Assembly (NCBI RefSeq): GCF_000023845.1
Contig: NC_013170.1
Location: forward strand, 682,001 to 746,000
Length of the DNA: 64,000 bases
From: Cryptobacterium curtum DSM 15641
GTDB taxonomy: Bacteria > Actinomycetota > Coriobacteriia > Coriobacteriales > Eggerthellaceae
Reading direction: 5' to 3'
In this document: piece after piece, positions 1 through 64,000 of the stretch
How the letters are laid out: the number at the start of each line of letters is the position of its first letter
Numbering within the stretch: the stretch's first letter is position 1
Position numbers and translations under genes: made by a program
The notes under the pieces: generated by a model
What the model was told of the DNA's origin: nothing
The model's input: only the letters and a program-made list of their open reading frames with translations
The model's database searches: none

Positions 1-1
1 G

Positions 2-535
2 GAAAGTGCCCTTAAGATTGTTTTCGTACTGGTGGTTATTGAGTACTTTACCGGTATCTTTACAACGCTGTTTGGAAGCTTCGGATTTGAACCGATTATT
101 GCTGACGATGCCGATAAATTCAGAGCACTTGAGGTATCGGGTGCTATTGGCATGATGTTGTGCGGCGTGTTCCCGCTTGTGTATTTAATCAAGCGCTACC
201 TTGCTGCTCCGCTTGCCAAAATCGGTGGCTTATTTGGCCTTTCCTCTGACGCAACAGCGGGTCTATTGGCGGCATCAGCTAACGTACTGGCGGCGCTTTC
301 GATGGTCAAAGATCTCAAAGCACGTGATAAAGTAATTGTGATTTCGTTTGCTGTGTGCTGCGCCTTTTTGTTTGGCGATCATCTTTCGTTTACCGCGAAT
401 TTCCAGCCAACCCTTATTGTTCCGGTATTGGTAGGCAAGATGGCAGGCGGTATTGCGGCGATTGCATTTAGCTACGTATTTGCGGTAAAGAAGGCCGAAG
501 AACTCGAAAAACTCGATGAAGCTGCTGGCGCGTAG
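2..535 (+). CDS. eutH: Ethanolamine permease EutH, 3' part only
   Basis: The window opens inside this gene; the last 177 residues are visible. The protein is a polytopic inner-membrane protein with alternating hydrophobic stretches and short charged loops. The stretch around GLLAASANVLAALSMVKDL and the FLFGDHLSFTA segment near the C-terminus look like EutH, the ethanolamine carrier of the eut pathway. It ends in a short acidic tail rich in Glu and Ala. No other eut gene is visible because the upstream side is cut off. The next gene is a tRNA with its own promoter, so this is the last gene of its transcript in this direction. Ethanolamine uptake could also serve the surface-decoration locus downstream, but that is only a guess from position. 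Confidence 0.82.
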   Translation, partial: ESALKIVFVLVVIEYFTGIFTTLFGSFGFEPIIADDADKFRALEVSGAIGMMLCGVFPLVYLIKRYLAAPLAKIGGLFGLSSDATAGLLAASANVLAALSMVKDLKARDKVIVISFAVCCAFLFGDHLSFTANFQPTLIVPVLVGKMAGGIAAIAFSYVFAVKKAEELEKLDEAAGA

Positions 536-589
536 AGCAGTGATACACATGTGGTCAAAATATGAAGCAGGGAATGATAAGGAAACCTC

Positions 590-619
590 TTGTCAGGTTG
601 CATAACATCCTCGTATAAT
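590..619 (+). promoter_or_regulatory. Sigma-70-type promoter for tRNA-Glu
   Basis: A TTGTCA box at 590-595 and a perfect TATAAT at 614-619 are separated by 18 bp. Transcription would start near 626, about 27 bases before the tRNA. Confidence 0.7.
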
Positions 620-652
620 AGCCAGGCTGTCTCGTAAGAGACATCAATATAC

Positions 653-727
653 GTCCCCATAGTCTAGAGGTTAGGACGCGGCCCTTTCAAGGCTGAGACC
701 CGAGTTCAATTCTCGGTGGGGGCACCA
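653..727 (+). tRNA. tRNA-Glu (anticodon TTC)
   Basis: The cloverleaf can be folded by eye. The acceptor stem is 653-659 with 717-723, the anticodon stem is 679-683 with 691-695, and the anticodon TTC is at 686-688. The T-arm carries the GTTCAAT loop. The discriminator is A724 and the CCA end is encoded at 725-727. It is a stand-alone unit with its own promoter and a strong terminator right behind it. Confidence 0.96.
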
Positions 728-736
728 TGCTAATAG

Positions 737-758
737 ACCCGGGTTCGCCCGGGTTTTT
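737..758 (+). terminator. Rho-independent terminator of tRNA-Glu
   Basis: A perfect 7-bp GC-rich stem (737-743 with 748-754) closes a TTCG tetraloop and runs into a T tract to 758. It starts ten bases after the tRNA CCA end. Confidence 0.92.
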
Positions 759-853
759 CATTGCATGGATCTATATGGTACGAGCTATACGGCACAAGTG
801 GCATATCAGACGGATGTACTAGAACTCTTCTCGATCGTGTGCAGCTAAGTGCG

Positions 854-859
854 TATAAT
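854..859 (+). promoter_or_regulatory. -10 box upstream of the polysaccharide locus
   Basis: A perfect TATAAT lies 95 bases before the chosen start of the dehydratase gene. No convincing -35 box is visible. It falls inside the upstream extension of that reading frame, which argues against translation beginning at 849. Confidence 0.45.
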
Positions 860-953
860 ACCAGCATGTATGCTTATTGAGCACACAGGCAATGTGGCTC
901 GGCAGGCGCATAAGAGCTTGCCCGCATTGAAACCGACAGGTAGGGAAGACGCT

Positions 954-2795
954 ATGGAGATCCGTTTCACTAAGAGGACGGCACTTTTAATCGCGTGTGA
1001 TATCGCCGCTACGTTCCTCTCGTATTTCTTCGCTTCACTTATCACCGGTCTTGCCGATGAAGTGTTTGCTACTCATGAGATTTATTTCTTGCTCGGTGTC
1101 GCCGTAGTTATCAACCTTGGTTTTTTTGCCGCTTTCAGGCTGTATAACGACTTATGGGAATATGCTTCGGTCGACGATGCCCTGCGTATCACATTCACCG
1201 TAGGGCTTTCTACCCTAGTAACAGCAGTGTTCCTTTGGCTTGCTGGCCAATGGATTCCCATCCGCGTGTATGTGGCTGCCCTGATTATCATGGTGTTTTT
1301 CGTGGGCGGTTCGCGCATGTTTTTCCGCGTTCTCCGCAGCAAACGTCGTGAAATCGAGCGCGCTCATGCCGATGAAGAACGTCCTCGTACGCTTATCGTT
1401 GGTGCTGGCGAAACCGGATCATTAGCAATTATGCGCATGGCATCAAAAGACCCGCAGATGCCGGGCGAACCTATTGTCGCTGTTGACGATGATAAAAAGA
1501 AGCGCAACTTGCGTGTGCATGGCGTGCGTGTAGCAGGAACCAGCGAAGACATCATCGAACTGGTTGAGCGCTTTGGTATCGAACAGATTGTCGTAGCTAT
1601 TCCGTCGGCATCTATTAACGACCGCAAGCGCATCTATTCCATCTGCACGCAAACTACTTGCCAGCTGCGTACGTTACCTAACGTACGCGAGCTCAAACTT
1701 GATGAGATCAATGATATTGCCCTGCGTGATGTTAATGTAGCTGACTTACTCGGGCGCGAAGAGGTTGTGCTAAACACACGCTTGGTAAGCGGTTACATTG
1801 CGGGCAAGACCATTCTTGTTACGGGTGGCGCTGGCTCGATTGGTTCAGAGCTTTGTCGTCAGATGTGCCCGGTGGCACCAGCCCGTATTGTCGTGTTCGA
1901 CATGTGGGAAAACGATGCCTATTTGCTTAAGCGTTCTATCCAAGAGCAGTACGACGACATTGATGTTCAGGTTGAGATTGGTAACATCTGCGACGAATCG
2001 CGCCTGCGTGACGTATTTGAAAAGTATCATCCTGCTGCCGTTTTTCATGCAGCTGCTCATAAGCACGTGCCGCTTATGGAAATGTGTCCACGCGAAGCGA
2101 TACAAAATAATATTTTTGGCACGCTTAATACCGTGCGCTTGGCTCATGAATTTGGCGTTGCCCGTTTCATTTTTATTTCAACAGATAAAGCTGTTAACCC
2201 CACGTCAGTTATGGGTGCTACCAAGCGCATGGGCGAGATGATCATCCAACATTATGCGCAGAAGTCCAATACGGTGTTTGCTGCCGTGCGCTTTGGTAAT
2301 GTGCTCGGTTCAAATGGCAGCGTTATTCCCATTTTCAAAAAGCAGATTAAAGAAGGTGGGCCGGTAACGGTTACTGATCCTGGTATCGAGCGCTTCTTTA
2401 TGACCATACCCGAAGCATCTCGTTTGGTTATACAGGCCGGTGGTATGGCTACTGGTGGTGAGATATTTATTCTTGATATGGGCGAGCCGGTAAAAATTGT
2501 CGATCTGGCACGCGCGCTTATTCAGCTGTCTGGTCTTGAGGTGGGTAAAGATATCGAAATCGTCTACACGGGTTTACGTCCTGGCGAAAAAATGTACGAA
2601 GAGCTGCTGATGAATGAGGAAAATACGCTTCCTACCAAACTATCAGGCATTATGATTTCCACCGGTCGAGAAGTCAGTTTTGAAGAGGTTGAGGCGAAGC
2701 TTGTTTCGCTGAAAGAATCAATGAGTGCCGATGACGCGACCGCTTTGCGTGTACTCGAACAGGCTGTTCCAACGTATACGATTACAAAAAATTAA
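954..2795 (+). CDS. Membrane-anchored nucleotide-sugar 4,6-dehydratase/epimerase (CapD/PglF/WbpM family)
   Basis: This 613-residue protein probably converts UDP-GlcNAc to a 4-keto-6-deoxy sugar nucleotide for surface glycan synthesis. The N-terminal 120 residues form about four membrane segments. A first Rossmann domain carries GAGETG at 150-155. The catalytic short-chain dehydrogenase domain carries TGGAGSIG at 290-297 and STDKAVNPTSVMGATKR further on, with Met in place of the usual Tyr as in PglF and WbpM. Length matches that family. I chose ATG 954, preceded by a purine-rich TAGGGAAG, because the upstream extension has a -10 box inside it. It is the first gene of the polysaccharide locus. 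The exact sugar product cannot be told from sequence. Confidence 0.88.
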   Translation: MEIRFTKRTALLIACDIAATFLSYFFASLITGLADEVFATHEIYFLLGVAVVINLGFFAAFRLYNDLWEYASVDDALRITFTVGLSTLVTAVFLWLAGQWIPIRVYVAALIIMVFFVGGSRMFFRVLRSKRREIERAHADEERPRTLIVGAGETGSLAIMRMASKDPQMPGEPIVAVDDDKKKRNLRVHGVRVAGTSEDIIELVERFGIEQIVVAIPSASINDRKRIYSICTQTTCQLRTLPNVRELKLDEINDIALRDVNVADLLGREEVVLNTRLVSGYIAGKTILVTGGAGSIGSELCRQMCPVAPARIVVFDMWENDAYLLKRSIQEQYDDIDVQVEIGNICDESRLRDVFEKYHPAAVFHAAAHKHVPLMEMCPREAIQNNIFGTLNTVRLAHEFGVARFIFISTDKAVNPTSVMGATKRMGEMIIQHYAQKSNTVFAAVRFGNVLGSNGSVIPIFKKQIKEGGPVTVTDPGIERFFMTIPEASRLVIQAGGMATGGEIFILDMGEPVKIVDLARALIQLSGLEVGKDIEIVYTGLRPGEKMYEELLMNEENTLPTKLSGIMISTGREVSFEEVEAKLVSLKESMSADDATALRVLEQAVPTYTITKN

Positions 2796-3160
2796 CGTCA
2801 GCCTAACGGCCTGATGCTTTCCTTGGGGACTGTCGTGGTCAACATTGCGGGGTTTTGGACGGTTTAGCTGGGTGCTAATGTCGAGGGTTTAGTGCCTTTC
2901 TCGGTGGCGTCGTGGTCAACAGCATGTATACCGGGTTAGTTTCCAAACTCCATCTGCTTAAACTATTTCTTTCAGCCTGTTTTCAGGTTTGCGCACTACG
3001 GTGTCAGAGTGGAGATTTATCAGCTGAGTGCCTCTGTTGCTGCAAAGTCGTCTGTTCTTTCAGTTTGTGCAGTTGCTTTTTTCCTCTCCTCAAGTAGAGT
3101 GATCTCTTACCTTAAGCATGATGTGAAAGTGCTTGGGTGTCAGACTTGGAGGGTAGTGCC
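2796..3160 (+). other. 365-bp gap with a 13-bp direct repeat
   Basis: No convincing gene is present. A 13-bp sequence, GTCGTGGTCAACA, occurs at 2832-2844 and again at 2909-2921 (start-to-start distance 77 bp), each inside a GT-rich block. A weak, bulged hairpin lies at 2798-2814 just after the dehydratase stop and may end its transcript. Small hairpins such as 2976-2987 lack a T tract. A 61-codon frame at 2912-3097 has no recognisable features and I do not call it a gene. Confidence 0.5.
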
Positions 3161-3580
3161 GTGAAACGTGTTATCACATATGGGACTTTTGATCTGTTCC
3201 ATTACGGCCATGTGAATCTCTTGAAACGGGCACGGGAGTTGGGGGACTACCTGATCGTTGCTGTTTCGACGGATGAATTCAATTGGGAAGCCAAAGGCAA
3301 GAAATGTTACTTTCCTTACGAACAGCGTAAATCGCTTGTCGAATCGGTGCGCTTTGTTGACTTGGTAATCCCTGAAACTTCGTGGGATCAAAAGCTTTCG
3401 GACATCAAGCGGTATCATATTGATACCTTTGTAATCGGTGACGATTGGAAAGACCGCTTTAACTTCCTGGAAGAAGCCGGTGTTGAAGTTGTCTATGTTC
3501 CGCGTACTCCTGAGATTTCAACAACTCAGATTAAAGCCGATTTAGGTTCGCAGGGTTTGTCACCGCTTGTTGAGGATTGA
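3161..3580 (+). CDS. Glycerol-3-phosphate cytidylyltransferase family protein (TagD/TarD-like)
   Basis: This 139-residue cytoplasmic enzyme belongs to the small HxGH nucleotidyltransferases that join CTP to an alcohol phosphate, classically making CDP-glycerol. The TYGTFDLFHYGH motif sits at the N-terminus, and the second signature RTPEISTTQIK lies near the C-terminus, close to the RTxGISTT of TagD. GTG 3161 is chosen because GGAGGG at 3148-3153 lies 7 bases upstream and the family begins at about this point; an upstream GTG at 3137 has no ribosome site. The flippase follows after about 70 bp. With LicD proteins in the locus, the CDP product may feed a LicD-type transferase rather than a TagF polymerase; no TagF-like gene is visible. 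Confidence 0.85.
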   Translation: MKRVITYGTFDLFHYGHVNLLKRARELGDYLIVAVSTDEFNWEAKGKKCYFPYEQRKSLVESVRFVDLVIPETSWDQKLSDIKRYHIDTFVIGDDWKDRFNFLEEAGVEVVYVPRTPEISTTQIKADLGSQGLSPLVED

Positions 3581-3606
3581 TTGGTTTTGCCTGATTGCCT
3601 TACTTG

Positions 3607-3612
3607 TATAAT
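3607..3612 (+). promoter_or_regulatory. -10 box upstream of the flippase gene
   Basis: A perfect TATAAT lies 42 bases before the chosen flippase start. The -35 side is poor (TTTTGC at 3585-3590 with a 16-bp spacer). Its position excludes the longer reading-frame start at 3612. Confidence 0.4.
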
Positions 3613-3653
3613 TGCTTGCGCTTGCCTGCAGCCGATCTGTGAGGCGTATTGAC

Positions 3654-5213
3654 GTGGCTTCCTCGCGAGTAGCCAACTCGCTTAAAAATGTTTTTGCTGC
3701 GTGGGGCGGACAGGCACTCTATGCACTTGCAAGTTTTGTCGTACGTGCCGTATTTGTTGCGACGCTTGCGCAAGAATTCGTGGGACTTGAAACACTGTTT
3801 GCAAGTCTGCTTACTATTTTGACTCTCGCCGATCTGGGCGTGGGAAGCGCTATTGTATTTGCGTTATACGAACCTTTGGCAACAGACAATAAAGAAGTTG
3901 TTAAGTCGTTAATGCGCCTGTTCAAGCGGGCATATATTGTTATCGGCATCGTCATTATTGTGCTGGGTATTATCTTGGCACCCAATGTGCGCCTCTTGTT
4001 AGGTGCTGATGCACCTGATATCCCCTTGCTTGAGGTATATTTCTTCTGCTTTGTGCTCAACACCGGTATCTCGTACTTCTTTTCCTATAAAGGCTCACTG
4101 ATTAACGCTGATCAGAAGAGCTACATTGTCTATTTGATTCAGTATTCATTTCTCACAGTTATGTGTCTGTTCCAGATAGCCGTACTGGTGATTACCCATA
4201 ATTACCTGGTGTTTCTTATCTGTATGATCGCTTCCACACTCTTCCAGAATATCGTGATCGCCTTAACGGCCAACCGAATGTATCCCTACATTAAGGAAAA
4301 GGACGTCAAGCCGCTCGACCGGGGTATTTTGCGCAGCATCGAAAAAAATGTTGTGGGGTTGATGATGCACCGCATTGCCGGTGTTGCTTCAACACCCGTG
4401 AATAACCTGGTTATCACGTCGTTCGTTGGCTTAGCGACAACGTCGCTCTATGGGAATTACCTTTTGGTTATTCAGGCGATGGAGCGCATTCTTGCAAAAG
4501 TATTTGATTCTATTATTGCCAGCGTGGGCGATCTTGGAGTGCGTGAGGGCGAACAGCGGCAGTATGAAGTTTTTCAAACTGCGTTTTTCGTAAATGCCCT
4601 CGTCTTCGGCGGGGTCGCCGGTGGAATGATGTGCTCTTTCAATTCCTTTATTACGCTGTGGGTCGGTTCAGATTGGTGTCTTCCTGATTACCTGGTTATT
4701 CTTATTGTGCTGTTGTTTTTTGTAAAAGGAATGCGTTCAGCAGGCGAGACATTTACAAGTGCGTACGGTCTCTACTGGATCACAAAATGGAAAGCGGTTC
4801 TTGAGGCGATTTTTCTTCCGGTGTTAGCGATTATTCTGGTGCAGCCTTACGGCATGGCCGGTGTTCTTATTGCTTCGATGATATCGTCCCTCGGTATTTC
4901 AACGGTGTATGAGGCGTGGGCTGTGTATCGTCACGGTTTTCATATGCCCTTGCGGGCTTATATCAGAATGTTTTCCCTCTACGTTTTAGTCTGCGTTGTC
5001 GCGATGCTTGCAGCATTCTGGCTGTGTACCAACATGGCTCTTACGGGCATTGTTGGCTTTTTAGTTAACGGCCTTGTTGGTATGGTAATTACGGCTGGTG
5101 TTGTTGTTCTGGTGTTTGGACGAACACGACCCGCCCGCGAGGCATTTGGTATTGCTGCTCGTATTTTTAACCACGTTATAGCAAAACTGCCGTTTTACAA
5201 AGCGCAGGGGTAA
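3654..5213 (+). CDS. Polysaccharide flippase-like multi-pass membrane protein (Wzx/MATE-type exporter)
   Basis: This 519-residue protein is almost entirely hydrophobic, with roughly 12 to 14 membrane segments. It has the pattern of lipid-linked oligosaccharide flippases of the Wzx/MVF superfamily: the N-terminal GGQALYALASFVVRAVF segment, the LADLGVGSAIVFALYEPLA loop, and a conserved-looking central region around NNLVITSF. It would move undecaprenyl-linked repeat units across the membrane. GTG 3654 is chosen because GAGG at 3641-3644 lies 9 bases upstream and a -10 box covers the longer start. The next gene is convergent. The substrate is unknown but presumably the glycan made by this locus. 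Confidence 0.78.
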   Translation: MASSRVANSLKNVFAAWGGQALYALASFVVRAVFVATLAQEFVGLETLFASLLTILTLADLGVGSAIVFALYEPLATDNKEVVKSLMRLFKRAYIVIGIVIIVLGIILAPNVRLLLGADAPDIPLLEVYFFCFVLNTGISYFFSYKGSLINADQKSYIVYLIQYSFLTVMCLFQIAVLVITHNYLVFLICMIASTLFQNIVIALTANRMYPYIKEKDVKPLDRGILRSIEKNVVGLMMHRIAGVASTPVNNLVITSFVGLATTSLYGNYLLVIQAMERILAKVFDSIIASVGDLGVREGEQRQYEVFQTAFFVNALVFGGVAGGMMCSFNSFITLWVGSDWCLPDYLVILIVLLFFVKGMRSAGETFTSAYGLYWITKWKAVLEAIFLPVLAIILVQPYGMAGVLIASMISSLGISTVYEAWAVYRHGFHMPLRAYIRMFSLYVLVCVVAMLAAFWLCTNMALTGIVGFLVNGLVGMVITAGVVVLVFGRTRPAREAFGIAARIFNHVIAKLPFYKAQG

Positions 5214-5302
5214 ACCTACACAACACACTGCTCACCTTGTTGAATTTGACCATTACACGGGATATCGTGGCAAGTCGGGCAAGCAGGTAAGCCCAGAAAG
5301 AA

Positions 5303-6175
5303 CTACGACTCCAAGTCTCCTTCTTCCAGAAGATAAAAATCTTGATCATGGCTGGTGACCTGTTCTTCCTTTGGTGGGAGCTTTCGGTAATCACCATATT
5401 GACGGTGTAGAATAAAATCATAGTTTTCTGGGATAGGAAGGTCGTGTCCTTCAAACGAAACACGCTTCGTGGGAAACCAGGGGTTTCCTTCAAGAAAGGT
5501 TTTACCGTCTGCTCCCCAACTGGGCAGTACGCAGGTCCAGGGGGAATCATCTGGCGCTGGTAAGTTTTCGAGTACGTCAGCGCAGCGAGCAACCCACCAA
5601 GAAGCGGGCTTAAAGCGGGCGCTTAAGTAACCCCATGCATTTTTTGCCGCTCGTTTTGGATATAGTGGATTAAACTCCCAGCGTTGTGGCTTTGTGACGC
5701 AGTAATAGCGACCGTCGTTAATGCGTCGAAAACGCTCAAGCACTTCGGTCCGATCCGCTTCGTTAGTAGGAAGTCCTGATAGTGGGAATATATCGATAAA
5801 TACCCCTTCGCGAAAGCCTTGACTACTCCTCAAGGCTGAAGATTCGGCACGTGTTCGGTTGTCGTATACTTTCATAAATGAAGCGTGGTAGGGCAAATCC
5901 GACTCAACAAGTGCCGCCGCAAAGCGATAGCGTCCGTCAAGAATGCCACCGGTGCCTTGTTTATTCACGATGTCTATGAGCTTGCGATAATCGGGATAGG
6001 GCATAATAAGATCGATGTCGTCGTCCCACGGGATGTATCCCTGATGTCGCACTGCGCCAATAAGCGTGCCATACGCGAGTTCGTATGCAAGGTCTTCTTC
6101 TTGGCAGAGCTTGTCGACCCTCAGCAGGATATCCATTTGAATAGCACGAATTTCATCGAGTTTTAGTTTCCTCAT
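5303..6175 (-). CDS. LicD family phosphotransferase, copy 1
   Basis: This 290-residue protein carries the LicD signature: YGTLIGAVRHQG followed by YIPWDDDID with the acidic cluster D51, D52, D53 and D55. LicD proteins transfer a phospho-alcohol such as phosphocholine from a CDP carrier onto a glycan or teichoic acid. The ATG at 6175 is preceded on this strand by GGGAAG. It is the only gene of the locus on the minus strand. It converges with the flippase and diverges from the following glycosyltransferase, so it has a separate promoter. Two more LicD copies are nearby; their sequences differ clearly, so they probably act on different acceptors or donors. Confidence 0.86.
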   Translation of the reverse strand: MRKLKLDEIRAIQMDILLRVDKLCQEEDLAYELAYGTLIGAVRHQGYIPWDDDIDLIMPYPDYRKLIDIVNKQGTGGILDGRYRFAAALVESDLPYHASFMKVYDNRTRAESSALRSSQGFREGVFIDIFPLSGLPTNEADRTEVLERFRRINDGRYYCVTKPQRWEFNPLYPKRAAKNAWGYLSARFKPASWWVARCADVLENLPAPDDSPWTCVLPSWGADGKTFLEGNPWFPTKRVSFEGHDLPIPENYDFILHRQYGDYRKLPPKEEQVTSHDQDFYLLEEGDLES

Positions 6176-6284
6176 ATGCTTCCCTTCACAGCGCGAGCGG
6201 AAATACTCTGAAGACTCGCATCAGGTGGTTTGCATGAAGTATTATAGGCACTTACGTGGAATGAATACCAAGTTCTGAGGAGAT

Positions 6285-7340
6285 ATGGATTCGATTCAAA
6301 CGTCACCAGATTCTGCGCGCGAGCCGCTTGGGCTGATAACGCTGGGAATTGTGGCTTATAACGAGCATGATGCGCTCCCTGATATCCTCTCCGATGTACT
6401 TGCTCAGGATTTTCCGCGCTCTTACATCGAGATAATCCTTGTCGATAGCGCTTCAACGGATGATACCCGCGCCATAATGGAAGAGTTTGCACAAACATAT
6501 TCCGGGGTGGATAACGGCTTTAAGAGCGTGCGTGTTCTTGATAATTCGGCGCGTATTATTCCGGCGGGATGGAACGTTGCTCTGCGTGCCTTTTCGGGCG
6601 ATGCGTTTTTGCGTATCGATGCTCATGCGCGCATTCCGTCGGATTTCGTGCGGATGAACGTGACCGTGCTCAATGAAGGCGAGTATGTGTGCGGCGGATC
6701 GCGTCCGGCTACCGTTTCGCCCGATACCCCTTGGACTCGTACCCTGTTGATGGCTGAAGAATCAGCTTTTGGCAGTTCTGTTGCTGACTATCGGCAGGGG
6801 AGTGAGAAGAAATATACCTCAGCGGTTTTTCTGCCGGCGTTTCGACGCGAAGTTATCGAGCGCGTGGGACTTTATGATGAACGTCTGTTACGCACTGAAG
6901 ATAATGATTACTGCTATCGCATTCGCACGGCTGGTTTTCGTATCCGATTTGATGCACGCATTCATTCAACGCAGGTGGCACGCAATACACTCGGCGGCAT
7001 GATGCACCAAAAATATGGCAATGGATACTGGGTTGGCCGTACCGCTTTTATCCAGCCAAAATGTCTTCATGCCTATCATTTTGCCCCCTTTGTTATGGTA
7101 GTTGGTGCGCTGGTGCTTGCGCTGAGCGCTGCGATTACTTCGTGGTGGATTCCCCTTGTAGGCTGCGTCGTGCTATACCTTGCTCTCTGCGTCGTTCTTG
7201 CGGTGCGGTCTGCTATGAAAACCGATCGTCGCTTTGCTGTTTTTCTTGCTTTACCACTGCTATTTCCTTGTATCCATGTAAGCTATGGCATTGGTACGAG
7301 TGCAGGCTTATTGGCGGGCATTGCCTGCGGAAGGAAGTGA
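6285..7340 (+). CDS. Family 2 glycosyltransferase with C-terminal membrane segments (ExoA-like)
   Basis: This 351-residue protein opens with a GT-A fold: LGIVAYNEHDALPDIL, then IEIILVDSASTDD at about 49-60, and a DAH metal-binding motif at 112-114. The C-terminal third has three or four hydrophobic segments, an arrangement seen in succinoglycan ExoA-type transferases that act on lipid-linked sugars at the inner membrane face. ATG 6285 has GAGGAG at 6277-6282, only 2 bases away, which is unusually close. The next gene overlaps its stop codon, so the two are co-translated. Donor and acceptor sugars cannot be told. Confidence 0.82.
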   Translation: MDSIQTSPDSAREPLGLITLGIVAYNEHDALPDILSDVLAQDFPRSYIEIILVDSASTDDTRAIMEEFAQTYSGVDNGFKSVRVLDNSARIIPAGWNVALRAFSGDAFLRIDAHARIPSDFVRMNVTVLNEGEYVCGGSRPATVSPDTPWTRTLLMAEESAFGSSVADYRQGSEKKYTSAVFLPAFRREVIERVGLYDERLLRTEDNDYCYRIRTAGFRIRFDARIHSTQVARNTLGGMMHQKYGNGYWVGRTAFIQPKCLHAYHFAPFVMVVGALVLALSAAITSWWIPLVGCVVLYLALCVVLAVRSAMKTDRRFAVFLALPLLFPCIHVSYGIGTSAGLLAGIACGRK

Positions 7341-8200
7341 ATCTGTTGGCTGAAGCTGAGTATGCAGATGTTGCAACGGGCAAGCTGCGTGAACTCCAGC
7401 TTTGCGAACTTGACTTAATGCAGCGCTTTGTTGCGTTTTGCAAAAAGCATGACATTCGTTATTACATGATCGGCGGCACCCTGCTTGGCGCAGTGCGACA
7501 TGGTGGCTTTATTCCCTGGGATGATGATGTTGACCTGGGCGTGCCGCGACCTGACTACGATCGCTTTTTAGAGTTGGCTGAGGCTGAGTTTACTGATAAA
7601 GATACAAAGGTTATTAGCATCCATCATGATCAGTCATCGCGACAGGGAATGGCTAAAATTACCTCATCGAAGATGCAGATCATCAATCGTTCGGCAAATG
7701 TTGAACTCAAGCAAGATGTTTGGATCGATATCATTCCGCTTGATGGATTTCCGGCACCTGGCCTGGCAAGCTGTCTGCATAAGGCGCGTCTTATGTTCTG
7801 GAAAGTCATGGATGCCACCACAGAATTTGACTATGTGGTGGATACGAAACGTAAGCGTGGTTTTCCACAAGATCAGCTTGTTTCAATTCTGGGATTTCTT
7901 TGCCGGTATATCCATCCATTTGGACACGATTATCATCGCATCTTTATGAAGATGGAAGATGCGCTGCGAAAGTATCCATACGACGAATCCACACGCTGTA
8001 TCAATATGTATGCTGCCCAGGGTTTTCGTGAGGTTTTTCCGCGCGAGGCTATGGGGGAGGGTGCACCAATTCTTTTTGAAGGGGAGCCCTTCACCGCACC
8101 AGCTCAGATGTATAAAGTGCTTACTATTATCTATGGCAAGGACTATATGTCTCCGCCTCCGATAGATGAGCGCAATTACCACAATTCCGAAGTGTTGTAA
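7337..8200 (+). CDS. LicD family phosphotransferase, copy 2
   Basis: This 287-residue protein has the LicD core GGTLLGAVRHGGFIPWDDDV with D62, D63, D64 and D66 as the acidic centre, so it is expected to transfer a phospho-alcohol onto the glycan. The GTG at 7337 overlaps the stop of the preceding glycosyltransferase in a GTGA junction, and GGAAGG lies just upstream. A TTG at 7346 is a possible alternative. A longer open frame reaches back to 7061 inside the glycosyltransferase gene, but that part has no family similarity. The tight coupling suggests this LicD decorates the sugar added by its partner. Confidence 0.85.
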   Translation: MNLLAEAEYADVATGKLRELQLCELDLMQRFVAFCKKHDIRYYMIGGTLLGAVRHGGFIPWDDDVDLGVPRPDYDRFLELAEAEFTDKDTKVISIHHDQSSRQGMAKITSSKMQIINRSANVELKQDVWIDIIPLDGFPAPGLASCLHKARLMFWKVMDATTEFDYVVDTKRKRGFPQDQLVSILGFLCRYIHPFGHDYHRIFMKMEDALRKYPYDESTRCINMYAAQGFREVFPREAMGEGAPILFEGEPFTAPAQMYKVLTIIYGKDYMSPPPIDERNYHNSEVL

Positions 8201-8212
8201 GTGGGTTGATCT

Positions 8213-10078
8213 ATGAAGGCCCGCAAAAACACAAGTGAACGCTACACCATTACACTAGCGCATGGCAGCTTACGAGGAATAGCCGTTTCTCTTCAGGCGG
8301 CTCTTCTTCCTTTAGCGATTATTATTTTTACGGCTGGTTGGTATCTTTTTGATTTCGATGTAATGCTTGCTGGTGTGGCGTGTTTGTTTGTGGCAAATGT
8401 TCTCTATGCATGCCTGAATCTGCGCGATCGTCTGCTTTTTTTATTTCTGCATGCTGGCATTGCCCTTTTTCTGCTCTCGCGCCCGCTTATTGCCGAATTT
8501 GATGAAAAGCTGACGTGGAAGCTTTCTTCACCAGAAGCAACTTTTTTTGCGCTTGCTGCACTGTTTATCTCGCTTGCTTGTTGCTTTATCGGTGATGTGG
8601 TGTTTAGCGCCTGTGTCTCATACAACAAACGCCGCGTAGCACAGCGCGCACAATTACGCCCAACACTCGTATGTGATGCTTTACAGCAGGCCGATCAACA
8701 AGGGGAAAGTGCAGCTGAGACTCACGCTGATGGGCGGGTATTTCGTCATGAATCTGCCCGTCTGCTGTCTGTACGCTTTTCTCTAGCGGGCCTCACGAAT
8801 ACGCTGGCGTCATCAGAAAAGGTGCGCTGTTTGCGCATTGCGACGGCATTGCTTTTTATTGTTTGCTTGGTTGGAGCACTTGCTGAAGGAGCAATTCTTG
8901 TTGTGCATATGCGCGGCATGCATTACGAGGAATTCTATCTCACTTCGACAAGCGATTACGTGCCGTGGTCAATTGACTTACTGAAAGTCATGCTGCCCTA
9001 TATGCTCTGCGGATATTTGGCTACGCTGCCACGTCGACGCCCGGCTACTCTTGCACTAACTGCCTTCATCATAACGGCTATTCCTATGCTCATGATTGGG
9101 TCGCGTGCGGATTTTGTTATCGACGTTTTGTTCGCGGCGCTTTACTGCGTGTTGCGTCAGATTATCGACACTGATGAGCGCTGGATTACGCGCCGTGTTG
9201 TTATTGCGGCGGTTATTTTGATACCGGTGGGTATTTTCGCATTGGGTATGATGGACTACATCCGTTCTGACAAAGCGAACCCCGAATTTACCTTCGCCCG
9301 TCAAATTGTCGATGCGCTTTATAAGCAGGGAGTCAGCTTTACCATTCTGGGGCATGGCTTCGATGTAAATGGACAGATTCAAGATCTCGGTTTTAAGTTC
9401 TACAGTATGGGTGGCGTGATTACCAATTTCACCCAAGGGTTTATTGGAACAACGTTTTTTGGCTTTCATGATTTAGGGTCAGCAAACAGTCCTGATCTTG
9501 CCCTGTATGGCAATTCATATGCTCATGCCATGTCATATTTCGCGCATCCAAACTATCTGGGTGGCGAAGGATATGGATCATCTTATTTGCTTGAGCTCTA
9601 TGCTGATTTTGGGTATGGCGGTATTGCCGTTGGCAGTTTCGTTATTTCATTCTGTTTAGGAGCGCTTTCACGCTCGATTGGCCGCAGTTGGTTCTGGGGT
9701 ATGATTGCCCTTATATCGTCACAGCTTGTTTTTCATATGCCGCGCGGTTATGCCGGTGAATGGATTGATTTTATGATTACGACACGGTTTCTTTTGGCTG
9801 TAGTTTTAATTATTTGTCTTGCGGCACTAGTGGCGTTTGCTATGCGTGGGTGGGTAAAAGATTGCACCACTCATATCCCTTCGCTTATGACAGTTGCACC
9901 TCGGCTATCAGGTAAAGTCCCTCTACACGACACGATTACTAGCTCAGGTCTTGCGGTAGGTTCTCAGGCTGGTGCGGGACATCTTGTTGACAATCCAGCG
10001 CGCGGTACGCCTGCAACGTTTAATTCATTTGGTATTCCATTAGTTAGTGCCATACTGGTGCCCAAGCAGAAACGATAG
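8213..10078 (+). CDS. Wzy-like polysaccharide polymerase
   Basis: This 621-residue polytopic protein has about 12 to 14 membrane segments and a large extracytoplasmic loop in its second half, as in the O-antigen polysaccharide polymerase (Wzy) family. The SRADFVIDVLFAAL segment and the loop around GGEGYGSSYLLELYADFG resemble that family, where a conserved acidic and aromatic loop carries the polymerising site. It would join lipid-linked repeat units outside the membrane. The stretch of about 40 residues near position 160 is hydrophilic and unlike the rest. It is followed 9 bases later by the Wzz-like gene, a standard pairing. No strong ribosome site is visible before the ATG. Confidence 0.7.
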   Translation: MKARKNTSERYTITLAHGSLRGIAVSLQAALLPLAIIIFTAGWYLFDFDVMLAGVACLFVANVLYACLNLRDRLLFLFLHAGIALFLLSRPLIAEFDEKLTWKLSSPEATFFALAALFISLACCFIGDVVFSACVSYNKRRVAQRAQLRPTLVCDALQQADQQGESAAETHADGRVFRHESARLLSVRFSLAGLTNTLASSEKVRCLRIATALLFIVCLVGALAEGAILVVHMRGMHYEEFYLTSTSDYVPWSIDLLKVMLPYMLCGYLATLPRRRPATLALTAFIITAIPMLMIGSRADFVIDVLFAALYCVLRQIIDTDERWITRRVVIAAVILIPVGIFALGMMDYIRSDKANPEFTFARQIVDALYKQGVSFTILGHGFDVNGQIQDLGFKFYSMGGVITNFTQGFIGTTFFGFHDLGSANSPDLALYGNSYAHAMSYFAHPNYLGGEGYGSSYLLELYADFGYGGIAVGSFVISFCLGALSRSIGRSWFWGMIALISSQLVFHMPRGYAGEWIDFMITTRFLLAVVLIICLAALVAFAMRGWVKDCTTHIPSLMTVAPRLSGKVPLHDTITSSGLAVGSQAGAGHLVDNPARGTPATFNSFGIPLVSAILVPKQKR

Positions 10079-10087
10079 GGAGCAGAC

Positions 10088-11170
10088 ATGTTTAATTTTT
10101 CAACGGTGTGCGAAAGCGTACGACGGCATTGGATTCCCATTGCCATTATTACGGCAGTTTGCTTACTTGCCGGAGTGGGTTCATCGTATCTGCGGAGCGA
10201 TGGTACGGTTGATGCATCACCGAAGTACACAGCTGAGGCTGCTGTTTATGCCATCGGGTATGGATATGGCGAACAAAATCACATTGGGGATAGCTATAAC
10301 TATCAGCAAAACGAAACGTTAATGAGTAACGATATCCGTCGCATTATGGTGAGTGCCGAAGTAGCGGGTGAAGTCCGCGCCAAGTACGGAAGCGATGTGA
10401 CTATTACGGTTCCGTGGTGGTACGACACGAAGAGCAACAGCACTATCTCATCGCGTTATGTGTTTGTTAACGTAGTAGCAAGCGATGCGCAGACAGCACT
10501 TGATGCTGCTCAAGAAATCGCTGATAAGACCGTCGAAATCGCGAAAGACCGTGTGCCAATATCGTATATCGAAGTAGCCGAACCAGCTACTCTCACCAGC
10601 ACCGATGCGCAGAAAGCGGGCGATTGGGGATCCAATGCGCTGGTGTCTTCGTCGTCTACGACAGGTCAGGCGACTGCCTCTTCACCGAGCCTTAGCGTGA
10701 AGAACATCGTTATCTTCCTCTTTGTGGGCTTGGCTGGTTCCATTGTGCTGTTTGCGGCGTGGGATATCCTTTCTCGTCGCGTTCGTTCAGCAACTGATAT
10801 TGAACGGCTGCTTGATATACCGGTTCTTGCACATCTTGCAGCAGGTGATTCAGGTGAGGTGGCTGCTTCAGCTGTTGCCGCACTTACTAAGCGTAGCAAT
10901 ATTGAATCTCTTGTTGTGGTTGGTGCGAGCAGCCGTGATGAAGCGCCAGCGGTTGTTGAGCGCATCTCGTCCATTGATGGTTTGTCAGTAACAGGACCGG
11001 TCTTTTTGGCACAGGACGATAAAGCTGCGTTGCGCCTGCAAGAGGGGCAAGCTGTGCTTGTTGTATTGCGCGAAGGCGCTTCTTCGGGTCGACAGATCGA
11101 AAATGCCTTGTCACAGATCAAAATTGCTGGCACTCCTGTGCTGGGCGCCGTGTTTGTTTCAAAAAAGTAG
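10088..11170 (+). CDS. Wzz/YveK-like chain-length protein with a degenerate kinase-like tail
   Basis: This 360-residue protein has one membrane segment at about 15-33, an extracytoplasmic domain, and a second membrane segment at about 205-227. This is the two-helix layout of Wzz and YveK polysaccharide co-polymerases, which set glycan chain length. A further 130 cytoplasmic residues follow. They read like the fold of the CpsD/Wzc tyrosine kinase (LVVVGASSRDEAP at about 275-287, ending in LGAVFVSKK), but the Walker A GEGKT loop is missing and there is no tyrosine cluster at the end. The ATG is preceded by AGGGAG with good spacing. Either the tail is a pseudokinase or the resemblance is structural only. 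No separate kinase is in view. Confidence 0.68.
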   Translation: MFNFSTVCESVRRHWIPIAIITAVCLLAGVGSSYLRSDGTVDASPKYTAEAAVYAIGYGYGEQNHIGDSYNYQQNETLMSNDIRRIMVSAEVAGEVRAKYGSDVTITVPWWYDTKSNSTISSRYVFVNVVASDAQTALDAAQEIADKTVEIAKDRVPISYIEVAEPATLTSTDAQKAGDWGSNALVSSSSTTGQATASSPSLSVKNIVIFLFVGLAGSIVLFAAWDILSRRVRSATDIERLLDIPVLAHLAAGDSGEVAASAVAALTKRSNIESLVVVGASSRDEAPAVVERISSIDGLSVTGPVFLAQDDKAALRLQEGQAVLVVLREGASSGRQIENALSQIKIAGTPVLGAVFVSKK

Positions 11171-11376
11171 ACGTATCTTTCACACGCTGAAGCTGCATCG
11201 AATTGTGTGGTGACGTGTGTGAAAGGGGTGTTCCCTTGATGTCTGGCGGCATCGAAAGATATGCTTGGAATAAACCGGAGGGAACAGGAATGTTCCTTGA
11301 CGTGTGACAGCATCTGTGTGCACATCAAGTGCGGCAATATAGAAATAAATACAGGAATAAAGGAAGTGTAAAGCGC
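11171..11376 (+). other. 206-bp leader with inverted and imperfect direct repeats
   Basis: No gene is seen. CTTTCACAC at 11177-11185 is exactly complementary to GTGTGAAAG at 11217-11225 and could form a 9-bp hairpin with a 31-base loop. Downstream, two imperfect copies of a GTTCC(C)TTGA...GCATC block follow each other. The region may hold the promoter and a structured 5' leader for the aminotransferase operon. Confidence 0.4.
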
Positions 11377-12444
11377 ATGCTTAATTTTACCGTAGGACCC
11401 GTTCAGATGAACGATCAGGTGCGAAAGATCGGTTCCGAGCAGGTTCCGTATTTTCGAACCGATGAATTTTCCACGGTGATGCTAGAAAACGAACGGCTGC
11501 TCAAGGAACTGGCTGGCGCTTCTTCATCTTCACGTGCAGTGTTCATTACCGGGTCGGGTACGGCTTCTATGGAGGCTGCGGTTATGAATTGCCTAACCAT
11601 CCACGACAAAGTGCTTGTGGTGGATGGCGGGTCGTTTGGACATCGCTTTTGCGAGCTTATGGACATCCACTCCATTCCCTATGAAGCACTTGTGCTTGAA
11701 CGTGGCCAGGTATTCACTGAGGCTGATTTAGCTCCGTATGCACAGGGTGGTTTCACTGCGTTTGTACTGAATATGGGGGAAACCTCAACTGGTGTTCTGT
11801 ACAATATGGAACTTGTCGCGCAATTCTGTCGTGATAATAACCTGTTCCTGATCACCGATGCGATTAGCAGCTTTCTTGCCGATGAAGTGCATATGGCCAA
11901 ATGGGGCATTGATGTACTTATTATTGGGTCGCAAAAGGGTTTAGCGGTACCGCCCGGTGCCAGTGCGCTGGTGCTCTCTGAGGCGGCACTTGACCGTGTG
12001 CAAAAGGCTTATCCGGCCATTATGTATTTTGACCTCACACGTGCACTTGCCAACGCTGAGCGAGGCCAGACACCCTTTACACCAGCTGTTGGTATTCTCT
12101 TGCAGATAAACGAGCGCCTTCGTGAAGTAACGAGTATTGGCCTTGAAGCGGAACTTGCCCGTGTGCGGCATCAGGCCGAAGATTTCAGGCAGCGTATTGA
12201 AGGAATGCCATTTCATCCCTTTGCTGCCCATCCATCGTGTGCAGTTACATCGCTTGAGGCTGAAGGGTTTTCAGCACGCGATTTATTCGTGCAGATGAAG
12301 GATGTCTACCACATGTGGGTGTGCCCAAATGGCGGGGAACTTGCCGATCGCGTTTTTCGTGTTGGACATATTGGCAATCTCACACCATCTGATAACGCTG
12401 CATTAATCGAAGCGCTCAAGTATGCTCTGGACGATATAAACTGA
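11377..12444 (+). CDS. Class V PLP aminotransferase (alanine-glyoxylate / aminoethylphosphonate transaminase-like)
   Basis: This 355-residue cytoplasmic protein begins with FTVGPVQMNDQV, the start typical of class V transaminases such as AGT and PhnW. The TGSGTASMEAAV glycine-rich turn binds PLP phosphate, TDAISS carries the PLP-ring aspartate, and K187 in GSQKGL is the Schiff-base lysine. It is therefore probably active. ATG 11377 fits the family N-terminus and has AGGAAG 10 bases upstream. It is 14 bp ahead of the cytidylyltransferase fusion, so the pair likely works in one branch: amination of a small keto-compound, then CDP activation. The real amino acceptor is unknown. Confidence 0.83.
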   Translation: MLNFTVGPVQMNDQVRKIGSEQVPYFRTDEFSTVMLENERLLKELAGASSSSRAVFITGSGTASMEAAVMNCLTIHDKVLVVDGGSFGHRFCELMDIHSIPYEALVLERGQVFTEADLAPYAQGGFTAFVLNMGETSTGVLYNMELVAQFCRDNNLFLITDAISSFLADEVHMAKWGIDVLIIGSQKGLAVPPGASALVLSEAALDRVQKAYPAIMYFDLTRALANAERGQTPFTPAVGILLQINERLREVTSIGLEAELARVRHQAEDFRQRIEGMPFHPFAAHPSCAVTSLEAEGFSARDLFVQMKDVYHMWVCPNGGELADRVFRVGHIGNLTPSDNAALIEALKYALDDIN

Positions 12445-12458
12445 TAGGAGATAGGATC

Positions 12459-13853
12459 ATGCGCGATGGCAAGAAGGTAGTTATTACCTACGGCACGTAC
12501 GACCTGCTTCATTTCGGCCATATTGCCCTTCTGAAGCGAGCTCGCGCCTTGGGTGATTTCCTTATCGTGGGTATTACATCGGATGCCTTCGACAAGCAGC
12601 GCGGTAAATTTAATGTGAGTCAATCGCTGGTTGAGCGCATCGAAGCGGTACGCTCAACCGGTTTGGCTGACATGATTGTCGTTGAAGAGTATCGCGGTCA
12701 GAAGATTGCCGATATCCAGAAGTACCATGTCGATGTGTTTGCTATTGGGTCTGACTGGCAAGGTAAATTCGATTATCTCGAAAAGTACTGCGAGGTTGTG
12801 TATCTTGAGCGTACGAAGGGCGTGTCGAGTACTGAACTGCGTGAAAAGGACGCTGATGAACTCACTATTGGATGCATCGGTTGTGATTATCTTTCCGATC
12901 GCTTTGTGCGTGAGAGTTCATTCGTCCTAGGGGCTCATATTACGGCAGCGTGGGACGAAGACGAAGATACCCGCGATGCATTTTGTCGTCACTGGAATCT
13001 CCAGCAGGTTGCATCGATTGATGATTTACTTGATACGGTTGATGCCGTTTATATATCGCTTCCCATTAACGAACGCTTTTCTACTATTGAACAGGCCCTG
13101 CGTGCAGGCTGTCATGTAATAGCAGAAGGCCCACAGTTTCTTTCTACTGCTGAACTTAACCATGCGCGCACGCTTGCCCAAGAGGGTGGCTTGATTTTAT
13201 TCGATGCCGTCAAGACGCGCTATTTTCCCGCATTTGAGCATCTGAAGCTCTTGCTTGAAAGCGGCATTATTGGTGAAGTTAAAGATATCGACGCATCGTT
13301 TTCACATGTATTTGACGAACTCGACAAAGCAAATCGCTACGAGGGCAGCTTCTATGACATGGCGTCCTATATTCTGTTGCCCGCCGTCGACTTTCTGGGT
13401 CCTGATTTCTTGAGAAAAGATCTTATCTGTCGCTTTGAAGGCGACTTTTGCACGTGGACGAAATGCAATCTCACGTATGCCTCGTCAACTGCCACGTTAC
13501 GCACTGGTCGCGGCATGAAAACCGAAGGTGATATGACCATCACCGGTACCGATGGATTTCTTTATATCCCTTCGCCATGGTGGCTGATGAACTACTTTGA
13601 GTTGCGTACTGAAGACTTACGCGCGACAAAACGGTTTTACTTTGAGTATGCTGGCGAAGGACAGCGTTATGAACTGGCTGAATTTATGCGCATTGTGTTT
13701 GATAAAAATAGACAGGATTCTTCCAATGAAGTACGTGCGTGGGCACGTATGGAAGCAGTAACGCGTCTTGTTGAAGCGTTTGATTGTGGCGATATATTCA
13801 AGTTGACCGATTCTGCCTGTGCTTTCGGTGGCGGCGAAACCGTTGTTGATTAA
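12459..13853 (+). CDS. Cytidylyltransferase fused to a degenerate Gfo/Idh/MocA-type domain
   Basis: This 464-residue protein has two domains. Residues 5-130 are a TagD-like cytidylyltransferase with HFGH at 18-21 and RTKGVSST at 118-125, all key positions kept. Residues 135-440 have the layout of a Gfo/Idh/MocA oxidoreductase, including VDAVYISLPINERF and ALRAGCHVIAEGP. The usual catalytic lysine of the EKP motif is glycine here (G224), and the nucleotide-binding GxGxxG reads GCIGCD. The second domain may therefore bind a substrate without redox chemistry. The ATG has a good TAGGAG/ATAGGA site. The gene sits between the aminotransferase and a glycosyltransferase. It likely makes a CDP-activated head group for a LicD enzyme; the identity is not readable from sequence. 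Confidence 0.8.
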   Translation: MRDGKKVVITYGTYDLLHFGHIALLKRARALGDFLIVGITSDAFDKQRGKFNVSQSLVERIEAVRSTGLADMIVVEEYRGQKIADIQKYHVDVFAIGSDWQGKFDYLEKYCEVVYLERTKGVSSTELREKDADELTIGCIGCDYLSDRFVRESSFVLGAHITAAWDEDEDTRDAFCRHWNLQQVASIDDLLDTVDAVYISLPINERFSTIEQALRAGCHVIAEGPQFLSTAELNHARTLAQEGGLILFDAVKTRYFPAFEHLKLLLESGIIGEVKDIDASFSHVFDELDKANRYEGSFYDMASYILLPAVDFLGPDFLRKDLICRFEGDFCTWTKCNLTYASSTATLRTGRGMKTEGDMTITGTDGFLYIPSPWWLMNYFELRTEDLRATKRFYFEYAGEGQRYELAEFMRIVFDKNRQDSSNEVRAWARMEAVTRLVEAFDCGDIFKLTDSACAFGGGETVVD

Positions 13854-13859
13854 GGTAGC

Positions 13860-14840
13860 ATGATGGCGAATCCTCTTATTTCAGTTATTGTTCCGGTGTA
13901 CAACGTTGAAAAGTATCTTGATCGTTGCATGCAATCAATTGTCGATCAGACGTATCGCAATCTTGAGATTATTCTGGTCGACGATGGTTCTTCCGATGGT
14001 TCTGGTGCACTGTGTGACACTTGGGCGCAGCAGGATAATCGTATTATCGTGCTCCATAAAAAAAATGGTGGTTTGTCTGATGCACGCAATGCTGGTGTAC
14101 AGACCTCTCACGGTGACTGGATAGGTTTTGTCGATAGTGACGATTACATTGATAAGCAGATGTATGAATCACTCTATTCACTGATTGAGTATACGAATAG
14201 TGATATGGCGCTCTGTGCAGTTGCTGATGTGTATGCTGATCATACTGATGTCCCCGCAATGAGCGCTGAGAATTTTACGGTATTGACTACTAAAGAAGTA
14301 CTTTCTGACATCTTCTTAAACAAGACACTTATGGTGGGGGTACCGCCGCGCTTATATCCTGCTTGGCTTGTGCGCGAAGTGCCTTCTCCAGCAGGAAAGA
14401 CTCACGAGGACGCATTTATTGTAGTTGATTTATTTTCTCGTGTGGAACATATAGTTATTGATCGAGTCCCGCGCTATTTTTACTGCCATAATGAAGGCAC
14501 TATTACCTCGACGCCTTCTTTGCGAGCAGCAAGCGATAATATTGAAGCATGGGAACACAATCGCGTTCTCGTCGAAAAACTGTATCCCGATCTTATGCAG
14601 GATGTTCTGTTTCGTTGCTATTGGGCTCATTTTGATGTACTTGATGGCATGATGCTTTCAAATGCTGAAATGCATGAACAGCAAAAGGTTATCAATTATC
14701 TTTTAAGTCATAAAGCAGATATTCTCGCTCATCCACACGTATCAGCAAAGCGTAAGTTGGCCCTCCGCTTACTTAGTATCAGTAAAAAACTGTATCGTCT
14801 GCTTGTTATGTTGCAGAACCGTCACATTCGGTATAACTAA
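13860..14840 (+). CDS. Family 2 glycosyltransferase
   Basis: This 326-residue protein is a GT-A fold transferase. It shows ISVIVPVYNVEKYLDRCM at the N-terminus, EIILVDDGSSDGS, then GGLSDARNAGV and the metal-binding FVDSDDYID at about 95-103. This pattern is common in enzymes that add hexose or galactofuranose units to capsule repeats. There is no membrane segment, so it acts at the cytoplasmic membrane face. Two ATG codons (13860 and 13863) follow AAGG at short distance. The gene begins 6 bp after the fusion gene and is 14 bp ahead of the next glycosyltransferase, so they are one operon. Confidence 0.87.
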   Translation: MMANPLISVIVPVYNVEKYLDRCMQSIVDQTYRNLEIILVDDGSSDGSGALCDTWAQQDNRIIVLHKKNGGLSDARNAGVQTSHGDWIGFVDSDDYIDKQMYESLYSLIEYTNSDMALCAVADVYADHTDVPAMSAENFTVLTTKEVLSDIFLNKTLMVGVPPRLYPAWLVREVPSPAGKTHEDAFIVVDLFSRVEHIVIDRVPRYFYCHNEGTITSTPSLRAASDNIEAWEHNRVLVEKLYPDLMQDVLFRCYWAHFDVLDGMMLSNAEMHEQQKVINYLLSHKADILAHPHVSAKRKLALRLLSISKKLYRLLVMLQNRHIRYN

Positions 14841-14854
14841 GCGGGTGTTTTCGT

Positions 14855-15991
14855 ATGCGTGTGGGAATTTTCGTTTCTTCTCTGCAGTGTTTAGGTGGTG
14901 CTATTCGTGTCGCCGTTTCCATGGCGAATCGACTGTGTTCCGATATTTCTGTCACGCTTTTTGAACTGACAGGTCACCAAGAAACTCCTTATCCAATTGA
15001 CAGTCGTGTTTCCATTGTTTCGCTGGGTGTTGATGATGGTCGCATTCGACAGAAAGTTCGATCTTCATATCAAGCACTGAAGAATGCCCTGAGTACCCAT
15101 CCAGTTGATTTAATGTTAGGTATTGGTCTTGATGAAACTGTTGAGGCGATCGCGCCGTGTCGCATGCGGCGGGTGCCACTTGTGTATTGCGATCATGGAG
15201 CCCTTATCAATCAGTTGGATGACCGTTCGACCACCTTTTTGCGTCGGGTATGTGTAACGTTATGTCCTAAGACGGTTACTCTTACGCAGCAGACGCTTGA
15301 AGATTACCAGCGCATCATGCATGTCCCCGCCCGTAAATTGGTCTGCATTCCCAATTGGATTCCCGATTATTTATTTGCGAATGCTCAGCATTACAATCCT
15401 TCTTTAAAACGCATTCTTTGGGCTGGTCGTCTCGACGCTGAAAAGGGTGTTGATCATCTGGTTGCTATCGCGGCACAGGTACTACCTTCTCGGCCCGATT
15501 GGATATGGGATGTATACGGCGCATCAGTGCTTGAAAATACATCATTCAATATTGTTGATGAGATTGAGCAGGCGGGCATTAGCAAGCAACTGCGTTTGTG
15601 TGGCACCGTCGACGACATGCCTGATCGCTATCCACGCTATTCCATTGGAACGCTAACATCCTATCGCGAGGGGCTTCCCTTGTTTTTATTAGAAGGGAAG
15701 GCGTCGGGCCTGCCGCTTGTTTCCTTTGATGTTGATACCGGTCCGCGAGATATCATTAAAGATGGGCAGGATGGCTTTTTGATTAAACCCTATGACTGCA
15801 CATCCTATGCGCAGCATCTTGCCCAGCTCATGGACAACGAACAGCTGCGTGCACAGTTTTCTGCTGCCAGCCAGTATGGCGCCGAAGCGTTTTCTGAATC
15901 ACGAGTCAGTCGTTTGTGGCTCGATTTATTTGACGAAATAACAGGAAAGAAGATAAAGAAGCAGCAAAGAGGACGGCAGGGAACGAAGTAA
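14855..15991 (+). CDS. Family 4 (group 1) glycosyltransferase
   Basis: This 378-residue protein is a GT-B fold enzyme. The N-terminal domain starts MRVGIFVSSLQCLGGAIRVA. The C-terminal domain has ILWAGRLDAEKGVDHLV and a conserved EGLPLFLLEGKASGLP, where the first Glu contacts the donor sugar. It belongs to the broad group-1 glycosyltransferases that use NDP-sugars and make capsule or cell-wall glycans. The last residues are strongly basic (KKIKKQQRGRQG), which may help membrane attachment. The donor is unknown. The gene closes a run of tightly spaced locus genes; a 140-bp gap follows before the third licD. Confidence 0.85.
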   Translation: MRVGIFVSSLQCLGGAIRVAVSMANRLCSDISVTLFELTGHQETPYPIDSRVSIVSLGVDDGRIRQKVRSSYQALKNALSTHPVDLMLGIGLDETVEAIAPCRMRRVPLVYCDHGALINQLDDRSTTFLRRVCVTLCPKTVTLTQQTLEDYQRIMHVPARKLVCIPNWIPDYLFANAQHYNPSLKRILWAGRLDAEKGVDHLVAIAAQVLPSRPDWIWDVYGASVLENTSFNIVDEIEQAGISKQLRLCGTVDDMPDRYPRYSIGTLTSYREGLPLFLLEGKASGLPLVSFDVDTGPRDIIKDGQDGFLIKPYDCTSYAQHLAQLMDNEQLRAQFSAASQYGAEAFSESRVSRLWLDLFDEITGKKIKKQQRGRQGTK

Positions 15992-16091
15992 AGCAGCTAG
16001 CAGAGAAATGAGCAGGTACCGAAACAAAGAATTGCGTTACTGCATAGCGGGTGGTGCAAAGAGTCTTTTGAGTAGTACCAGACAACCATCT

Positions 16092-16106
16092 CAGGTACGA
16101 TACCTG
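16092..16106 (+). repeat. Short perfect inverted repeat before licD copy 3
   Basis: CAGGTA and TACCTG flank a 3-base loop 25 bases before the licD start. There is no T tract after it, so it is not a terminator. It might be an operator half-pair or chance. Confidence 0.3.
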
Positions 16107-16131
16107 CAGAATATAAGGGAAAAGGAAATCA

Positions 16132-17004
16132 ATGGGTATTTCGCTCCGAGAATATCAACTGTTTGAGCTTAAGATTCTCAAGGAATTTTCTGGCATATGC
16201 GATCAACATAATCTGAATTGGTGGATTGGGTACGGAACACTCTTAGGCGCTGCGCGTCATAAAGGGTTTATCCCGTGGGATGACGATATCGATGTGTGGA
16301 TGATGCCTGATGACTATCTGGCTTTCCGCGAAATTTGTCGCACTGAACTGAACAGTGAATACTATCTGAATGTACATTCTTTTAATCCAGCTAATGCGAT
16401 AACCTGGCAGTGTCTTGGTGTGCGCAACACCACATCGATTCCGCGTAATCAGCTCGATGTTCCGGCTGATTGGGGAGTCTGCATGGATATCTTCCCCTTG
16501 GTTCCGTGCCCTAACCCTGAAACACCGCGATTTTCTGGGTTTCTGAAGCGCATTCGATCGTTTCAGCGGTTAAGTTCAAAGTATGTTTATGCCAATGATG
16601 TATCGAAGACGTCAGGTTTGCGTAAGCTGTACAACAAGTGGCGTGCTTCTGGTTCCGATGAACAAAACATTACGAAATGGCTTGCGGTCGAAAACGCTCT
16701 TTTCACTGACAAAGCTAACTTGGCAAGTGGTTGGGTTACCGATATTGATTGTGTTGAACCGGCTGATTCCTATAAGCGCTCTTGGTTCGATTCAACGGTT
16801 TATCTCGACTACGAAGACATGAAAGTGCCTGCTCCAGGCGAGTATCAAAAGGTGCTTGCGCACTGTTATGGCGAAGACTGGGCTCAGATTCCTGACGAGT
16901 CAAGCGATTTGCGGTGGTGCCATTCTGGTGGTGGGTCAGACGATGTCATAGTGAGTCTTGATACACCCTATACCGATTATTGGCCTGAGAATCGCGTCGA
17001 CTAG
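16132..17004 (+). CDS. LicD family phosphotransferase, copy 3
   Basis: This 290-residue protein has the LicD signature YGTLLGAARHKGFIPWDDDI with D50, D51, D52 and D54. It is the copy nearest the choline-binding-repeat protein that follows, separated by 175 bp. It has a clear ribosome site, AAAAGGAA, 6 bases before the ATG. Compared with copies 1 and 2, the middle of the protein is different, with many Trp residues near the C-terminus, which supports a distinct acceptor. The family transfers phosphocholine in pneumococcus and Haemophilus. Other members are thought to handle other phospho-alcohols, so the head group here is open. Confidence 0.86.
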   Translation: MGISLREYQLFELKILKEFSGICDQHNLNWWIGYGTLLGAARHKGFIPWDDDIDVWMMPDDYLAFREICRTELNSEYYLNVHSFNPANAITWQCLGVRNTTSIPRNQLDVPADWGVCMDIFPLVPCPNPETPRFSGFLKRIRSFQRLSSKYVYANDVSKTSGLRKLYNKWRASGSDEQNITKWLAVENALFTDKANLASGWVTDIDCVEPADSYKRSWFDSTVYLDYEDMKVPAPGEYQKVLAHCYGEDWAQIPDESSDLRWCHSGGGSDDVIVSLDTPYTDYWPENRVD

Positions 17005-17179
17005 CACATGATTGGTTCAATAGTCGCTAAGGATATAGCTTAATTGACCCTCAAACCGCGCCGTTAAAGTGTGACTGGTTTCAACGTGTCTCGTGTATCT
17101 CTTACAGCTGATGGGTCTAAAATCGCGTAAGATAAGCGTATCGTATGCTTCGTTCTTTAGGCAGTAAAAAGGGGTAGCC

Positions 17180-19441
17180 ATGAAACGAGAAATCTCACGT
17201 CGTGGATTTGTGATTGGTGGAGCCTATGCTGGCATGGCAGCAGCAACGGGAGCATTCATGTTTAGTCCTTCAGCTGCTTTTGCTGCTGATGTAACGCGTA
17301 TTCATGTGATGGCGTTTACCGACATGGATGCCATCGTGCTTGAAAGCAATGGGCGGTTTGCGATGGTCGATTCGGGGGAGGATAGTACCTATCCCGGTGG
17401 ATCAGATGCGCGGTACCCTTGGCGTGATGGTATTACTAAGGGAAACGGCCATGAAAACGAAGTTATTTCTTACTTGCATAGCCTTGGTGCCACTGAGTCG
17501 AACTTCGAATTTTATCTCGGTACTCACCCGCATAGCGACCACATTGGATCGGCGAGCCAGGTTATTAATGAGTTTCGACCCAAACGTGTTTATACGCCCG
17601 AATATGACGATTCATACATTACTGATTCCAATGCATTGTGGGATAACCAGTACTGCTACGATCGACTGGTAGAGGCGGCCCATAATGTAGGGGCAACTCT
17701 TATCACGAGCTTCGATACGTCTGCGCCCATTGACCCCGTTGCGGATGCTTCAGCTGCCCAGCGTAGCGCTTCTGTTGAAACTGATCCGTCAGCTGGAACA
17801 GATGCCCCCGCTGCTGAATCGCTTTCGCGTGAGGATATTATCGAGCGTTTTGGCGTTGATCCTACCGATCCGCATGACCCTAATAATTCATCTGAACTGC
17901 CCGATGGGCGAGTGAGGGCGGTTGTACCTGCCTCGCCGAATGAACGCAGCGTTGCGTCGAATTCGCAGACCACAGGCAATCCGGTGTTTTCTCTTGGCGC
18001 GATGACCATTGAGGTTATGAACTATGGCGATGATTACAAACTATATGGTCGTCCCGATTGCAATTGGTTTTCGCTGGGTGTAAAGGTCAGCGCATATGGT
18101 AAGACGGCGTTTTTGGCGGGGGATATTAACAATTACGACGGCGACGAAGATCGTCTTGCTTCGCTTCTGGGACACGTTGACTTTTTGAAAACGGGTCATC
18201 ATGGCTTTTGGGGTTCAAACACAACGAATTACCTTCATGCTTTGAGTCCACGCTATGCGGTGCAAACCGGCCCGTACGATAGGCCTGAGACACAGGTACT
18301 CGAAGATTTTTGCGATATGGGTACCAAGTTTTATACGACACCCGATGTTGCAGCAGAAGGGTATCAGGCCGTTATTGCGACGTTCAATTCGTCAGAACTG
18401 CAGATAAATGTTGCCGACGACAGCACACACTATCGTATGCGTTCGTTAGCACCAGCGGTTGTTCGGTGGGGTGGCCATGCGGGTGTAGCAAGTACCGGAT
18501 GGGAATACATCGAAGGAGCGTGGTACTACTTTGATGGTCATGCGTATGCGATGCATGAGTCGTGGAAAGAAATCGATGGCAACTGGTACTTTTTTGGCGA
18601 GGACTCGAAAATGGTTACCGGCTGGGTCGATTGGGATGGCTGGTATTACACCGGCGTTGATGGCATTATGCAGACCGGCTGGCAGAAGATAAAGGACGAT
18701 TGGTATTGCTTTGATGAAACGGGCCTCATGTTGTCTGATGCGTGGTCGGGTAATTATTGGCTTGGTCATGATGGTGTAATGGCACGCAATCAATGGGTCG
18801 ATGATGGGCATTACTATGTGGGTGCTGATGGCGCTTGGGTGCCCAGCCGCACGCGACCGGTATGGCGCTCTGACACGGTTGGCTGGTGGCTTGAACATCC
18901 CGATGGTTCCTATCCGCAAAACACATGGGAAGCAGTTGATGGTAGCTGGTACTACTTTAGTGCACTGGGCTATGTTGCGTCAGGCTGGCAGCAGGTAGGT
19001 GGTCTCTGGTTTTATCTCAATCCAGATCATGATGGCAATTTTGGCGTCATGCAAACTGGTTGGCAAAACATAGCTGGCAGCTGGTATCACTTCGATTCAT
19101 CAGGCGCCATGGAAACGGGTTGGATAGACGATAGCGGCTTGTGGTATTACCTGCGCGAAGATGGCACGATGGCCACTGGTTGGCTCTACTGTGATGGTAG
19201 TTGGTACTATCTAAAAGAGGACGGTAGCATGGCGCGTGGTTGGCTTTCGTACGGTGGCGCGTGGTATCTTTTTTCTTCAAGTGGAGCTATGCAAGTTGGC
19301 TGGCGTCAAGACGATGGTGCTTGGTACTTCTTTTCCGATTCTGGCGTCATGCAAACCGGTTGGGTTGATGATGTTGCTGCGGGGAAGTCGTATCATTTAC
19401 GTTCCGACGGCACGTGGGATGGCCAAAGCCGCGCACTGTGA
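17180..19441 (+). CDS. Tat-exported metallo-beta-lactamase-fold protein with choline-binding repeats (Pce-like)
   Basis: This 753-residue surface protein starts with a twin-arginine signal (RRGF at 7-10, likely cleavage after AFA at 33-35). Residues 38-415 are a metallo-beta-lactamase fold with H116, H118, D120 and H121 in THPHSDH, D314 in LAGDIN, and a second H pair at 340-341. An 85-residue low-complexity insert interrupts it at about 181-266. Residues 440-753 are roughly 14 tandem repeats rich in GW and WYYF, the choline-binding (cell-wall-binding type 1) pattern. This layout matches pneumococcal phosphorylcholine esterase Pce, which trims phosphocholine from teichoic acid. Beside three LicD genes it plausibly edits or reads the same decoration. 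AAAGGGG precedes the ATG by 5 bases. Confidence 0.85.
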   Translation: MKREISRRGFVIGGAYAGMAAATGAFMFSPSAAFAADVTRIHVMAFTDMDAIVLESNGRFAMVDSGEDSTYPGGSDARYPWRDGITKGNGHENEVISYLHSLGATESNFEFYLGTHPHSDHIGSASQVINEFRPKRVYTPEYDDSYITDSNALWDNQYCYDRLVEAAHNVGATLITSFDTSAPIDPVADASAAQRSASVETDPSAGTDAPAAESLSREDIIERFGVDPTDPHDPNNSSELPDGRVRAVVPASPNERSVASNSQTTGNPVFSLGAMTIEVMNYGDDYKLYGRPDCNWFSLGVKVSAYGKTAFLAGDINNYDGDEDRLASLLGHVDFLKTGHHGFWGSNTTNYLHALSPRYAVQTGPYDRPETQVLEDFCDMGTKFYTTPDVAAEGYQAVIATFNSSELQINVADDSTHYRMRSLAPAVVRWGGHAGVASTGWEYIEGAWYYFDGHAYAMHESWKEIDGNWYFFGEDSKMVTGWVDWDGWYYTGVDGIMQTGWQKIKDDWYCFDETGLMLSDAWSGNYWLGHDGVMARNQWVDDGHYYVGADGAWVPSRTRPVWRSDTVGWWLEHPDGSYPQNTWEAVDGSWYYFSALGYVASGWQQVGGLWFYLNPDHDGNFGVMQTGWQNIAGSWYHFDSSGAMETGWIDDSGLWYYLREDGTMATGWLYCDGSWYYLKEDGSMARGWLSYGGAWYLFSSSGAMQVGWRQDDGAWYFFSDSGVMQTGWVDDVAAGKSYHLRSDGTWDGQSRAL

Positions 19442-19501
19442 CGGTATGTCGGATGCTATAAGACGCTGCAATCGTGTGTATTGAGCGCTCTGTTTGGCAT
19501 G

Positions 19502-19527
19502 TGCGCTTTATGCGCAGGCATTTTTTT
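19502..19527 (+). terminator. Weak terminator after the surface-protein gene
   Basis: A short TGCGC/GCGCA stem (19502-19506 with 19512-19516) is followed by a run of seven T at 19521-19527. The stem is only 5 bp, so the call is tentative. Confidence 0.45.
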
Positions 19528-19540
19528 ACCTACGCAAGCG

Positions 19541-19569
19541 TTGACTACTCGGTGCGGGGCAGATAGAAT
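19541..19569 (+). promoter_or_regulatory. Sigma-70-type promoter for rplU-rpmA
   Basis: TTGACT at 19541-19546 and TAGAAT at 19564-19569 are 17 bp apart. This is the best two-box promoter in the window, fitting a ribosomal protein operon. Confidence 0.75.
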
Positions 19570-19608
19570 ATCGCCTTGCGTTTTGATACGTTCAAGGAGT
19601 AAATGCAC

Positions 19609-19914
19609 ATGTACGCAATCGTGAAAACTGGCGGCAAGCAATACAAGGTTGCCTCAGGTGACATCATTGATATTGAAAAACTTGACGCTGCAGAGGGCGA
19701 CAAAGTTTCTTTAGAGGCTATCGCACTTATCGATGGCGGCAAAGTAACGACAGAGCCTTCTAAGGTCGCTAAGGTTAAAGTTGAGGCAGTCGTTATTGAC
19801 CAGTATAAAGACAAGAAGAAGCTTGTCTTTAAGTTCAAGAAGCGCAAGAATTATCAGAGGCTTCGCGGTCATCGCCAGAACCTCACTCGCATTAAAATCG
19901 AATCCATCGCTTAA
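19609..19914 (+). CDS. rplU: 50S ribosomal protein L21
   Basis: This 101-residue protein is L21, a 23S rRNA-binding component of the large subunit. MYAIVKTGGKQYKVASGD at the N-terminus and KKRKNYQRLRGHRQNLTRIKI at the end are family signatures, and the length is typical. Two ATG codons are close together. AGGAG at 19595-19599 is only 3 bases from ATG 19603 but 9 bases from ATG 19609, so the second one is chosen. It is followed by rpmA after 18 bp in the usual L21-L27-Obg order. Confidence 0.96.
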   Translation: MYAIVKTGGKQYKVASGDIIDIEKLDAAEGDKVSLEAIALIDGGKVTTEPSKVAKVKVEAVVIDQYKDKKKLVFKFKKRKNYQRLRGHRQNLTRIKIESIA

Positions 19915-19932
19915 AGTAGGGAGTGAAGTAAG

Positions 19933-20187
19933 ATGGCACATAAGAAAGGCCTTGGTTCTACCCGAAACGGTCGTGATTCTCACGCTCAGCGTTTGGGCTG
20001 TAAGAAATTTGGTGGCGAAAAGGTTATCGCTGGTAACGTGATCGTGCGTCAGCGTGGCACCCATTTTCATCCTGGTGAAAATGTGGGGCGCGGCAAGGAT
20101 GACACCCTGTTTGCTCTCTGTGAGGGAACGGTTAAATACACGCGCGGTGTCAAGCGCAAGGTGCACGTAGTTCCTACACAAGCATAA
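19933..20187 (+). CDS. rpmA: 50S ribosomal protein L27
   Basis: This 84-residue protein is L27, whose N-terminal tail reaches the peptidyl transferase centre. [16 protein letters not shown] is the mature-type N-terminus, so it lacks the Prp-cleaved leader found in many Firmicutes. The [18 protein letters not shown] core is standard. GGGAGTGAAG lies upstream of the ATG. A strong terminator follows 20 bases after the stop. Confidence 0.97.
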
Positions 20188-20207
20188 CGTCGTTTGCAGA
20201 TTTGCCT

Positions 20208-20243
20208 ACAAGAAGTCCTCTGATACAGGGGGCTTCTTGTTTT
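20208..20243 (+). terminator. Rho-independent terminator after rpmA
   Basis: A 13-bp stem (20208-20220 with 20228-20240, two G-T pairs) with a 7-base loop runs into TTTT. It probably ends or attenuates the rplU-rpmA transcript before obg. Confidence 0.85.
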
Positions 20244-20337
20244 ATACTGAACGACTAAACTATGAATGGTTAACCAAGCGAACACTCAAGGACGTGCTGG
20301 TTTAAATAGGATATATCTTAAAGCCAGATGGCTATAA

Positions 20338-21761
<1,424 letters not shown>

Positions 21762-21762
<1 letters not shown>

Positions 21763-22595
21763 TGATGGATGAAGCTTCGATAGCTGATACGGTGCAAAAT
21801 CGTCTTGCTGCCTGGGGTATCCCGATTTGCAATGCGGGTGGGATACGTGATGCTTCGACAGACGCTTCCTCAGCAGACGTCGGCTCAGCAGGCGTTCCTC
21901 CAACAGACGTTGCTTCAACGGGCGTTCCCCCAATAGATGTTTCTTCGGCAGATGATGTAGCTTCTCGAGCCCGCGATCAGAAGCCATTTCATCTTGGTGT
22001 GTTTGGCGGCACGTTCGATCCCATTCATCTTGGGCATCTTTCATTGGCAGAACAAGCACGTTGCGCCTGTAATCTCGATGCAGTTCTTTTTGTTCCCGCG
22101 GGAAAGCCGGTATTTAAGCGCGATCGTGTTATTACTGATGCTCGTCATCGTTTAGCGATGTGTGAGATTGCTTGTCGGGCGAATCCTTTTTTCGCAGTCA
22201 GTTCGATCGAAGTGGATCGTCCGGGGTCAACGTACACCATTGATACTTTGCGTGCCCTGCGTGCTTTGGTGCCTTCTTGGGTATCTCTTTCGCTTATTGT
22301 TGGGACCGATGCGCTTTCGTCGGTGTCGCATTGGCGATCCGTTGAAGAAATTAGCGCCCTCGCTGACTTTATCGAAGTTGTGCGACCAAGCAGCAATCAG
22401 CACAAAGACGAGTTTCCTGTGTGCGATAGTGCCGAGCAACCTACCTGTCACCTGCGAGTGCATACGGTACAGGCCCCCGAATTGGATATTTCATCGAGCG
22501 CGATACGCGCTATGATCTTTCATAACCGCTCGGTGCGCTACCTTGTGCCCGAAGCGGTGTATGACTACATCATCGATCACCAGCTCTATCGGTGA
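21762..22595 (+). CDS. nadD: Nicotinate-nucleotide adenylyltransferase with a repetitive N-terminal extension
   Basis: This 277-residue enzyme adenylates nicotinate mononucleotide in NAD synthesis. GGTFDPIHLGH at 82-92 and the ISSSAIR signature near the end are the nucleotidyltransferase motifs. Residues 1-75 are an extra segment not found in the usual 190 to 210-residue family members. It is Ala, Ser, Asp and Pro rich and contains two clear tandem copies of a ten-residue unit (SAGVPPTDVA then STGVPPIDVS) with weaker copies around them. The ATG overlaps the obg stop in a TAATG junction, so translation is coupled. No internal start with a good ribosome site was found just before the catalytic domain. 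Confidence 0.92.
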
Positions 22596-22632
22596 CTTAT
22601 TCACCAAGGTGCTGCTTGAAAGGGTGGCAACG

Positions 22633-23301
22633 TTGATAAGCGAAGAACATCTTCTCCTACCGGATACAGCAAATCCATGGAGTAAGGAAAACTATCAGTA
22701 TCTCAAGCATCAGTTGAAAGAGCGGGTTTCTCCTCGCCGATTCAAGCATTCCAAAGGCGTGGCAAAAACAGCTCGCGCTTTGGCGCGCTGCTACGGTTTT
22801 GATGCAGATAAGGCGCGGATAGCTGGCATACTGCATGATTGGGACAAGGGTCTTAACAACGAAGCGGTCCGTGCGCGAGTAACTGAATTAGGGCTTACTA
22901 TCGATCCTATGGTTGTGCGAGATATGCCCTGGCTTTTGCATGGTCCAACGGCTGCTGCTGCCCTTGAGCGCGCTTGCCCTGAACTAGGCTCTGAGGTGTT
23001 TAGCGCGATCGCGCATCATACCTCGGGTACTGCCGACATGCGTCTACTCGATTGTATTATCTATCTGGCTGATATTATTGAACCAAACCGAACCTATGGC
23101 GATGCGGATGGAATTGAACACCTGCGTTCATTGGTGGGGAAGGTCTCGCTCGAACAGCTTTACTTCGAAGCGTTTAAATACACTCTTGCATTCCTTGTTG
23201 ATCAGGAACGCCTGCTATATCCCGGCACGATTGATATCTGGAATGCACTAATGGCGCGATTTGGGGATTTAGCGCGCATGAAGCGCGCTGGTCAGCTCTA
23301 A
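22633..23301 (+). CDS. yqeK: HD-domain hydrolase YqeK (symmetrical Ap4A hydrolase family)
   Basis: This 222-residue protein is the YqeK family that degrades diadenosine tetraphosphate to ADP. The HD signature is visible: RFKHSKGVAKTARAL, then H68 and D69 in GILHDWDKGL, HGPTAAA, and IAHHTSG further on. It is the usual nadD-yqeK neighbour. The start is uncertain. TTG 22633 has GAAAGGG 8 bases upstream and leaves a 37-bp gap after nadD. GTG 22624 is possible, and an ATG at 22543 would overlap nadD by 53 bases. The N-terminal 30 residues are not obviously conserved. Confidence 0.85.
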   Translation: MISEEHLLLPDTANPWSKENYQYLKHQLKERVSPRRFKHSKGVAKTARALARCYGFDADKARIAGILHDWDKGLNNEAVRARVTELGLTIDPMVVRDMPWLLHGPTAAAALERACPELGSEVFSAIAHHTSGTADMRLLDCIIYLADIIEPNRTYGDADGIEHLRSLVGKVSLEQLYFEAFKYTLAFLVDQERLLYPGTIDIWNALMARFGDLARMKRAGQL

Positions 23302-23402
23302 GGCTGTCGGACAGCAGATTGAACTGGTTTGTTCGCGAGCCCTATTCGAGCAAGTACATGGCAAGCTTCATCCAGGTAAATATGGCTAGTTTGCTGTACG
23401 TC

Positions 23403-23816
23403 TTACCCAAGCAAGTCGGCAATGCGCTTTGAATAGATAGCATCGGTGATGCCGGCCTCGTTGAGGTCAATAATCGGTGCGTCGTTCCACAGCTCTTCAA
23501 TACGATAATAGTCGCGGGCTTCGGGTTGTAGAACATGCACAACCACGGCGCCGAAATCGAGAAGCGCCCAGGTTCCTTCATCAAGACCCTCACGGCCAGT
23601 CGGTTTTTCGCCTGTCTGCTCGCGTACTGCTGTTTCAATTGCTTCAACGATTGCATCAACCTGCCGATTATTCATTGCCGTGACGACAACAAAGTAGTCA
23701 GCAACCGAGGTGAGTTCTGACACCTCTTGGATCATGATGTCGGTTGCCTTCTTTTCATCGGCAGCCTTGGCGGCGATAAGAGCGATGCTACGGGAAGAAG
23801 CAGGTTGTTCAGTCAT
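23403..23816 (-). CDS. rsfS: Ribosomal silencing factor RsfS (YbeB/Iojap family)
   Basis: This 137-residue protein binds L14 and blocks subunit joining during starvation. The core reads KKATDIMIQEVSEL, VADYFVVVTAMNNRQVDAI, and WALLDFGAVVVHVLQPEARD, all typical. ATG 23816 is chosen because GAGGA lies 5 bases upstream and the family begins there; the longer frame to 23933 has no such signal. It is normally the gene right after yqeK on the same strand. Here it faces the other way, converging with yqeK across a 101-bp gap. It is separated from the following methyltransferase gene by about 20 bases on the 3' side. Confidence 0.93.
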   Translation of the reverse strand: MTEQPASSRSIALIAAKAADEKKATDIMIQEVSELTSVADYFVVVTAMNNRQVDAIVEAIETAVREQTGEKPTGREGLDEGTWALLDFGAVVVHVLQPEARDYYRIEELWNDAPIIDLNEAGITDAIYSKRIADLLG

Positions 23817-23951
23817 AGGTTCCTCAGGTTCTCTTCTGATTGTGCTGTGCGCAATTGATACTTCGATACGACATGTTGGCAGTTGTATAGATGATAGCGA
23901 GTTTGGCTGGTGTAGTGTACTTATGTGCAGCATTCCATCTGAAGTGCTTAT

Positions 23952-25286
23952 TTAGCGGCTAAAAATGCTGACGAGCTCACAATGGTAGGTTTGCGGGAAG
24001 AGATCAACCGGTGTGACGCGTGTGAGGGTATAGCCATAGTCTGCAAGGCGGGCAACATCGCGTGCCCACGTTGCTGGCTCACAGCTGACATAGGCAAGAC
24101 GGGCTGGCTGCGCCTGGGCGATTCCTGCGATAGCTGCCTCGGTCAAACCTGCACGGGGCGGATCAACAACGAGCGCATCAAGATGACCCATATGGGCAAG
24201 CTCTCGAGCACTGTCGCCACCGCGCACATCAACCCATACACCTGCAGTCTCAGCATTGCGGCGCAAATCACGCACACTCGACGACGCGCTTTCGACGGCA
24301 ATAACTTCGCCAGCGCGATCAGCCAAGGGAAGGGTAAACGTTCCCGCTCCGCTGTATAAATCGGCTACGTGGCTGGTTTCGGTGATATCAAGACCTTCAA
24401 TAACAAGCGATATCAGTTGTTCAGCCTGCGCGGTGTTGACTTGAAAGAAGCTTGGCGCGCTGATGCGATAGGTGAATCTTGCCAATGTTTCTTGCCAGAA
24501 GCCTTTACCGGCAAGTACTTCAACTCCTTTGATGGATCGCTGTTTGCCTTCATAAGCCAATACGCGCACGATACTGGTGGCTTTGAGCGTGCTTGAAAGC
24601 GTACGGGCAGCGGCTGCGCGCGGGAAAACTCCTGGTTTTGTCCAGAGTGCAATTTCGGTACTGCCAGTGCGCTCGCTTGACCGCACGCCAACACGATAGA
24701 GTCCAAGAGGGTTGTCGTCTGTGGTGTGCTCATTGCCACCAGCAAGAAAGCGCAGAGCACCGCGGAGTGCTTTTGGTGCTCGCTCAAGGTGGCGAGTGGC
24801 AAGGGGACAGCGGTCGACTGCTATCAGTTCATGGCTGTCTTGGCGTCTGAATCCAAGAGCAAGCCGTCCTGCTTTATCGCGCCCAACAGCCATTTCGATT
24901 TTGTTGCGATAGCTCATCTGCTGCTTGCTTGCCCGACATGCTTCGACAAGATTATCGGCTTGCTTGCTGTTGATGCCCCCAATGCGAACAAGCTGAGCAG
25001 TAATATTTTCGCGTTTCGCTTCGAGCTGTGTTTCGTAGGCAATGTGCTGCCAAGGGCATCCACCACAGGCGGTCGCATATGGGCAGGGTGTCTGAATACG
25101 CGCAGGTCCGTCTTGTAAAACCTCGAGAATATGTCCGCGGGCAAATCGCGGTTTATCTTCGTCAATAGCTACCCGTACGACATCGCCAGGAACACCTTGT
25201 TTAACAAAGATAGTTTTACCATCGCCGGCGTGGGCAATGCCCGCACTGCCGTATGAAAGCGCTTCGATGGTAAGGGTTTGTTCCAT
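23952..25286 (-). CDS. 23S rRNA (uracil-5-)-methyltransferase, RumA/RlmD family
   Basis: This 444-residue enzyme methylates uracil C5 in rRNA (or tRNA) using SAM. The N-terminal 60 residues form a TRAM RNA-binding domain. A [4Fe-4S] site is formed by C68, C74, C77 and C160. The SAM-binding DLYSGAGTFTLPLA and VVDPPRAGL motifs precede the catalytic C402 in YVSCEPATWARD. Most family members have Asn after the Cys; here it is Glu. The length is standard. A two-box promoter lies about 30 bases upstream. Which uridine is modified cannot be told from sequence, so I give no gene symbol. Confidence 0.88.
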   Translation of the reverse strand: MEQTLTIEALSYGSAGIAHAGDGKTIFVKQGVPGDVVRVAIDEDKPRFARGHILEVLQDGPARIQTPCPYATACGGCPWQHIAYETQLEAKRENITAQLVRIGGINSKQADNLVEACRASKQQMSYRNKIEMAVGRDKAGRLALGFRRQDSHELIAVDRCPLATRHLERAPKALRGALRFLAGGNEHTTDDNPLGLYRVGVRSSERTGSTEIALWTKPGVFPRAAAARTLSSTLKATSIVRVLAYEGKQRSIKGVEVLAGKGFWQETLARFTYRISAPSFFQVNTAQAEQLISLVIEGLDITETSHVADLYSGAGTFTLPLADRAGEVIAVESASSSVRDLRRNAETAGVWVDVRGGDSARELAHMGHLDALVVDPPRAGLTEAAIAGIAQAQPARLAYVSCEPATWARDVARLADYGYTLTRVTPVDLFPQTYHCELVSIFSR

Positions 25287-25315
25287 AGGATCCTTCTTGT
25301 GTGAGTAGTCGTTGC

Positions 25316-25344
25316 ATTATCGCGCTTGGGTCAGATGTCGACAA
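25316..25344 (-). promoter_or_regulatory. Promoter of the RNA methyltransferase gene, inside an inverted repeat
   Basis: On the minus strand TTGTCG (25339-25344) and GATAAT (25316-25321) are 17 bp apart. An 8-bp inverted repeat, AGTCGTTG at 25307-25314 and CAACGACT at 25342-25349, brackets them and could be a repressor site. Confidence 0.55.
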
Positions 25345-25417
25345 CGACTTCCGCATAAAACGCATTGGGCTAAAGATATGCTTTTCCCTTACACGGTAGC
25401 CTCGGGAGGATACTGCG

Positions 25418-25480
25418 GTGAAGCTCTTATTATTGAGTGATATGCACGTGAGAGCACGAATAGACGTACACATTATCTGA
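25418..25480 (+). pseudogene. Possible remnant of a metallophosphoesterase gene start
   Basis: A GTG start with GGGAGG 8 bases upstream opens a 20-codon frame whose first residues, VKLLLLSDMHVRA, look like the start of a calcineurin-type phosphoesterase (family pattern hydrophobic run, then SDxH). The frame stops after 20 codons and no continuation is visible in other frames. It may be a decayed gene, a short peptide, or chance. Confidence 0.3.
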
Positions 25481-25571
25481 GTCATTTAAATGGGAATACG
25501 GCTGAAATTCGGGTAGGCATGGCGATTAAATGCAAGAAAAAGGCCTTATGCCGCCTTGTGCGGGGATAGCG

Positions 25572-25577
25572 TATAAT
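25572..25577 (+). promoter_or_regulatory. -10 box of the tRNA-Arg promoter
   Basis: A perfect TATAAT ends 12 bases before the tRNA. No good -35 box is visible at the expected distance. Confidence 0.6.
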
Positions 25578-25589
25578 GCTTTGGAGCGT

Positions 25590-25665
25590 GCCCTCGTAGC
25601 TCAGGGGATAGAGCGTCTGCCTCCGGAGCAGAAAGTCGCAGGTTCGAATCCTGTCGAGGGCACCA
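25590..25665 (+). tRNA. tRNA-Arg (anticodon CCG)
   Basis: The acceptor stem is 25590-25596 with 25655-25661, the anticodon stem is 25616-25620 with 25628-25632, and the anticodon CCG is at 25623-25625. The T-arm has GTTCGAATCC. The discriminator is A25662 and CCA is encoded at 25663-25665. No terminator follows, so it may be co-transcribed with the cyclophilin gene. Confidence 0.96.
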
Positions 25666-25725
25666 TGAGATGCAATGTAAAAGTCGCCGTACTCCTGTTT
25701 GACGGCCGGCTAGAAAGAGGTTCGC

Positions 25726-26259
25726 ATGGCGCTTTACACACCTGCTTACAAGCCCAATGGAAACGAAGTGGCCGTTATAGTTACTTCAAAGGGCACAATC
25801 CGCGTACAGCTTGCAGGTGCGGATGCTCCCATTCATGTCGGCAACTTCGTCGAGCTGGCTCAAAAGGGTTTCTATAACGACCTCAAATTCCACCGATATG
25901 TTCCGGGGTTCGTTATTCAGGGCGGTGACCCTCATACTCGCGAACTCGATTCCGAACAGGTCAAGGCTGCAGCAGAGAACCCGCTTGGTGGTCTGGGTAC
26001 CGGTGGGCCGGGGTACTGCATTAAAGAAGAATATACGACTAACCCACATAACAGTCACGAGGATGGAGCGCTTGCTATGGCACGCTCGCAGATGCCTGAT
26101 TCGGCTGGTTCACAGTTCTATCTATGCTTGGGTGCGCAGCATTTTCTCGATCCTAACTACACGGTTTTCGGCCAAACAATCGAAGGTCTCGAGGTTATTG
26201 ACCAGCTGCGAGTGGGCGATGTTATCGAAAGCGTTACCATTGAAGGTGCTCAGGAATAG
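25726..26259 (+). CDS. Cyclophilin-type peptidyl-prolyl cis-trans isomerase
   Basis: This 177-residue protein is a single cyclophilin domain that speeds proline isomerisation during folding. YNDLKFHRYVPGFVIQGGDP carries the catalytic Arg and the active-site Phe and Gln. MARSQMPDSAGSQFYL and YTVFGQTIEGLEVID are further signatures. There is no signal peptide, so it is cytoplasmic. AAAGAGG lies 5 bases before the ATG. It follows the tRNA by 60 bases. Confidence 0.92.
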   Translation: MALYTPAYKPNGNEVAVIVTSKGTIRVQLAGADAPIHVGNFVELAQKGFYNDLKFHRYVPGFVIQGGDPHTRELDSEQVKAAAENPLGGLGTGGPGYCIKEEYTTNPHNSHEDGALAMARSQMPDSAGSQFYLCLGAQHFLDPNYTVFGQTIEGLEVIDQLRVGDVIESVTIEGAQE

Positions 26260-26268
26260 GGCAAGAGG

Positions 26269-26314
26269 GTGCGCCGAGTCGCTTACTAAATTTTTGGCGA
26301 TTGCGCACGTTTTT
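26269..26314 (+). terminator. Possible terminator after the cyclophilin gene
   Basis: GTGCGC at 26269-26274 pairs with GCGCAC at 26303-26308, with an inner TCGC/GCGA stem, and is followed by GTTTTT. The long loop makes this a modest call. Confidence 0.4.
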
Positions 26315-26355
26315 GGTATGCCCTTGATTATCGGCACGGAAGGATAATTCCCTGT

Positions 26356-27726
26356 ATGAACAACGTATTATTCCAGCAGGCGAGACAGGCCTACATCACA
26401 AAGGATTACGTGTCCGCTCTCGAGGGATTTACCCAGTGCCTACAGGGCGCAGCAGCTGGTGAATCTCTTGCGGCTGGCGAACTGGGGTTGCTTTACCATC
26501 AAATTGGCAACTGCTTAATGAAGCTGCGCGATTACGAAGAAGCGATACATGCTTATACGCAAGCGACCAGCGACAATGCCTACGATGGCATCGGTGCTGT
26601 TAACTGCAATCTCGGCAATTCCTATGCGGCTTTGCACGATTACGAAAATGCGGTTAAGCACTTTGAGATTGCCGTTTCGGATCGCAAGTATGCTACGCCC
26701 TATAAGGCGTATTCGGGTATGGGTAAAGCGTATCTGAAGTTAGGTAAGTCAGCAGAGGCGGGCTCGTCGTTTCGTTCAGCCGCGCTTGATGAAGCAAATC
26801 CTAATCCAGCACAGGCGCTCCTGAACCTGGGTATTTGCTTTATGGCGCTTAATCGCCCAGCTGATGCGCAGGCGAGCTATGAAAGTGCCCTGCAGTTTAC
26901 GATGCCAGCGGCAACGAAAAATAAGCTTTATGCAAATCTTGGTCAGGCGTATACCTCAACGGGTCAGATGCAAAAGGCAGTAAATGCTTTCGAAATGGCA
27001 CTCGCTGATAAGACCTATTTCCTTAACGATGCAGCAAGCGTTGATTATCAGCGCGCGGTAGGGGCCGTTTCTCAGGGTACGCAGGTTATGGAACCGGTGG
27101 GTGGCTCGTCCGCTGCGACAACGGGCGCACTCAACGACATGTCAGGCCTCGATGTTCCTGCTGATGGCACGCCGGTGTATCAAGAAACCGATCAGGCAGC
27201 GGCTGATGCCAACCCGTATTACTACGCCGATTCCTATGGCGTTGAAGATAACTATCAGTCGGGCGACGATCGCTTCTTTAATGCAACCGAAGAAGAAATT
27301 GAAAAGTACAGTCGTGGGGTGGCTAAGCAGGATCGCAAGCGCCGCAATGTTGGCTTGAAGTTGCTGGTTGCCTTCATCATTATTATCGTGTTGGCTCTTG
27401 CTGCTGGTGTGTTTGCCTATAGCCGCGGCTATGGCTATCCCACGCAGGAAAGCGTTGTGCAAAAGGTCTTTACTGATAAGAGCGCCGCTTCTTCACTGTT
27501 TGCCTCCGACTTGTCATCCGATAAGGTTTCTTCGCTGCTGGACCCTGTTATCGAAGATTCTTCTTTGCAGGTTGATGGTATCGACCGCTCGATGAATTCT
27601 TCGACGGTGTATGTGACCGCAGCAACACAGGAAGGCGGCCAGGTGCAGTATAAGGTTAGCCTGGTCCGTGATGGTATTGGGTGGAAGGTCTCGAATATCG
27701 AACTTTATTTCCCCAGCCAGAACTAG
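26356..27726 (+). CDS. TPR-repeat protein with a C-terminal membrane anchor
   Basis: This 456-residue protein has about six tetratricopeptide repeats in residues 1-235 (AYITKDYVSALEGFTQCL, LMKLRDYEEAIHAYTQA and others). A low-complexity acidic linker follows (about 236-325), then a single membrane helix at about 335-353 and a roughly 100-residue extracytoplasmic domain. The topology would place the TPR part in the cytoplasm. The outer domain resembles no family I can name; it has a pattern of short beta strands. The function is unknown: it may bridge a cytoplasmic complex to the cell surface. GGAAGG lies 11 bases before the ATG. It is followed by ndk 36 bases later. Confidence 0.75.
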   Translation: MNNVLFQQARQAYITKDYVSALEGFTQCLQGAAAGESLAAGELGLLYHQIGNCLMKLRDYEEAIHAYTQATSDNAYDGIGAVNCNLGNSYAALHDYENAVKHFEIAVSDRKYATPYKAYSGMGKAYLKLGKSAEAGSSFRSAALDEANPNPAQALLNLGICFMALNRPADAQASYESALQFTMPAATKNKLYANLGQAYTSTGQMQKAVNAFEMALADKTYFLNDAASVDYQRAVGAVSQGTQVMEPVGGSSAATTGALNDMSGLDVPADGTPVYQETDQAAADANPYYYADSYGVEDNYQSGDDRFFNATEEEIEKYSRGVAKQDRKRRNVGLKLLVAFIIIIVLALAAGVFAYSRGYGYPTQESVVQKVFTDKSAASSLFASDLSSDKVSSLLDPVIEDSSLQVDGIDRSMNSSTVYVTAATQEGGQVQYKVSLVRDGIGWKVSNIELYFPSQN

Positions 27727-27762
27727 TACATCTTTACTGAGACATTCAACGAAAGGAAAGGT

Positions 27763-28167
27763 ATGTCTGAGCAGAAAACTTACACGATGATTAAGCCCGA
27801 CGGTGTGCGAAATGGTCATGTCGGTGAAATTGTTAACCGTTTTGAGCGCGCAGGTCTTACCATCGAGCGCATGGAACTTGGCATGGTGACGCTTGCGCAA
27901 GCGCAGGCCAATTATGCCGAACATGAGGGCAAGCCTTTTTACGATGGTCTGATTGCTTACATTACTTCGGGCCCTGTCGTGAAGATGGTTGTTTCTGGCG
28001 AAGGGGCAGTAGCGAAGGTGCGCACTCTTATGGGTGCTACTAACCCAGCTGATGCAGCACCTGGCACGATCCGTGGCGACTTTGGCCTTATCATGGATGA
28101 AAATGTTATCCATGGTTCTGATTCGCCTGCTTCAGCTGAACGTGAGATTGGCATCTTCTTCAACTAG
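27763..28167 (+). CDS. ndk: Nucleoside diphosphate kinase
   Basis: This 134-residue enzyme exchanges the gamma phosphate among nucleoside triphosphates. TYTMIKPDGVRNGHVGEIV at the start and the phospho-histidine H117 in NVIHGSDS are diagnostic. The length is typical. AAAGG lies just before the ATG. A strong terminator follows in the 216-bp gap before mreB. Confidence 0.97.
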   Translation: MSEQKTYTMIKPDGVRNGHVGEIVNRFERAGLTIERMELGMVTLAQAQANYAEHEGKPFYDGLIAYITSGPVVKMVVSGEGAVAKVRTLMGATNPADAAPGTIRGDFGLIMDENVIHGSDSPASAEREIGIFFN

Positions 28168-28255
28168 TGCCTTTAACGAGCGTTTAACTCGTTTTGTCCG
28201 TTTCACGGTAAGCTCTATTCAAAGCGTGGGTGTTTAATAAGAAATACGTCGCAAG

Positions 28256-28292
28256 AAACTGATTCTGGAAGTTCTTCTGGGGTCAGTTTTTT
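28256..28292 (+). terminator. Rho-independent terminator between ndk and mreB
   Basis: A stem of 7 Watson-Crick pairs (28256-28262 with 28283-28289) extended by G-T and C-G pairs ends in a T tract to 28292. Confidence 0.8.
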
Positions 28293-28335
28293 CATATAGG
28301 CTGGATATGGATTTCAACGGGCGCCCATGCCCCTA

Positions 28336-28344
28336 TGCTAATAT
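28336..28344 (+). promoter_or_regulatory. Possible extended -10 promoter of the mre operon
   Basis: TG at 28336-28337 followed by TAATAT at 28339-28344 gives an extended -10 pattern about 40 bases before mreB. No -35 box is clear. Confidence 0.4.
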
Positions 28345-28383
28345 TTACTTTCGCATATTTACGAGGGAAAAAGGACTGCCTGT

Positions 28384-29433
28384 ATGTCTTTCATGGATTG
28401 GTTTAATTCGGCCGGTTCTTCATATGATTTAGCTATTGACCTGGGTACGGCAAATACGCTGGTAGCCATCACGGGGGAGGGTATCGTTATTAACGAGCCG
28501 TCCGTTGTGGCTATCGAGAAGAGTACTCATCGTGTTTTGGCAGTTGGTCATGAAGCAAAAAATATGATCAACCATACGCCCGATGCCTTTTCTGCTGAAC
28601 ATCCGCTTCATGACGGTGTTATTGCTGATTACGATGTCACCGAGGCGATGCTGTCTGCCTTTATCAATAAAGCAGTCGAACGAAAGTATCCGTGGCAGCC
28701 GAAGCCGCGTATCGTTGTCTGCATTCCATGTGGGGCGACAAGTGTTGAAAAGCGCGCGGTGTTTGAGGCTACTATTCAAGCTGGCGCCAGACAGGCTTAC
28801 CTTATTGAGGAACCGATGGCGGCTGCTATGGGTGCCGACCTGCCGGTAACCGAACCAACGGGTAGCATGGTTGTTGATATTGGTGGCGGAACAACTGAAG
28901 TTGCCGTTATTTCACTGGGCGGTATTGTTACCTCGTCTTCGCTGCGTCTAGCGGGTAACCGCATGGATGAAGCTATCGCTATGTACCTGCGTGACCTTTT
29001 GGGTATCAAAATTGGAGAACGTACCGCTGAAGTCATCAAGATTAAGATCGGCTCCATTCTTCCGTTTGGTGATGGACGCGAGCGCGACATGATTATTTCA
29101 GGTCAGGACGTCCTGACCGAACAGCCTAAGGAAGTAACAATTCAGTCAGAAGACGTGCGGGCGGCTCTTCAGTCTTCCTGCGATGAAATGGTGCTTCATA
29201 TTAAGGAAACGTTCAAGAAAACGAACCCCGATCTGGCGAGCGACATTATTCAGAATGGTATCTTGCTTACTGGTGGTGGCGGTCTTTTGTCTGGTCTCGA
29301 CCAGTATCTGGCGCAGGAACTTGAAATACCAGTTTGGGTGAGCGAAACTGCCTTGACCAACGTGGTTATGGGTTGCTTAAAGGTGTTGGAGACTCCTACA
29401 GCTTTGAAGCAGACGCTCATGCGCTCTCGATAG
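28384..29433 (+). CDS. mreB: Rod shape-determining actin homologue MreB
   Basis: This 349-residue actin-fold ATPase forms membrane filaments that guide lateral wall synthesis. The phosphate-1 loop IDLGTANTLV, the phosphate-2 loop VVDIGGGTTEVAVI, and the adenosine site ILLTGGGGLLSGL are all intact. It starts with an amphipathic-looking segment that may bind membrane. AAGGA lies 8 bases upstream. It leads a long operon: mreC starts 15 bases after its stop. Its presence shows a rod-type elongation system. Confidence 0.95.
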   Translation: MSFMDWFNSAGSSYDLAIDLGTANTLVAITGEGIVINEPSVVAIEKSTHRVLAVGHEAKNMINHTPDAFSAEHPLHDGVIADYDVTEAMLSAFINKAVERKYPWQPKPRIVVCIPCGATSVEKRAVFEATIQAGARQAYLIEEPMAAAMGADLPVTEPTGSMVVDIGGGTTEVAVISLGGIVTSSSLRLAGNRMDEAIAMYLRDLLGIKIGERTAEVIKIKIGSILPFGDGRERDMIISGQDVLTEQPKEVTIQSEDVRAALQSSCDEMVLHIKETFKKTNPDLASDIIQNGILLTGGGGLLSGLDQYLAQELEIPVWVSETALTNVVMGCLKVLETPTALKQTLMRSR

Positions 29434-29448
29434 GGCGCAGGCTTCGCC

Positions 29449-30396
29449 ATGGCCTTTAATTTCAAACAAGGGGCATCGGCAACGCGCGTTTACGTGCTTC
29501 TTGTTGCGCTGCTTGTTCTTTCTCTTGCGCTTATTACGATATACGCACGTGAAGGGTCTTCAGGGGTGCTGCATACTGCTCAAAACGCACTTTCTTTAGC
29601 GGCTTCGCCACTGCGGAGCGCTTCAGGTGCCTTATCGGCTGCTGAAGATGCTTCTGCCGCAACGGCTTCTGATGTTGTCGCAGATGAAAGTAGCCTTTCA
29701 GTGCTGCGTGAACAGAATGCACAATTGCGTCAGAACCTTGCTGAACTCGAGGAATACCGCGCTGAAGCGCAGCGCCTTCAAGAGCTTCTTGATTTGAAAG
29801 ATGACAATAAGCTTGATGGTACAGCCGCACGCGTGCTGTCGCGTTCAAGTGATGCGTGGAACAACGTTATCACGATTGATAAAGGAACCGATGCGGGTAT
29901 TCATGAAGGACTGGCAGTTATGGCCTCAAGTGGTCTTATCGGTCAGGTTATTTCAACCACATCTCTTTCTTCTCAGGTACGGCTTATGCAAGATCCTCAG
30001 TTCGGTGTGGCTGCCATGGTGCAGTCAAGTCGTGCTGAGGGCATTGTAAAAGGTGCACTCGATGGTTTGTTGTATCTTGAGGATATCGATAGCGATGCCC
30101 AGGTGGCCTTAGGTGATACGGTGATTACGTCCGGGCTCGGTGGCGGATTCTATCGCGGTATTCTTATTGGTACCGTCGTGAAGATTGACGGCCAGCAGGG
30201 CGATGCTAATCGGCGGATTGTGGTGGAGCCAAATGCTTCTGCTTCTCCACTGTCCGAGGTTTTTGTGGTTACCGGTATGTCAGACACTGCAAATACGACG
30301 AATGACACCGACACGGGAACTACTGCGCGTACCACAAACACTACAAATACCGCGCAGGATGCTTCTTCTGCATCCCGCAGCGCGACACGTAACTAA
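29449..30396 (+). CDS. mreC: Rod shape-determining protein MreC
   Basis: This 315-residue protein has a single membrane helix at about 13-33, then a coiled-coil at about 78-120 (LREQNAQLRQNLAELEEYRA) and the extracytoplasmic beta-barrel domain with VITIDKGTDAGIHEGLAVM and LIGQVI signatures. It scaffolds PBP2 and MreD at the elongation site. The last 45 residues are a Thr, Asn and Asp rich tail that goes beyond the typical family end. mreD follows 17 bases later. Confidence 0.92.
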   Translation: MAFNFKQGASATRVYVLLVALLVLSLALITIYAREGSSGVLHTAQNALSLAASPLRSASGALSAAEDASAATASDVVADESSLSVLREQNAQLRQNLAELEEYRAEAQRLQELLDLKDDNKLDGTAARVLSRSSDAWNNVITIDKGTDAGIHEGLAVMASSGLIGQVISTTSLSSQVRLMQDPQFGVAAMVQSSRAEGIVKGALDGLLYLEDIDSDAQVALGDTVITSGLGGGFYRGILIGTVVKIDGQQGDANRRIVVEPNASASPLSEVFVVTGMSDTANTTNDTDTGTTARTTNTTNTAQDASSASRSATRN

Positions 30397-30413
30397 AAGG
30401 AGGTGCCATAGAT

Positions 30414-30941
30414 ATGCAGCGAGAAACAAGAATAGCGGTAGTGGGCGCCTTCGTGGCGGTTATTCTTCAGATAGTCTTAGCACCAAATATTGCTTTTGCG
30501 AGCATTGTTCCTAACATTCTTATTGTGTATGCCATTGTTGTAGCGATGTGCTTGCCCGCGTCTGCGTCGCTGTGGATTGCCTTTTTTATGGGGCTTGCGA
30601 GTGACCTCTTTGGGTTTGGCATGATTGGATCGCTTTCATTCCTCTTGGTTATTGCGACCTTTACGGCTTCGCGTTTATATGGAGCTATTGCTGATGGGCG
30701 TCTTGCAGCGGCCTTGGGCACACTCATGGTTTTTATTTTGGCTGTTAACATGCTTTATGCGGCATTTTTGATAGGTGCCTCATCCACTTCAATTCTCGAT
30801 GCGTTTATCTACCGCGCATTGCCGTGTACGGTTTACGAGTGTGCGATTGGACTTGTGCTCTATCCGCTTATGTCACGTTTGCTGGAGGCTCGCACGCATG
30901 GGATCGGTACAGCAGCAGCTTCATTGAAGCAGTTGCGCTAA
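30414..30941 (+). CDS. mreD: Rod shape-determining protein MreD
   Basis: This 175-residue protein has five or six membrane helices, as expected for the MreD family that stabilises MreC and PBP2. PNILIVYAIVVAMCLP and the GLASDLFGFGMIGSLSFLLV segment are recognisable. Sequence conservation in this family is low, so the call rests strongly on position between mreC and the PBP2 gene. The ATG is preceded by AAAGGAGGTG, the best ribosome site in the operon. Confidence 0.85.
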   Translation: MQRETRIAVVGAFVAVILQIVLAPNIAFASIVPNILIVYAIVVAMCLPASASLWIAFFMGLASDLFGFGMIGSLSFLLVIATFTASRLYGAIADGRLAAALGTLMVFILAVNMLYAAFLIGASSTSILDAFIYRALPCTVYECAIGLVLYPLMSRLLEARTHGIGTAAASLKQLR

Positions 30942-30954
30942 CGGAAGGGCCTCT

Positions 30955-33105
30955 ATGCTGTACGCCCTGATTGCTGGTCTTTTCACTATTGCTCTTATCG
31001 TTGTTATCGTTTTGGTTGTCGTTATGCGCAGGCGGCGACAATCATCAGATGTGGTCGCACCCACTCATGCGTGGAAGTCAGTTGATACCTTCGGTGTTGC
31101 ACCAAAGAAGGAAAAAACAGGCTTTGGAGTAGCAGAGCATACCCGCCTTGCAGGACAGAAGAGCGCTTCTGGTACCGCTGGTGAAACCCTGCGCGGTCGC
31201 TTTGTTGCAATGGGTATATTCGCGGGTGGTATATTCGGTACACTCGCTGCTAAATTGTGGAGTATGCAGGTACTGCAGAGTGAAAGCTATAGTGAACAAG
31301 CAGCGCGCAACCTCTATGCAACGGTGTATACGCCAGCTCCACGTGGCATTATCTATGATGCAAATGGCATTCCGCTTGTGACGAATCGGTCGTCCTATAC
31401 AGTGCTTGCGAATGCTGATGTTGCGTCCAATCGCAATACCGTTGCGCGACTTTCGACGCTTTTAGGTATTCCCTTTCAGGTTGTGCGGCAGCGTATTCTT
31501 GATACCTCAGCAGGTGTGCAGAGTAGCCGCGTAGTAGCACGTGATGCGTCGTTGCGCAACATTGCATTTATCAGCGAACATGCTGATGCATTTCCGGGGG
31601 TAACGTGTGAGGCGCGCACGCAGCGCGCGTATCCGTATGGGGCACTAGCTGCTCATGTGCTTGGGTATACCGGAACTGCTTCAGCTGACGATTTTGCACA
31701 AGTTGCTGCCGGGCGCAGTATTCAGTCGGGCGACATTGTGGGCAAAAGCGGTGTCGAGTATAGCTACGACGAAATGCTTTCGGGTGATCATGGAACACGC
31801 ACGCTGCTCACTGATGCAACCGGTTCGGTGCGCGAAACAATAAGCTCAACCGATCCGGTGCGGGGCAACGATGTGTATCTTACGATTCGTGGACCGGTTC
31901 AGCAGGCAGCTGACCAGGCATTGCGTGAGATTATTGCACCCAATGGCCGCGCAGGAGGTAAAACAGGTACTGCTGGCGCGGTTGTCTGTCTTGATGCGAC
32001 TAATGGTGAAATTATTGCACTGTCAAACTTTCCCACGTTTGAGCCAAGCCAGTTTATCGGGGGTATTTCAAGCGATTTGTGGGACAGCCTTAATACCCAA
32101 GAATCTCATTACCCGCTTATGGACCGTGTGGTGCAGGGCACCTATCCAGCCGCATCTACCTTTAAAGCATTTACCGCGATGGCCGCACTAACCGATTCAG
32201 TTGCCAATGCGACCAGTTCGTGGACCTGCACAGGCACTTGGACCGGTTTTGGCGAAGCGTATCCACAGAAGTGTTGGTTGACTACCGGTCATGGAACACT
32301 CGATTTGGTTGGTGGCATTGCGCATTCCTGCGACACGGTTTTCTACGAAATCGCGAAGGATTTCTACGTACGTGGCGCTTCGATTGGTGAAACTGCTATG
32401 CAGGATTACATCAAAGAATACGGTTTTGGGTCAAAGTTGGGCATTGATTTAGCAGGGGAAGCAACGGGGCGCGTGCCAACACCTGAATGGAAGGCCGAAT
32501 ACTTCAAAGACGCCCCCGAACAAGCCCAGTGGCAGGGTGGCGACATGACAAATATGGCGATCGGCCAGGGATACGTGCTGGTAACACCGCTGCAGATTGC
32601 CGCTGGATATTGTGGAATTGCCACCGGCCAAGTCTGGCGGCCACATGTGCTGCGTGAAGTCCGCAATTCACTGGGTGAAACGGTTCTTTCGTATACTCCT
32701 GAGGTTATTTTCACCCCCGATCAATCGGAAGCCAATATCGCACTGGTGCGGCGCGGCCTGCGTGAGGTTATGACCATCAACGGATACGAGCAAAGCTATT
32801 TCAGCGATGTGAATTATAAAGTGGCTGGTAAAACGGGTACTGCTCAGGTTGCAGGAAAGCAGGACTATAGTTGGTTTGCCTGTTACGCGCCGGCCGATAA
32901 TCCGAAATATGTTTGTGCGTGCCTTGTTGAAGAAGGCGTCAAGGCAACCACAAGCACGATGCCTATTGTTGCGCGTGTTATCAAAGCCGCTATGGCGCTT
33001 GATGCTGGCTCGATTGCTGCTGATTCGATAGCATCAGTTGATAGTTCCTATTCAGCTTCTGCTTCTTCTTCGCGCTCTACTACTAATTCTGCACGGGAAG
33101 ATTAG
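30955..33105 (+). CDS. mrdA: Penicillin-binding protein 2 (class B transpeptidase), two N-terminal membrane segments
   Basis: This 716-residue transpeptidase cross-links peptidoglycan for cell elongation. The catalytic serine is S401 in STFK, the SxD motif is in AHSCDTVFYE, and the KTG motif starts at K626. The dimerisation or pedestal domain lies at about 130-300. Unusually, residues 1-23 form a first hydrophobic helix followed by an RRRR stop and a 60-residue cytoplasm-like linker, then a second helix at about 86-104. Most PBP2 proteins have one helix. The tail is Ser rich. The mrd symbol follows the mreBCD-PBP2-rodA order. Confidence 0.88.
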   Translation: MLYALIAGLFTIALIVVIVLVVVMRRRRQSSDVVAPTHAWKSVDTFGVAPKKEKTGFGVAEHTRLAGQKSASGTAGETLRGRFVAMGIFAGGIFGTLAAKLWSMQVLQSESYSEQAARNLYATVYTPAPRGIIYDANGIPLVTNRSSYTVLANADVASNRNTVARLSTLLGIPFQVVRQRILDTSAGVQSSRVVARDASLRNIAFISEHADAFPGVTCEARTQRAYPYGALAAHVLGYTGTASADDFAQVAAGRSIQSGDIVGKSGVEYSYDEMLSGDHGTRTLLTDATGSVRETISSTDPVRGNDVYLTIRGPVQQAADQALREIIAPNGRAGGKTGTAGAVVCLDATNGEIIALSNFPTFEPSQFIGGISSDLWDSLNTQESHYPLMDRVVQGTYPAASTFKAFTAMAALTDSVANATSSWTCTGTWTGFGEAYPQKCWLTTGHGTLDLVGGIAHSCDTVFYEIAKDFYVRGASIGETAMQDYIKEYGFGSKLGIDLAGEATGRVPTPEWKAEYFKDAPEQAQWQGGDMTNMAIGQGYVLVTPLQIAAGYCGIATGQVWRPHVLREVRNSLGETVLSYTPEVIFTPDQSEANIALVRRGLREVMTINGYEQSYFSDVNYKVAGKTGTAQVAGKQDYSWFACYAPADNPKYVCACLVEEGVKATTSTMPIVARVIKAAMALDAGSIAADSIASVDSSYSASASSSRSTTNSARED

Positions 33106-33113
33106 GGCGCGCC

Positions 33114-34328
33114 ATGGATCCACTTCGTCCCATGAATCAGATATCAACCCTTCGGAGTGCCGGTGGGAGACTGCCGCGGTCGTTGAAGCCGCGTTTGTTT
33201 AACTATCTGAATCTACCGTTGTGTGCGGTGGTGTTTGCCTTAGTTGCTTATGGCCTGCTTATTGTGTATTCAGCGGTTGCATCTGATACCAGTTACAGTT
33301 TTTCCCGTCAGGCAGCTGGTGTTGCGGTTGGCGCGGCACTTATGTTGCTGCTCTTTCGCTATGACTATCATCATCTTTCGCATTACCTGGTGTTTTTCCT
33401 AATTATTAACGTTGTGTTGATCATGCTGCCCCATGTTCCTATTGTGGGGCAATCGGCAAAAGGAGCTACCTCGTGGGTTGCTTTTGGACCAGTACGATTT
33501 CAACCAGGTGAATTCGCCAAGGTAACCGTTATTCTTTTGGCGGCAAGTGTGATTGCGCGGTTTGGTGGGAAGCTCGATAACGTGCGCGATTTTCTTAAGG
33601 CGCTCGGCATTATGCTGGTGCCCTTTGTGTGCATTATGACGCAGCCCGACTTAGGTACTGGACTGGTGTATCTGTTTATTGCTGGTGTGGCGCTTGTGGT
33701 GGGGGGAGCACGCCCACGCTATATTGTTATTCTTGTCGCGTTGGCTGTTGCTGCTGTTGCTGCTCTGTTTATTCTTGATCCCATTGCTGATTCGCTGGCT
33801 GGTCACGATGTACTCTTGAAAGACTACCAACGTGCGCGCCTTATGGTGTTCCTTGATAACAGTTATGATCCAACGGGGGATGGTTACAACCTTAAGCAGG
33901 CACAGATTGCTATTGGCAGCGGTGGCTTTTTGGGTAAAGGCTATATGAACGCCACGCAGTCGGCGCTGGGTTATTTGCCTGAAGCTCCGACCGATTTCAT
34001 TTTCTGTGTACTGGCTGAACAGCTTGGGTTTTTAGGCGCTTTTGTTTTACTTGTTCTCTATGCGCTGCTTATTTTTATCTGTTATCGTATCGCCTATCGA
34101 TCAAACGACCTATTTGGAACGGTACTGGTCATGTGTGTGGCAGGCATGTGGCTTTTTCAGATACTTGAAAATATTGGAATGACCTGCGGGCTCATGCCGA
34201 TTACTGGTATTCCGTTGCCGTTTATGAGTTATGGTTCATCGTTTATGGTGGTCAATTTCATTCTGCTGGGTTTAATTGGCTCGGTGCGATCGCATAATGG
34301 ACGCGAATTGAAAAGGGGTTTGCGATGA
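33114..34328 (+). CDS. rodA: SEDS-family peptidoglycan glycosyltransferase RodA
   Basis: This 404-residue protein has ten membrane segments and belongs to the SEDS family that polymerises lipid II in partnership with PBP2. RFQPGEFAKVTVILLAAS and the C-terminal MPITGIPLPFMSYGSSFMV are hallmark sequences, with the catalytic-type Asp expected in the large outer loop (LPEAPTDFIFCVLAEQLG). The stop codon overlaps the start of the next gene in an ATGA junction. Its position right after PBP2 supports RodA over FtsW. Confidence 0.92.
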   Translation: MDPLRPMNQISTLRSAGGRLPRSLKPRLFNYLNLPLCAVVFALVAYGLLIVYSAVASDTSYSFSRQAAGVAVGAALMLLLFRYDYHHLSHYLVFFLIINVVLIMLPHVPIVGQSAKGATSWVAFGPVRFQPGEFAKVTVILLAASVIARFGGKLDNVRDFLKALGIMLVPFVCIMTQPDLGTGLVYLFIAGVALVVGGARPRYIVILVALAVAAVAALFILDPIADSLAGHDVLLKDYQRARLMVFLDNSYDPTGDGYNLKQAQIAIGSGGFLGKGYMNATQSALGYLPEAPTDFIFCVLAEQLGFLGAFVLLVLYALLIFICYRIAYRSNDLFGTVLVMCVAGMWLFQILENIGMTCGLMPITGIPLPFMSYGSSFMVVNFILLGLIGSVRSHNGRELKRGLR

Positions 34329-35740
34329 AGCTTCCCATCAACATACCGGAGTTATTGAAGGCGGCCGAAGGTATTAATGAAGCGCGTGCGCTTCCGGTGC
34401 GGGTGGCGCTTTTTATCGATCCGACAGCAGACGAAATGCTTGTCCACGCACTGCGTGATGCCTTTGTTGCCGGTGATGCACAGGCAATTACATCCGTGTG
34501 GGAATTAAGCCTCGACGAATGGCAGAATGCGGTTGGGTATGATCTTGCAGTGCTCGTTGCTGGTGCGTATGAATCAACCGGGGAAGTGTCGTGTCGCCTG
34601 CGTGATGCAGGGGTGGTTACCCTAACGGTTACAAACTTACCGGTTATCGCACAGGAATTGGCGGCTGCAACCGCGTCATCACTGTTGCCTGAAGATGTTA
34701 TCGGTCCTGATCCACAGGTAGATGGGCACAACGCTGCGGATAGTCGCTTCAACGAAGAACCGTATCCTATGACGGTCGATCGAATTCGCAGTGTTATTGA
34801 AACAATGGGTCAGTGGATTGTCCATACGTTTACCGATAAGCGTCTGGCCTTTGCTCGTTCATATCCGTTTGTTCGGCGTCCCTTTGCACTGGATTGCGTC
34901 AATACCACGTCTATTCAGAATGCTGGTATTGGAGCCGTTGTTATTATTCCCGGTGCTGACATGCCTCTGATGACCTTTAACCAGGCAAAAATGGTATTGC
35001 GTATTGGCGCGGCATGGGGATATGAAATGACCCTTGCGCGGTGGCGCGAACTGGCCTGCGTCGTCGGCGCTGGATTTGCGTGTCGTAGTGTTGCCCGTCA
35101 GGTGGCTCCACTTGTTCCTGGTGCTGGATTTGCCTTGCGGGCTGGTATTGGGGCTGTGGGCACTCAGGCTATTGGACGAGCGGCTATTGCCTACTTTGAA
35201 GGGCTTTCTCGTTCTGCTGATACTGCTGAAGCTGATACGACTGAAGTCAATGCTGCTAAGGTCGATACCGTTAAAACGTATGCAATTGAATCCGGTGCTG
35301 TTCATGTTGATGCGGTTGAAGCTGGCGCCGTGCATCCTGGTGCGGTTGTCTCCAACAAACAGTCTGCAATCCAACCTGTCCTCCGCACGTTTGCAGCATA
35401 TGCTCCTGTTGTAGCTGATGGCGCTCGTGAGGTAGCCACCCAGGCACTTGCAGCCGGCCAGCGAGCTGGTGAGCGCGCGGTGCCGTTTGTGCGCAACGAG
35501 GTTGCTCCACGCGCACGCGAAGTGGCTTCGTATGCGGCGCCTATGGTGAAGGGGGTTGCCGGTTTTGCATGGGATGCCGCACAACCGACGCTGCGGCGGT
35601 TTGCTGAAGCTGCCACGCCAGTGGTACAGAGTACCGCAAAGCGTTTGTCACCAGCCCTTCAGGAAGCCTTTCCACGCCTTTCTCTTGTAGTTCGTGCTGG
35701 TCTTGCGCACGAGCGTAAAGGGAAGGCGGACAAGGAGTGA
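34325..35740 (+). CDS. Unrecognised membrane-associated protein with YcjF/DUF697-like core
   Basis: This 471-residue protein resembles no characterised enzyme. Residues 195-305 have the hydrophobic pattern of the YcjF/DUF697 family: IGAVVIIPGADMPLMTFNQ, then a second block APLVPGAGFALRAGIGAVG. In other bacteria that family sits beside small GTPases. A segment at about 300-345 is a string of short Asp, Val, Ala and Glu repeats. The C-terminal 100 residues are Ala-rich, helical and basic. Its ATG overlaps rodA in an ATGA junction, and its stop overlaps the radical-SAM gene in a GTGA junction, so all three are translated together. A role near the elongation machinery is an inference from position only. 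Confidence 0.6.
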   Translation: MKLPINIPELLKAAEGINEARALPVRVALFIDPTADEMLVHALRDAFVAGDAQAITSVWELSLDEWQNAVGYDLAVLVAGAYESTGEVSCRLRDAGVVTLTVTNLPVIAQELAAATASSLLPEDVIGPDPQVDGHNAADSRFNEEPYPMTVDRIRSVIETMGQWIVHTFTDKRLAFARSYPFVRRPFALDCVNTTSIQNAGIGAVVIIPGADMPLMTFNQAKMVLRIGAAWGYEMTLARWRELACVVGAGFACRSVARQVAPLVPGAGFALRAGIGAVGTQAIGRAAIAYFEGLSRSADTAEADTTEVNAAKVDTVKTYAIESGAVHVDAVEAGAVHPGAVVSNKQSAIQPVLRTFAAYAPVVADGAREVATQALAAGQRAGERAVPFVRNEVAPRAREVASYAAPMVKGVAGFAWDAAQPTLRRFAEAATPVVQSTAKRLSPALQEAFPRLSLVVRAGLAHERKGKADKE

Positions 35741-37617
35741 GAGATCTCTGGCCCCGTCTGTCGGAGCTTCTGCCACGTGCGCAGCGTCCGGTACGCTATA
35801 TCAATCATGAGTTTGGTGCACTCCATCGCTCGCCCGATGCTGACCCGGCTGATACGTCGTTTGTTATCGTCTATCCCGATACGTATGAATTGGGGCAGGC
35901 TAACCAGGCTATTCATATCTTGGTGAACCGGGTAAATGCGACACCAGGTATGTTTGGGGAGCGTGCCTTTTTACCTGCTGCCGAATTTGCTGACGAAATG
36001 CGCTCGGCACATCTTGAATTGTTTTCACTGGAAAGCTGTGCGCCGCTGCGCGATTTTGATGTAGTGGGCATCACGTTACCTCATGAGCTCGCAGCTACCA
36101 ACGTACTTGAGACACTCGATCTTGCGGGATTGCCCTTGCGTGCTGCAGATCGTGCTGAGGATGATCCCATTGTGTTTGCTGGTGGCCCCTGCACGTTTAA
36201 TCCTGAACCATACGCTCCCTTTTTTGATGCTATTTGCATTGGGGAGGGGGAGGAAGCGGTACCTGAAATGGTGGCCGCTATTGGTGCTGCGCGGCGTGCT
36301 GGTGCAAGCCGTCAGCGCATTCTTGAAATACTTGCCGATATCGATGGCGTGTACATTCCTGCGTTTTATGAACTCTTAGATGATGAGCAGGCAGCCCGCC
36401 AAGGAGCTCGTGTTCGACCGATCAACGCTCATGCCCGCCCCGTGATAGAGCGCCGCGTTTTTGAAGGATTTGCTTCTTCACCTGCTTGGGAACCCTGCAT
36501 TGTCCCCTTTGCCGACTTGGTACACGATCGTCTTAATGTCGAAATTTTGCGTGGTTGCACACGAGGTTGCCGCTTTTGCCAGGCCGGTATGATGTATCGG
36601 CCTGTTCGCGAACGTTCAGCTGACAATATTGTGTCTTCAACGCTTGAAGGATTGGCAGCCACGGGGTATGACGAAGTAAGTCTTACCTCGCTTTCAACGA
36701 CGGATCATTCCCAGATACGCGAGATACTAACCCGCCTGAATAGCGCCCTGTCCGGTACTGGTATTCGGGTGTCCATTCCCAGTCAGCGGCTTGATGCCTT
36801 TGGGGTTGATATGGCGCAAATGGTAGCGGGTGAAAAACGCGGTGGGCTCACGTTTGCTCCTGAAGCGGGCACTCAACGCTTGCGTGATGTGATCAATAAA
36901 AACGTTACTGAAGACGACGTCATTTCGTCGCTGACGGCCGCTTTTAAGGCTGGCTGGCGCCGATGCAAGTTATATTTTATGCTTGGGCTTCCCACCGAAA
37001 CTGATGACGATGTTAAAGGTATCGCCGACTTAGTACAGCATGCCTTTGAAGCGGTGCGTGCTGAAGTGCCGCCGGCTGAACGGGGGCGTATTCGCTTGAG
37101 TGTTTCCTGTGCGCTGTTTGTTCCCAAAGCTCAGACCCCCTTTCAATGGGATGGACAGATTGCACCCGAGGAAGCTCTTCGTCGCGTAAGGCTGTTGCGC
37201 GATTCGGCGAAATACAAGGCTATTGATGTGCATTGGCACGATCCGGCGACAAGTTTTGTTGAAGCGGTTATGAGCCGTGGCGGTCGTGAGTGTGCAGACC
37301 TTATCGAGGGTGCGTATCGGCGGGGCGCGCGCTTTGATGCGTGGACCGAACATTTCAAGCCTGAAGCATGGCATGAAGCTGCTGCTGAATTTGGGCTTGA
37401 TGTTGACGATATCGCCCAGCGCTCGTTTACGCTTGATGAAATACTTCCGTGGCAGCATATATCAAGTGGCGCAAGTCTGTCGTATCTGCGTCGTGAATAT
37501 AAGCGTGCTCTTGAGGCTCAAACAACACCTGATTGTTCATTTGTCGGATGTACCGGCTGCTCGCTCTGTCAGAGTTACAGTATCGACATGGATATCCAGG
37601 GGGTGCGGTGTGACTGA
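35737..37617 (+). CDS. B12-binding-domain radical SAM protein (TIGR03960 type)
   Basis: This 626-residue protein has an N-terminal cobalamin-binding-like domain (IVYPDTYELGQANQAIHIL) and a radical SAM core with C274, C278 and C281 in RGCTRGCRFC. FAPEAGTQRLRDVINK is a further family signature. It ends in a second Cys-rich motif, FVGCTGCSLC. The closest family I know is the TIGR03960 radical SAM proteins. These almost always pair with a DUF2344 protein, exactly as here. The substrate is not established; RNA modification has been suggested by association with ribosomal and RNase G genes. The GTG start overlaps the previous stop and has AAGG close by. Confidence 0.82.
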   Translation: MRDLWPRLSELLPRAQRPVRYINHEFGALHRSPDADPADTSFVIVYPDTYELGQANQAIHILVNRVNATPGMFGERAFLPAAEFADEMRSAHLELFSLESCAPLRDFDVVGITLPHELAATNVLETLDLAGLPLRAADRAEDDPIVFAGGPCTFNPEPYAPFFDAICIGEGEEAVPEMVAAIGAARRAGASRQRILEILADIDGVYIPAFYELLDDEQAARQGARVRPINAHARPVIERRVFEGFASSPAWEPCIVPFADLVHDRLNVEILRGCTRGCRFCQAGMMYRPVRERSADNIVSSTLEGLAATGYDEVSLTSLSTTDHSQIREILTRLNSALSGTGIRVSIPSQRLDAFGVDMAQMVAGEKRGGLTFAPEAGTQRLRDVINKNVTEDDVISSLTAAFKAGWRRCKLYFMLGLPTETDDDVKGIADLVQHAFEAVRAEVPPAERGRIRLSVSCALFVPKAQTPFQWDGQIAPEEALRRVRLLRDSAKYKAIDVHWHDPATSFVEAVMSRGGRECADLIEGAYRRGARFDAWTEHFKPEAWHEAAAEFGLDVDDIAQRSFTLDEILPWQHISSGASLSYLRREYKRALEAQTTPDCSFVGCTGCSLCQSYSIDMDIQGVRCD

Positions 37618-38413
37618 TTCGTCCCACACTCCGAATGCATCTATCGACTCTCGCACGACACAGGAGAGTACGAATGAGAGTGTGAATATGGGTGTAGATA
37701 CAGGGGCAAACACGAATACGTGCACAAATGCCGAGAGCCAGCTATTTCGTTTGCGTGTACGCTTTGCCCAAACTGGTCGCTGTGCGATGCTGTCTCATCT
37801 TGAGACCGCGCGCTATTTAGAGCGTGTGGTGCGCCGCGCCGCCTTGCCATATGCCATTACCCAGGGATTTTCGCCCCACATGCGGATCTCGTTTGGGTCG
37901 GCACTTCCAGTTGGGGTAGGGGGAACTTGCGAGATATTCGATGTGATACTTTCCCAGCGGGTTGATGAGGATATTGCTCTTGCGAAGATGCAGCAAGCGA
38001 GCGTGCCCGACATGGCCATCTTATCGTGTTCGTATATTGGCCTGCGTGAACCTGCTGCAAGTGTTGCGTATCCACTGAGCACCTATCGTGTCTGCGCTTC
38101 AGCGCCCATTGAGTCTGTTGCTATTCCAGACTCTATTACCGTTACGCGCAAGCGGCGAGAACGCATTTTGGACCCGGCTGACTTTCTTGTCGGTAGTCTG
38201 ACTATCAGCGGTAATACATTGGAATTCACGTTGGAATCTCACGAAAGTGGCAGTTTGCGGGTCGATATGTTTACCAATACCCTTGCGCAACAGGCATCAT
38301 GGAGACCATTGCAAATTATGCGTATCGGTCTTGCTGCTCGCTCGCAGAAATGCGAACAAGTAGATGATGGCTTTACCGCTCAACCGGAAGGGGACAATGG
38401 CGATGGTCGATAA
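37610..38413 (+). CDS. Radical-SAM-linked protein, DUF2344/TIGR03936 family
   Basis: This 267-residue protein is the partner of the preceding radical SAM protein. Its family core begins at about residue 43 with FRLRVRFAQTGRCAMLSHLE and continues with PYAITQGFSPHMRISFGSAL. In some genomes the two are fused. The GTG at 37610 overlaps the previous gene by 8 bases and has AGGGGGTG upstream. The first 40 residues form a Ser, Thr and Asn rich low-complexity stretch that the family normally lacks. The function is unknown; it may present the substrate. It overlaps murB by 11 bases. Confidence 0.83.
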   Translation: MTDSSHTPNASIDSRTTQESTNESVNMGVDTGANTNTCTNAESQLFRLRVRFAQTGRCAMLSHLETARYLERVVRRAALPYAITQGFSPHMRISFGSALPVGVGGTCEIFDVILSQRVDEDIALAKMQQASVPDMAILSCSYIGLREPAASVAYPLSTYRVCASAPIESVAIPDSITVTRKRRERILDPADFLVGSLTISGNTLEFTLESHESGSLRVDMFTNTLAQQASWRPLQIMRIGLAARSQKCEQVDDGFTAQPEGDNGDGR

Positions 38414-39323
38414 CAGTCTGATATCCGCACTGTGTGAGGGCTTAGGTGAGCGTGCGGTACTTCTCAACGAACCAATGAGCAAACATACGACGTTTCGTAT
38501 TGGGGGGCCTGCTGATGTTCTTGTTATGCCACAAACTGAAGAACAAGCAGCTTTTGTTGTCCGCAGCTGTCGGGCAGCGTCGGTGCCACTGCGTGTTATA
38601 GGGCGCGGGAGTGACCTGTTGGTAGCAGATACGGGTCTTTCAGGTGTTGTTATGAAAATCGCGGGAAATCTCGCGGATGTTCGAGTCAACGGGTCGCGCA
38701 TTGAAGCCCAGGCAGGTGCTTCGAACGCACGCATTGCTGAAGCGGCAGCGCAGGCTGCTCTTACCGGGTATGAGTTTGCTGCTGGTATCCCGGGCACCGT
38801 GGGAGGCGCAGCTATTATGAATGCGGGCGCTTACGGCGGAGAGTTTCGCGACGTCGCCTGCCGCCTTGTGTGTCTGAATGCCGCTGGTGAGGTGGTCTCT
38901 CTGCGCGCCTATGAAGCACAGTGGGGCTATCGGTGCAGCGCAATGGATACGACGAACACCATTGTTCTACGGGTGATCCTTCAGCTGATGCCTGGCAATA
39001 CGCAAGATATTCGCGATCGTATGGCGGATCTTTCGCGTCGTCGTCGTGAAAAACAACCGCTTGAAATGCCCAGCGCGGGAAGCACATTCAAGCGCCCGGT
39101 GGGTTATTTTGCCGGTAAGCTCATAGAGGATGCGGGTTTGCGCGGGTTTTCAATTGGTGGCGCTCAGGTATCGCAAAAGCATACGGGTTTTGTTGTTAAT
39201 GCCGATGGGGCAACGGCATCTGATGTGCGTACGCTTATTCGCGAAGTGCAGCGCCGCGTTCGCGAGAATTCGGGTGTTGATCTTCATCCTGAAGTGCGCT
39301 GTTGGGGTTTCAAAGACGAATAA
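38403..39323 (+). CDS. murB: UDP-N-acetylenolpyruvoylglucosamine reductase MurB
   Basis: This 306-residue FAD enzyme reduces enolpyruvyl-UDP-GlcNAc to UDP-MurNAc, the second committed step of peptidoglycan precursor synthesis. FRIGGPADVLVMP, GRGSDLLVAD and GIPGTVGGAAIMNAGAYG bind FAD, and the SAGSTFKRP block holds the catalytic Ser. The tail HPEVRCWGF is typical of the short type II MurB. ATG 38403 is chosen because AAGGGG at 38388-38393 is 9 bases away; ATG 38397 is possible. It closes the mreB to murB operon. Confidence 0.95.
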   Translation: MVDNSLISALCEGLGERAVLLNEPMSKHTTFRIGGPADVLVMPQTEEQAAFVVRSCRAASVPLRVIGRGSDLLVADTGLSGVVMKIAGNLADVRVNGSRIEAQAGASNARIAEAAAQAALTGYEFAAGIPGTVGGAAIMNAGAYGGEFRDVACRLVCLNAAGEVVSLRAYEAQWGYRCSAMDTTNTIVLRVILQLMPGNTQDIRDRMADLSRRRREKQPLEMPSAGSTFKRPVGYFAGKLIEDAGLRGFSIGGAQVSQKHTGFVVNADGATASDVRTLIREVQRRVRENSGVDLHPEVRCWGFKDE

Positions 39324-39421
39324 GTCCTGTTGTCTTTACATCAAGAAGATTTGCAGGTCTTCTGCATTTCGTGGTAAAGCGTGTTGGACGGCATAGGGTA
39401 AGGGGTGCGAAAGGAGCACCC

Positions 39422-40597
39422 ATGGCCGAATCAATCAGATATGCTCAGCACAGCGGCGTAGTACAGAGTACCGTATCAGCGGCGCCTGCATATCATCAGC
39501 CCGTTGTAAAAAATTCTGCACCTCATTGTTCGTTTGCCGCGGGATCATCCGCGCGGTATCAGTCCGTTGGGGGCAAATCTGCATCGCACCATCAGGTGGC
39601 AAGCGGAACACCTACGCCGCGTCGTCATCTTTTGTCTGATATTTCTCCTGTTCAAGTGGTGGCAACAGCCCTTGCTGCACTGACATCTATGTTGCTGTCG
39701 TCTCAAATCGGTATTACCGGATCAATTATTGGCGTTTTCGTTGGCTCGGTTGTATCCACGGTTTCAGCTCAGCTGTACCGCAATATGGTGTCGATATCAG
39801 CCGATAAAATGCATGCACGCACCGCTTCGACCGCTGGAAGTCAGACAGCGTCACAGCCTCAAGCGTCTGGGCGTGTTGGATCTGGTGTTGAGTCAAACCA
39901 GTCAACCGGTGCTGCCGCACGTGAAAATACGTTTTCAGTGCAGGCGGCACGTGCATCGGTGTATCGAAATTCCCCGAGTTCTGCCATCACAGGACAGGTA
40001 GATCGTTCGAATATCTCGCAGGCATATGCTACTGATGCGCGCTTACGTGCGCGCGATCGGCGTGACGCTAAAGCACGTCTTTCACGACGTGTCATTATCG
40101 TTTCTGTTGTTTCTGCCCTCGTTGCAATTCTCTTATCTGCTCTTGCCGTCAACCTTGTGACGGCCGGACAGGGGCTTGGCACTAAAACATCAATCGTTTC
40201 GTCATCTGTGCAAGCAGTTGACGATAAGCCAGCTTCATCTGCTTCGTCATCGACTGCGCAAACTGCGACACAGAATTCTACTGTCTCTGATTCTCAAGAT
40301 GATTCTCAGGCGACAAATACGACGTCAACCGACGCACAGGACACGGCGCAGACGACGACAACCAAAACATCTTCCGTGCAAGATACAACGAGCACTTCAA
40401 ATACACCGACAACAACAGACTCAAGTACAAGCTCAAATAAATCTTCAGCAGCAAATAGTTCGTCTACGTCGAACACTACCGGTTCTGGTTCAGAGACTTC
40501 CTCATCGACGGGCAAAACAGCAGGATCGTCGAGTTCTTCTGCGGCGGCGGATTCTACCTCAACATCTGCTTCAAAGACAACGACTTCAGAAAGCTGA
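39422..40597 (+). CDS. Unrecognised two-helix membrane protein with a Ser/Thr-rich tail
   Basis: This 391-residue protein matches no family I recognise. It has a hydrophobic region at about 80-115 (VVATALAALTSMLLSSQIG and beyond) and a second membrane helix at about 225-245 after a basic stretch (RRDAKARLSRR). The last 135 residues are an almost pure Ser, Thr, Asp and Gln stretch of the kind that spans cell wall or is O-glycosylated. AAAGGAG lies 5 bases before the ATG, so the gene is well supplied for translation. It converges with an equally unknown membrane protein 8 bases downstream. Function unknown. Confidence 0.65.
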   Translation: MAESIRYAQHSGVVQSTVSAAPAYHQPVVKNSAPHCSFAAGSSARYQSVGGKSASHHQVASGTPTPRRHLLSDISPVQVVATALAALTSMLLSSQIGITGSIIGVFVGSVVSTVSAQLYRNMVSISADKMHARTASTAGSQTASQPQASGRVGSGVESNQSTGAAARENTFSVQAARASVYRNSPSSAITGQVDRSNISQAYATDARLRARDRRDAKARLSRRVIIVSVVSALVAILLSALAVNLVTAGQGLGTKTSIVSSSVQAVDDKPASSASSSTAQTATQNSTVSDSQDDSQATNTTSTDAQDTAQTTTTKTSSVQDTTSTSNTPTTTDSSTSSNKSSAANSSSTSNTTGSGSETSSSTGKTAGSSSSSAAADSTSTSASKTTTSES

Positions 40598-40605
40598 TGT
40601 GCGCC

Positions 40606-41574
40606 TTACTGCTTTTGAACACGTACGCCGACGTATTGTGCGTCGTCGGGTAGTCCCGTTATGTTGAATGCGCTTGAAAGCGGGCAGGCGCTAATCGTCC
40701 AACCGAATACCTGCCCATCGACAGTTGTCGATCCAGATCGGTACGTATTCCCTTTGCCGTCTACTCCCGATTCACTTACTTCGTCGGCGGCGAAACCTTG
40801 TAATTCGATGGCTGTATCGATGGCTGCATCAGGGGTTTGTGCCGTAAAGTCAGCGTATTTTACGCGCAGATCAGCCGTATTGAGATTCTGCTGAGTCAAC
40901 CGCCACGAGCCCATAAGCAGGCGCACCGCATCGCTTGCTGAAAGCGAATCAACGCCACGCGCGTAGGCAAGAGCGGCATCAGATGCTCCCATAGATTCAG
41001 GCAGCTTAATAAGATCAATGGTATTGCCTGATCGAGAAGTAAACGCGTTGACATCGATAACCGAAATACCCTCGGCATCGAGTGCGCTGGTAATACCTTC
41101 GACATCAAGACCAGCAAAACTGGTGAGGGTTGGAATTTGCAGTGATGTCCCTCGCGCAAGCTGTTCTTTCACCGCCTGTGCTTCATGAACAGGAAGATTG
41201 ACAATAGAGTCGTAATACTGATAACCAGCGATTCCTCCGATAACAAGGGCACTTGCAGCGAGCGCGCCGATAATAATGCGGCTGTCCGGGCCGATTTCTC
41301 GGCGGCGAGTTAAACCTGAGGCATCGGGATAGACAATTGAAGCGCCTGTTGGCGCTACTGGTGTGCCGGTATCGCAGCTGGCGTGGCGACCACTTTCCGG
41401 CGCGTCAGCGATAGCGCTATCATCCTTCGGTGTGCTATCGGTATCGTTGGCAATTTCCGACGCATCAGTGGTATCGACAGACTGTTCTGCAGAGGGCACC
41501 GTGTGCTCGTCTGCGGTATCTGCCGTGTGTGCGCCGGCCACGTGATTTGTTTGGTCTCCGGCGTGTAAAGCCAT
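40606..41574 (-). CDS. Unrecognised single-helix membrane protein
   Basis: This 322-residue protein begins with a low-complexity acidic Thr, Asp and Ala rich region of about 85 residues, has one membrane helix at about 103-122 (IIIGALAASALVIGGIAGYQY), and then a 200-residue extracytoplasmic part. The outer part ends with a compact domain containing two Cys positions. No catalytic motif is recognised. ATG 41574 is chosen because GGAGG lies 6 bases upstream. An extended -10 promoter lies about 33 bases further. The topology (N-terminus inside) resembles anti-sigma or secreted-domain proteins, but no specific claim is possible. Confidence 0.65.
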   Translation of the reverse strand: MALHAGDQTNHVAGAHTADTADEHTVPSAEQSVDTTDASEIANDTDSTPKDDSAIADAPESGRHASCDTGTPVAPTGASIVYPDASGLTRRREIGPDSRIIIGALAASALVIGGIAGYQYYDSIVNLPVHEAQAVKEQLARGTSLQIPTLTSFAGLDVEGITSALDAEGISVIDVNAFTSRSGNTIDLIKLPESMGASDAALAYARGVDSLSASDAVRLLMGSWRLTQQNLNTADLRVKYADFTAQTPDAAIDTAIELQGFAADEVSESGVDGKGNTYRSGSTTVDGQVFGWTISACPLSSAFNITGLPDDAQYVGVRVQKQ

Positions 41575-41606
41575 AGAGCCTCCTACTGTGGATTTTTCGC
41601 GTGCCC

Positions 41607-41612
41607 AGTATA
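41607..41612 (-). promoter_or_regulatory. Extended -10 promoter of the minus-strand membrane protein
   Basis: On the minus strand TGC is followed by TATACT, an extended -10 pattern, about 33 bases before the gene start. Confidence 0.5.
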
Positions 41613-41705
41613 GCAAAATCACTCAGTGCGCGTTTGACAGGGGACAATCGCCAGTAGAGAGGTTTCTGTAGTAGCCTTATAAAGTGGTACGAGAAGGAAG
41701 GCAGC

Positions 41706-43418
41706 ATGAACGCGTTTGACGTGATCATTGTGGGTGCTGGTGGCGCCGGGTTGTATGCTGCGCTTTCCGCATCGCGCCAAGGCGATCTTTCAGTGGCGGT
41801 GGTATCAAAAGTGTTCCCGACGCGCTCTCATACCGGGGCGGCACAAGGCGGCATGAATGCTGCCTTAGGGTTTCAGGATGCGGTCGACAGTCCGGATAGT
41901 CATTTCATGGATACCGTAAAGGGATCGGATTATTTAGGCGATCAAGACGCAATTAGCTTTTTTGTTGAAGGCATGCCTGGTCTCGTTCGTGAACTGGAAA
42001 GTTGGGGTGTGCCGTATTCTCGTGACGAGAAGGGCCGCATTGCTCAGCGCCCTTTCGGCGGCGCAAGTCACCCGCGCTGCTGTTATGCCGCTGATAGAAC
42101 AGGACATGCGGTACTACATACCCTGTTTGAACAATGTTTGCGCGCAGGTATCCAATTCTTTACCGATTATTGCTTGCTTGATGTTGGGGCGGATGCCACC
42201 CATGGCGTGCACGGCCTCGTGCTTTTAAATCTTCGTACCGGCGCTATCGAGGCGTTTCGTGCTCGTACGATTGTTATGGCTACCGGTGGCTTTGGGTGTG
42301 TTTTCTGGGGCCGTACAACCAACGCAACGAACATGACTGGCGATGGGGTAGCCGCCTGTGCGCGTGCTGGAGCTGCGCTGAAAGATGTTGAAATGGTTCA
42401 ATTCCATCCAACGGCACTCCCATCAAATAGCACGTTGCTTTCTGAAGCCTGTCGTGGCGAGGGTGGCTATCTTATCAATAGTACGGGTGAACGCTTTATG
42501 GGGCATTATGCTCCGCAACGTCTTGAATTGGCTCCACGCGATATGGTGGCGCGTGCTATTGAAATGGAAATACGTGCTGGTCGAAGCGTCGATGCGCATG
42601 GTGTTGCGGCGGTGTATCTTGATCTGCGTCATTTGGGTGCTAAACGTATAACCGAACGCTTGCCGCAAGTTCGCGATCTGGCTTTGACCTTTGAGGGCGT
42701 TGATATGATCAATGATCCCGTCCCAGTGCGTCCAGCTGCACATTACAGCATGGGCGGCATTGACGTGATTAACTTTAAGACATGTGAGACCGCAGTGGCC
42801 GGACTGCATGCTGCTGGGGAGTGTTCATGTATATCGGTGCATGGCGCCAATCGACTTGGCGGCAACTCGGTTTCTGAGGTTTGTTTCTTTGGGCGGCAGG
42901 CTGGTTTTGCCGCTGCCGAGCGTGCGCATGATCGTTTGCTTGGCGAGATGGACACTCTTAAAGAACTGTGCGAAACGTGGCGCGGACGCTTTTATGAATT
43001 ACGCCAGCGCACGGATGGTGAAGATATCTTTTCAATTCGCAGAGACCTCGCCGCTGCGATGTGGAGCGGTGTTGGTATCTTTCGCGATGAAGAGGGTCTT
43101 GAGACAGCTGCACAAGCCGTTGAACAGTGTGCACACCGTTACCAGAGAGCAGTTCTTGGCGATAAAGCACTCCGTTTTAATATGGCGCTTCTTAACTATA
43201 TTGAATTAGGTAATCTCATTCAGATAGCGCAGGCGCAGGTGATTGCTGCACGTGCACGAAAGGAAAGTCGCGGCGCTCATGCACGCCTTGATTATCCTCA
43301 TCGCGACGACGAGCGCTTTCTCAAGCATACAATTCTCATCCTGTCTGATGGACACTGGGATATTTCTTGGCGCGCGGTACATGCCGAACGGGTGGCACCG
43401 CAGGAGCGGACGTACTGA
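41706..43418 (+). CDS. sdhA: Fumarate reductase/succinate dehydrogenase flavoprotein (class E, subunit A)
   Basis: This 570-residue flavoprotein carries the dicarboxylate site and FAD. The N-terminal FAD fold is [18 protein letters not shown], and H42 in SHTGAAQGG is the expected covalent FAD attachment histidine. [20 protein letters not shown], the substrate-site Arg region HYSMGGIDV, and [13 protein letters not shown] are classic. There is no Tat or Sec signal, so it is cytoplasmic. Its partners have no membrane-anchor subunit and include a CCG-domain protein, giving the class E (SdhABE/MfrABE) arrangement. Direction (fumarate reduction or succinate oxidation) is not readable, but an anaerobe suggests fumarate reduction. 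Confidence 0.92.
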
Positions 43419-44404
43419 TGGTGTATTCAGATCGGGAAACTTCCCTCGCGCAAGAAAACCTGTGTATTGCAATTGCGCGGTTTGATGGCACTAAATCGTG
43501 GGTGCAGGAATATTCTTGTCCCCGACAGCCTATGACGGTATTGGCCTGTTTAAATTTCATTCGCGAGCATCAGGATCAAACGCTTGTTTTTAACGAGGCG
43601 TGCCGTCATGCCATTTGCGGCAGCTGTGCGGTGGTGGTTAATGGGAGTGCCTGTTTGGCCTGCGAGACGCAGGTTGAAGACCTTATCGAGCTCTATGAAA
43701 CGACGCGACTTTTTCTGTCACCCTTGCGCGGTTTCCCTGTGTTGCGCGACCTTGCGGTCGATTTCGATGCGAAAGTTGAACAGATGCAGACGGTCGAGCC
43801 TTGGCTTCATGCGTATACCGATCGCACTGATTCCTGTCAATCGCGCGAGCAGCTTGACCGCTATGAAAAAGCAACCGAATGCATCCTTTGCGGCATTTGT
43901 GCAAGCTCCTGTTGCGAAATGGCTTTTGATGAGGGTGGCTATTTGGCTCCCTTTGTTATGAATAAGGCATTTCGTTTTGAGCGCGATAGTCGCGATGAAC
44001 ACGGCAATGGAGTCCGCCTGAAGGCAGTGATTGCTAGCGACCTCTGGAAATGTCTTCATTGCCAGCAGTGCACGACGAAATGTCCGAAAGGTATTCCTGT
44101 GTCAGAGGAAATAGCCACTCTCCGTCGTCAGGCTCTCTCGCGCGGTTTTTCAGAGGGTATGGGGCCGCGTCATGCGCGCGTGTTCTATAACGATGCCTAT
44201 AAGTGGGGCCGTCTATCGGAAACAGAGCTGGCACTGGTAACCGAAGGACCTCTTGGCGTATTGAAAAATCGAGTTCCCTTTACCATGCGTATGATTGCGC
44301 GAGGAAAGATGAATCCACTGAAGGTTCATCCGCCCTGTGTACACGGTATAGAGGGCGTGCGTACGTTGTATCGTTTTGCTCAGACCATGGACGAGGATAC
44401 CTAA
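43418..44404 (+). CDS. sdhB: Fumarate reductase/succinate dehydrogenase iron-sulfur subunit (class E, subunit B)
   Basis: This 328-residue electron-transfer subunit has a [2Fe-2S] site at C62, C67, C70 and C82. C155, C158, C161 and C165 are arranged as in [4Fe-4S] binding. The third site is C212, C215, C218 and C222-P. C215 is an extra cysteine missing from ordinary SdhB; in class E enzymes this turns the third centre from [3Fe-4S] into a second [4Fe-4S]. The ATG overlaps the flavoprotein stop in a TGATG junction, so translation is coupled. A longer frame extends upstream inside sdhA but lacks the family N-terminus. Confidence 0.92.
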   Translation: MVYSDRETSLAQENLCIAIARFDGTKSWVQEYSCPRQPMTVLACLNFIREHQDQTLVFNEACRHAICGSCAVVVNGSACLACETQVEDLIELYETTRLFLSPLRGFPVLRDLAVDFDAKVEQMQTVEPWLHAYTDRTDSCQSREQLDRYEKATECILCGICASSCCEMAFDEGGYLAPFVMNKAFRFERDSRDEHGNGVRLKAVIASDLWKCLHCQQCTTKCPKGIPVSEEIATLRRQALSRGFSEGMGPRHARVFYNDAYKWGRLSETELALVTEGPLGVLKNRVPFTMRMIARGKMNPLKVHPPCVHGIEGVRTLYRFAQTMDEDT

Positions 44405-45297
44405 TGGGTGCATCATCCCACACAACGCTTCGGTATGGGTTTTTCCCTGGTTGTACGCTGGAATCAGCGGCTGGCGAGCTTGCTATTGCCACTCGAAAAA
44501 CCTGTGCTCGTTTGGGTATTGATCTTGTTGAACTTGAAGGATGGACCTGCTGCGGTGCCTCACAGATACAGGACGTTGATGCGAATGTTGCTCTCATGCT
44601 CAATGCCCGCAATCTTGCTTTGGCCGAAGCGGCAGGCTTTGATGCACTACTGACTGTCTGCAATACCTGCACGCTCATGTTGCGCCAAGCTAAACAGCGT
44701 CTCGATCGTGACGCTGCGCTACGTGCGAAAGTTAATGAAGGTCTCGCTCAGATAGGTTTGACCTATCGGGGCAGCTGTCGGGTAACCCACTATCTGTGGG
44801 CTCTTGTTCAGGATGTGGGTCTTGAGTACTTGGCGCATCAGGTGAAAACGCCCCTTTCGGGGTTAACGGTTGCGCCGTTTTACGGTTGCCACATTCTTAT
44901 GCCATCTGATGCAATGGGTATGGAAGATGCGCGTAATCCGCATTCAATGGAACAGGTGGTGGAATGTTTAGGTGCCACGGCTGTTTCGTATCCTGAGCGC
45001 TTATCCTGCTGTGGGTTTCATGCGATCTATCCGGCAGAACGTCAGGCAGAACGCTCATGTGGGGCAATTTGTCTGGGTGCTCGCCGCGCTCAGGCGGATT
45101 GCATAGTTACGCCGTGCCCACTGTGTCACATGGCGCTCGATATGTGGCAGGCGGACGCGCAGCGCTTCTATGAGGACAATATTTCACTGCCCATTATTCA
45201 TCTACCGCAGTTGGTGGGCTTAGCGTTAGGTTTTTCCGCACGTGAAATGGCGCTCAATCGCCATATTGTTAATGCAACTAACCTGTTCGAAGGGTGA
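44404..45297 (+). CDS. CCG-domain subunit of class E fumarate reductase/succinate dehydrogenase (SdhE/MfrE-like)
   Basis: This 297-residue protein has two CCG domains of the heterodisulfide-reductase B type. Each has the pattern single Cys, then CC, then CxxC. The first is PGC, WTCCGA and CNTC. The second is YGC, LSCCGF and CPLC. These bind iron-sulfur clusters and probably pass electrons between the quinone pool and subunit B. There is no membrane helix, so attachment to the membrane must be peripheral. It overlaps subunit B in a TAATG junction. I avoid a gene symbol because sdhE is also used for an unrelated assembly factor. Confidence 0.9.
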   Translation: MGASSHTTLRYGFFPGCTLESAAGELAIATRKTCARLGIDLVELEGWTCCGASQIQDVDANVALMLNARNLALAEAAGFDALLTVCNTCTLMLRQAKQRLDRDAALRAKVNEGLAQIGLTYRGSCRVTHYLWALVQDVGLEYLAHQVKTPLSGLTVAPFYGCHILMPSDAMGMEDARNPHSMEQVVECLGATAVSYPERLSCCGFHAIYPAERQAERSCGAICLGARRAQADCIVTPCPLCHMALDMWQADAQRFYEDNISLPIIHLPQLVGLALGFSAREMALNRHIVNATNLFEG

Positions 45298-45442
45298 TAA
45301 GAGCTTGGCAGGTGAAAGGAGCGGAATTCGCCTGCAAAATTAATGCGGTTGTTCTGTCGGGGTAGTAGGAGAGTCATGGTTGTGTACTTTGCGCGAAAGA
45401 AATCGCTCTTTGTGCGTGGTGCATGCTACCATCGTCAAATCC
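45298..45442 (+). other. Gap before the riboswitch, with a short candidate peptide frame
   Basis: A hairpin (GCAGGTG with CGCCTGC, about 45308-45341) lies shortly after the CCG-subunit stop but has no T tract. A 23-codon frame at 45376-45447 with AGGAG 5 bases before its ATG ends inside the riboswitch P1 stem. Neither is secure. Confidence 0.4.
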
Positions 45443-45544
45443 TGTGAGGGAGTAGTTGGCGAGTGCAGGGTTTTCTGCATTGGCGGCATATCAACAACCT
45501 CGGTGCTGTGTGCACCTGGTATGCATTAAATGACGAGACTCACG
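45443..45544 (+). promoter_or_regulatory. yybP-ykoY (manganese-sensing) riboswitch aptamer
   Basis: The 5' side carries GTGAGGGAGTAG and the 3' side GACGAGACTCAC, matching the conserved ends of the yybP-ykoY motif. P1 pairs GTGAG at 45444-45448 with CTCAC at 45539-45543. Known members bind Mn2+ and control TerC-family or P-type metal exporters, and a terC gene follows here. Interior helices could not be checked by covariance. Confidence 0.85.
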
Positions 45545-45572
45545 ACGTACCTGAGCGTCGCGGGTCTTTTTT
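45536..45572 (+). terminator. Riboswitch-controlled intrinsic terminator
   Basis: A 12-position stem with one mismatch (45536-45547 with 45556-45567) is followed by a T tract to 45572. Its 5' arm contains the 3' strand of the aptamer P1 helix, so aptamer folding and termination exclude each other. Metal binding should therefore turn the gene on. Confidence 0.85.
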
Positions 45573-45607
45573 ATTACCGCGGTGCTGTGAGAAGCAAGGA
45601 GCAGGGC

Positions 45608-46444
45608 ATGGACTTATCCATTTTCCTGACGCCGGAGGCTTGGATTAGCCTCGCAATGCTCGTTTTTCTCGAGATTGTTTTAGGCATCGACAACATTGCC
45701 TTTATTGCGGTTACCACAAACCGTCTGGCACCCGACAAGCAGCACATTGGTCGCAAGCTGGGTCTCGCAGGTGCTATGTTCATGCGCTGTCTCTTCCTCT
45801 GTTTCGCATCGTGGCTTATTCACATGGCACAACCGCTGTTTACCATTGAGCTAGGGCCGTATGTCCATGGCTTTTCTATTCGCGATATTCTGCTTGCTGC
45901 CGGTGGCGCTTATTTAATCTACAAGGGTATTGAAGAAGTTCGTTCGATGCTCGCACTCGATGAATTGCGTGCCCTCCATGGCGATGAATCTGAAGTTCAG
46001 GCGCACCGTATTGGCCTGGGGCAGGCAGTGGGCACTATTATGGTAATGGATATCGTCTTTTCAATCGATTCGGTTATTACCGCGGTGGGTATGGCCGAAC
46101 ATTTGATTGTGATGATCATTGCTGTGATTGCCGCTGTGCTCTTAATGATGGTTTTCATCGATGCAGTGAGTGATTTCATCAACAAGCATCCTGAGATCAA
46201 GATTCTCGCGCTGGTGTTTATTACCGCCATTGGAGTCTTGCTTTTTATCGATGGCGTGGGATTCCATACTGGTATCGAGATTGCTGCTCTGGGTCTTTCT
46301 CTTGAAAAGACCCTTGTCTATTTTGCGATGATATTTAGTCTGGTTCTCGAGCTTATACAGATGTCGTACAACCGACGGGCAGATGAATTTTTGCATCAGC
46401 GGAAGTCGAGCTGTGAGGCAGCAAGCAGTCAAGAATCGAAGTAA
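45608..46444 (+). CDS. TerC-family membrane protein (probable manganese exporter)
   Basis: This 278-residue protein has about eight membrane helices and the TerC signature LEIVLGIDNIAFIAV near the N-terminus, repeated as MDIVFSIDSVITAVG in the second half. The acidic residues in these two repeats are thought to bind metal. Family members Alx and YkoY export Mn2+, in line with the riboswitch in front. ATG 45608 has AAGGAG at 45596-45601. A strong terminator follows. It appears to be a one-gene transcript. Confidence 0.9.
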   Translation: MDLSIFLTPEAWISLAMLVFLEIVLGIDNIAFIAVTTNRLAPDKQHIGRKLGLAGAMFMRCLFLCFASWLIHMAQPLFTIELGPYVHGFSIRDILLAAGGAYLIYKGIEEVRSMLALDELRALHGDESEVQAHRIGLGQAVGTIMVMDIVFSIDSVITAVGMAEHLIVMIIAVIAAVLLMMVFIDAVSDFINKHPEIKILALVFITAIGVLLFIDGVGFHTGIEIAALGLSLEKTLVYFAMIFSLVLELIQMSYNRRADEFLHQRKSSCEAASSQESK

Positions 46445-46465
46445 AGAACAAAAAGCGTGTCCGAT

Positions 46466-46498
46466 AAAAGGGTATCGACGCAGGCGATACCCTTTTTT
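46466..46498 (+). terminator. Rho-independent terminator after the terC gene
   Basis: A perfect 12-bp stem (46466-46477 with 46485-46496) with a 7-base loop continues into T. The left arm begins with four A, so it may also act on the opposite strand. Confidence 0.92.
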
Positions 46499-46576
46499 AT
46501 ACCTAAGAATCGGTCAGTCACTCATTAAGTAACGAGGAGCCGAGTAGCCAGGCAGCAAGTAACCAGTAAGGTTACG

Positions 46577-47497
46577 TTACAAATCGCTGTCTCGATGGAA
46601 TTCCTCGTAGCCTTCGTCGCTGATGATAAGGGTGGTAGCAGCCGGTAGCACGCGCGCGGTAAGGGGCGTACACACATCAATTGCTTCACCGTCATACTGA
46701 ACGGGCAAGGGCGGATCAGCAACAATATGGATGTCATGTCCACGGTAGTACACAAGGGCATCGCTTTGCGTAAGCGAGGCACCGCTGTGATCGATTGCTG
46801 CGCCTAAGATAGCCGGTAGGAGATTCCAGGCATTCTGCGTTGTGAGCACGATAATATCGAGTGCACCGTCGTTCGGAAGATTTTGCGGTCCCAATGAAAT
46901 ATCAAACTGTATCTTACTGAAATTGAGCAGCAGAACACCCACACCATCGTGTTCTACTTGGTTATTATCGATCGTCAGAGAGATGTGAGACACCTGTGGA
47001 TTGGGATTGCCGAATGCCGCCCGAAAGTAGGCAACAGCACCGAGGCGCTTCTTATACGGGCGCGCGTCATCCATAACTTTGGCGTCATAGCCGCAACCTG
47101 CGATCATTGAAAATCCAAAGGTTTGCTCATCCGCTGTTAGTTCGCCAAGATCGAAGGCTAGGCGTTTCCCGTCACGTGCGAGGCGAGCAAGCGCATGGGG
47201 TTCAATGGGTGAAGCCACATTCTGGGCGAGTAAGTTCGCGGTGCCGGAAGGAAAGGGAAGTACTGCCACCTGCGTATGGCGGGTTAAATAGCAGACAGAT
47301 GCTACGGTTCCATCGCCACCGGAAGCAACAACAACATCGAACGTATCGGCATCAGCCAGCGCGTCTGCAAATGATGACGAAGCATCAACACTGCGAAGAA
47401 CTACTTCATCGCCGACGGTAGCTACGCTGCGAATAAAATCGAAGATACCGCCATCAGGAAGACCGCTTGATATGTTGTTAAGTACGAGCAGTTTCAC
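46577..47497 (-). CDS. Diacylglycerol kinase-family lipid kinase (YegS/BmrU/DagK type)
   Basis: This 306-residue protein belongs to the lipid kinase family that phosphorylates diacylglycerol or related lipids. The nucleotide-binding motif ASGGDGTVAS and the LPFPSGTANLLA loop are visible, and the PVQYDGEAID segment near the end is typical of the second domain. It is cytoplasmic or peripheral. GTG 47497 is chosen because AAGGAG lies 5 bases upstream on this strand. It diverges from the RNase D gene with only 22 bases between start codons. The lipid substrate is unknown. Confidence 0.85.
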   Translation of the reverse strand: MKLLVLNNISSGLPDGGIFDFIRSVATVGDEVVLRSVDASSSFADALADADTFDVVVASGGDGTVASVCYLTRHTQVAVLPFPSGTANLLAQNVASPIEPHALARLARDGKRLAFDLGELTADEQTFGFSMIAGCGYDAKVMDDARPYKKRLGAVAYFRAAFGNPNPQVSHISLTIDNNQVEHDGVGVLLLNFSKIQFDISLGPQNLPNDGALDIIVLTTQNAWNLLPAILGAAIDHSGASLTQSDALVYYRGHDIHIVADPPLPVQYDGEAIDVCTPLTARVLPAATTLIISDEGYEEFHRDSDL

Positions 47498-47519
47498 AGA
47501 GACTCCTTCAATTGCTATC

Positions 47520-48719
47520 ATGGTCGATACTATCATCAAAACCGACCTATCGAGACTTGAAGGATTTCATAGCGTGTTCATTACCGACCAAGCTGAGCTC
47601 GAAGCATTTGCTAAGCGTGCTCTTGACTCATCTGTGCTGGCCATCGACACCGAGTTTCTTCGCGAAAAGACCTACTACGCGCGCTTGTGTTTACTCCAAA
47701 TGCAGACCGATGATGAAACCATTATTGTCGATCCTTTTGCGGTGTCAGATTTAGGTGTGCTTGCTCCGCTCTTTCAGTCGTCGAGCATCATGAAGATCGT
47801 GCACTCCGGCCGGCAAGATCTGGAGATACTCAATCGTGAAGTCGGTCTTTTGCCACAGCCACTCTTTGACACGCAAGTTGCTGCAGCGCTGTTGGGCCAC
47901 ACCCAGCAAATAGGGTATGGCAGTCTCGTTTCAGCTGTTTGTGGTGTGCAGCTTGCTAAGATGGATTCCTTCACCGATTGGTCGCGGCGCCCTCTTTCTG
48001 CTTCTCAAATCTCATATGCCGCTGATGACGTGATATATCTGCCTCAGCTATACCATACGATGACCGATGAGCTTGAACGGTTGGGTCGTATTCACTGGCT
48101 TGATCCTGATTTTGCTGCGCTCATTGACCCAGCGCTGTACGTTGATGACCCACGCGATCGCTATCGTCGCCTTAAGCGAGTGGGTCAGCTCAGCCGGCGC
48201 CAGCTTTCTGCTGCACGCGAAGTAGCAGCTTGGCGTGAAAAGCGCGCGCGCGACCGGGATATACCGCGTAAATGGGTGATGACCGACGAACAGGTGGTTG
48301 AGGCGTGCAAACGCGAAGCGCGAACGATCGATAGTCTGTTCATGGTGCGGGGTCTTTCGGATCGTCTTTCAACCGGGGATGCTCGTACGGTGGTGCGCTG
48401 TATCTGCCGCGGTCTCGACCTTGAACCCGATAAATGGCCGAAAAGCGATCATGTTGCCTATGGGGGCGATGTAAACGTCGATGCGGTTCTCGATGCGATG
48501 ACAGCACTTGTACGCTTGCGTGCCCGCCAGAATAATATTGCGTTCCAGACATTGGCGAGCCATTCTGATTTGGTAAAGGTTGCGCATGGCCACAAGGATG
48601 CCGAAATCTTGCGCGGGTGGCGTCGTGAAATTGTTGGTGCGGAATTACTGGAGCTTTTAGCTGGTCGTATAAGCCTGAGTGTACAAGAAGGTGCCCTCAA
48701 GGTAACGAAACATCCATAG
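47520..48719 (+). CDS. rnd: Ribonuclease D
   Basis: This 399-residue 3'-5' exoribonuclease trims tRNA and other stable RNA. The exonuclease domain has IDTEFLREKTYY (first DEDD acidic pair), IVHSGRQDLEIL and YAADDVIYL. An HRDC-type helical domain follows at about 210-290. ATG 47520 matches the family start but lacks a ribosome site. An alternative ATG at 47472 has AGGAAG 10 bases upstream and would overlap the lipid-kinase gene by 26 bases. Confidence 0.92.
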   Translation: MVDTIIKTDLSRLEGFHSVFITDQAELEAFAKRALDSSVLAIDTEFLREKTYYARLCLLQMQTDDETIIVDPFAVSDLGVLAPLFQSSSIMKIVHSGRQDLEILNREVGLLPQPLFDTQVAAALLGHTQQIGYGSLVSAVCGVQLAKMDSFTDWSRRPLSASQISYAADDVIYLPQLYHTMTDELERLGRIHWLDPDFAALIDPALYVDDPRDRYRRLKRVGQLSRRQLSAAREVAAWREKRARDRDIPRKWVMTDEQVVEACKREARTIDSLFMVRGLSDRLSTGDARTVVRCICRGLDLEPDKWPKSDHVAYGGDVNVDAVLDAMTALVRLRARQNNIAFQTLASHSDLVKVAHGHKDAEILRGWRREIVGAELLELLAGRISLSVQEGALKVTKHP

Positions 48720-48766
48720 GTTTGCGCATTTGGTACTACGTGCAGCTTCGTGCACGGGCAACTCGG

Positions 48767-48772
48767 TATAAT
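48767..48772 (+). promoter_or_regulatory. -10 box before the zinc peptidase gene
   Basis: A perfect TATAAT ends 44 bases before the ATG. The -35 region is poor. Confidence 0.45.
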
Positions 48773-48816
48773 CAATTCCATTGTAAGCGAGGCGCCCAGG
48801 CGCAAAGGAAAAACCT

Positions 48817-49482
48817 ATGTTGAGCTATTCTTATCTTCTTCTTATTGTGGCATCTACTCTGATTGGTTTAGGTGCGCAGTTTTATGTGAATAACCAAATT
48901 AAAAAGTATTCGGAGGTCCCTTCAACCACGGGTCTTTCGGGCGCTGAAGCGGCATCACGCATGCTTGCGAGCCATTCGATTAGTGGGGTTCCCATCTATC
49001 AGGGGCGCGAGAGCGAAGATCATTTCGATCCACGGAGCAACTCCATCACGCTTGACCCGCATGCGTATGGACAGCGCAGCATAACGGCGATTGCAACAGG
49101 CTGTCACGAAGCGGGACATGCGTGCCAATATGCAAAAGGTTATGCGCCTATGAAGGTTCGCAGTGCGCTGGTGCCGGTGGTTAATCTCGCATCGAACGCG
49201 TGGATGATCTTACTTATCCTGGGGTTTGCGCTTAATTTAGCTGGTTTGATCGACCTTGCAATTATTCTGTATGCCTTTGCTGTCCTCTTTCAACTTGTAA
49301 CGCTGCCTGTTGAATTTGATGCAAGCCGCCGTGCACTTGACTATCTGAAGGCAAGCGGTCTTCCTCAGGGCGAACAAGCAGGTGCTTTTAGCGTACTGCG
49401 TGCGTGTGCTCTTACCTATGTTGCAGCGGCGTTGGTGTCAGCTATGCAGCTTCTGTGGCTGCTTAACCAACGTCAAAACTAA
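48817..49482 (+). CDS. Membrane zinc metallopeptidase (YugP / Zn-peptidase 2 family)
   Basis: This 221-residue integral membrane protein has a first helix at about 3-23 and three more in its second half. The catalytic HEAGH motif in TGCHEAGHACQY sits between them, with an EFDASRRAL sequence further on that supplies another zinc ligand in this family. Its role in bacteria is poorly known. AAAGGA lies 7 bases before the ATG. It is followed by xseA after 43 bases. Confidence 0.88.
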   Translation: MLSYSYLLLIVASTLIGLGAQFYVNNQIKKYSEVPSTTGLSGAEAASRMLASHSISGVPIYQGRESEDHFDPRSNSITLDPHAYGQRSITAIATGCHEAGHACQYAKGYAPMKVRSALVPVVNLASNAWMILLILGFALNLAGLIDLAIILYAFAVLFQLVTLPVEFDASRRALDYLKASGLPQGEQAGAFSVLRACALTYVAAALVSAMQLLWLLNQRQN

Positions 49483-49525
49483 CAAGCTCACGAAGCAAGA
49501 GCGATCGACGGAGTAATAAACGCGC

Positions 49526-50896
49526 ATGTCTTCTGCAACCGAGTCAACACCACTGAGCGTTTCTCAAGCAATGGCCTTGGCCAAAAATACCTTGGAGTCG
49601 TGCACCGTTACGCTCGTGGGTGAGGTGTCTGAGGTATCGGTAAAGCCCGGTTACAAAGCCGCCTACTTTACCGTGAAAGATACTGCCGCATCGATGCCGT
49701 GCATGATGTGGATGAATCGCTTTCGGAGTGAGGGTATCGACTTACGCGTAGGCCAACTGGTTCAACTGACCGGTCGCTTTACGGTGTATGCCCCGAAAGG
49801 GCGTATGAACTTTGATGTCTTTTCGCTTTCCGCAGCGGGTGAAGGTGATCTTCGTCAGCGGGTGGCTGACCTTGCACGACGTCTTTCAGCAGAAGGCCTC
49901 ATGGAAGCTTCACGCAAACGTGCTCTTCCTGGTATGCCACGGACAATCGGTTTGGTCACCAGTCCACATGGCGCAGCCGTCCATGATGTACTGCGTACCT
50001 TGCGCCGCCGCTGGCCACTGTCGAACATCCTGCTTGCGGGTGTGATGGTCGAGGGTGTTAACGCTCCTGCCGAGATTGTCGAAGGCTTGCGCGTTGTTGT
50101 AGAAGCCGGTGCCGAAGTGGTACTGCTTGTGCGGGGCGGTGGATCGTTTGAAGATCTGATGCCCTTTAACGATGAGCGCCTCGCTCGTACTATCGCCCGT
50201 TGTCCCGTGCCGGTAGTTACCGGTATTGGCCACGAACCCGATACATCAATTGCTGATATGGTTGCCGACAGGCGTGCGTCAACGCCGACAGCTGCCGCTG
50301 AAGCGTGCGTACCTGACCAACGCGAACTTGCCTTGACGCTTGATGCGAGTGCCGATCGTTTGCAAGCACAGGCAACAGTTCGTCTTGCCGATTTCACGCG
50401 GCGTCTTGATGCCCTTGCGTCACGGCCTGTTCTTTCCGATCCTCTGCAGGCTATTGCACGATTCCGTCAGCCGATCGATTTGGTTTCTGGGCGTCTTACG
50501 CGCGCTATTCCCGGCGCTCTAGCCGCCGATTCGGCAGCGCTTGCGGCTCATCACATGCGCTTGCGTGCCATCGGGTCGTCGTTGACAAGCATGCGTGTGG
50601 AGAACCTTACTTCGTCGCAAAGTCGTTTGAGTACTGCTGGTCGGTCGCTGCAAACGCGCTTTGACGAGGCGTGGCAGATGCGCGCCGCGCGCTTGGGTGA
50701 TCTTTCACCTCTTTCCGTTATTGGCCGTGGATTCGCTTTAGTGCGCGACGATACCGGTGCTCTTGTACACAGCATCGATACGGTTTCGCCAGGGACGAAG
50801 GTATCTATTGCTGTTGCTGATGGAACAATTGATGCGCAGGTAACAGCCACAACACATGATGAAAAGACAACCGTTTCGTGGGAGGAGAAAAAATGA
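49526..50896 (+). CDS. xseA: Exodeoxyribonuclease VII large subunit
   Basis: This 456-residue subunit of the single-strand exonuclease has an N-terminal OB fold (about 10-115) and the catalytic region with VTSPHGAAVHDVLRTLRRRWP and LVRGGGSFEDLMPFNDE, followed by GIGHEPDTSIAD and a long coiled-coil. These are standard family features. Its stop overlaps xseB in an ATGA junction. A GGAG lies rather far (about 12 bases) from the ATG. Confidence 0.95.
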   Translation: MSSATESTPLSVSQAMALAKNTLESCTVTLVGEVSEVSVKPGYKAAYFTVKDTAASMPCMMWMNRFRSEGIDLRVGQLVQLTGRFTVYAPKGRMNFDVFSLSAAGEGDLRQRVADLARRLSAEGLMEASRKRALPGMPRTIGLVTSPHGAAVHDVLRTLRRRWPLSNILLAGVMVEGVNAPAEIVEGLRVVVEAGAEVVLLVRGGGSFEDLMPFNDERLARTIARCPVPVVTGIGHEPDTSIADMVADRRASTPTAAAEACVPDQRELALTLDASADRLQAQATVRLADFTRRLDALASRPVLSDPLQAIARFRQPIDLVSGRLTRAIPGALAADSAALAAHHMRLRAIGSSLTSMRVENLTSSQSRLSTAGRSLQTRFDEAWQMRAARLGDLSPLSVIGRGFALVRDDTGALVHSIDTVSPGTKVSIAVADGTIDAQVTATTHDEKTTVSWEEKK

Positions 50897-51153
50897 CAGA
50901 AGAGAACCGCACACCGGTGGATGACTTAACGTTTCGGCAGGGCATGGATGAGCTCGACGCTATTGTTGCTCAACTTGAGGGTAATACGTTAGAACTTGAA
51001 GATAGCCTTGCTGCCTATGAGCGCGGCGTGGCACTTTTGCGTAATCTGCGCGGACGCCTCGACACCGCTCAGCAGAAGGTCGAAGTTCTTATGGGTCAGA
51101 TGGAACAATCTGCCACTGACGAGGAAATCGATACCTCATTGCACAAAGCATAA
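50893..51153 (+). CDS. xseB: Exodeoxyribonuclease VII small subunit
   Basis: This 86-residue helical protein is the small subunit that binds several copies to XseA. LTFRQGMDELDAIVAQLEG and ELEDSLAAYERGVALL are the family core. GGGAGGAG precedes the ATG, and it overlaps xseA by four bases. The acidic tail is typical. Confidence 0.94.
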   Translation: MTEENRTPVDDLTFRQGMDELDAIVAQLEGNTLELEDSLAAYERGVALLRNLRGRLDTAQQKVEVLMGQMEQSATDEEIDTSLHKA

Positions 51154-51219
51154 GACAGAGCATCAGGTGGTTGCGCTACCATAGATAAAATAGCGAATGA
51201 CTGCCGGGGAGGAGTTCCT

Positions 51220-51606
51220 ATGCAAAAAGATGATTGCATTTTCTGCCAGATTGCCAAAGGCGAGATTCCGGCGCAGGTTGTCTATGAAGACGACCAGGTA
51301 ATCGCGTTTGACGACCTTGAACCACTCATGCCGGTTCATACTCTTATCATTCCCAAGGAACATTATTCGGATGTAGCTGATGATGTGCCTGAAGACGTGC
51401 TGGGACATCTCTTTTCGTGTGTGCAAAAGGTTGCCGACATCAAAGGGATTCACCAAGATGGCTTCCGTTGCCTTATTAACACGGGTGAAAATGCCAGCCA
51501 AAGTGTGAGACACCTTCACATCCATGTGCTTGGTGGTGGCTTGATGCCGCGTCCAAACGACCAGGATTGGGGTTCTGCTGCTTCCAATGCTGAAACGGAT
51601 GCATAA
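51220..51606 (+). CDS. HIT-family protein (purine nucleoside phosphoramidase-like)
   Basis: This 128-residue cytoplasmic protein has the histidine triad HLHIHVLGG near residue 103-111 and the zinc-type CIFCQIAKGEIPA start, placing it in the HINT branch of HIT hydrolases. These split nucleotide phosphoramidates. AGGAG lies about 9 bases before the ATG. It stands between xseB and ackA and may share a transcript with either. Confidence 0.93.
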   Translation: MQKDDCIFCQIAKGEIPAQVVYEDDQVIAFDDLEPLMPVHTLIIPKEHYSDVADDVPEDVLGHLFSCVQKVADIKGIHQDGFRCLINTGENASQSVRHLHIHVLGGGLMPRPNDQDWGSAASNAETDA

Positions 51607-51721
51607 GGTTGTATGGCTTAACACCGCAGCTGTGACTGCAGTGTGTAAAGATGCAGGCACGGTGTCAGGGAGAGGCATGTGCGAGCGGCTAAGTCGATAG
51701 ACGAAGGGGAGGGGCTGCTTT

Positions 51722-52966
51722 TTGAACATTTTGGTGGTCAATGCCGGTTCTTCATCCTTGAAGTATCAGCTGATTAATATTGATACTGAAAAGGTTATCG
51801 CGAAAGGGCTCTGTGAGCGCGTTGGGTCGCCTGACTCGGTGCACAAGCATGGAGTTGACGATAACGAAGTTGTGATCGATCGGTATCTTCCCGATCATGA
51901 TGCGGCCGTTGCTTGTGTTATGGAAGTGCTGGTAGAGGGACCAGATGCTCCTTTATCGTCCATGAGTCAAATTGATGCTATTGGCCATCGCATCGTGCAA
52001 GGCGGCACTTACTTTGATAAATCGGTACTTATCGACGACGAAGTTATCGATAAAATTCGCGAACTAGCTGAACTCGCACCACTGCATAATTTTGCCGCTC
52101 TACAGGGCATTGAAGCGTGTCGCCATGCGATGCCTGATGCCCTTCAAGTGGCTGTTTTTGACACTGCTTTCTTTCAGAGTTTGCCCCCAAAGGCGTATAT
52201 GTATGCGTTGCCGTATGAACTATACGAAAAGTATGGCATTCGTAAATATGGCGCTCATGGGACAAGCCATCGCTATGTTGCTGATCGAGCTGCCCATTTG
52301 GTAGGCGAGCGCGCAAGCGACTTGAAGATGATCACCTGTCACTTGGGTAACGGCTGTTCTATCTCAGCTATAGATCATGGTGTTGCTGTTGATACATCTA
52401 TGGGCATGACGCCACTTGATGGGCTCATGATGGGTACTCGCTGCGGGTCTATCGATCCGGCTATTGTTCCGTTTCTTATTGAGCATGAGGGCATTAGTTC
52501 TCAAGCGGTAAACGATATCATGAACAAGAAATCGGGGCTTTTAGGCATTTCAGGCATCAGTAACGATCTGCGTAGTGTGCGCCAAGCAGCTGAACATGGC
52601 AACAAGCGTGCGCTGTTGGCTTACGATATGTACTCGAATTCCGTCAAGAAATTTATCGGCCAATATATGGCTGTTATGGCTGGTGTGGATGTAATTGCCC
52701 TTACCGGTGGTGTTGGTGAAAACGACGCCCGTATGCGCCGCATGATTTTTGCCGGTCTGCAGCCAATGGGTATTGTCGTTGATGAAGCGCGCAATCGACA
52801 AATGGGCTTCGAACGGGTGATTTCCTCTGAGTCAAGCCGCGTGCGTATTGTGGTGGTTCCCACAAATGAGGAACTAATGATCGCGCGCGACACCTATGCG
52901 ATTATGCACGAACGCAATCAGATCGTACCGTATATTCCAGCTCAGTCTGTTCAATCGAACGGGTAG
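51722..52966 (+). CDS. ackA: Acetate kinase
   Basis: This 414-residue enzyme makes ATP from acetyl phosphate. It starts at a TTG codon: MNILVVNAGSSSLKYQL matches the family start and AAGGGGAGGGG lies 7 bases upstream. VFDTAFFQSLPPKAYMYALP, RKYGAHGTSHRYV and TCHLGNGCSISAI are core motifs, with LTGGVGEND near the end. The length is standard. The partner pta lies just downstream but on the opposite strand. Confidence 0.96.
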   Translation: MNILVVNAGSSSLKYQLINIDTEKVIAKGLCERVGSPDSVHKHGVDDNEVVIDRYLPDHDAAVACVMEVLVEGPDAPLSSMSQIDAIGHRIVQGGTYFDKSVLIDDEVIDKIRELAELAPLHNFAALQGIEACRHAMPDALQVAVFDTAFFQSLPPKAYMYALPYELYEKYGIRKYGAHGTSHRYVADRAAHLVGERASDLKMITCHLGNGCSISAIDHGVAVDTSMGMTPLDGLMMGTRCGSIDPAIVPFLIEHEGISSQAVNDIMNKKSGLLGISGISNDLRSVRQAAEHGNKRALLAYDMYSNSVKKFIGQYMAVMAGVDVIALTGGVGENDARMRRMIFAGLQPMGIVVDEARNRQMGFERVISSESSRVRIVVVPTNEELMIARDTYAIMHERNQIVPYIPAQSVQSNG

Positions 52967-53165
52967 GTCTTCAGCTTTTTAGCTGTTGTATTTTCGCCTA
53001 TAGAACTATTCTAAAACGGAGCCTCAGATGTGGTGCCAGGGCATATTGTTTTTTTAGACAGCATGCCTGCGTTTATATGTTCTGCCAGGTAGCCACATAT
53101 ATCTGAATTCGTACCTATGGACTAAAGCGTGCGTTTGAAGCGTTTGAAGCGCTTAAAGCAGGTGT

Positions 53166-54167
53166 CTAAACACGTTCAGTAGCTTGGCACTGGACGGCGG
53201 TAATAGCGATAACGCCAATGATGTCTTCAACCGATGCACCGCGTGACAGATCATTAACGGGTGCCGCGATTCCCTGGGTAATAGGACCATAGGCTTCAGC
53301 ATGCGCGAGCCGTTGAACGAGCTTATAGGCGATATTGCCGCTATCGAGATCGGGGAATACCAAGATGTTGGCGCTGCCTGCAACCGAGGAATCCGCTGCT
53401 TTTGTCGCGGCAACGGCGGGCACGAGGGCGGCATCGGCCTGTAGTTCGCCATCAAGTGCGAGGTTGGGTGCCATTTCATGTGCAAGCCGTGTGGCTTCGA
53501 TTACTTTGTCGCGATCAGGGTTAGCCACCGCAGAGGTGTGCGTGGAATGGGAAAGAAGCGCAACGCGTGGCTCTGATTCAAACAAAGCGTGCCAGCTTTC
53601 CGAACAACTCACCGCGATTTGTGCAAGTGCGGCGGCATCAGGCTGAATGGTGAGCCCGCAGTCAGCGAACATCAGTACACCATCGTCCCCGTAGGTAGTA
53701 TCAGGGAGAGCCATAATAAAGAAGCTTGATACCGCAGAAGCCCCAGGAGCCGTTTTGAGTATTTGCAGCGCTGCCCGTAAAACATCAGCCGTTGCGTGGC
53801 ATGCACCACAGACCATACCGTCTGCGTCTCCTTGTTTAACCATCATGGCGCCAAAGTAGATGGGGTCAGCCATCTGAGCGATGGCATCTTCTAGGGTGAT
53901 TCCTTTGTGTTTACGCAGTTCAAAGAAAGTTTCGGCATATGAAGATGCTGCGTTGGATGTAGCTGGGTCAACAATACGCGCGCCAGCAAGATCTCCGGCG
54001 GTTGAAGTAATTTCAGTAGCGTTACCAAGCACAATAACATCAGCAATACCGCGTTCCATAACGGCTTTGGCTGCTTGCAGGGTTCGCTGGTCGTTTCCTT
54101 CAGGAAGGACAATAGTCTGACGAGAAGTTTGCGCGCGGGTGATCATTGATTCAATAAAGGCACTCAT
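53166..54167 (-). CDS. pta: Phosphate acetyltransferase
   Basis: This 333-residue enzyme converts acetyl-CoA and phosphate to acetyl phosphate. IVLPEGNDQRTLQAAKAV starts the PTA domain, and VKQGDADGMVCGACHATADVLRAAL and FPDLDSGNIAYKLVQRLA are diagnostic. It is the short single-domain form. ATG 54167 has AAGGAG 5 bases upstream. It faces ackA across a 199-bp gap, whereas the pair is usually co-transcribed pta-ackA. Confidence 0.95.
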   Translation of the reverse strand: MSAFIESMITRAQTSRQTIVLPEGNDQRTLQAAKAVMERGIADVIVLGNATEITSTAGDLAGARIVDPATSNAASSYAETFFELRKHKGITLEDAIAQMADPIYFGAMMVKQGDADGMVCGACHATADVLRAALQILKTAPGASAVSSFFIMALPDTTYGDDGVLMFADCGLTIQPDAAALAQIAVSCSESWHALFESEPRVALLSHSTHTSAVANPDRDKVIEATRLAHEMAPNLALDGELQADAALVPAVAATKAADSSVAGSANILVFPDLDSGNIAYKLVQRLAHAEAYGPITQGIAAPVNDLSRGASVEDIIGVIAITAVQCQATERV

Positions 54168-54411
54168 CAATGCTCCTTTTGATAGCTGCATCAATTGGTG
54201 TCAATGATAACCCATGCGAGGCGGCTTACGACGCGCGGTGTATAGGGATTTGGTCGAGTTGCCGGCTTAACTTTGCTTCCTCGGTGTATTTGGTCATGTA
54301 TCGCTATTAGGATAGGAAAAGCTTGGTTTTCACTGTGTAACCCTTGCCGTATATACACCCCTTGCAGTGCGTTTGGCTCTGTCTGCCAGCGCATAGGAAG
54401 GATACCGTCGG

Positions 54412-55434
54412 ATGAAGACGATCTCGTTTGTCGTGCCGTGTTATAACTCTGCGGCCTATATGGACAAGTGCATTGAGTCATTGTTGAAATGTGGCGATGA
54501 CATTGAGGTCATTATCGTCAACGACGGTTCTCAAAAGGACGACACAAGCGATCGCGCGCATGAATGGGCTCGTTGCTATCCCGATATCATTGTTGCGATC
54601 GACCAGGAAAATCGTGGCCATGGTGGGGCGGTCAATCATGGCTTGGAGTGTGCAAGCGGTCTGTACTTTAAGGTCGTCGACTCCGATGACTGGCTTGATG
54701 AAACAGCGATGCTGCGAATTATGGGGTATCTACGCCGCCAGATGGAGTTGCAGGATCCAACCGATTTAGTTATTGGCAATTATGTCTATGAAAAGGTTCA
54801 CGAGGGCACGTCAACAACTATCAATTACCGTAACGTCTTTCCGATTGAACGCGAATTTTCATGGGCTGATGTGGGACGTTTCAAGCAAAGTCAGTATCTG
54901 CTGATGCATTCAGTTATCTATCGAACCGAACTGTTAAAGCGGATCCATCTTAAACTGCCCGAACACTGCTTCTATGTAGATAATATCTTTGTTTATATTC
55001 CCTTGCCGCAGGTGAAAACGCTGTACTACCTCGACGAGGATATGTATCGCTATTTCATTGGGCGCGAAGATCAAAGCGTAAACGAATCAGTTATGCTTTC
55101 GCGTATCGATCAGCAGCTGCAAATAACGCGTATCATGATTGATGGCGTCAATATTTCTGAGGCGCCAATCCATCCTAAGCTTGCCCGCTATATGGAAAAC
55201 TATCTTTCGATGATGATGTGCATCTGCAGCATCTTCTTGCGTATGGAAAAGTCAGCGGCCAATGCCCGTAAGCTCGACGATATCTGGGCCTATCTTCGTA
55301 ACCGAGACGAAAAATTGTATCGCCGGGTGCGTCATAGCGCGCTTAACTGGGGGGCAAACCTTCCGGGCGAGGCTGGCAGGCGAGTGGGTCTAGCTGGATA
55401 TCACATAGCCCAAAGGATTTTTAAATTCAATTAA
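54412..55434 (+). CDS. Family 2 glycosyltransferase, orphan
   Basis: This 340-residue GT-A protein has ISFVVPCYNSAAYMDKCIES, EVIIVNDGSQKDD, and FKVVDSDDWLDE as its donor and metal sites. The FVDN-type motif further on (HCFYVDNIFVYIPLP) is common in capsule and teichoic acid transferases. It stands alone, far from the main glycan locus, between pta and dinB. It is followed by a terminator overlapping its own stop region. Donor and acceptor are unknown. Confidence 0.86.
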   Translation: MKTISFVVPCYNSAAYMDKCIESLLKCGDDIEVIIVNDGSQKDDTSDRAHEWARCYPDIIVAIDQENRGHGGAVNHGLECASGLYFKVVDSDDWLDETAMLRIMGYLRRQMELQDPTDLVIGNYVYEKVHEGTSTTINYRNVFPIEREFSWADVGRFKQSQYLLMHSVIYRTELLKRIHLKLPEHCFYVDNIFVYIPLPQVKTLYYLDEDMYRYFIGREDQSVNESVMLSRIDQQLQITRIMIDGVNISEAPIHPKLARYMENYLSMMMCICSIFLRMEKSAANARKLDDIWAYLRNRDEKLYRRVRHSALNWGANLPGEAGRRVGLAGYHIAQRIFKFN

Positions 55435-55453
55435 CCAGTTTGGGCTGATTTTT
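55407..55453 (+). terminator. Probable terminator overlapping the end of the orphan glycosyltransferase gene
   Basis: AGCCCAAA at 55407-55414 pairs with TTTGGGCT at 55439-55446, followed by GATTTTT. The loop holds the stop codon. Confidence 0.5.
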
Positions 55454-55473
55454 GGGTTAATGACTACCGCTCG

Positions 55474-56865
55474 TTAACGAGTACTGCGGTAGTCAGCAGG
55501 ATTTTTGCTCGAAGATCCGGTGAGATTGCGCGTGGTACGCAGTTCACTGCCATATTGAAGCGCCGTTTCACCAAATCGGTTTCGCACCGAATCGGTTGCA
55601 GCCTTGAGACCAGCACGTACATCTTCGCGCTTCATGCGCGCCCGCTGTGCTGCTTGCGTATTCGGTTCAGTGGTAGAGCTGTCATCCGGTTTTGCTTCAT
55701 CAGCGACATCAAAAAGTGTTTCTTGCAGAGGAGCACCCACCTCTTCAATATGGGTGAGGGCACAGCCAACGAGCCGCACCGAATCTCCTGGTCGCCATAC
55801 GCGATCAAGCAGATCAAAGAGAATTGGCGTAATTACATACTCATCGTCGCAGGGAATATCCAAGTGACATTGAGCGCTATGAATCGAGAAGTCACCTCGT
55901 CGCAGCTTCAGTGACAGGGTGCTGCCCACCAGGCCATTCATTCTCATACGTCGTCCAACTTTTGCGGCAACCGTGGAAAGCGCTGCCTCAATGTCTTCAC
56001 GGCTCGTAAGATCTACCGCAAAACTCATTTCATTGCTGACCGACTTGGCACCAGCAGGATGCATTACGGGGGAATCGTCGCATCCGCGGCATCGATCGCG
56101 CATTAGAGAAGCGTTCTTCCCAAAAACGTGATTGAGTATGACATCGTCAGCCTGGGCAACCTGCCCCAAGGTTGTGATACCAAATTTACGGAGGGCTTGC
56201 TGCGCGGCAGGGCCAATGCCACTCATCGCTTTGGTGGGAAGGCCTGCAAGAAATGTTTCTTCATATCCAGGGGGCACGATGGTCAGGCCACGTGGCTTAT
56301 GCGCTTCACTGGCAGTTTTGGCGACTGCTTTGCTACGCCCCAGTCCAATCGAACAGGTAATGCCTAATTCACATACCCGCTGCTGTATGCGTTGCGCAAT
56401 GGCAGCAGGATGTTCCGTTTGCGCGCGTGAGGGGGTGATATCGAGAAAGGCTTCATCAATACTGACCTGTTCAAGCGCTGGACTTTCATCTTCCATAATG
56501 GACATGACCTGGCGCGATATCTCGCGATAGCGCGAAAACCGTCCAGGAGTCCAGAAAGCGTTGGGACAGAGGCGCTTGGCCGTTGAAGAAGGCATAGCCG
56601 AGTGCACTCCATAGGTACGTGCCTCATATGAAGCAGTCGACACAACGCCGCGCGCTTCGGGGTTGCCGCCAACAATAACGGGCTTTCCGCGCCAGGCGGG
56701 ATGGTCGAGTTGCTCGACCGACGCAAAGAACGCATCAAGGTCCAAGAGCATAATGGCGCGTCCCACCCATTCATCTGGCAGATTGAATTGCGCAGAATCT
56801 GTGGGTGGTTGTGCTTTGGTGTCGTGACGAACCAACATATGGTGGTTAGAAGGCTTCTTGCTCAT
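55474..56865 (-). CDS. dinB: DNA polymerase IV (Y-family)
   Basis: This 463-residue translesion polymerase has LLDLDAFFASVEQLD (first catalytic acid), YEARTYGVHSAMP, and the SIDEAFLDITPS motif with the second acidic pair. A little-finger domain follows. QETLF at about residue 385-390 is a beta-clamp binding motif. The C-terminal 70 residues are an added low-complexity tail. The start is uncertain: ATG 56865 and ATG 56838 both lack a ribosome site. A TAAACT about 6 bases before ATG 56865 could place the transcription start at the ATG (leaderless). Confidence 0.92.
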   Translation of the reverse strand: MSKKPSNHHMLVRHDTKAQPPTDSAQFNLPDEWVGRAIMLLDLDAFFASVEQLDHPAWRGKPVIVGGNPEARGVVSTASYEARTYGVHSAMPSSTAKRLCPNAFWTPGRFSRYREISRQVMSIMEDESPALEQVSIDEAFLDITPSRAQTEHPAAIAQRIQQRVCELGITCSIGLGRSKAVAKTASEAHKPRGLTIVPPGYEETFLAGLPTKAMSGIGPAAQQALRKFGITTLGQVAQADDVILNHVFGKNASLMRDRCRGCDDSPVMHPAGAKSVSNEMSFAVDLTSREDIEAALSTVAAKVGRRMRMNGLVGSTLSLKLRRGDFSIHSAQCHLDIPCDDEYVITPILFDLLDRVWRPGDSVRLVGCALTHIEEVGAPLQETLFDVADEAKPDDSSTTEPNTQAAQRARMKREDVRAGLKAATDSVRNRFGETALQYGSELRTTRNLTGSSSKNPADYRSTR

Positions 56866-56996
56866 AGACGCAGTTTATCATGGTCCGATACGTGCGAGCG
56901 GATATGCTAGCATGGTTACTCTGCTGCGTTGATACGACCCTCTTAAGTGGGGGTCTTCGTAGCATGTGTATGGTTACGAAGGCCGGGGAGGGTTAC

Positions 56997-58118
56997 ATGG
57001 TCGGCTTACATCGCGATGTTGATTACCGCCAGGTAGTGACCGATCTACCCGATAAACCCGTGGCTCTTCCCTATGAGCTACGTACCGAAATGACCTGGAT
57101 AGATTTCAGCCATCCGGTCAATCCACTGGGCTGCCCGCGTGCTATTGTTCAGGCAATGCATACTGCTTTAGTTGATGGCGAAATTGCTTTTTCACCCGAC
57201 CGAGATGGTCATGCCCTGTGTGATGCTATTGCTGGTCGATTGGGAATGGCAACCGATCGCATTTTAACGGGTACGTCGCCGTTTGAATTGATTCGTGCCG
57301 CTGCTCAGGTATTTATGCCGGGTATGGTTGGCATTATGAGTCCCTGTCCGCCCGAATACGCGCTTGCTATCGAGAATGCGGGTCATCGCTACGTTTGTCT
57401 TTCTAACACGCGATCGTTTGCGACGGTTGATGCCTATACTGCCCGTGATGAAGCTGGTCAGCTTGATGGTGCCGTGCTTGCCAATCCGGCGTATCCCACG
57501 TCGCGCTTGCTTTCATCAGCAACACTCATTCATTATTTAGAAACGTGTAGCTGGGTTATTGTCGACGAAAGCAATATCGAGCTTTCGTTTGGTGGGGAAA
57601 GCGTGCTGCCGCTTGTGGAAGAATATCCCAATTTGGTGGTTATTCGCACACCGTCGGTTACCTATGGCATGCCGGGTGTCCCCATTGCCTATCTTGCGGC
57701 TCATCCGCGTACCGTCAGGCGCATTCGCGCGTTGTATGATGGAGGCAGCATTTCTATGTTTTCCGAAGTGCTTGCTAAGACGCTGGTTGCACAAGGTGCC
57801 TATATTGATGAGACGCATGAGTTTCTGGATAAAGAAATTCCTTGGATGCAGTGTATGCTCAGCTTAGTGCCAGGCATTAGCATTTATCCCGCTGAAGGTA
57901 ACTTTGTACTCTGTGAATTTTCGTTGGCTGATGGCATGCGCCTAGGTGTTTCGTGCGCTGAAGAGTTGATTATTCGGCTTCAACTCGCTGGCTTTTTAGT
58001 ACGACCCCTCAAGGGCACTCCGGGGCTTGCGAGCGACGAATTTTTCTGTGTTTCAGTAAAGTTACGCAATGAAAATCAGCGGCTTATCGACGCCATGCGG
58101 AGCATCTTAAACGGCTGA
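56997..58118 (+). CDS. Class I/II aminotransferase-like protein lacking the PLP lysine
   Basis: This 373-residue protein has the fold pattern of HisC/CobD-type aminotransferases: FSHPVNPLGCPRAIVQAM, ILTGTSPFELIRAA, and VIVDESNIEL. The position of the Schiff-base lysine in the SKAFG loop is V221 here (the text reads RTPSVTYGMPG), and the NPxNPTG motif reads NPAYPTS. It is therefore unlikely to be a normal PLP transaminase and may be a binding protein or have other chemistry. ATG 56997 has GGGGAGGG 5 bases upstream. Neighbours (dinB, degV) give no clue. Confidence 0.8.
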   Translation: MVGLHRDVDYRQVVTDLPDKPVALPYELRTEMTWIDFSHPVNPLGCPRAIVQAMHTALVDGEIAFSPDRDGHALCDAIAGRLGMATDRILTGTSPFELIRAAAQVFMPGMVGIMSPCPPEYALAIENAGHRYVCLSNTRSFATVDAYTARDEAGQLDGAVLANPAYPTSRLLSSATLIHYLETCSWVIVDESNIELSFGGESVLPLVEEYPNLVVIRTPSVTYGMPGVPIAYLAAHPRTVRRIRALYDGGSISMFSEVLAKTLVAQGAYIDETHEFLDKEIPWMQCMLSLVPGISIYPAEGNFVLCEFSLADGMRLGVSCAEELIIRLQLAGFLVRPLKGTPGLASDEFFCVSVKLRNENQRLIDAMRSILNG

Positions 58119-58314
58119 GTCACTTCAGTGTCTTGAGCGACTGGCTGGATCGTTGTATCTCAGATGGTTGGCTAGCTCATTTTGTTGCTGTCAAAACGAG
58201 GTATTCATGGCAGTTAACTGTGATGTTCCTTGGTGCCGCTTAGGAGAAGAGAACTTCCGAGCTTCGATGGTTTCTCTACTTTTTCGGACGTTTTGAATGC
58301 TGTGAAACTGTTAG

Positions 58315-59196
58315 CTAGTCGCGTGTTGTTGCTAGGTAGAAAAGAGCGAGGGTACCTGGTCCCGAATGTGCACCAATGACAGGATCGATACAGTTCAGAA
58401 CGATATCATCAATCGCGAGCTCTTCATCGCCCTTAATAATATCTATGAGTGCATGGGCATCTTCAAGGCAATCACCATGACTGATTGCAATAGTTTGTGG
58501 TGCCAGCGAGTGGTCAAACGTTTTCTTCATATGACGCCACAGCGCCTCAATTGAACGCCGGCGGCTCCGCACTTTTTCAACAGGCACTAAATGCCCGGGA
58601 TCATCCATATGCAGCACCGGTTTAATCGACAGAATATTTGCTGCGAAGGCACTTGTTTTTGAGACGCGTCCTCCGCGGTAGAGATACATCAAATCGTCCA
58701 CGGTAAACCAATGAGCCAACCGAAATCGCGCGTCCTCAAGCCAGGCGTGAAGACTCTCCATTGCTTCACCTGCTTGCTTGCGACGGGCGGCATGCAAAAC
58801 GAGCAGACCTTCTCCTAATGAAGCGGAACGGGTGTCGCAACACAGTGCCTGTCGGCCCGGATGTTCGGCAGTCATATCGAGTACGAGTTGGCGCATTGCT
58901 TCATACGTGCCCGACAATCCACTAGAAAATCCAATGTAGAGAATGTCATACCCAGCCGAGAGAATGCCCTCAATAATTACCTTGGCACGGTCGAGCGCTG
59001 GCAGGCTCGTGGTGAATACCCGTCCATCGCGCATCATGCGGTAGAACGTCGAAAGATCGGTCACTTGACCTTTGAGATAGCTGGCATATTCTTCGCCGTC
59101 GCTTTCGAAGCGCAACGGCAGCACTTCGATTTCATACCGATCGATAATGCTTTCAGGCAGATTGCAACTTGAATCGGTGAGGATCGTGTAGGACAT
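58315..59196 (-). CDS. DegV-family fatty-acid-binding protein
   Basis: This 293-residue protein is the DegV (FakB-like) fold. ILTDSSCNLPE at the N-terminus, TSLPALDRAK and GFSSGLSGTYEAM are typical ligand-loop motifs. Some members hand exogenous fatty acids to a FakA kinase; the ligand here is unknown and no fakA is in view. ATG 59196 is chosen because AAGGAGA lies 4 to 5 bases upstream; the longer frame to 59232 has no such site. It diverges from ileS. Confidence 0.93.
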   Translation of the reverse strand: MSYTILTDSSCNLPESIIDRYEIEVLPLRFESDGEEYASYLKGQVTDLSTFYRMMRDGRVFTTSLPALDRAKVIIEGILSAGYDILYIGFSSGLSGTYEAMRQLVLDMTAEHPGRQALCCDTRSASLGEGLLVLHAARRKQAGEAMESLHAWLEDARFRLAHWFTVDDLMYLYRGGRVSKTSAFAANILSIKPVLHMDDPGHLVPVEKVRSRRRSIEALWRHMKKTFDHSLAPQTIAISHGDCLEDAHALIDIIKGDEELAIDDIVLNCIDPVIGAHSGPGTLALFYLATTRD

Positions 59197-59334
59197 GTTC
59201 TCTCCTTGCCAAGACGCACGAGCATCCATCATGCTACTCGTTTTGTAGCGCTATTATCGCAGACGAGCATGCTGCTGCATATGGCACTCATTTGAAAATG
59301 GCTTGCTGCCTGCCCGAAGTGGTGCGGTATTCAG

Positions 59335-59340
59335 TATAAT
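59335..59340 (+). promoter_or_regulatory. -10 box of the ileS operon
   Basis: A perfect TATAAT places the transcription start near 59347, which is the A of an ATG opening a short upstream frame. No good -35 box was found. Confidence 0.55.
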
Positions 59341-59346
59341 TTCTCG

Positions 59347-59448
59347 ATGTTTGTCGAACGATGGAAGCGCATACATTTGATTGTGATAGCGCGCTTGAGC
59401 ATCTCGGAGGGTATGAAATCGTGGCTAACACGTACAAGCAAACTATGA
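59347..59448 (+). other. Short upstream frame overlapping the ileS start
   Basis: A 33-codon frame starts exactly where transcription is expected, so it would be leaderless, and ends 28 bases inside ileS in another frame. It has four isoleucine codons, two of them ATA. A translation-coupled leader role is possible but unproven. Confidence 0.3.
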
Positions 59449-62267
59449 ACCTGCCGCAAACTGATTTTCCGATGCGGGCGAATCTGGCGCAGAACGAACC
59501 AGCGCGGTTGCAATGGTGGGATGATATTGACATCTATCACAAGGTGCTCGAGAAGAACGCTGATGGTGAGCCCTTTGTGCTGCACGATGGCCCACCTTAT
59601 GCAAATGGTCCTATCCATATTGGCCATGCTTTCAATAAAATCCTCAAGGATTTTGTCAATAAAAGTCACGCACAGCGTGGTTTCTTTACGCCATATATCC
59701 CCGGCTGGGACTGTCATGGACAGCCAATTGAACATGAGGTAGAAAAGAAAATCGGCACTGAAAAGATGAATAGTCTTCCTCAAGACGTTATTCGTCGCAT
59801 GTGTCGTGAATGGGCCGATCGTTTTGTTAATGTGCAGCGTGAGGGCTTCAAGCGTCTGGGTGTGAATGCCGACTGGGACCATCCGTATTTAACCTTCCAG
59901 CCGGATTATGAATCGGCAAATGTTGAAGTCTTCAAGCGGATGTATCTCGACGGCGCGGTATATCGCGGCCGCAAGCCTATTCATTGGTGCTCACATTGCC
60001 ATACGGCACTCGCTGAAGCAGAAATTGAATACGCCGATGAAGTATCGCCTTCGATCTATGTGAACTTCAAGCTCAACAACGTACCAGCTATTTTTACTCG
60101 CGCAGGTGTTGATGTTGAGCGCGCTTTTGTACTCATCTGGACAACAACGCCGTGGACACTGCCAGCTAATACGGCCGTTTCGTTGGGGCCTGATATCGAC
60201 TACTGCTTCGTTGAAGCTGACGGTATCTTTATGCTGCTTGCCCACGAGATGGTCGAATCGATCGCAGAGGTGGCCGGTTGGAACAACTGGCGGGTGGTTT
60301 CTGCGCAGGGAGAACCTGTATTACTCAAGGGCAATAAGTTTGAGGGCATCACCTATCAAACACCTATCTTGCATCAGGTTGAAGGTCGCATTATCTGGGG
60401 TGATCACGTCACGCTTGAAGCTGGTACCGGCGCGGTGCATACCGCACCTGGCCATGGTGTCGATGACTATCTGGTGGGGCAGCAATTTGGTGTTGAGATG
60501 ATCATGCCGGTTGATGACGATGGCCACTTAATGGATTACGTGCCGCATTTTGGGGGACTTTCAACTGACGAGGCAAATCCTAAGATTATTGAATGGCTGC
60601 GCGAAAAAGGGATGCTTGTTGCATCAGTCGAGATCACGCACAGCTATCCTCATTGTTGGCGCTGCCATAATCCAGTTATCTTCCGCGCGACCGATCAGTG
60701 GTTTGTGTCAATGGACGATACCGGACTTCGTGCGAAGGCGCTTGATGCTATCCGCACAAAGGTGAATTGGGTGCCCACATGGGGCGCAAATCGTATTGGT
60801 TCAATGGTGGAAGATCGCCCCGATTGGTGCATTTCTCGCCAGCGGAATTGGGGTGTTCCTATTCCGGTATTCAAGTGCGCTTCGTGTGGCGAAACAGTTG
60901 CAACTGAAGCAACTTTTGATGCAGTTATTAACCTTTTTGCGACCGAAGGCGCTGATGCGTGGTTCACGAAGGATCCAGCTGAGTATTTGCCAGAAGGAAC
61001 TTGCTGTCCTCAGTGTGGATCAACCGAGCTCAAACCCGAACACGACATTCTTGATGTCTGGTGGGAATCGGGCGTTTCAAACGTTGGTGTATTGAAACAT
61101 CGTGCGGCTGCCGATGGACTGCGGTGGCCAGCGGATGTCTATCTCGAAGGATCCGACCAGCACCGTGGGTGGTTCCAAAGCTCGCTGCTCTGCGGTATTG
61201 GGGCGTTTGGTCAGGCTCCGTACAAAAATGTTATCTGCTGCGGATTTACCGTTGATGAAAATGGCGAAAAGATGTCCAAGAGCAAAGGAAACGGCATCGA
61301 TCCTGCGCAGGTAGCCAATAAATACGGTGCTGATGTTCTGCGTCTTTGGGTGGCATCGACCGACTATTCAGTTGACGTGTCAGTAGGGGAAAGTATTCTC
61401 GCGCGTACCAGTGATGCGTATCGTCGGTTCCGCAACACCTTCCGCTTCTTGTTGGGCAGTCTTGCTGATTTCGATCCTGAAACGGATGCGGTGGCATCCT
61501 TCGACAGTCTCTTGCCTGCTGACCAGTGGGCACTGGTGCGTCTTGCCCGCCTGCTTGATGATGTCAATGCCGGCTACGATTTGTATCAGTATCACCGCGT
61601 GTTCCGTGCGCTCTACGATTATGTGGTCGGCGACTTATCGGCGGTCTATCTTGATGCATTGAAAGACCGTCTGTATGCAGAAGCGCCTACCTCGCCTGCG
61701 CGTCGTAGTGCCCAGACAGTACTCATGGCTATCCTTGATACGATGGTACGCATTATGAGCCCTATTCTGTCTTTTACCTGTGAAGAGGTGTGGCAGCACT
61801 ATCCATCAGCATTGCGTGAACAGGCCGATCGCCCCATCAGTGTTCAGCTGGCGGGTTGGCCGAGTGCCGAGACGTTTACACCAGCGCTTCCAGCTGATGC
61901 CGCGCGCATCGACGACGACTTTACGGTGATACTTGCGGCACGCGAAACGGTTACCAAGGCACTTGAAGATGCCCGTACACAGGGCAGTATCGGTAAGAGT
62001 CAACAGGCTGAAGTGGTACTATCTGTACCAAACAGTGCACTTGAGGTGTTGCAACGCTACGACGAAGAACTTTTCTGTGAGCTATTCATTGTGGCAGGGG
62101 TAACGCTTGAGGCTACGGATTCCGATGAAATGTCTGCCTCGATCGTTCCGACCGATAAGGAAAAATGTCCGCGGTGTTGGAACTATCGCGAACTGGGAGT
62201 CAATGCTTCTCATCCTGATGTGTGTGCTCGCTGCGCCGCAGTGCTTGATGATATGACGTCCAACTAA
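59421..62267 (+). CDS. ileS: Isoleucyl-tRNA synthetase
   Basis: This 948-residue class Ia synthetase charges tRNA-Ile. HIGH is in PPYANGPIHIGHAFNK, the editing domain is at about 190-390, and KMSKS is in GEKMSKSKGN. Zinc-type cysteine pairs occur near 490 and 540 (CASC, CPQC), and the C-terminal CPRCWNY/CARC zinc knuckle completes the usual bacterial form. GTG 59421 is chosen because GGAGGG at 59406-59411 is 9 bases upstream and residues TYKQTMNLPQTDFPMR match the family start. It is the first of the ileS-lspA-rluD trio. No T-box leader was found. Confidence 0.96.
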   Translation: MANTYKQTMNLPQTDFPMRANLAQNEPARLQWWDDIDIYHKVLEKNADGEPFVLHDGPPYANGPIHIGHAFNKILKDFVNKSHAQRGFFTPYIPGWDCHGQPIEHEVEKKIGTEKMNSLPQDVIRRMCREWADRFVNVQREGFKRLGVNADWDHPYLTFQPDYESANVEVFKRMYLDGAVYRGRKPIHWCSHCHTALAEAEIEYADEVSPSIYVNFKLNNVPAIFTRAGVDVERAFVLIWTTTPWTLPANTAVSLGPDIDYCFVEADGIFMLLAHEMVESIAEVAGWNNWRVVSAQGEPVLLKGNKFEGITYQTPILHQVEGRIIWGDHVTLEAGTGAVHTAPGHGVDDYLVGQQFGVEMIMPVDDDGHLMDYVPHFGGLSTDEANPKIIEWLREKGMLVASVEITHSYPHCWRCHNPVIFRATDQWFVSMDDTGLRAKALDAIRTKVNWVPTWGANRIGSMVEDRPDWCISRQRNWGVPIPVFKCASCGETVATEATFDAVINLFATEGADAWFTKDPAEYLPEGTCCPQCGSTELKPEHDILDVWWESGVSNVGVLKHRAAADGLRWPADVYLEGSDQHRGWFQSSLLCGIGAFGQAPYKNVICCGFTVDENGEKMSKSKGNGIDPAQVANKYGADVLRLWVASTDYSVDVSVGESILARTSDAYRRFRNTFRFLLGSLADFDPETDAVASFDSLLPADQWALVRLARLLDDVNAGYDLYQYHRVFRALYDYVVGDLSAVYLDALKDRLYAEAPTSPARRSAQTVLMAILDTMVRIMSPILSFTCEEVWQHYPSALREQADRPISVQLAGWPSAETFTPALPADAARIDDDFTVILAARETVTKALEDARTQGSIGKSQQAEVVLSVPNSALEVLQRYDEELFCELFIVAGVTLEATDSDEMSASIVPTDKEKCPRCWNYRELGVNASHPDVCARCAAVLDDMTSN

Positions 62268-62280
62268 GAATGAAGTGAAC

Positions 62281-62802
62281 ATGGCTGCCTTCTTGAAGAA
62301 AGAGCTCCCTGCTCGTGTAACCATTACGCTCTTTTGCGTGCTGGCCATTTGTTGGTGGGTGTTCGATCGCGTGACGAAGGCAGCCGTTGATGTTGTTTCA
62401 CCTGGCATGGTGCTGGCACGCAACGTACTGGGGCTGTTCGATATTCAGCTTGTTCATAATACGGGTGCTGCCTGGGGGATTTTTGGCAGCTCGACAGCTG
62501 CGCTCGGCTGGTTTAGTGTGGTTGTGTGCTTGGTGGCTTGCGTATATCTGCTTGTGTATGCCCGCAATCGTTCAACAGCCTTTGAGACGTGTTGTATTGC
62601 GCTGATTGTTGCTGGAGGTCTGGGTAATGCCTATGACCGTCTGACGCAAGGCTATGTGATTGACTTTATTAACTGCACCTTTATTGATTTCCCGGTCTTT
62701 AATGTGGCTGATATTGGGGTGACCTGTGGGGTTATCCTTCTGTTCGCATCGCTTCTTATTGGTCGGCATGCTACACCTGACCAGAGGGAAGGCAAGTGCT
62801 AG
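62281..62802 (+). CDS. lspA: Lipoprotein signal peptidase
   Basis: This 173-residue membrane aspartyl protease removes lipoprotein signal peptides after lipid modification. Four membrane helices are visible. LVHNTGAAWGIF, the catalytic Asp in GNAYDRL and the second in FPVFNVADI are the family motifs. ATG 62281 or GTG 62275 could start it; neither has a strong ribosome site. It is 13 bases after ileS, and rluD begins one base after its stop. Confidence 0.95.
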   Translation: MAAFLKKELPARVTITLFCVLAICWWVFDRVTKAAVDVVSPGMVLARNVLGLFDIQLVHNTGAAWGIFGSSTAALGWFSVVVCLVACVYLLVYARNRSTAFETCCIALIVAGGLGNAYDRLTQGYVIDFINCTFIDFPVFNVADIGVTCGVILLFASLLIGRHATPDQREGKC

Positions 62803-62803
62803 A

Positions 62804-63847
62804 ATGGCAAGTCAGTTTTCCCTTATCGTCACACAGGCCGATGCGGGAATGCGGCTTGATAGCCTTTTAGCGGTCTCAGGCGCCTATCCAAGTCGCAGCG
62901 CAGCAGTTAAGCAGATTGAAGCGGGCAAGGTGCTTGTGAATGGACTCGCGCGCTCGAAGCGCTCAATCGTGGCACCGGGCGATACCATTGTCTATGAGGA
63001 AATTCCTCTTGCTACCCATATTCCGCTACGTGGTGAACCTATTCCACTTGATGTGCGGTTTGAAGATCGCTGGATGATGGCCATCAGCAAGCAAGCAGGT
63101 CTCTGTGTACACCCCGCACCGGGGCATGAAGGTGGCACGCTCGTTAATGCACTCATCTATGCCTATGGGCGCGATAGTCTTGCTCATGTGCAAGGTGACG
63201 ATCGACCGGGTATTGTTCATCGTCTTGATATGGACACGAGTGGGCTTATGATGTGTGCGAAAGACGACACCTGTGGCATGGCGCTGCAGGATCTCGTACG
63301 CGATCACAAGGTTGATCGACGATACTTAACGTTAGTGCACGGAAATATTGCCTTTGATACTGGTCAGATTGATGAACCAATCGGACGTGTTGGTGACGAT
63401 CGGTTACGCATGAAGATTTCTTATCGGCCGACGGCTCGCAATGCGCTAACGACCTTTACGGTGCTTGAGCGCTTTGAAGCAGGGCGTGCGGATAATGGCT
63501 ATACCCTTTTAGAGTGTCGGCTCTATACGGGTCGTACCCATCAAATTCGAGTACATATGGAGTTCATTGGTCATTGCTGCGTTGGTGATCCTCTGTATCG
63601 ATGGGGAAATGAACAGGTGAATCTCGAACTCTCGCGGCAATTCCTTCATTCTTATTCACTCAGTTTTAATCACCCGATGACCGGTGATGATATAGCACTT
63701 GTTGACGGCTTACCACCTGATCTCTTCGGGGCATTGCGCAGTTTGGAAGATCGAAGTATGGGTCGTACCGAAGCAGGCAAGCGCATTTTTGCAACGCTTG
63801 CAACGGCTCCTCGTCAATCAGAAGAATTACAGGCACACTACTTTTAG
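62804..63847 (+). CDS. rluD: RluA-family pseudouridine synthase (RluD-like)
   Basis: This 347-residue protein has an N-terminal S4 RNA-binding domain (MRLDSLLAVSGAYPSRSAAV) and a pseudouridine synthase domain with the catalytic Asp in GIVHRLDMDTSGL and TGRTHQIRVHMEFIGH. It modifies uridines in 23S rRNA. The position after lspA is the usual one for RluD. The GGGAAGG site is about 11 bases from the ATG. A 40-residue tail after the catalytic domain has no clear function. Which uridines it acts on is inferred from family and position. Confidence 0.9.
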   Translation: MASQFSLIVTQADAGMRLDSLLAVSGAYPSRSAAVKQIEAGKVLVNGLARSKRSIVAPGDTIVYEEIPLATHIPLRGEPIPLDVRFEDRWMMAISKQAGLCVHPAPGHEGGTLVNALIYAYGRDSLAHVQGDDRPGIVHRLDMDTSGLMMCAKDDTCGMALQDLVRDHKVDRRYLTLVHGNIAFDTGQIDEPIGRVGDDRLRMKISYRPTARNALTTFTVLERFEAGRADNGYTLLECRLYTGRTHQIRVHMEFIGHCCVGDPLYRWGNEQVNLELSRQFLHSYSLSFNHPMTGDDIALVDGLPPDLFGALRSLEDRSMGRTEAGKRIFATLATAPRQSEELQAHYF

Positions 63848-63855
63848 GACAGGCC

Positions 63856-64000
63856 ATGAAAACAGGCATCATTATAGGGAATGCGGGTTCTCCGTCGGCC
63901 CCCACTGCTGAAGCAGTACGAGACTACCTTGCGAGTTTTTTGGTTGATCGACGAATTCGTCCACTTCCGCAGCCAATTTGGCATTTACTGCTCCATGGCA
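63856..64000 (+). CDS. Ferrochelatase, 5' part only
   Basis: The first 48 codons of a gene are visible before the window ends. MKTGIIIGNAGSPSAPT and the following VRDYLASFLVDRRI resemble the N-terminus of ferrochelatase (HemH/CpfC), which inserts iron into a porphyrin; the family start is typically GI/VLLxNxGSP. AGGACAGG lies just before the ATG. It begins 8 bases after the rluD stop, so it may be in the same transcript. The rest must be seen to confirm it. Confidence 0.7.
   Translation, partial: MKTGIIIGNAGSPSAPTAEAVRDYLASFLVDRRIRPLPQPIWHLLLHG

Follow-up and report, generated by a model that had tools for sequence, protein, structure and literature searches.

The closest described relatives of the protein reported here are CobD, the L-threonine-O-3-phosphate decarboxylase of Salmonella (PDB 1lc5/1lc7), and HisC, the histidinol-phosphate aminotransferase. 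Nine residues are conserved among class I-beta aminotransferase homologs, as given in the excerpted text of the crystal-structure paper on mycobacterial HspAT/ArAT (PMC4703992). Proteins of this fold that lack the catalytic lysine have also been described. In the sugar 3-dehydratases ColD, E1, and SpnQ, which are genuine enzymes of the aminotransferase fold, the lysine has become histidine (excerpt of PMC8987622), while human LCB1 (SPTLC1), also without the lysine, functions as a heterodimer with LCB2 (excerpt of PMC3794620).

Here, we describe pAT, a lysine-less CobD-like protein encoded by Cryptobacterium curtum DSM 15641. The window, that is, the whole stretch of DNA that was analyzed, comprises 64,000 nucleotides (NC_013170.1, positions 682,001 to 746,000). 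A search of an open-access literature collection gave no description of the pAT family among the matches listed.

Results

pAT is an intact protein with the HisC/CobD fold. Its open reading frame is unbroken, and the ATG at 56997 follows a purine-rich ribosome-binding sequence (GGGGAGGG). The gene is placed as follows:

56997..58118, plus strand: coding sequence of pAT, the CobD-like putative pseudoenzyme (373 amino acids plus stop)

Against the PF00155 profile, pAT scores 44.5 bits, over the curated cut-off of 19.7. The best score among the NCBIfam models is that of CobD (TIGR01140), at 152.6 bits, which lies below an equivalog cut-off (290.55) so strict that any match exceeds it in only 4 of 138 family genomes. 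HisC (TIGR01141) comes second, at 107.5 bits, again below the equivalog cut-off (276.55). The AlphaFold model of pAT has a mean pLDDT of 88.3 and a pTM of 0.85, and only the first ~18 residues fall below 50. The alignment behind the model (A2) comprises 38 sequences, namely the window protein and 37 of the 43 fetched loci, including L087 (see below); six loci were omitted as near-copies or truncated (L054, L064, L068, L071, L077, and L081). The nearest solved structure to the model is CobD 1lc7 (TM 0.81), and comparison of the model with the CobD structure gives Z 38.0 and an rmsd of 2.2 Å over 337 residues, at 25% identity. Profile score, model, and structure matches all place pAT within the fold-type-I architecture and PF00155. 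An earlier note on this DNA had stated that the overall fold motifs remain, and the fold is retained in the model.

The pAT gene is under purifying selection. We found dN/dS values of 0.014-0.152 in 14 of 16 close, hand-chosen pairs; dS was saturated in the other two, both of which include the window protein. An open frame of at least 350 residues is present in 41 of the 43 members, the exceptions being L068, which meets a contig end, and L081, which is short. Low dN/dS together with intact frames argues for a maintained pseudoenzyme rather than a decaying gene. Combined with the fold model and the CobD match, the purifying selection indicates that pAT is a folded, selected product and not a relic. 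The short frame of L081 (L081:5998-6849; Gordonibacter pamelaeae 7-10-1-b) has 284 residues and begins near residue 90 of the others, reflecting an N-terminal truncation, a frameshift, or an assembly error.

Active-site residues are lost throughout the pAT clade. Counts were made over 43 pAT members, comprising the window protein and 42 loci, with L087 left out. The nine conserved residues of the mycobacterial enzyme (mArAT) were located in pAT by motif and spacing rather than by alignment with the mArAT sequence. The sites concerned lie at the following positions:

57483..57503, plus strand: residues 163-169, NPAYPTS replacing (N/S)PNNPTG, with Y166 at the second Asn
57564..57566, plus strand: D190, equivalent of the conserved Asp184 of mArAT, retained in 43 of 43 members
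57657..57659, plus strand: V221, the Schiff-base lysine position (alignment of 43 members)
57681..57683, plus strand: P229, the PLP-phosphate arginine position (alignment of 43 members)
58047..58049, plus strand: C351, the position of the arginine anchoring the substrate phosphate/carboxylate (alignment of 43 members)

No member has lysine at the Lys217 site (V221; 0/43), where ten residue types are found instead (Glu 15, Thr 7, Val 6, Ala 4, His 3, Asn 2, Ile 2, Asp 2, Ser 1, and Met 1). At the Arg225 site (P229), proline stands in 41 members and histidine in two, with arginine in none. The Arg330 site (C351) is occupied by Cys in 36 members, Ser in four, and Leu in two, with one gap, so that arginine is found in none of the 42 that can be read there. 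The Asn157 site (Y166) has Tyr in 36, Phe in six, and Ile in one, and asparagine in none of the 43. Tyr187 is retained in eight members, the window protein having N193, and Gly227 is retained in two and lost in 41. Fifteen canonical paralogs, read in the same columns, have Lys, Arg225, Gly227, Arg330, and Asn in all 15, Tyr in 13, and Gly84 in 14. At the catalytic-lysine motif, the HisC paralogs carry RTFSKAFSLAGVRLGY, where pAT has RTPSVTYGMPGVPIAY.

The assignment of V221 is secure. A phmmer alignment of pAT with Salmonella CobD (E = 2.8e-17) is free of gaps from D190 to P229; the placement of V221 on the catalytic-lysine position is therefore not an alignment choice. The earlier note had stated that V221 replaces the Schiff-base lysine and that the NPxNPTG motif is altered. 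Its numbering proved exact, and the motif reads NPAYPTS in pAT where the HisC paralogs have SPNNPTG. The survey of homologs that it had called for shows lysine in none of 43 orthologs, against 15 of 15 canonical paralogs. As judged from these alignments, the loss is neither chance nor the oddity of one gene; it extends across the clade. The changes at P229, C351, Y166, and N193 (phosphate Arg, substrate Arg, Asn, and active-site Tyr) come in addition to those in the note. Among candidate replacement lysines, no column is more than 50% Lys. The pAT proteins hold 2-18 lysines each, and the five of the window protein (K20, K261, K279, K339, and K355) each occur in at most 12 of the 43 members.

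pAT proteins have conserved residues of their own. Three of the nine mArAT residues are kept in 43 of 43 members: Gly84 (G92), Pro158 (P167), and Asp184 (D190). Asp184 contacts the PLP pyridine nitrogen, and the invariance of its equivalent D190 across the alignment could mean that a pyridine-like ligand is still bound by pAT, a point against the reading favored below. At 56 positions of the window protein, one residue is common to at least 41 of the 43 members. Several conserved pAT residues have no counterpart in the six canonical rows aligned there: S169, R170, Y180, W186, and P229, together with I281-P282-W283, Q285, C286, and C306. R170, W186, and E280-I281-P282-W283 are present in all 43 members. 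Four cysteines also recur (C306 in 43, C286 in 42, C184 in 39, and C351 in 36), and the new motifs PTSRLL, GGES, and EIPWxQC are near-invariant.

The pAT clade is restricted to the family of C. curtum within the collections searched. A full-length pAT ortholog (40-100% identity) is found in 15 of 60 related genomes, representing 15 different genera of one family, C. curtum included; the remaining HisC/CobD-like matches in this search are 22-32% identical to pAT. A contig scan, partly overlapping with the 60-genome search in the genomes covered, yielded 43 loci, 42 of which belong to the pAT clade, with L087 separate. The hosts of the 42 loci are Eggerthellaceae, Eggerthellales, Coriobacteriaceae, or Coriobacteriia bacteria, with genera such as Gordonibacter, Eggerthella, Paraeggerthella, and Senegalimassilia. 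Within C. curtum's family, the gene is present in 63 of 138 genomes. In a class-wide sample, it is present in 32 of 296, all of the same family. In a tree of 41 pAT, 22 CobD, and 10 HisC rows and one ungrouped row (L068, L081, and the HisC rows L021, L025, and L029 being left out), the pAT clade has a support of 100/100, and a long stem sets it apart from both CobD and HisC.

One genome (G022) is without pAT although its congeners G121 and G122 carry it, a recent absence which indicates that pAT is dispensable there. G022 has a heavy-metal ATPase gene upstream of dinB. Beside dinB, it also has a Septu-like pair of ORFs (L113:7331-9320; PADLOC PtuA E = 1.8e-119, PtuB E = 2e-79). A defense function for pAT itself was considered and rejected, as pAT has no PADLOC match at E ≤ 0.01.

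L087 is a lone CobD-like protein from a Faecalibacterium MAG (L087:942-1979), with ~30% identity to pAT. Ser occupies its Lys site and Pro its phosphate-Arg site, whereas position 351 is Arg. With L087 as query, canonical CobDs match better than pAT does, and in the tree it falls outside pAT on a long branch, its position being unsure. Its loss of the lysine may, on these alignments, be independent of that in pAT. Among 19 other CobD-like loci of its family group (L094-L112), the usual TK and Arg are found in 17, L099 and L108 having been missed by the motif pattern.

pAT and dinB form a conserved head-to-head pair. The neighboring features in the window are:

55474..56865, minus strand: dinB, DNA polymerase IV, head-to-head neighbor of pAT
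56866..56996, no strand: dinB-pAT intergenic region, presumed divergent promoter region, with no exact GAACN4GTTC LexA box

In 59 of the 63 pAT genomes, the two genes lie head-to-head, and their matched regions are 119-515 bases apart. No dinB match was obtained in two of the remaining genomes, and in another two dinB is on a different contig. The other identified neighbors of pAT are a DegV-family gene and a glycosyltransferase gene. Between the flanks gt/pta/ackA and degV/ileS, the dinB-pAT block is found either way round: among the 42 loci, degV/ileS lies beside pAT in 17 (the arrangement seen in the window) and beside dinB in 15, six have neither degV nor ileS within the flank, and the fetched DNA of the last four is without dinB. 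On the pAT tree (L068 and L087 left out), at least two changes of orientation are needed. The two genes have thus turned together and stayed head-to-head, and this favors a functional tie by way of their common intergenic region over mere inertia of gene order.

This tie is not an obligate one. In two genomes of one genus (G002 and G124), pAT is present but dinB gives no match at E ≤ 1e-50; at L069 and L071, the usual place of dinB is empty, and pAT lies between ileS and the glycosyltransferase gene. The reverse holds for a third member of the genus (G123; 66% complete), in which dinB is present and pAT is absent. Of 124 genomes with dinB, 63 are without pAT. An obligate DinB partnership is therefore rejected. 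A dinB match is present in 61 of 63 pAT genomes versus 63 of 75 without pAT (Fisher p = 0.021, in a test that ignores relatedness and incomplete genomes). It is improbable that Eggerthellaceae recruited this cofactor-free aminotransferase fold to serve DNA polymerase IV as a partner or regulator in translesion synthesis; if true, such a role would explain how the head-to-head pair survived block inversion.

We also searched the shared region for LexA control. The lexA gene of C. curtum has two exact GAACN4GTTC boxes upstream, from which the box tested was taken. No exact copy is present in any of 39 dinB-pAT intergenic regions (the window and 38 of the 42 loci), and SOS (LexA) control of the region was rejected on this basis. 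The best box is one mismatch off in 10 of the 39 regions, against 3.3 expected from shuffles, and this small excess speaks against a clean LexA negative. Inverted 5-mers are shared by at most three of the 39 regions, against one or two in 20 shuffles, a weak signal.

Discussion

We conclude that pAT very probably has no covalent PLP chemistry. Its ancestor would have been a CobD/HisC-type PLP enzyme, the fold-type-I architecture of which is retained. On the mechanism established for this family, the loss of the lysine, the phosphate arginine, and the substrate arginine should leave pAT unable to form an internal aldimine, to anchor the PLP phosphate, or to hold the acidic group of a substrate in the usual way.

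The role that we favor, and consider probable, is one in binding or regulation, without catalysis, for a protein whose gene shares its promoter region with dinB. Such a protein would work as a homodimer through its remodeled former cofactor cavity, and the new motifs PTSRLL, GGES, and EIPWxQC would serve this binding or regulation. The shared intergenic region would make pAT expression accompany that of dinB. The earlier note had left the choice between a pseudoenzyme and a new PLP-independent activity. The first half of that proposal is upheld by the loss of the lysine and the phosphate arginine in 43 of 43 members, the ten residues found at the lysine site, the purifying selection, and the retained fold. 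The second half was not borne out and is kept here as a rival explanation.

New PLP-independent catalysis could proceed, for example, through the near-invariant cysteines C184, C286, C306, and C351 or through the remodeled cavity. A dead lysine site is compatible with another reaction, and the strong conservation of new residues (the cysteines; R170, W186, and E280-I281-P282-W283) speaks for one. However, neither a metal-site nor a nucleophile motif was recognized in pAT. The model has a strand at 186-190, ending in D190, and C184 precedes it by two residues; in the fold-type-I topology, this should place C184 far from C351. We therefore consider new catalysis unlikely.

In fold-type-I proteins, the active site is located at a dimer interface, which would suit pAT as a non-catalytic subunit of an active PLP enzyme, in the manner of human LCB1 with LCB2. 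Candidate partners might be sought among nine further PF00155 matches in C. curtum, and the CobD profile has five matches there at E ≤ 0.001 (best 7.5e-45). The weaker of these could, however, be general aminotransferases. With pAT as query, only pAT itself matches in C. curtum at E ≤ 0.001, so that no close HisC/CobD paralog was found there, and the identified neighbors (dinB, the DegV-family gene, and the glycosyltransferase gene) are not PLP enzymes. Together, these observations make a subunit role quite unlikely.

It is very unlikely that pAT works as an enzyme with PLP or PMP and a substitute for the lysine, such as the histidine of ColD, E1, and SpnQ. Although D190 is retained in every member, the lysine site itself is not fixed, with ten residue types among 43 members and histidine in only three. 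Moreover, the phosphate arginine has become proline in 41 of 43, and the NPNNPTG asparagine has become Tyr, Phe, or Ile in all 43. A decaying pseudogene or sequencing artifact, as the many missing active-site residues and the 284-residue frame of L081 might suggest, is for practical purposes refuted by the dN/dS values and the intact frames, and the gene's presence in 63 of 138 family genomes also speaks against it.

The non-catalytic reading of pAT matters for genome annotation. The CobD- and HisC-like profile scores make it likely that automatic annotation calls pAT genes aminotransferases or threonine-phosphate decarboxylases. Histidine or cobalamin steps would then be wrongly attributed to Eggerthellaceae.

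Among known systems, pAT has its whole fold in common with CobD, while the Lys, the phosphate Arg, the substrate-anchoring Arg, and the NPNNPTG Asn of CobD are all replaced. The fold and the general order of motifs are likewise those of HisC, from which pAT differs by the same residue losses and by its separate clade. LCB1 of serine palmitoyltransferase is, like pAT, a maintained PLP-fold protein without the lysine (excerpt of PMC3794620), but it has a catalytic paralog as partner, whereas pAT, used as query, has no close HisC/CobD paralog in C. curtum. The sugar 3-dehydratases ColD, E1, and SpnQ share with pAT an aminotransferase fold without the catalytic lysine; theirs is a site with a catalytic histidine and PMP binding (excerpt of PMC8987622). 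In pAT, by contrast, ten residue types occupy the lysine site, histidine being found in 3 of 43 members and valine in the window protein, and the phosphate arginine is lost. With its drifting lysine site and conserved neighbor, pAT offers a clean case for the uses of a dead PLP fold. PLP-fold pseudoenzymes are already known, and the pAT clade would add a further variant, for which the pseudoenzyme reading is well supported at the level of sequence.
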